A stretch of DNA of 5,042 nucleotides from Candidatus Bathyarchaeota archaeon. Its GTDB lineage: Archaea; Thermoproteota; Bathyarchaeia; 40CM-2-53-6. Of the stretch, positions 1-5,042 are shown piece after piece (positions within the stretch are counted from its first letter, which is position 1; each line of letters starts with the position of its first letter). A program made the translations under genes and the position numbers. Below the pieces are notes generated by a model. It ran no database searches, was not told where the DNA came from, and worked only from the letters and a program-made list of their open reading frames with translations. The DNA lies in assembly GCA_005883695.1 (NCBI GenBank), contig VBBV01000125.1:1-5042 (forward strand), given 5' to 3'.

Positions 1-908
1 TCTCTGGGAACCGTCTTCACAGCTTCCGGGTGTGGGTTCTCCCGGAACAGCTCGGGATGTATTATGTGGGCTAGGATCTCAAGCCCGTCTACGACCCTAG
101 GGCCTGACCTGCTGAAATACGCAGATGCATTGACCGCATAGATTCTGGAGGACTGGAACGCCGGGATCTTCTCCCATCCATGGTACGATGCCAACACATG
201 AGCTTCTTCCATGACCTGGTTTGCATTGAACCCGCATGGGGAGAGGACGATTATCTCTGGTTGGTACTCAACAACTTCGTCCCATCCTATTCTGTGGGAA
301 GGTTTGCCGAGACGGCCAAGCCCTTCGATTCCTCCAGCGTAATCGACCATCTGGGGAATCCAGTGTCCGCCAGCCCAAGGAGGTTGAAGCCATTCCATGA
401 AGAAGACCCGCGGCCTAAGTCCCACCACTCGCGTTTTCCCCTTCACTCTGCTTATTCTCTGCAGCATCTGCGAAGCTAGTTTCTCGGCCTCGGCCTGCGC
501 ACCCGTCATCCTACCAACCAGTAGAATGTTGTCGACGATTTCTTCCAGATTCGTTGGTTCCAACGAGACGATCTTGGTGTCTGCATCTAAGACCCGAGCT
601 GCTTCCTTGACCTTCGTATAGGAAACAGCACAAACATGGCAGAGTTCCTGGGTCAGAATAAGATCCGGCTTCAAGTGCTCGAGAAGCTTTTCGTCAATCT
701 CGTAAATGTCCCCTCCGCGCTGTTCAACTTCCCGGTCAACGTCAAGGCTCCTATGGATCTTCTGGTGAATCGCCGACTTCGTCAAAACTGGCCGACTGGA
801 AGCCGCGGGAGGATAATCGCACTCATGTGACACTGCGACAACTTGGTCTCCAAGCCCTATGGCGAATGCAATTTCTGTGGCGCTGGGAAGTAGCGAACAG
901 ATTCTCAT
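1..908 (-). CDS. Cobalamin-binding protein, BtuF-like substrate-binding fold (3' end outside window)
   Basis: I translated this minus-strand frame by hand. It is open from the ATG at 908 to the window edge, giving 302 residues and no stop. The start MRICSLLPSATEI is typical of COG0614/TroA-like cobalamin-binding proteins. Further hallmarks of this subfamily follow: SHECDYP (27-33), the TQELCHVCAVS motif with Cys90 and Cys93 (86-96), MEWLQPPWAGGHW (171-183), SPCGFN (223-228) and YFSRSGPRVVDGLEILA near the C-terminus (264-280). The usual family length is about 300, so only a few residues are probably missing. There is no signal peptide or lipobox: the first beta strand begins at residue 2, so the protein as read would be cytoplasmic, unlike classical BtuF. 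It is divergent from the ECF S-component gene and shares its 78-base intergenic region, which supports a corrinoid-related role. The family call is secure; ligand and transport role are inferred. Confidence 0.9.
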   Translation of the reverse strand, partial: MRICSLLPSATEIAFAIGLGDQVVAVSHECDYPPAASSRPVLTKSAIHQKIHRSLDVDREVEQRGGDIYEIDEKLLEHLKPDLILTQELCHVCAVSYTKVKEAARVLDADTKIVSLEPTNLEEIVDNILLVGRMTGAQAEAEKLASQMLQRISRVKGKTRVVGLRPRVFFMEWLQPPWAGGHWIPQMVDYAGGIEGLGRLGKPSHRIGWDEVVEYQPEIIVLSPCGFNANQVMEEAHVLASYHGWEKIPAFQSSRIYAVNASAYFSRSGPRVVDGLEILAHIIHPELFRENPHPEAVKTVPR

Positions 909-943
909 CTTATGCCCCTGTATGTCCTAGAGGTCTAGCGAAA

Positions 944-956
944 GGATATATTTATC
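944..956. promoter_or_regulatory. AT-rich TATA-like core, possibly shared by divergent genes
   Basis: The sequence GGATATATTTATC lies in the 78-base gap between the divergent genes and is the only AT-rich block there. Read on the minus strand (GATAAATATATCC) it sits about 40 bases upstream of the ATG at 908, predicting a transcript start near 924 with a leader of roughly 15 bases. Read on the plus strand it is preceded by GCGAAAG, a plausible BRE, and predicts a start near 975, about 10 bases before the ATG at 987. The near symmetry of the box makes it usable in either direction. Start positions are inferred from usual archaeal TATA-to-start spacing, not observed. Confidence 0.5.
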
Positions 957-958
957 GG

Positions 959-979
959 GCGGGTAACTTTGCCCGCTTC
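959..979 (+). repeat. 21-base inverted-repeat element, copy 1 (candidate operator)
   Basis: This element contains GCGGGTAACTTTGCCCGC followed by TTC and is identical over 21 bases to 4311-4331. Its core is an inverted repeat, GCGGG and CCCGC arms (959-963, 972-976) around an 8-base spacer. As RNA it could form a six-pair stem if a T-G wobble pair is counted. It lies between the TATA-like box and the ATG of the S-component gene, over the predicted transcript start, where a bound repressor would block archaeal RNA polymerase. It also lies upstream of the divergent cobalamin-binding-protein gene. I do not recognise it as a known operator or riboswitch. The TTG at 969 inside it is an in-frame alternative start. 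Confidence 0.7.
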
Positions 980-986
980 TTCGACT

Positions 987-1592
987 ATGACCAGTTCACA
1001 CACTAAGGCTTCGGTCCTCGACAGACGATCCACCAAAGTCATGATTACGGCCGTCTTCACGGCTCTCGCACTGGCAACCAACTATGCACTCATCGGCATC
1101 CCAAACGTCAAGATCATGGACACGTTGGTCTTCGTCGCCGCTTTCTTCTTCGGCCTTCGACTAGGAATTGGCGTCGCAGCGTCCATCTGGCTCGTTTACG
1201 GGTTTGTCAATCCAAATGGCGTGGACAGCTTCCTCATGTTATCATTCCTGATGGTAGGAGAGTGTTTCTACGCTCTCGCTGGTGTAGCTCTCAAGAGGAG
1301 TTTCGTGGCCAGGGACTTTGTAAAAGGGACGAAGGAGTACCAACGACTAAGCATCGTATTCGGACTCGTCGGGCTTCTAGCAACCTTTGCTTATGATGCG
1401 CTCACCAACTTTGGCAGCTGGATCTTTAGAACGGGTTCTCTCTACCAGGATTTTGTCTTCGGCAACATTATTGGTGTACCCTTTTCAGTCGCGCATGAGG
1501 CGAGCAACGTCGTTTTCTTCGCAACAATTGCCCCTGCGATAGTGGTTGCAGCCACACGCCTCGGCCTCAGAACTCCACAAGATGTGAGCTAG
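987..1592 (+). CDS. ECF transporter S component, probable corrinoid/vitamin uptake
   Basis: This 201-residue integral membrane protein has six hydrophobic segments, at about residues 17-38, 45-60, 61-75, 82-102, 122-147 and 160-190, as expected for the substrate-binding S subunit of an energy-coupling-factor transporter. Helix 1 carries an AxxxA motif (Ala22-VFT-Ala26), the signature contact with the EcfT subunit. The segment NYALIGIPNVKIMDTLVF (32-49) followed by WLVYGFVNPNG (68-78) resembles archaeal S components of unassigned vitamin specificity. I chose the ATG at 987; an in-frame TTG at 969 would add six residues (LPASST) and lies inside the repeat element. The next gene begins one base after the stop, so the two are co-transcribed. 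No EcfT or EcfA gene is visible, implying a shared module encoded elsewhere. A corrinoid substrate is inferred from the neighbours (BtuF-like and DUF4430 proteins); family membership is more certain than substrate. Confidence 0.8.
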   Translation: MTSSHTKASVLDRRSTKVMITAVFTALALATNYALIGIPNVKIMDTLVFVAAFFFGLRLGIGVAASIWLVYGFVNPNGVDSFLMLSFLMVGECFYALAGVALKRSFVARDFVKGTKEYQRLSIVFGLVGLLATFAYDALTNFGSWIFRTGSLYQDFVFGNIIGVPFSVAHEASNVVFFATIAPAIVVAATRLGLRTPQDVS

Positions 1593-1593
1593 A

Positions 1594-2118
1594 TTGGGAC
1601 TCAGCATTGTCAGCGAACACAAGGGGTTCTTCGCTATCCTATTTCTTGTCGGGGCAGGCATCGTTGCTTTCCAAGCAGGCGCCTACTATTACTATCAAAG
1701 ATCAAGTAGCACTTGCCCAAGTCCCTGCCGGGGATCAATGGTCTCTGTCGAGACCCTGATAAACTATGGAAACGGGACAAGCCAGTGGATCAACAAGACC
1801 GATGTACCTTCCGATTGGAATTTCTATCAACTGACCGCATCCATCGCAAGAGTCCAGGCGACGTATTACGGCCCTCCTACATCTGAACACTTGATCACCG
1901 GAATAAACGGAGTCCAGAGCAACCAGCAATACTTCTGGAGCCTATCGGCCATATGCGAGAAGTCCAACGCATGGATAGCCACAAACGTGGGTGCAGACGC
2001 GATTCACTTTACAACCTATCATACACTCGCCTGGTACTACCAGGCGACAAACTCTCAAGACTCGTCCGCCTGGAACCCACCTGTCCCTGGAGCCGCGACG
2101 GTAACTATGTGCGGTTGA
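1594..2118 (+). CDS. Membrane-anchored DUF4430-like extracellular protein
   Basis: The product has 174 residues. Residues 12-34 form one hydrophobic segment ending in a Tyr run, best read as an uncleaved signal anchor with the rest outside the cell. The exterior part has the DUF4430 pattern: a strand with VSVETLINYGNGT (50-62), W65, TDVPSDWNFYQLT (69-81), then ITGINGVQSNQQYFWSL (101-117), a NVGAD turn (131-135) and a final TTYHTLAWYYQ strand (140-150). DUF4430 is the fold of the C-terminal beta domain of intrinsic factor and transcobalamin, where it covers one face of bound cobalamin. Four cysteines (41, 45, 121, 173) lie outside the membrane segment and could pair. The start must be the TTG at 1594: an in-frame TGA lies at 1585-1587 and the first internal Met (residue 49) would remove the anchor. 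It follows the S-component gene by one base, suggesting it presents ligand to that subunit. The domain call comes from pattern reading without a profile search. Confidence 0.72.
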   Translation: MGLSIVSEHKGFFAILFLVGAGIVAFQAGAYYYYQRSSSTCPSPCRGSMVSVETLINYGNGTSQWINKTDVPSDWNFYQLTASIARVQATYYGPPTSEHLITGINGVQSNQQYFWSLSAICEKSNAWIATNVGADAIHFTTYHTLAWYYQATNSQDSSAWNPPVPGAATVTMCG

Positions 2119-2122
2119 GAAC

Positions 2123-3742
2123 TCAGGCCTTCCCGTCGGCTCTATCCTGTCGAATCTTATCCCTCGCTCTCTGGCTTGATGGGCCGTAGCCTCCGCCACC
2201 TGGTGTTGTCACAACTAGAACGTCCCCAGCGTTTGCGGAAAGAGTAGTTTTGGAAGACAGAGCCTTCATCTTGTTCCTTCGAGCAATGCCATACTCGCCG
2301 GGCGATCCCGATCTTCCTCCCTGCAATCCCCAGGGTCCACATCGCTGTCTTTCGCCCATCAACGAGATAGTAGATCTGTCAACTATCATCTCTGTGTCTC
2401 TTCTAATCCCCAATCCTCCTCGAAATCTTCCTTTTCCACCCGACCTTCGTACCAGTTCGTATCTTTTGACCCTAAGAGGGTAAGCTGATTCAAGCGCCTC
2501 GATAGGCGTGTTCAGCGTGTTCGTCATGTGGCTATGAATCCCGTCGACACCATCCTTGTTGTACCGTGCACCGAAACCGCCGGCGATGGTTTCGTAGTAG
2601 GTGAAATATTTCCCGGTCCGCGGGTCGACCCCTCCGATGGTTACATTGTTCATCGTTCCTTGGCAGGCGGCACATACTTTCTCTGGAACTATGCCTGCGA
2701 AGGCCTTGAGGGCCACGTCAACGATCCGCGTCGACGTCTCCACGTTTCCACCCGCCACGGGGGCTGGTGGCTCTGCGTTGACGATTGTCCCAGCCGGAGC
2801 TTTAACCTGAATAGGTTTGAAGCATCCCGCGTTTGTTGGAATCGAAGGGTCCGTCACACATCTCACTACGTAGTAGACAGCTGAGAGAGTGACGCTGTAA
2901 ACGGCGTTTAATGGTCCCTGAACCTGCTTCGCGGAGCCGGAGAAATCAAATGCTATGGATTGTCGACCAACTGTAACTTTGACCTTGATCGGGATGTCGG
3001 TTGTGTCAAACCCATCGTCATCGAGATAGTCAATCGCTGAGGACGACCTTCTTGGCAACTCACTAATTCTCTTGACCATCAACTCCTCAGAGTAGTCGAT
3101 CAATTGATTCATTCCGGACTCGATTGTGGATACACTGGATTTTTTCAATAGCTCAGTCAGACGTTTCGCGCCGACAAGGTTCGCTGCTCGTTGCGCTCTG
3201 AGATCTCCCAATCTCTCATCAGGCGTCCGGACATTGGACAGTACAAAGTCTAGGAGTTGCCGGTTCGGCTTGTTGTCAATCCAGAGTTTAACGGGTGGAA
3301 TCCGGATTCCTTCTTGGTTGATGTCCCTCGATAGAGCCGACATGCTCCCTGGCGCAACGCCTCCAACATCAGAGTGGTGAGCGCGATTAGCCGCAAACGC
3401 GACCAATCTCTCCTTGAAGAAGATCGGTGAGACCATAGTAATGTCGGGAAGATGTGTCCCGCCGCGGTATGGATCGTTGAGGATGATGTGATCACCTTCC
3501 GAAAAATCATCTTTGAACTCTTTCAGAACGGCCTGCACCGAATAGGGCATCGCGCCGAGATGGACAGGTATGTGCTCTGCTTGGGCTACTAGCTGTCCTG
3601 GCGCATCAAAGAGGGCGCAGGAGAAATCTCTCCTCTCCTTGATGTTCGGAGAGAAGCTCGATCTACGAAGTACAACTCCCATCTCCTCTGCAATAGAGAC
3701 GAGCGAGTTCTTTAGAATCTCAAACGAAATGGGGTCAAGCAA
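2123..3742 (-). CDS. hyuB: Hydantoinase B/oxoprolinase family protein (HyuB)
   Basis: The 539-residue product matches the full length of the hydantoinase B family (PF02538), which includes N-methylhydantoinase B, the 5-oxoprolinase C-terminal half and acetone/acetophenone carboxylase subunits. Visible family blocks in order are NIKERRDFSCALFD (33-46), AEHIPVHLGAMP (55-66), NDPYRGGTHLPDI (89-101), NRAHHSDVGG (119-128), VRTPDERLGDLRAQ (171-184), GPLNAVYSV (277-285), GGNVETSTR (331-339), GGFGAR (388-393), HSHMTNTLNTPIEALE (403-418), GGKGRFRGGLG (435-445) and TPGGGGYG (513-520). These enzymes normally work with a HyuA ATPase partner, usually encoded next door; none is in this window, so the substrate cannot be named. 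The start used is TTG at 3742, 18 bases after the HIT stop and in its frame; an in-frame TAA just upstream rules out earlier starts. The end lies four bases from the convergent DUF4430-like gene. The protein is cytosolic. Confidence 0.92.
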   Translation of the reverse strand: MLDPISFEILKNSLVSIAEEMGVVLRRSSFSPNIKERRDFSCALFDAPGQLVAQAEHIPVHLGAMPYSVQAVLKEFKDDFSEGDHIILNDPYRGGTHLPDITMVSPIFFKERLVAFAANRAHHSDVGGVAPGSMSALSRDINQEGIRIPPVKLWIDNKPNRQLLDFVLSNVRTPDERLGDLRAQRAANLVGAKRLTELLKKSSVSTIESGMNQLIDYSEELMVKRISELPRRSSSAIDYLDDDGFDTTDIPIKVKVTVGRQSIAFDFSGSAKQVQGPLNAVYSVTLSAVYYVVRCVTDPSIPTNAGCFKPIQVKAPAGTIVNAEPPAPVAGGNVETSTRIVDVALKAFAGIVPEKVCAACQGTMNNVTIGGVDPRTGKYFTYYETIAGGFGARYNKDGVDGIHSHMTNTLNTPIEALESAYPLRVKRYELVRRSGGKGRFRGGLGIRRDTEMIVDRSTISLMGERQRCGPWGLQGGRSGSPGEYGIARRNKMKALSSKTTLSANAGDVLVVTTPGGGGYGPSSQRARDKIRQDRADGKA

Positions 3743-3761
3743 TTTCGATCTTTCTCGACAT
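3735..3761 (-). other. Eight-codon frame opened by a TAATG overlap before hyuB
   Basis: The HIT stop codon TAA (3761-3763) overlaps an ATG (3759-3761) in the classic TAATG arrangement of translationally coupled genes. That ATG reads MSRKIEIA and then TGA (3735-3737), overlapping the first codons of hyuB one frame away. Removing one T from the run GCTTGACC would fuse it to hyuB as MSRKIEIA-DPISFE, an ordinary-looking N-terminus for the family. It may therefore be a coupling minicistron, a real or sequencing frameshift at the true hyuB start, or chance. I do not count it as a separate gene. Confidence 0.4.
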
Positions 3762-4213
3762 TAGACCTTCGCGCCATGTTCCTTGGGTTTCCATAGCCGT
3801 TGGTATGCCTGGCGTATTTTGTCTGCTGTTTTGTCAAGTTCCTGTCGCGAGGGTCTGGAGCCATGGTCGGCCGGTATCCGGAAATTGTCTCCGTGGAATC
3901 TCGGAATTACGTGCATATGGAGGTGAAGAATCTTTTGTTGCGGTTCTCCATCTGCCAGGAAAAGGTTGATTCCTTCACATCTCAACCCCGAATTGCGGAG
4001 GGCATCTGCTACACGCATGGTGATCTTGAAAAGATACGAGCCCATTTTTTCCTCCATACTCGATAGAGCTGGAAAGTGTTTCTTCGTAATAACTAGAACA
4101 TGACCCGGGTTTGCTGGGGCTATCGTCATCAACGCCATGATTGTCTTGTCCTCATACACCACACTAGCGGGTGCTTTACCTGCTGCTATTTTGCAGAATA
4201 TGCAGTTCTTCAT
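3761..4213 (-). CDS. HIT family nucleotide hydrolase/transferase
   Basis: The 150-residue product is a complete histidine-triad protein of the Hint/Fhit-like group, which hydrolyses or transfers nucleotidyl groups of small nucleotides in the cytoplasm. The catalytic triad is HLHMHVIPR (97-105), with His99 the expected nucleophile. The N-terminal CIFC (Cys4, Cys7) with His46 and His97 forms the zinc site usual in this branch. Also visible are IAPANPGHVLVITKKH (31-46) and GINLFLADGE (81-90). Before the triad the sequence is GEPQQK where many relatives have a GxAAGQ-like loop, a modest variation. The ATG at 4213 gives the standard start MKNCIFCKIAAGKAPASVVYED; a TTG 69 bases upstream would add an atypical Pro/Arg-rich extension and precede the likely promoter. 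Its stop overlaps an ATG and hyuB follows in the same frame, so the two form an operon. The substrate is unknown. Confidence 0.95.
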   Translation of the reverse strand: MKNCIFCKIAAGKAPASVVYEDKTIMALMTIAPANPGHVLVITKKHFPALSSMEEKMGSYLFKITMRVADALRNSGLRCEGINLFLADGEPQQKILHLHMHVIPRFHGDNFRIPADHGSRPSRQELDKTADKIRQAYQRLWKPKEHGAKV

Positions 4214-4240
4214 TGCAGTCCATCCAAAGGTCCGGAGATT

Positions 4241-4247
4241 GGATAAA
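4241..4247 (-). promoter_or_regulatory. Candidate TATA box of the HIT-hyuB operon
   Basis: On the minus strand the sequence GTTTATCC is the most TATA-like block near the HIT ATG at 4213. Its centre is about 31 bases upstream of the start codon, which by usual archaeal spacing puts transcription a few bases before the ATG, giving a nearly leaderless message. This agrees with the absence of a Shine-Dalgarno site. No clear A-rich BRE precedes it, so the call is tentative. Confidence 0.42.
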
Positions 4248-4287
4248 CGGGATTCCTGTCTTGGGGATAATCTTGGCGGCAATCGAG

Positions 4288-4295
4288 CTTATATG
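4288..4295 (+). promoter_or_regulatory. Candidate TATA box of the toroid-protein gene
   Basis: The sequence CTTATATG fits the archaeal TATA consensus well. Its centre is about 29 bases upstream of the TTG at 4321, predicting a transcript start around 4317-4320 and an almost leaderless message. That argues against the in-frame GTG at 4306, which would lie before the predicted transcript start. The repeat element at 4311 overlaps the predicted start. Confidence 0.5.
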
Positions 4296-4310
4296 GGACC
4301 GAAGCGTGGA

Positions 4311-4331
4311 GCGGGTAACTTTGCCCGCTTC
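4311..4331 (+). repeat. 21-base inverted-repeat element, copy 2 (candidate operator)
   Basis: This is the second, fully identical copy of the element at 959-979, with arms GCGGG (4311-4315) and CCCGC (4324-4328). Flanks diverge at once on both sides (A instead of G before it, A instead of T after it). It begins 23 bases after the start of the TATA-like box, against 13 bases for copy 1 measured from the ATATATTT at 946; the difference is about one helical turn. It overlaps the start of the coding frame, with the TTG at 4321 at the same place in the element as the TTG at 969 in copy 1. Confidence 0.7.
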
Positions 4332-5042
4332 AGTAGGTGCCTCTAGGACCGCTCTAATTCTCATTCTTGTTGGTGGAACCATCTTGCCAGTCGCCGGTTA
4401 CGGAGCCAACAGCTATGGGCCATCTCAGTCGTCCGCTGTCAAATCCTCCCTAGCTTGGTTGGGTAGTAACGAGAAGTCTGACGGGTCCTTCGGGAGCTCC
4501 CAAATATCCACACCTCCAGCTGCCTACGCTCTTTGGTTGAACGACTCCCGTTCGGCTAAAGCATCGACATCGTTCTCGTGGTTAGCGTCGCAGCTCGATA
4601 ATTCTTCCAGTTATGCGTGGGGAGAGGCGGACATCCCAGGGCAGATCCTTTACACCCTGAGCACGAGCGGAAACGTCAGGCTCCTGAGCAACTCATCAGA
4701 CTCTTCCGGACTCTTAGCATATCAGCAAACTAATGGAGGGTTCTTGGGCTGGTATGACTCGTCCAGTGGACTGCAGACAACAAGCAGCATTGACACAGCC
4801 ATGGCACTCTGGGGCCTAATTGAAGCACATGCGATCAGCTCTTCAAAGCAACAACAGGCGGTCAACTACATTCTTTCACTTCAAAATCATGACGGAAGTT
4901 TTAATCTCACGAGGACAGAAGCCACGAACCACTTCGAAACCCTCGGACCCGAATCGATCAGTACAACTGCCTTAGTCGTTCTAGCTTTGAAGAGTGCCTC
5001 TTTTAGGATGAGCGACACACGTGTTTCGAACGCGCTGGACTT
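4321..5042 (+). CDS. Secreted alpha/alpha-toroid (prenyltransferase/squalene-oxidase-like repeat) protein, 3' end outside window
   Basis: I translated this open frame by hand; 240 residues are visible with no stop. Residues 10-28 (TALILILVGGTILPVAGYG) form a hydrophobic export signal, and the rest is Ser-rich as in extracellular proteins. Repeats of the alpha/alpha-toroid type follow: LAWLGSNEKSDGSFG (44-58), LLAYQQTNGGFLGWYD (131-146), IDTAMALWGLIEA (157-169), NYILSLQNHDGSFN (182-195) and STTALVVLALKSA (214-226). This is the fold of squalene cyclases, protein prenyltransferases and the alpha domain of intrinsic factor. No DxDD or other cyclase catalytic motif is seen in the visible part, and export argues for a binding rather than catalytic role. 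With a DUF4430-like protein and an S component nearby and a shared promoter element, an extracellular corrinoid binder is the favoured inference. The start is TTG at 4321, fixed by the TATA-like box; GTG at 4306 is the alternative. A C-terminal DUF4430 domain may lie beyond the edge. Confidence 0.75.
   Translation, partial: MPASVGASRTALILILVGGTILPVAGYGANSYGPSQSSAVKSSLAWLGSNEKSDGSFGSSQISTPPAAYALWLNDSRSAKASTSFSWLASQLDNSSSYAWGEADIPGQILYTLSTSGNVRLLSNSSDSSGLLAYQQTNGGFLGWYDSSSGLQTTSSIDTAMALWGLIEAHAISSSKQQQAVNYILSLQNHDGSFNLTRTEATNHFETLGPESISTTALVVLALKSASFRMSDTRVSNALD

Follow-up and report, generated by a model that had tools for sequence, protein, structure and literature searches.

A repeated palindrome at two promoters

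The window, by which we mean the whole 5,042-nucleotide stretch of DNA analysed here, carries genes on both strands, TATA-like boxes and two copies of a short palindrome, treated below as a putative operator.

3..908, minus strand: BtuF-like binding protein, divergent from the S gene (PF01497, E=4e-21)
947..954, plus strand: TATA-like box of the S gene, TATATTTA, read from the sequence (ATATATTTAACG in most orthologues)
959..976, plus strand: putative operator copy 1, the 18-bp dyad GCGGGTAACTTTGCCCGC, in the promoter of the S-component gene
987..1592, plus strand: ECF-type S component, 201 aa from the probable start ATG 987 (PF12822, E=6e-4, below the curated cut-off; homologues)
1594..2118, plus strand: p3, a DUF4430-like (transcobalamin C-domain type) membrane-anchored extracellular protein (PF14478 matches of relatives)
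2123..3742, minus strand: hydantoinase B / oxoprolinase, an unrelated insert between the two operators (PF02538)
3761..4282, minus strand: HIT-domain protein, an unrelated insert (PF01230)
4289..4294, plus strand: TATA-like box of the toroid gene, TTATAT, read from the sequence and present in most orthologues
4311..4328, plus strand: putative operator copy 2, in the promoter/start region of the toroid gene
4321..5042, plus strand: secreted alpha/alpha-toroid protein, probable start TTG 4321, running off the window (TED, SQHop and Prenyltrans matches; start-codon survey)

The S component is likewise 201 aa long in many relatives. A Pfam search gave no match for the window copy of p3; PF14478 matched its orthologue in L013 below the cut-off (E=9e-4) and a counterpart in L171 above it (E=3.6e-6). 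The toroid protein resembles TED and squalene-cyclase toroids, and a toroid combined with a DUF4430 domain is presumably the build of the vitamin B12-binding transcobalamin proteins. The BtuF-like protein matched the BtuF model below its cut-off, and no signal peptide was seen in it by reading. Since the hydantoinase B and HIT genes are absent at that place in three relatives (L014, L016 and L018), they look like passengers between the operators. The module common to the relatives consists of the S component, p3 and the toroid. In L013 (4533-7180), a natural rearrangement has joined these genes into one toroid-S-p3 unit, with one operator ahead of all three.

The initial annotation had pointed to a 21-base repeat at this locus. 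Both copies, GCGGGTAACTTTGCCCGC(TTC) at 959-979 and 4311-4331, are exact and lie on the plus strand, and their flanks are dissimilar, as it had also stated. Its view that such a repeat is unlikely by chance was borne out: the 18-mer occurs at two places in the window at up to 3 mismatches, with no third copy found by the same scan, compared with a mean of 0.01 places in shuffled sequences, none of 200 of which reached two. The dyad symmetry proved stronger than first described. With the layout GCGGGTAA-CT-TTGCCCGC, the half-sites GCGGGTAA and GCGGGCAA match at 7 of 8 pairs around the central CT, and the 18-bp length falls within the span of about 16-20 bp taken for a transcription-factor operator. 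In the L015/G012 copy (GCGGGC...), a change of base 6 from T to C makes the dyad perfect (8/8 pairs).

A TATA-like box stands shortly upstream of each copy, as previously noted, at a distance of 4 nt from copy 1 and 16 nt from copy 2. The further claim that both copies mark the 5′ end of a gene calls for some adjustment. TTG 4321, within the element, is the probable start codon of the toroid gene. The S gene probably starts at ATG 987, because the TTG frame inside the element meets a stop at once in orthologue L008. The element TTG is also out of frame with the S gene in L007, so it cannot be a general start of S genes. We checked 13 toroid copies: 7 lack an in-frame start upstream of the element TTG, and three of these 7 (L009, L010 and L013) have no other start within 90 nt downstream either. 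The other six, the window included, have upstream alternatives, the nearest in the window being a GTG 15 nt before.

These start codons bear on the idea that the element is conserved as coding sequence for a shared protein start, Met-Pro-Ala, of both genes. The toroid frame does run through the element as ...TTG CCC GC, which reads M-P-A if TTG is the start. Our toroid comparison rows were cut at that TTG (L005, with a run of N, and L009, cut by the contig end, were excluded), so M-P-A appears in them by construction. The element is, however, non-coding at the S gene, as L008 and L007 indicate, and all of its codon third positions are fixed, unlike those of adjacent coding DNA. We regard a coding origin as highly improbable.

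Archaeal transcription usually starts at about 26 nt from the centre of the TATA box, and starts are thus expected near 977 and near 4318. With starts at these places, the putative operator would sit after the TATA box and upstream of the start in the S promoter, and would cover the start itself in the toroid promoter; because of this placement, a bound dimer should repress both. The TATA-like box at 947..954 may serve the divergent BtuF-like gene too, and control of that gene through the shared TATA region is possible. In the loci L013-L016 and L018, a search next to the element showed no BtuF-like gene.

An RNA element in the 5′ leader, either a GCGGG/CCCGC hairpin or part of a riboswitch, would also account for an inverted repeat of fixed orientation adjacent to start codons. 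Cobalamin riboswitches control B12 uptake and synthesis genes in bacteria; they are RNA, whereas the element here is a short DNA palindrome. With the expected starts, the transcripts would leave out copy 1 and include only part of copy 2. Furthermore, an Rfam search of the window gave no match at E up to 1, cobalamin riboswitch included, the spacing from the TATA box differs between the two sites of the window (4 nt versus 16), and in L014, L016 and L050 a C in place of the first G of the S site abolishes the outer pair. Other palindromes occupy the same place in relatives, as described below, and altogether an RNA element appears very unlikely.

Confinement of the element to one locus in soil Bathyarchaeia

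Relatives of the S protein with about 90% identity were found in soil Bathyarchaeia assemblies. The element stands directly before the S gene in 13 of 16 loci with an S relative. At L018, where the contig ends within the S gene, it precedes the toroid gene, and it was not found at L017, a Nitrososphaerales locus cut at the contig end. Conservation was measured on 36 distinct copies with full flanks, after removal of identical 138-base contexts and with a search pattern that let two bases vary only. Identity to the majority base reached 98.8% at the S site (19 copies) and 100% at the toroid site (17 copies). The 40-base flanks were well below this, with 49-60% identity, as expected of an operator. 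When the tolerance was raised to 4 mismatches in the loci and to 3 in 15 genomes, no more degenerate copy appeared at these genes, and the element remains conserved before S proteins that diverge to 46% identity. It occupies a core-promoter position at orthologous genes across species, and its upstream conservation, the lack of which the initial annotation had named as a ground for rejecting an operator, is readily seen.

Some of this conservation exceeds what a simple dimer needs, and this counts against an operator. The orientation relative to the gene is identical in every copy seen, and both copies keep the central AACTTT, the orientation and, in all but L015, the unequal base 6. DNA bending, or overlap with the start region, could account for these constraints.

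We counted copies in the relatives' genomes. At up to one mismatch, 19 of 256 genomes of the class hold the element, in one or two copies, and all 19 possess the S component. Each copy shares a contig with an S gene except G001:C104, which has the flanks of a toroid site. In 14 of 15 genomes, the one or two exact or one-mismatch copies are all at the S / DUF4430-like / toroid locus; at 2-3 mismatches the same 15 genomes gave 11 further places, versus 22 for the reversed pattern. A dispersed repeat, the other ground for rejection, is excluded by this confinement.

A recombination or mobile-element site is suggested by two identical direct repeats with a conserved centre, bounding a 3.35-kb segment. 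Such sites are expected in many copies, and at up to one mismatch no other copies were present in the class genomes. L013 has a single copy and a different gene order, the spacing between the two copies varies from 1.2 to 3.35 kb with differing inserts, and the promoter position is strict. A mobile site is accordingly most unlikely.

Conservation at orthologues and confinement to one locus support the earlier proposal that a dimeric regulator acts on a corrinoid-uptake unit through this element. On the comparisons made here, we consider it very probable that the repeated 18-base palindrome serves in soil Bathyarchaeia as a protein-binding switch of genes for the uptake of vitamin B12-type cofactors. 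In this arrangement, the toroid and DUF4430-like proteins would form a surface cobamide binder and the ECF S component would act as the carrier. A dimeric winged-helix regulator would bind downstream of the TATA box and ahead of the start codon at the S gene, and would overlie the start region of the toroid gene. It would likely repress both when cobamide is plentiful, by blocking polymerase assembly or start. Cobamide is suggested as the signal by the content of the regulon.

Three isolated occurrences were recorded besides. L006 (QHOM01000314.1), filed under the Verrucomicrobia genome AV52, contains a Bathyarchaeal S gene (89% identity) with an exact element and is probably a misbinned archaeal contig. 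The exact 18-mer is present in two viral contigs (L001:1186-1203 and L002:7766-7783), within the same otherwise unrelated sequence, which we take as chance. Finally, a separate contig of G010 carries a sequence two mismatches away from the element (GCGGGTAACGTTGCCCTC, L045:414-431).

Replacement palindromes and cobamide genes in other Bathyarchaeia

Outside the soil clade, S genes carry other palindromes directly 3′ of the TATA box, the same place as the soil element. Of 91 non-soil S genes, 66 were examined for such replacements. Fifty-nine have TGGATGGATNATCCATCCA upstream (up to 4 mismatches) and six have GTAGGA-N6-TCCTAC (up to 2 mismatches); the single S gene with neither (G122) lies 5 mismatches away from TGGATGGATNATCCATCCA. 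Controls consisting of one shuffle per upstream gave 0/66 for each palindrome. The half-sites are of two kinds, a GG type (TGGATGG and GTAGGA) and the GGG type of the soil clade (GCGGGY). The soil-type pattern GCGGGY-N6-RCCCGC (up to 2 mismatches) was tried on the non-soil upstreams and matched 3/66, versus 1/66 after shuffling, which we take as chance.

Genome-wide, at up to 2 mismatches, 159 of the 256 genomes of the class contain TGGATGGATNATCCATCCA, compared with 6 for the reversed pattern; none of the 19 genomes with the soil element is among them. A draw of 151 genomes from the phylum gave 62 with the motif and 7 with its reversed control. GTAGGA-N6-TCCTAC was discarded as a genome-wide signal, since nine genomes gave 18 forward versus 26 reversed matches at up to one mismatch. 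Its four exact places in these nine genomes are all at S genes, and we claim it there only. In G215, two GTAGGA-type palindromes stand in tandem, 28 bp apart, before the S gene (L247:676-721).

To identify the genes behind TGGATGGATNATCCATCCA, we took 40 stretches with sites and read a part of them, including parts of L163-L169. Sites precede CobD in L162 (304 bits, NCBIfam cut-off 290), CbiB in L174 and HemA in L148 (both above the NCBIfam cut-off), and a CobZ-like gene in L164 that falls below it (133, cut-off 152). Others precede BtuF, BtuC, chelatase, CobN-like and S-component genes, named by reading only. Among the extra copies in G173, one precedes a BtuF-like gene divergent from a gene reading as CobZ, and a further copy precedes an S component followed by an AIR-synthase-like protein. 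Some sites stand before genes with no visible cobamide tie, for example in L150, L157, L170 and L177. As a whole, judging from the genes that follow them, the TGGATGGATNATCCATCCA sites constitute a cobamide regulon in the relatives.

The proposed link of the soil element to corrinoids is strengthened by this finding, as a palindrome at the same place in relatives heads cobamide synthesis and transport genes. The initial annotation had expected sites before cobalamin genes; this is the case for the relatives' replacement operator. In the soil clade, the regulon found is limited to the S / DUF4430-like / toroid locus rather than genome-wide.

At L097:1551-2858 and L163:2308-3557, a TGGATGG operator stands before two genes, a small S component and then an AIR-synthase-like one. 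We take this pair to recall CblT-CblS of alpha-ribazole salvage.

A signal of this kind has been proposed before: Rodionov and colleagues (2003) reportedly predicted, for some archaea, a CBL-box to which a hypothetical B12 regulator would bind. Like TGGATGGATNATCCATCCA in the relatives, it is a predicted archaeal site before cobalamin genes, and the relatives' TGGATGGATNATCCATCCA may be the CBL-box signal or close to it. The present case differs from that proposal in that GCGGGTAACTTTGCCCGC is unlike the relatives' motif and in that a regulator is proposed. A literature search on archaeal cobalamin operators and regulators, which covered part of the literature, returned no description of the element; nor were the apparent soil operator, its replacement pattern or the regulator proposed below found there.

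DUF4443 as candidate regulator

The best candidate regulator of the element, from genome comparison, is the DUF4443 winged-helix protein (PF14544), for which the same partial literature search found no description. It occurs in 197 of 256 class genomes, mostly in single copy, and in 15 of the 19 genomes with the element (it was not found in G002, G007, G011 and G015, and is perhaps missing from these bins). G016 has DUF4443 and neither S gene nor element. DUF4443 and TGGATGGATNATCCATCCA co-occur: in the class, 140 genomes have both, 57 DUF4443 only, 19 the motif only and 40 neither (p=1e-7, ancestry ignored), and a draw from the phylum outside the class gave 44, 56, 1 and 27 in the same order (p=3e-5, ancestry ignored). 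Among the matches listed, 72 non-soil genomes have both DUF4443 and the S gene placed, and in 26 of these the two lie within 3 kb of each other.

Several observations count against DUF4443 as the reader. It occurs without the motif in 57/197 genomes of the class and in 60/120 of the phylum draw. It adjoins the S gene in none of 15 soil genomes, among the matches listed, and in the five loci laid out the soil gene lies beside a CinA-like gene, away from the operon.

DUF4443 contains a winged helix of the type found in CggR of Bacillus subtilis, from a winged-helix subfamily of the SorC repressors. It is not a SorC member, because it has 208 aa with a DUF4443 C-domain and no sugar-phosphate domain; SorC and CggR proteins have a C-terminal sugar-phosphate effector domain of about 250 residues, according to PMC11229326. 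From that paper, CggR residues R38, R37 and R52 contact three consecutive G (the Arg-G pairing is our own reading of the order), the CggR operator contains GCGGGACATATAATGTCC, and the half-operator has an AT-rich centre with DNA bending (PMC11229326). By our own reckoning, the CggR palindrome described there is about 3 bp wider than the element, and it is doubled; the CggR signal is fructose-1,6-bisphosphate, (PMC11229326), unlike the cobamide signal proposed here. The position of CggR R49 is Gly in all readable DUF4443 rows. PH0730 of Pyrococcus horikoshii (PDB 2p8t), also compared, is a hypothetical protein by its PDB title.

The residue aligned with CggR R38 is Arg in 13/13 readable soil DUF4443 proteins, Tyr in 8/8 readable class II rows (7 distinct) and never Arg in 46 other rows (43 distinct). 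In the rows read, the extra Arg is thus confined to the clade with a GGG operator. The DNA-reading residues of DUF4443 appear to change with the operator, a co-variation that rests on two clade-level changes. By analogy with CggR, soil-clade DUF4443 would contact the GCGGG half-sites with three arginines.

The alternative that has to be weighed most seriously is that a cobamide operator is read by another, unlinked regulator, the divergence of DUF4443 merely following clade history. This would agree with the lack of linkage between soil DUF4443 and the operon, with there being only two operator changes to correlate, and with the presence of DUF7839-type wHTH proteins behind operators in some relatives. 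In G050 and G051, for instance, two winged-helix genes stand behind operators, one PF14544 (DUF4443) and one PF25211 (DUF7839). DUF7839 was, however, found in 0/21 genomes of the soil set, and DUF4443 is linked to the S gene elsewhere (the 26/72 above, among the matches listed), co-occurs with the motif in two genome sets and carries the R38-type Arg where the operator has the extra G. We judge another regulator possible but considerably less probable. The reading that we favour, and think likely, is a DNA operator of a cobamide capture-and-uptake unit, bound by a dimeric winged-helix regulator for which DUF4443 is the best candidate.

We see an even chance that the cobamide regulators still missing for much of the phylum that includes the Bathyarchaeia are DUF4443 winged-helix proteins. 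The soil clade would then be a natural case of rewiring: one arginine, gained at the R38 position, and an altered recognition helix would together have moved the operator from GG-type to GGG-type half-sites, while the regulon shrank to one uptake locus. Archaea of this kind are mostly uncultured, and microbes trade cobamides with one another. An operator with a named candidate regulator would make archaeal vitamin B12 sensing a question of binding between a short DNA and one small protein, and three operator types with apparently matching changes in the DNA-reading helix would offer a natural test of regulator-site co-evolution.

A tandem of DUF7839 and DUF4443 winged-helix genes, in that order, was observed behind two TGGATGG operators at L146:1857-3641, where autoregulation by a pair of regulators is possible.
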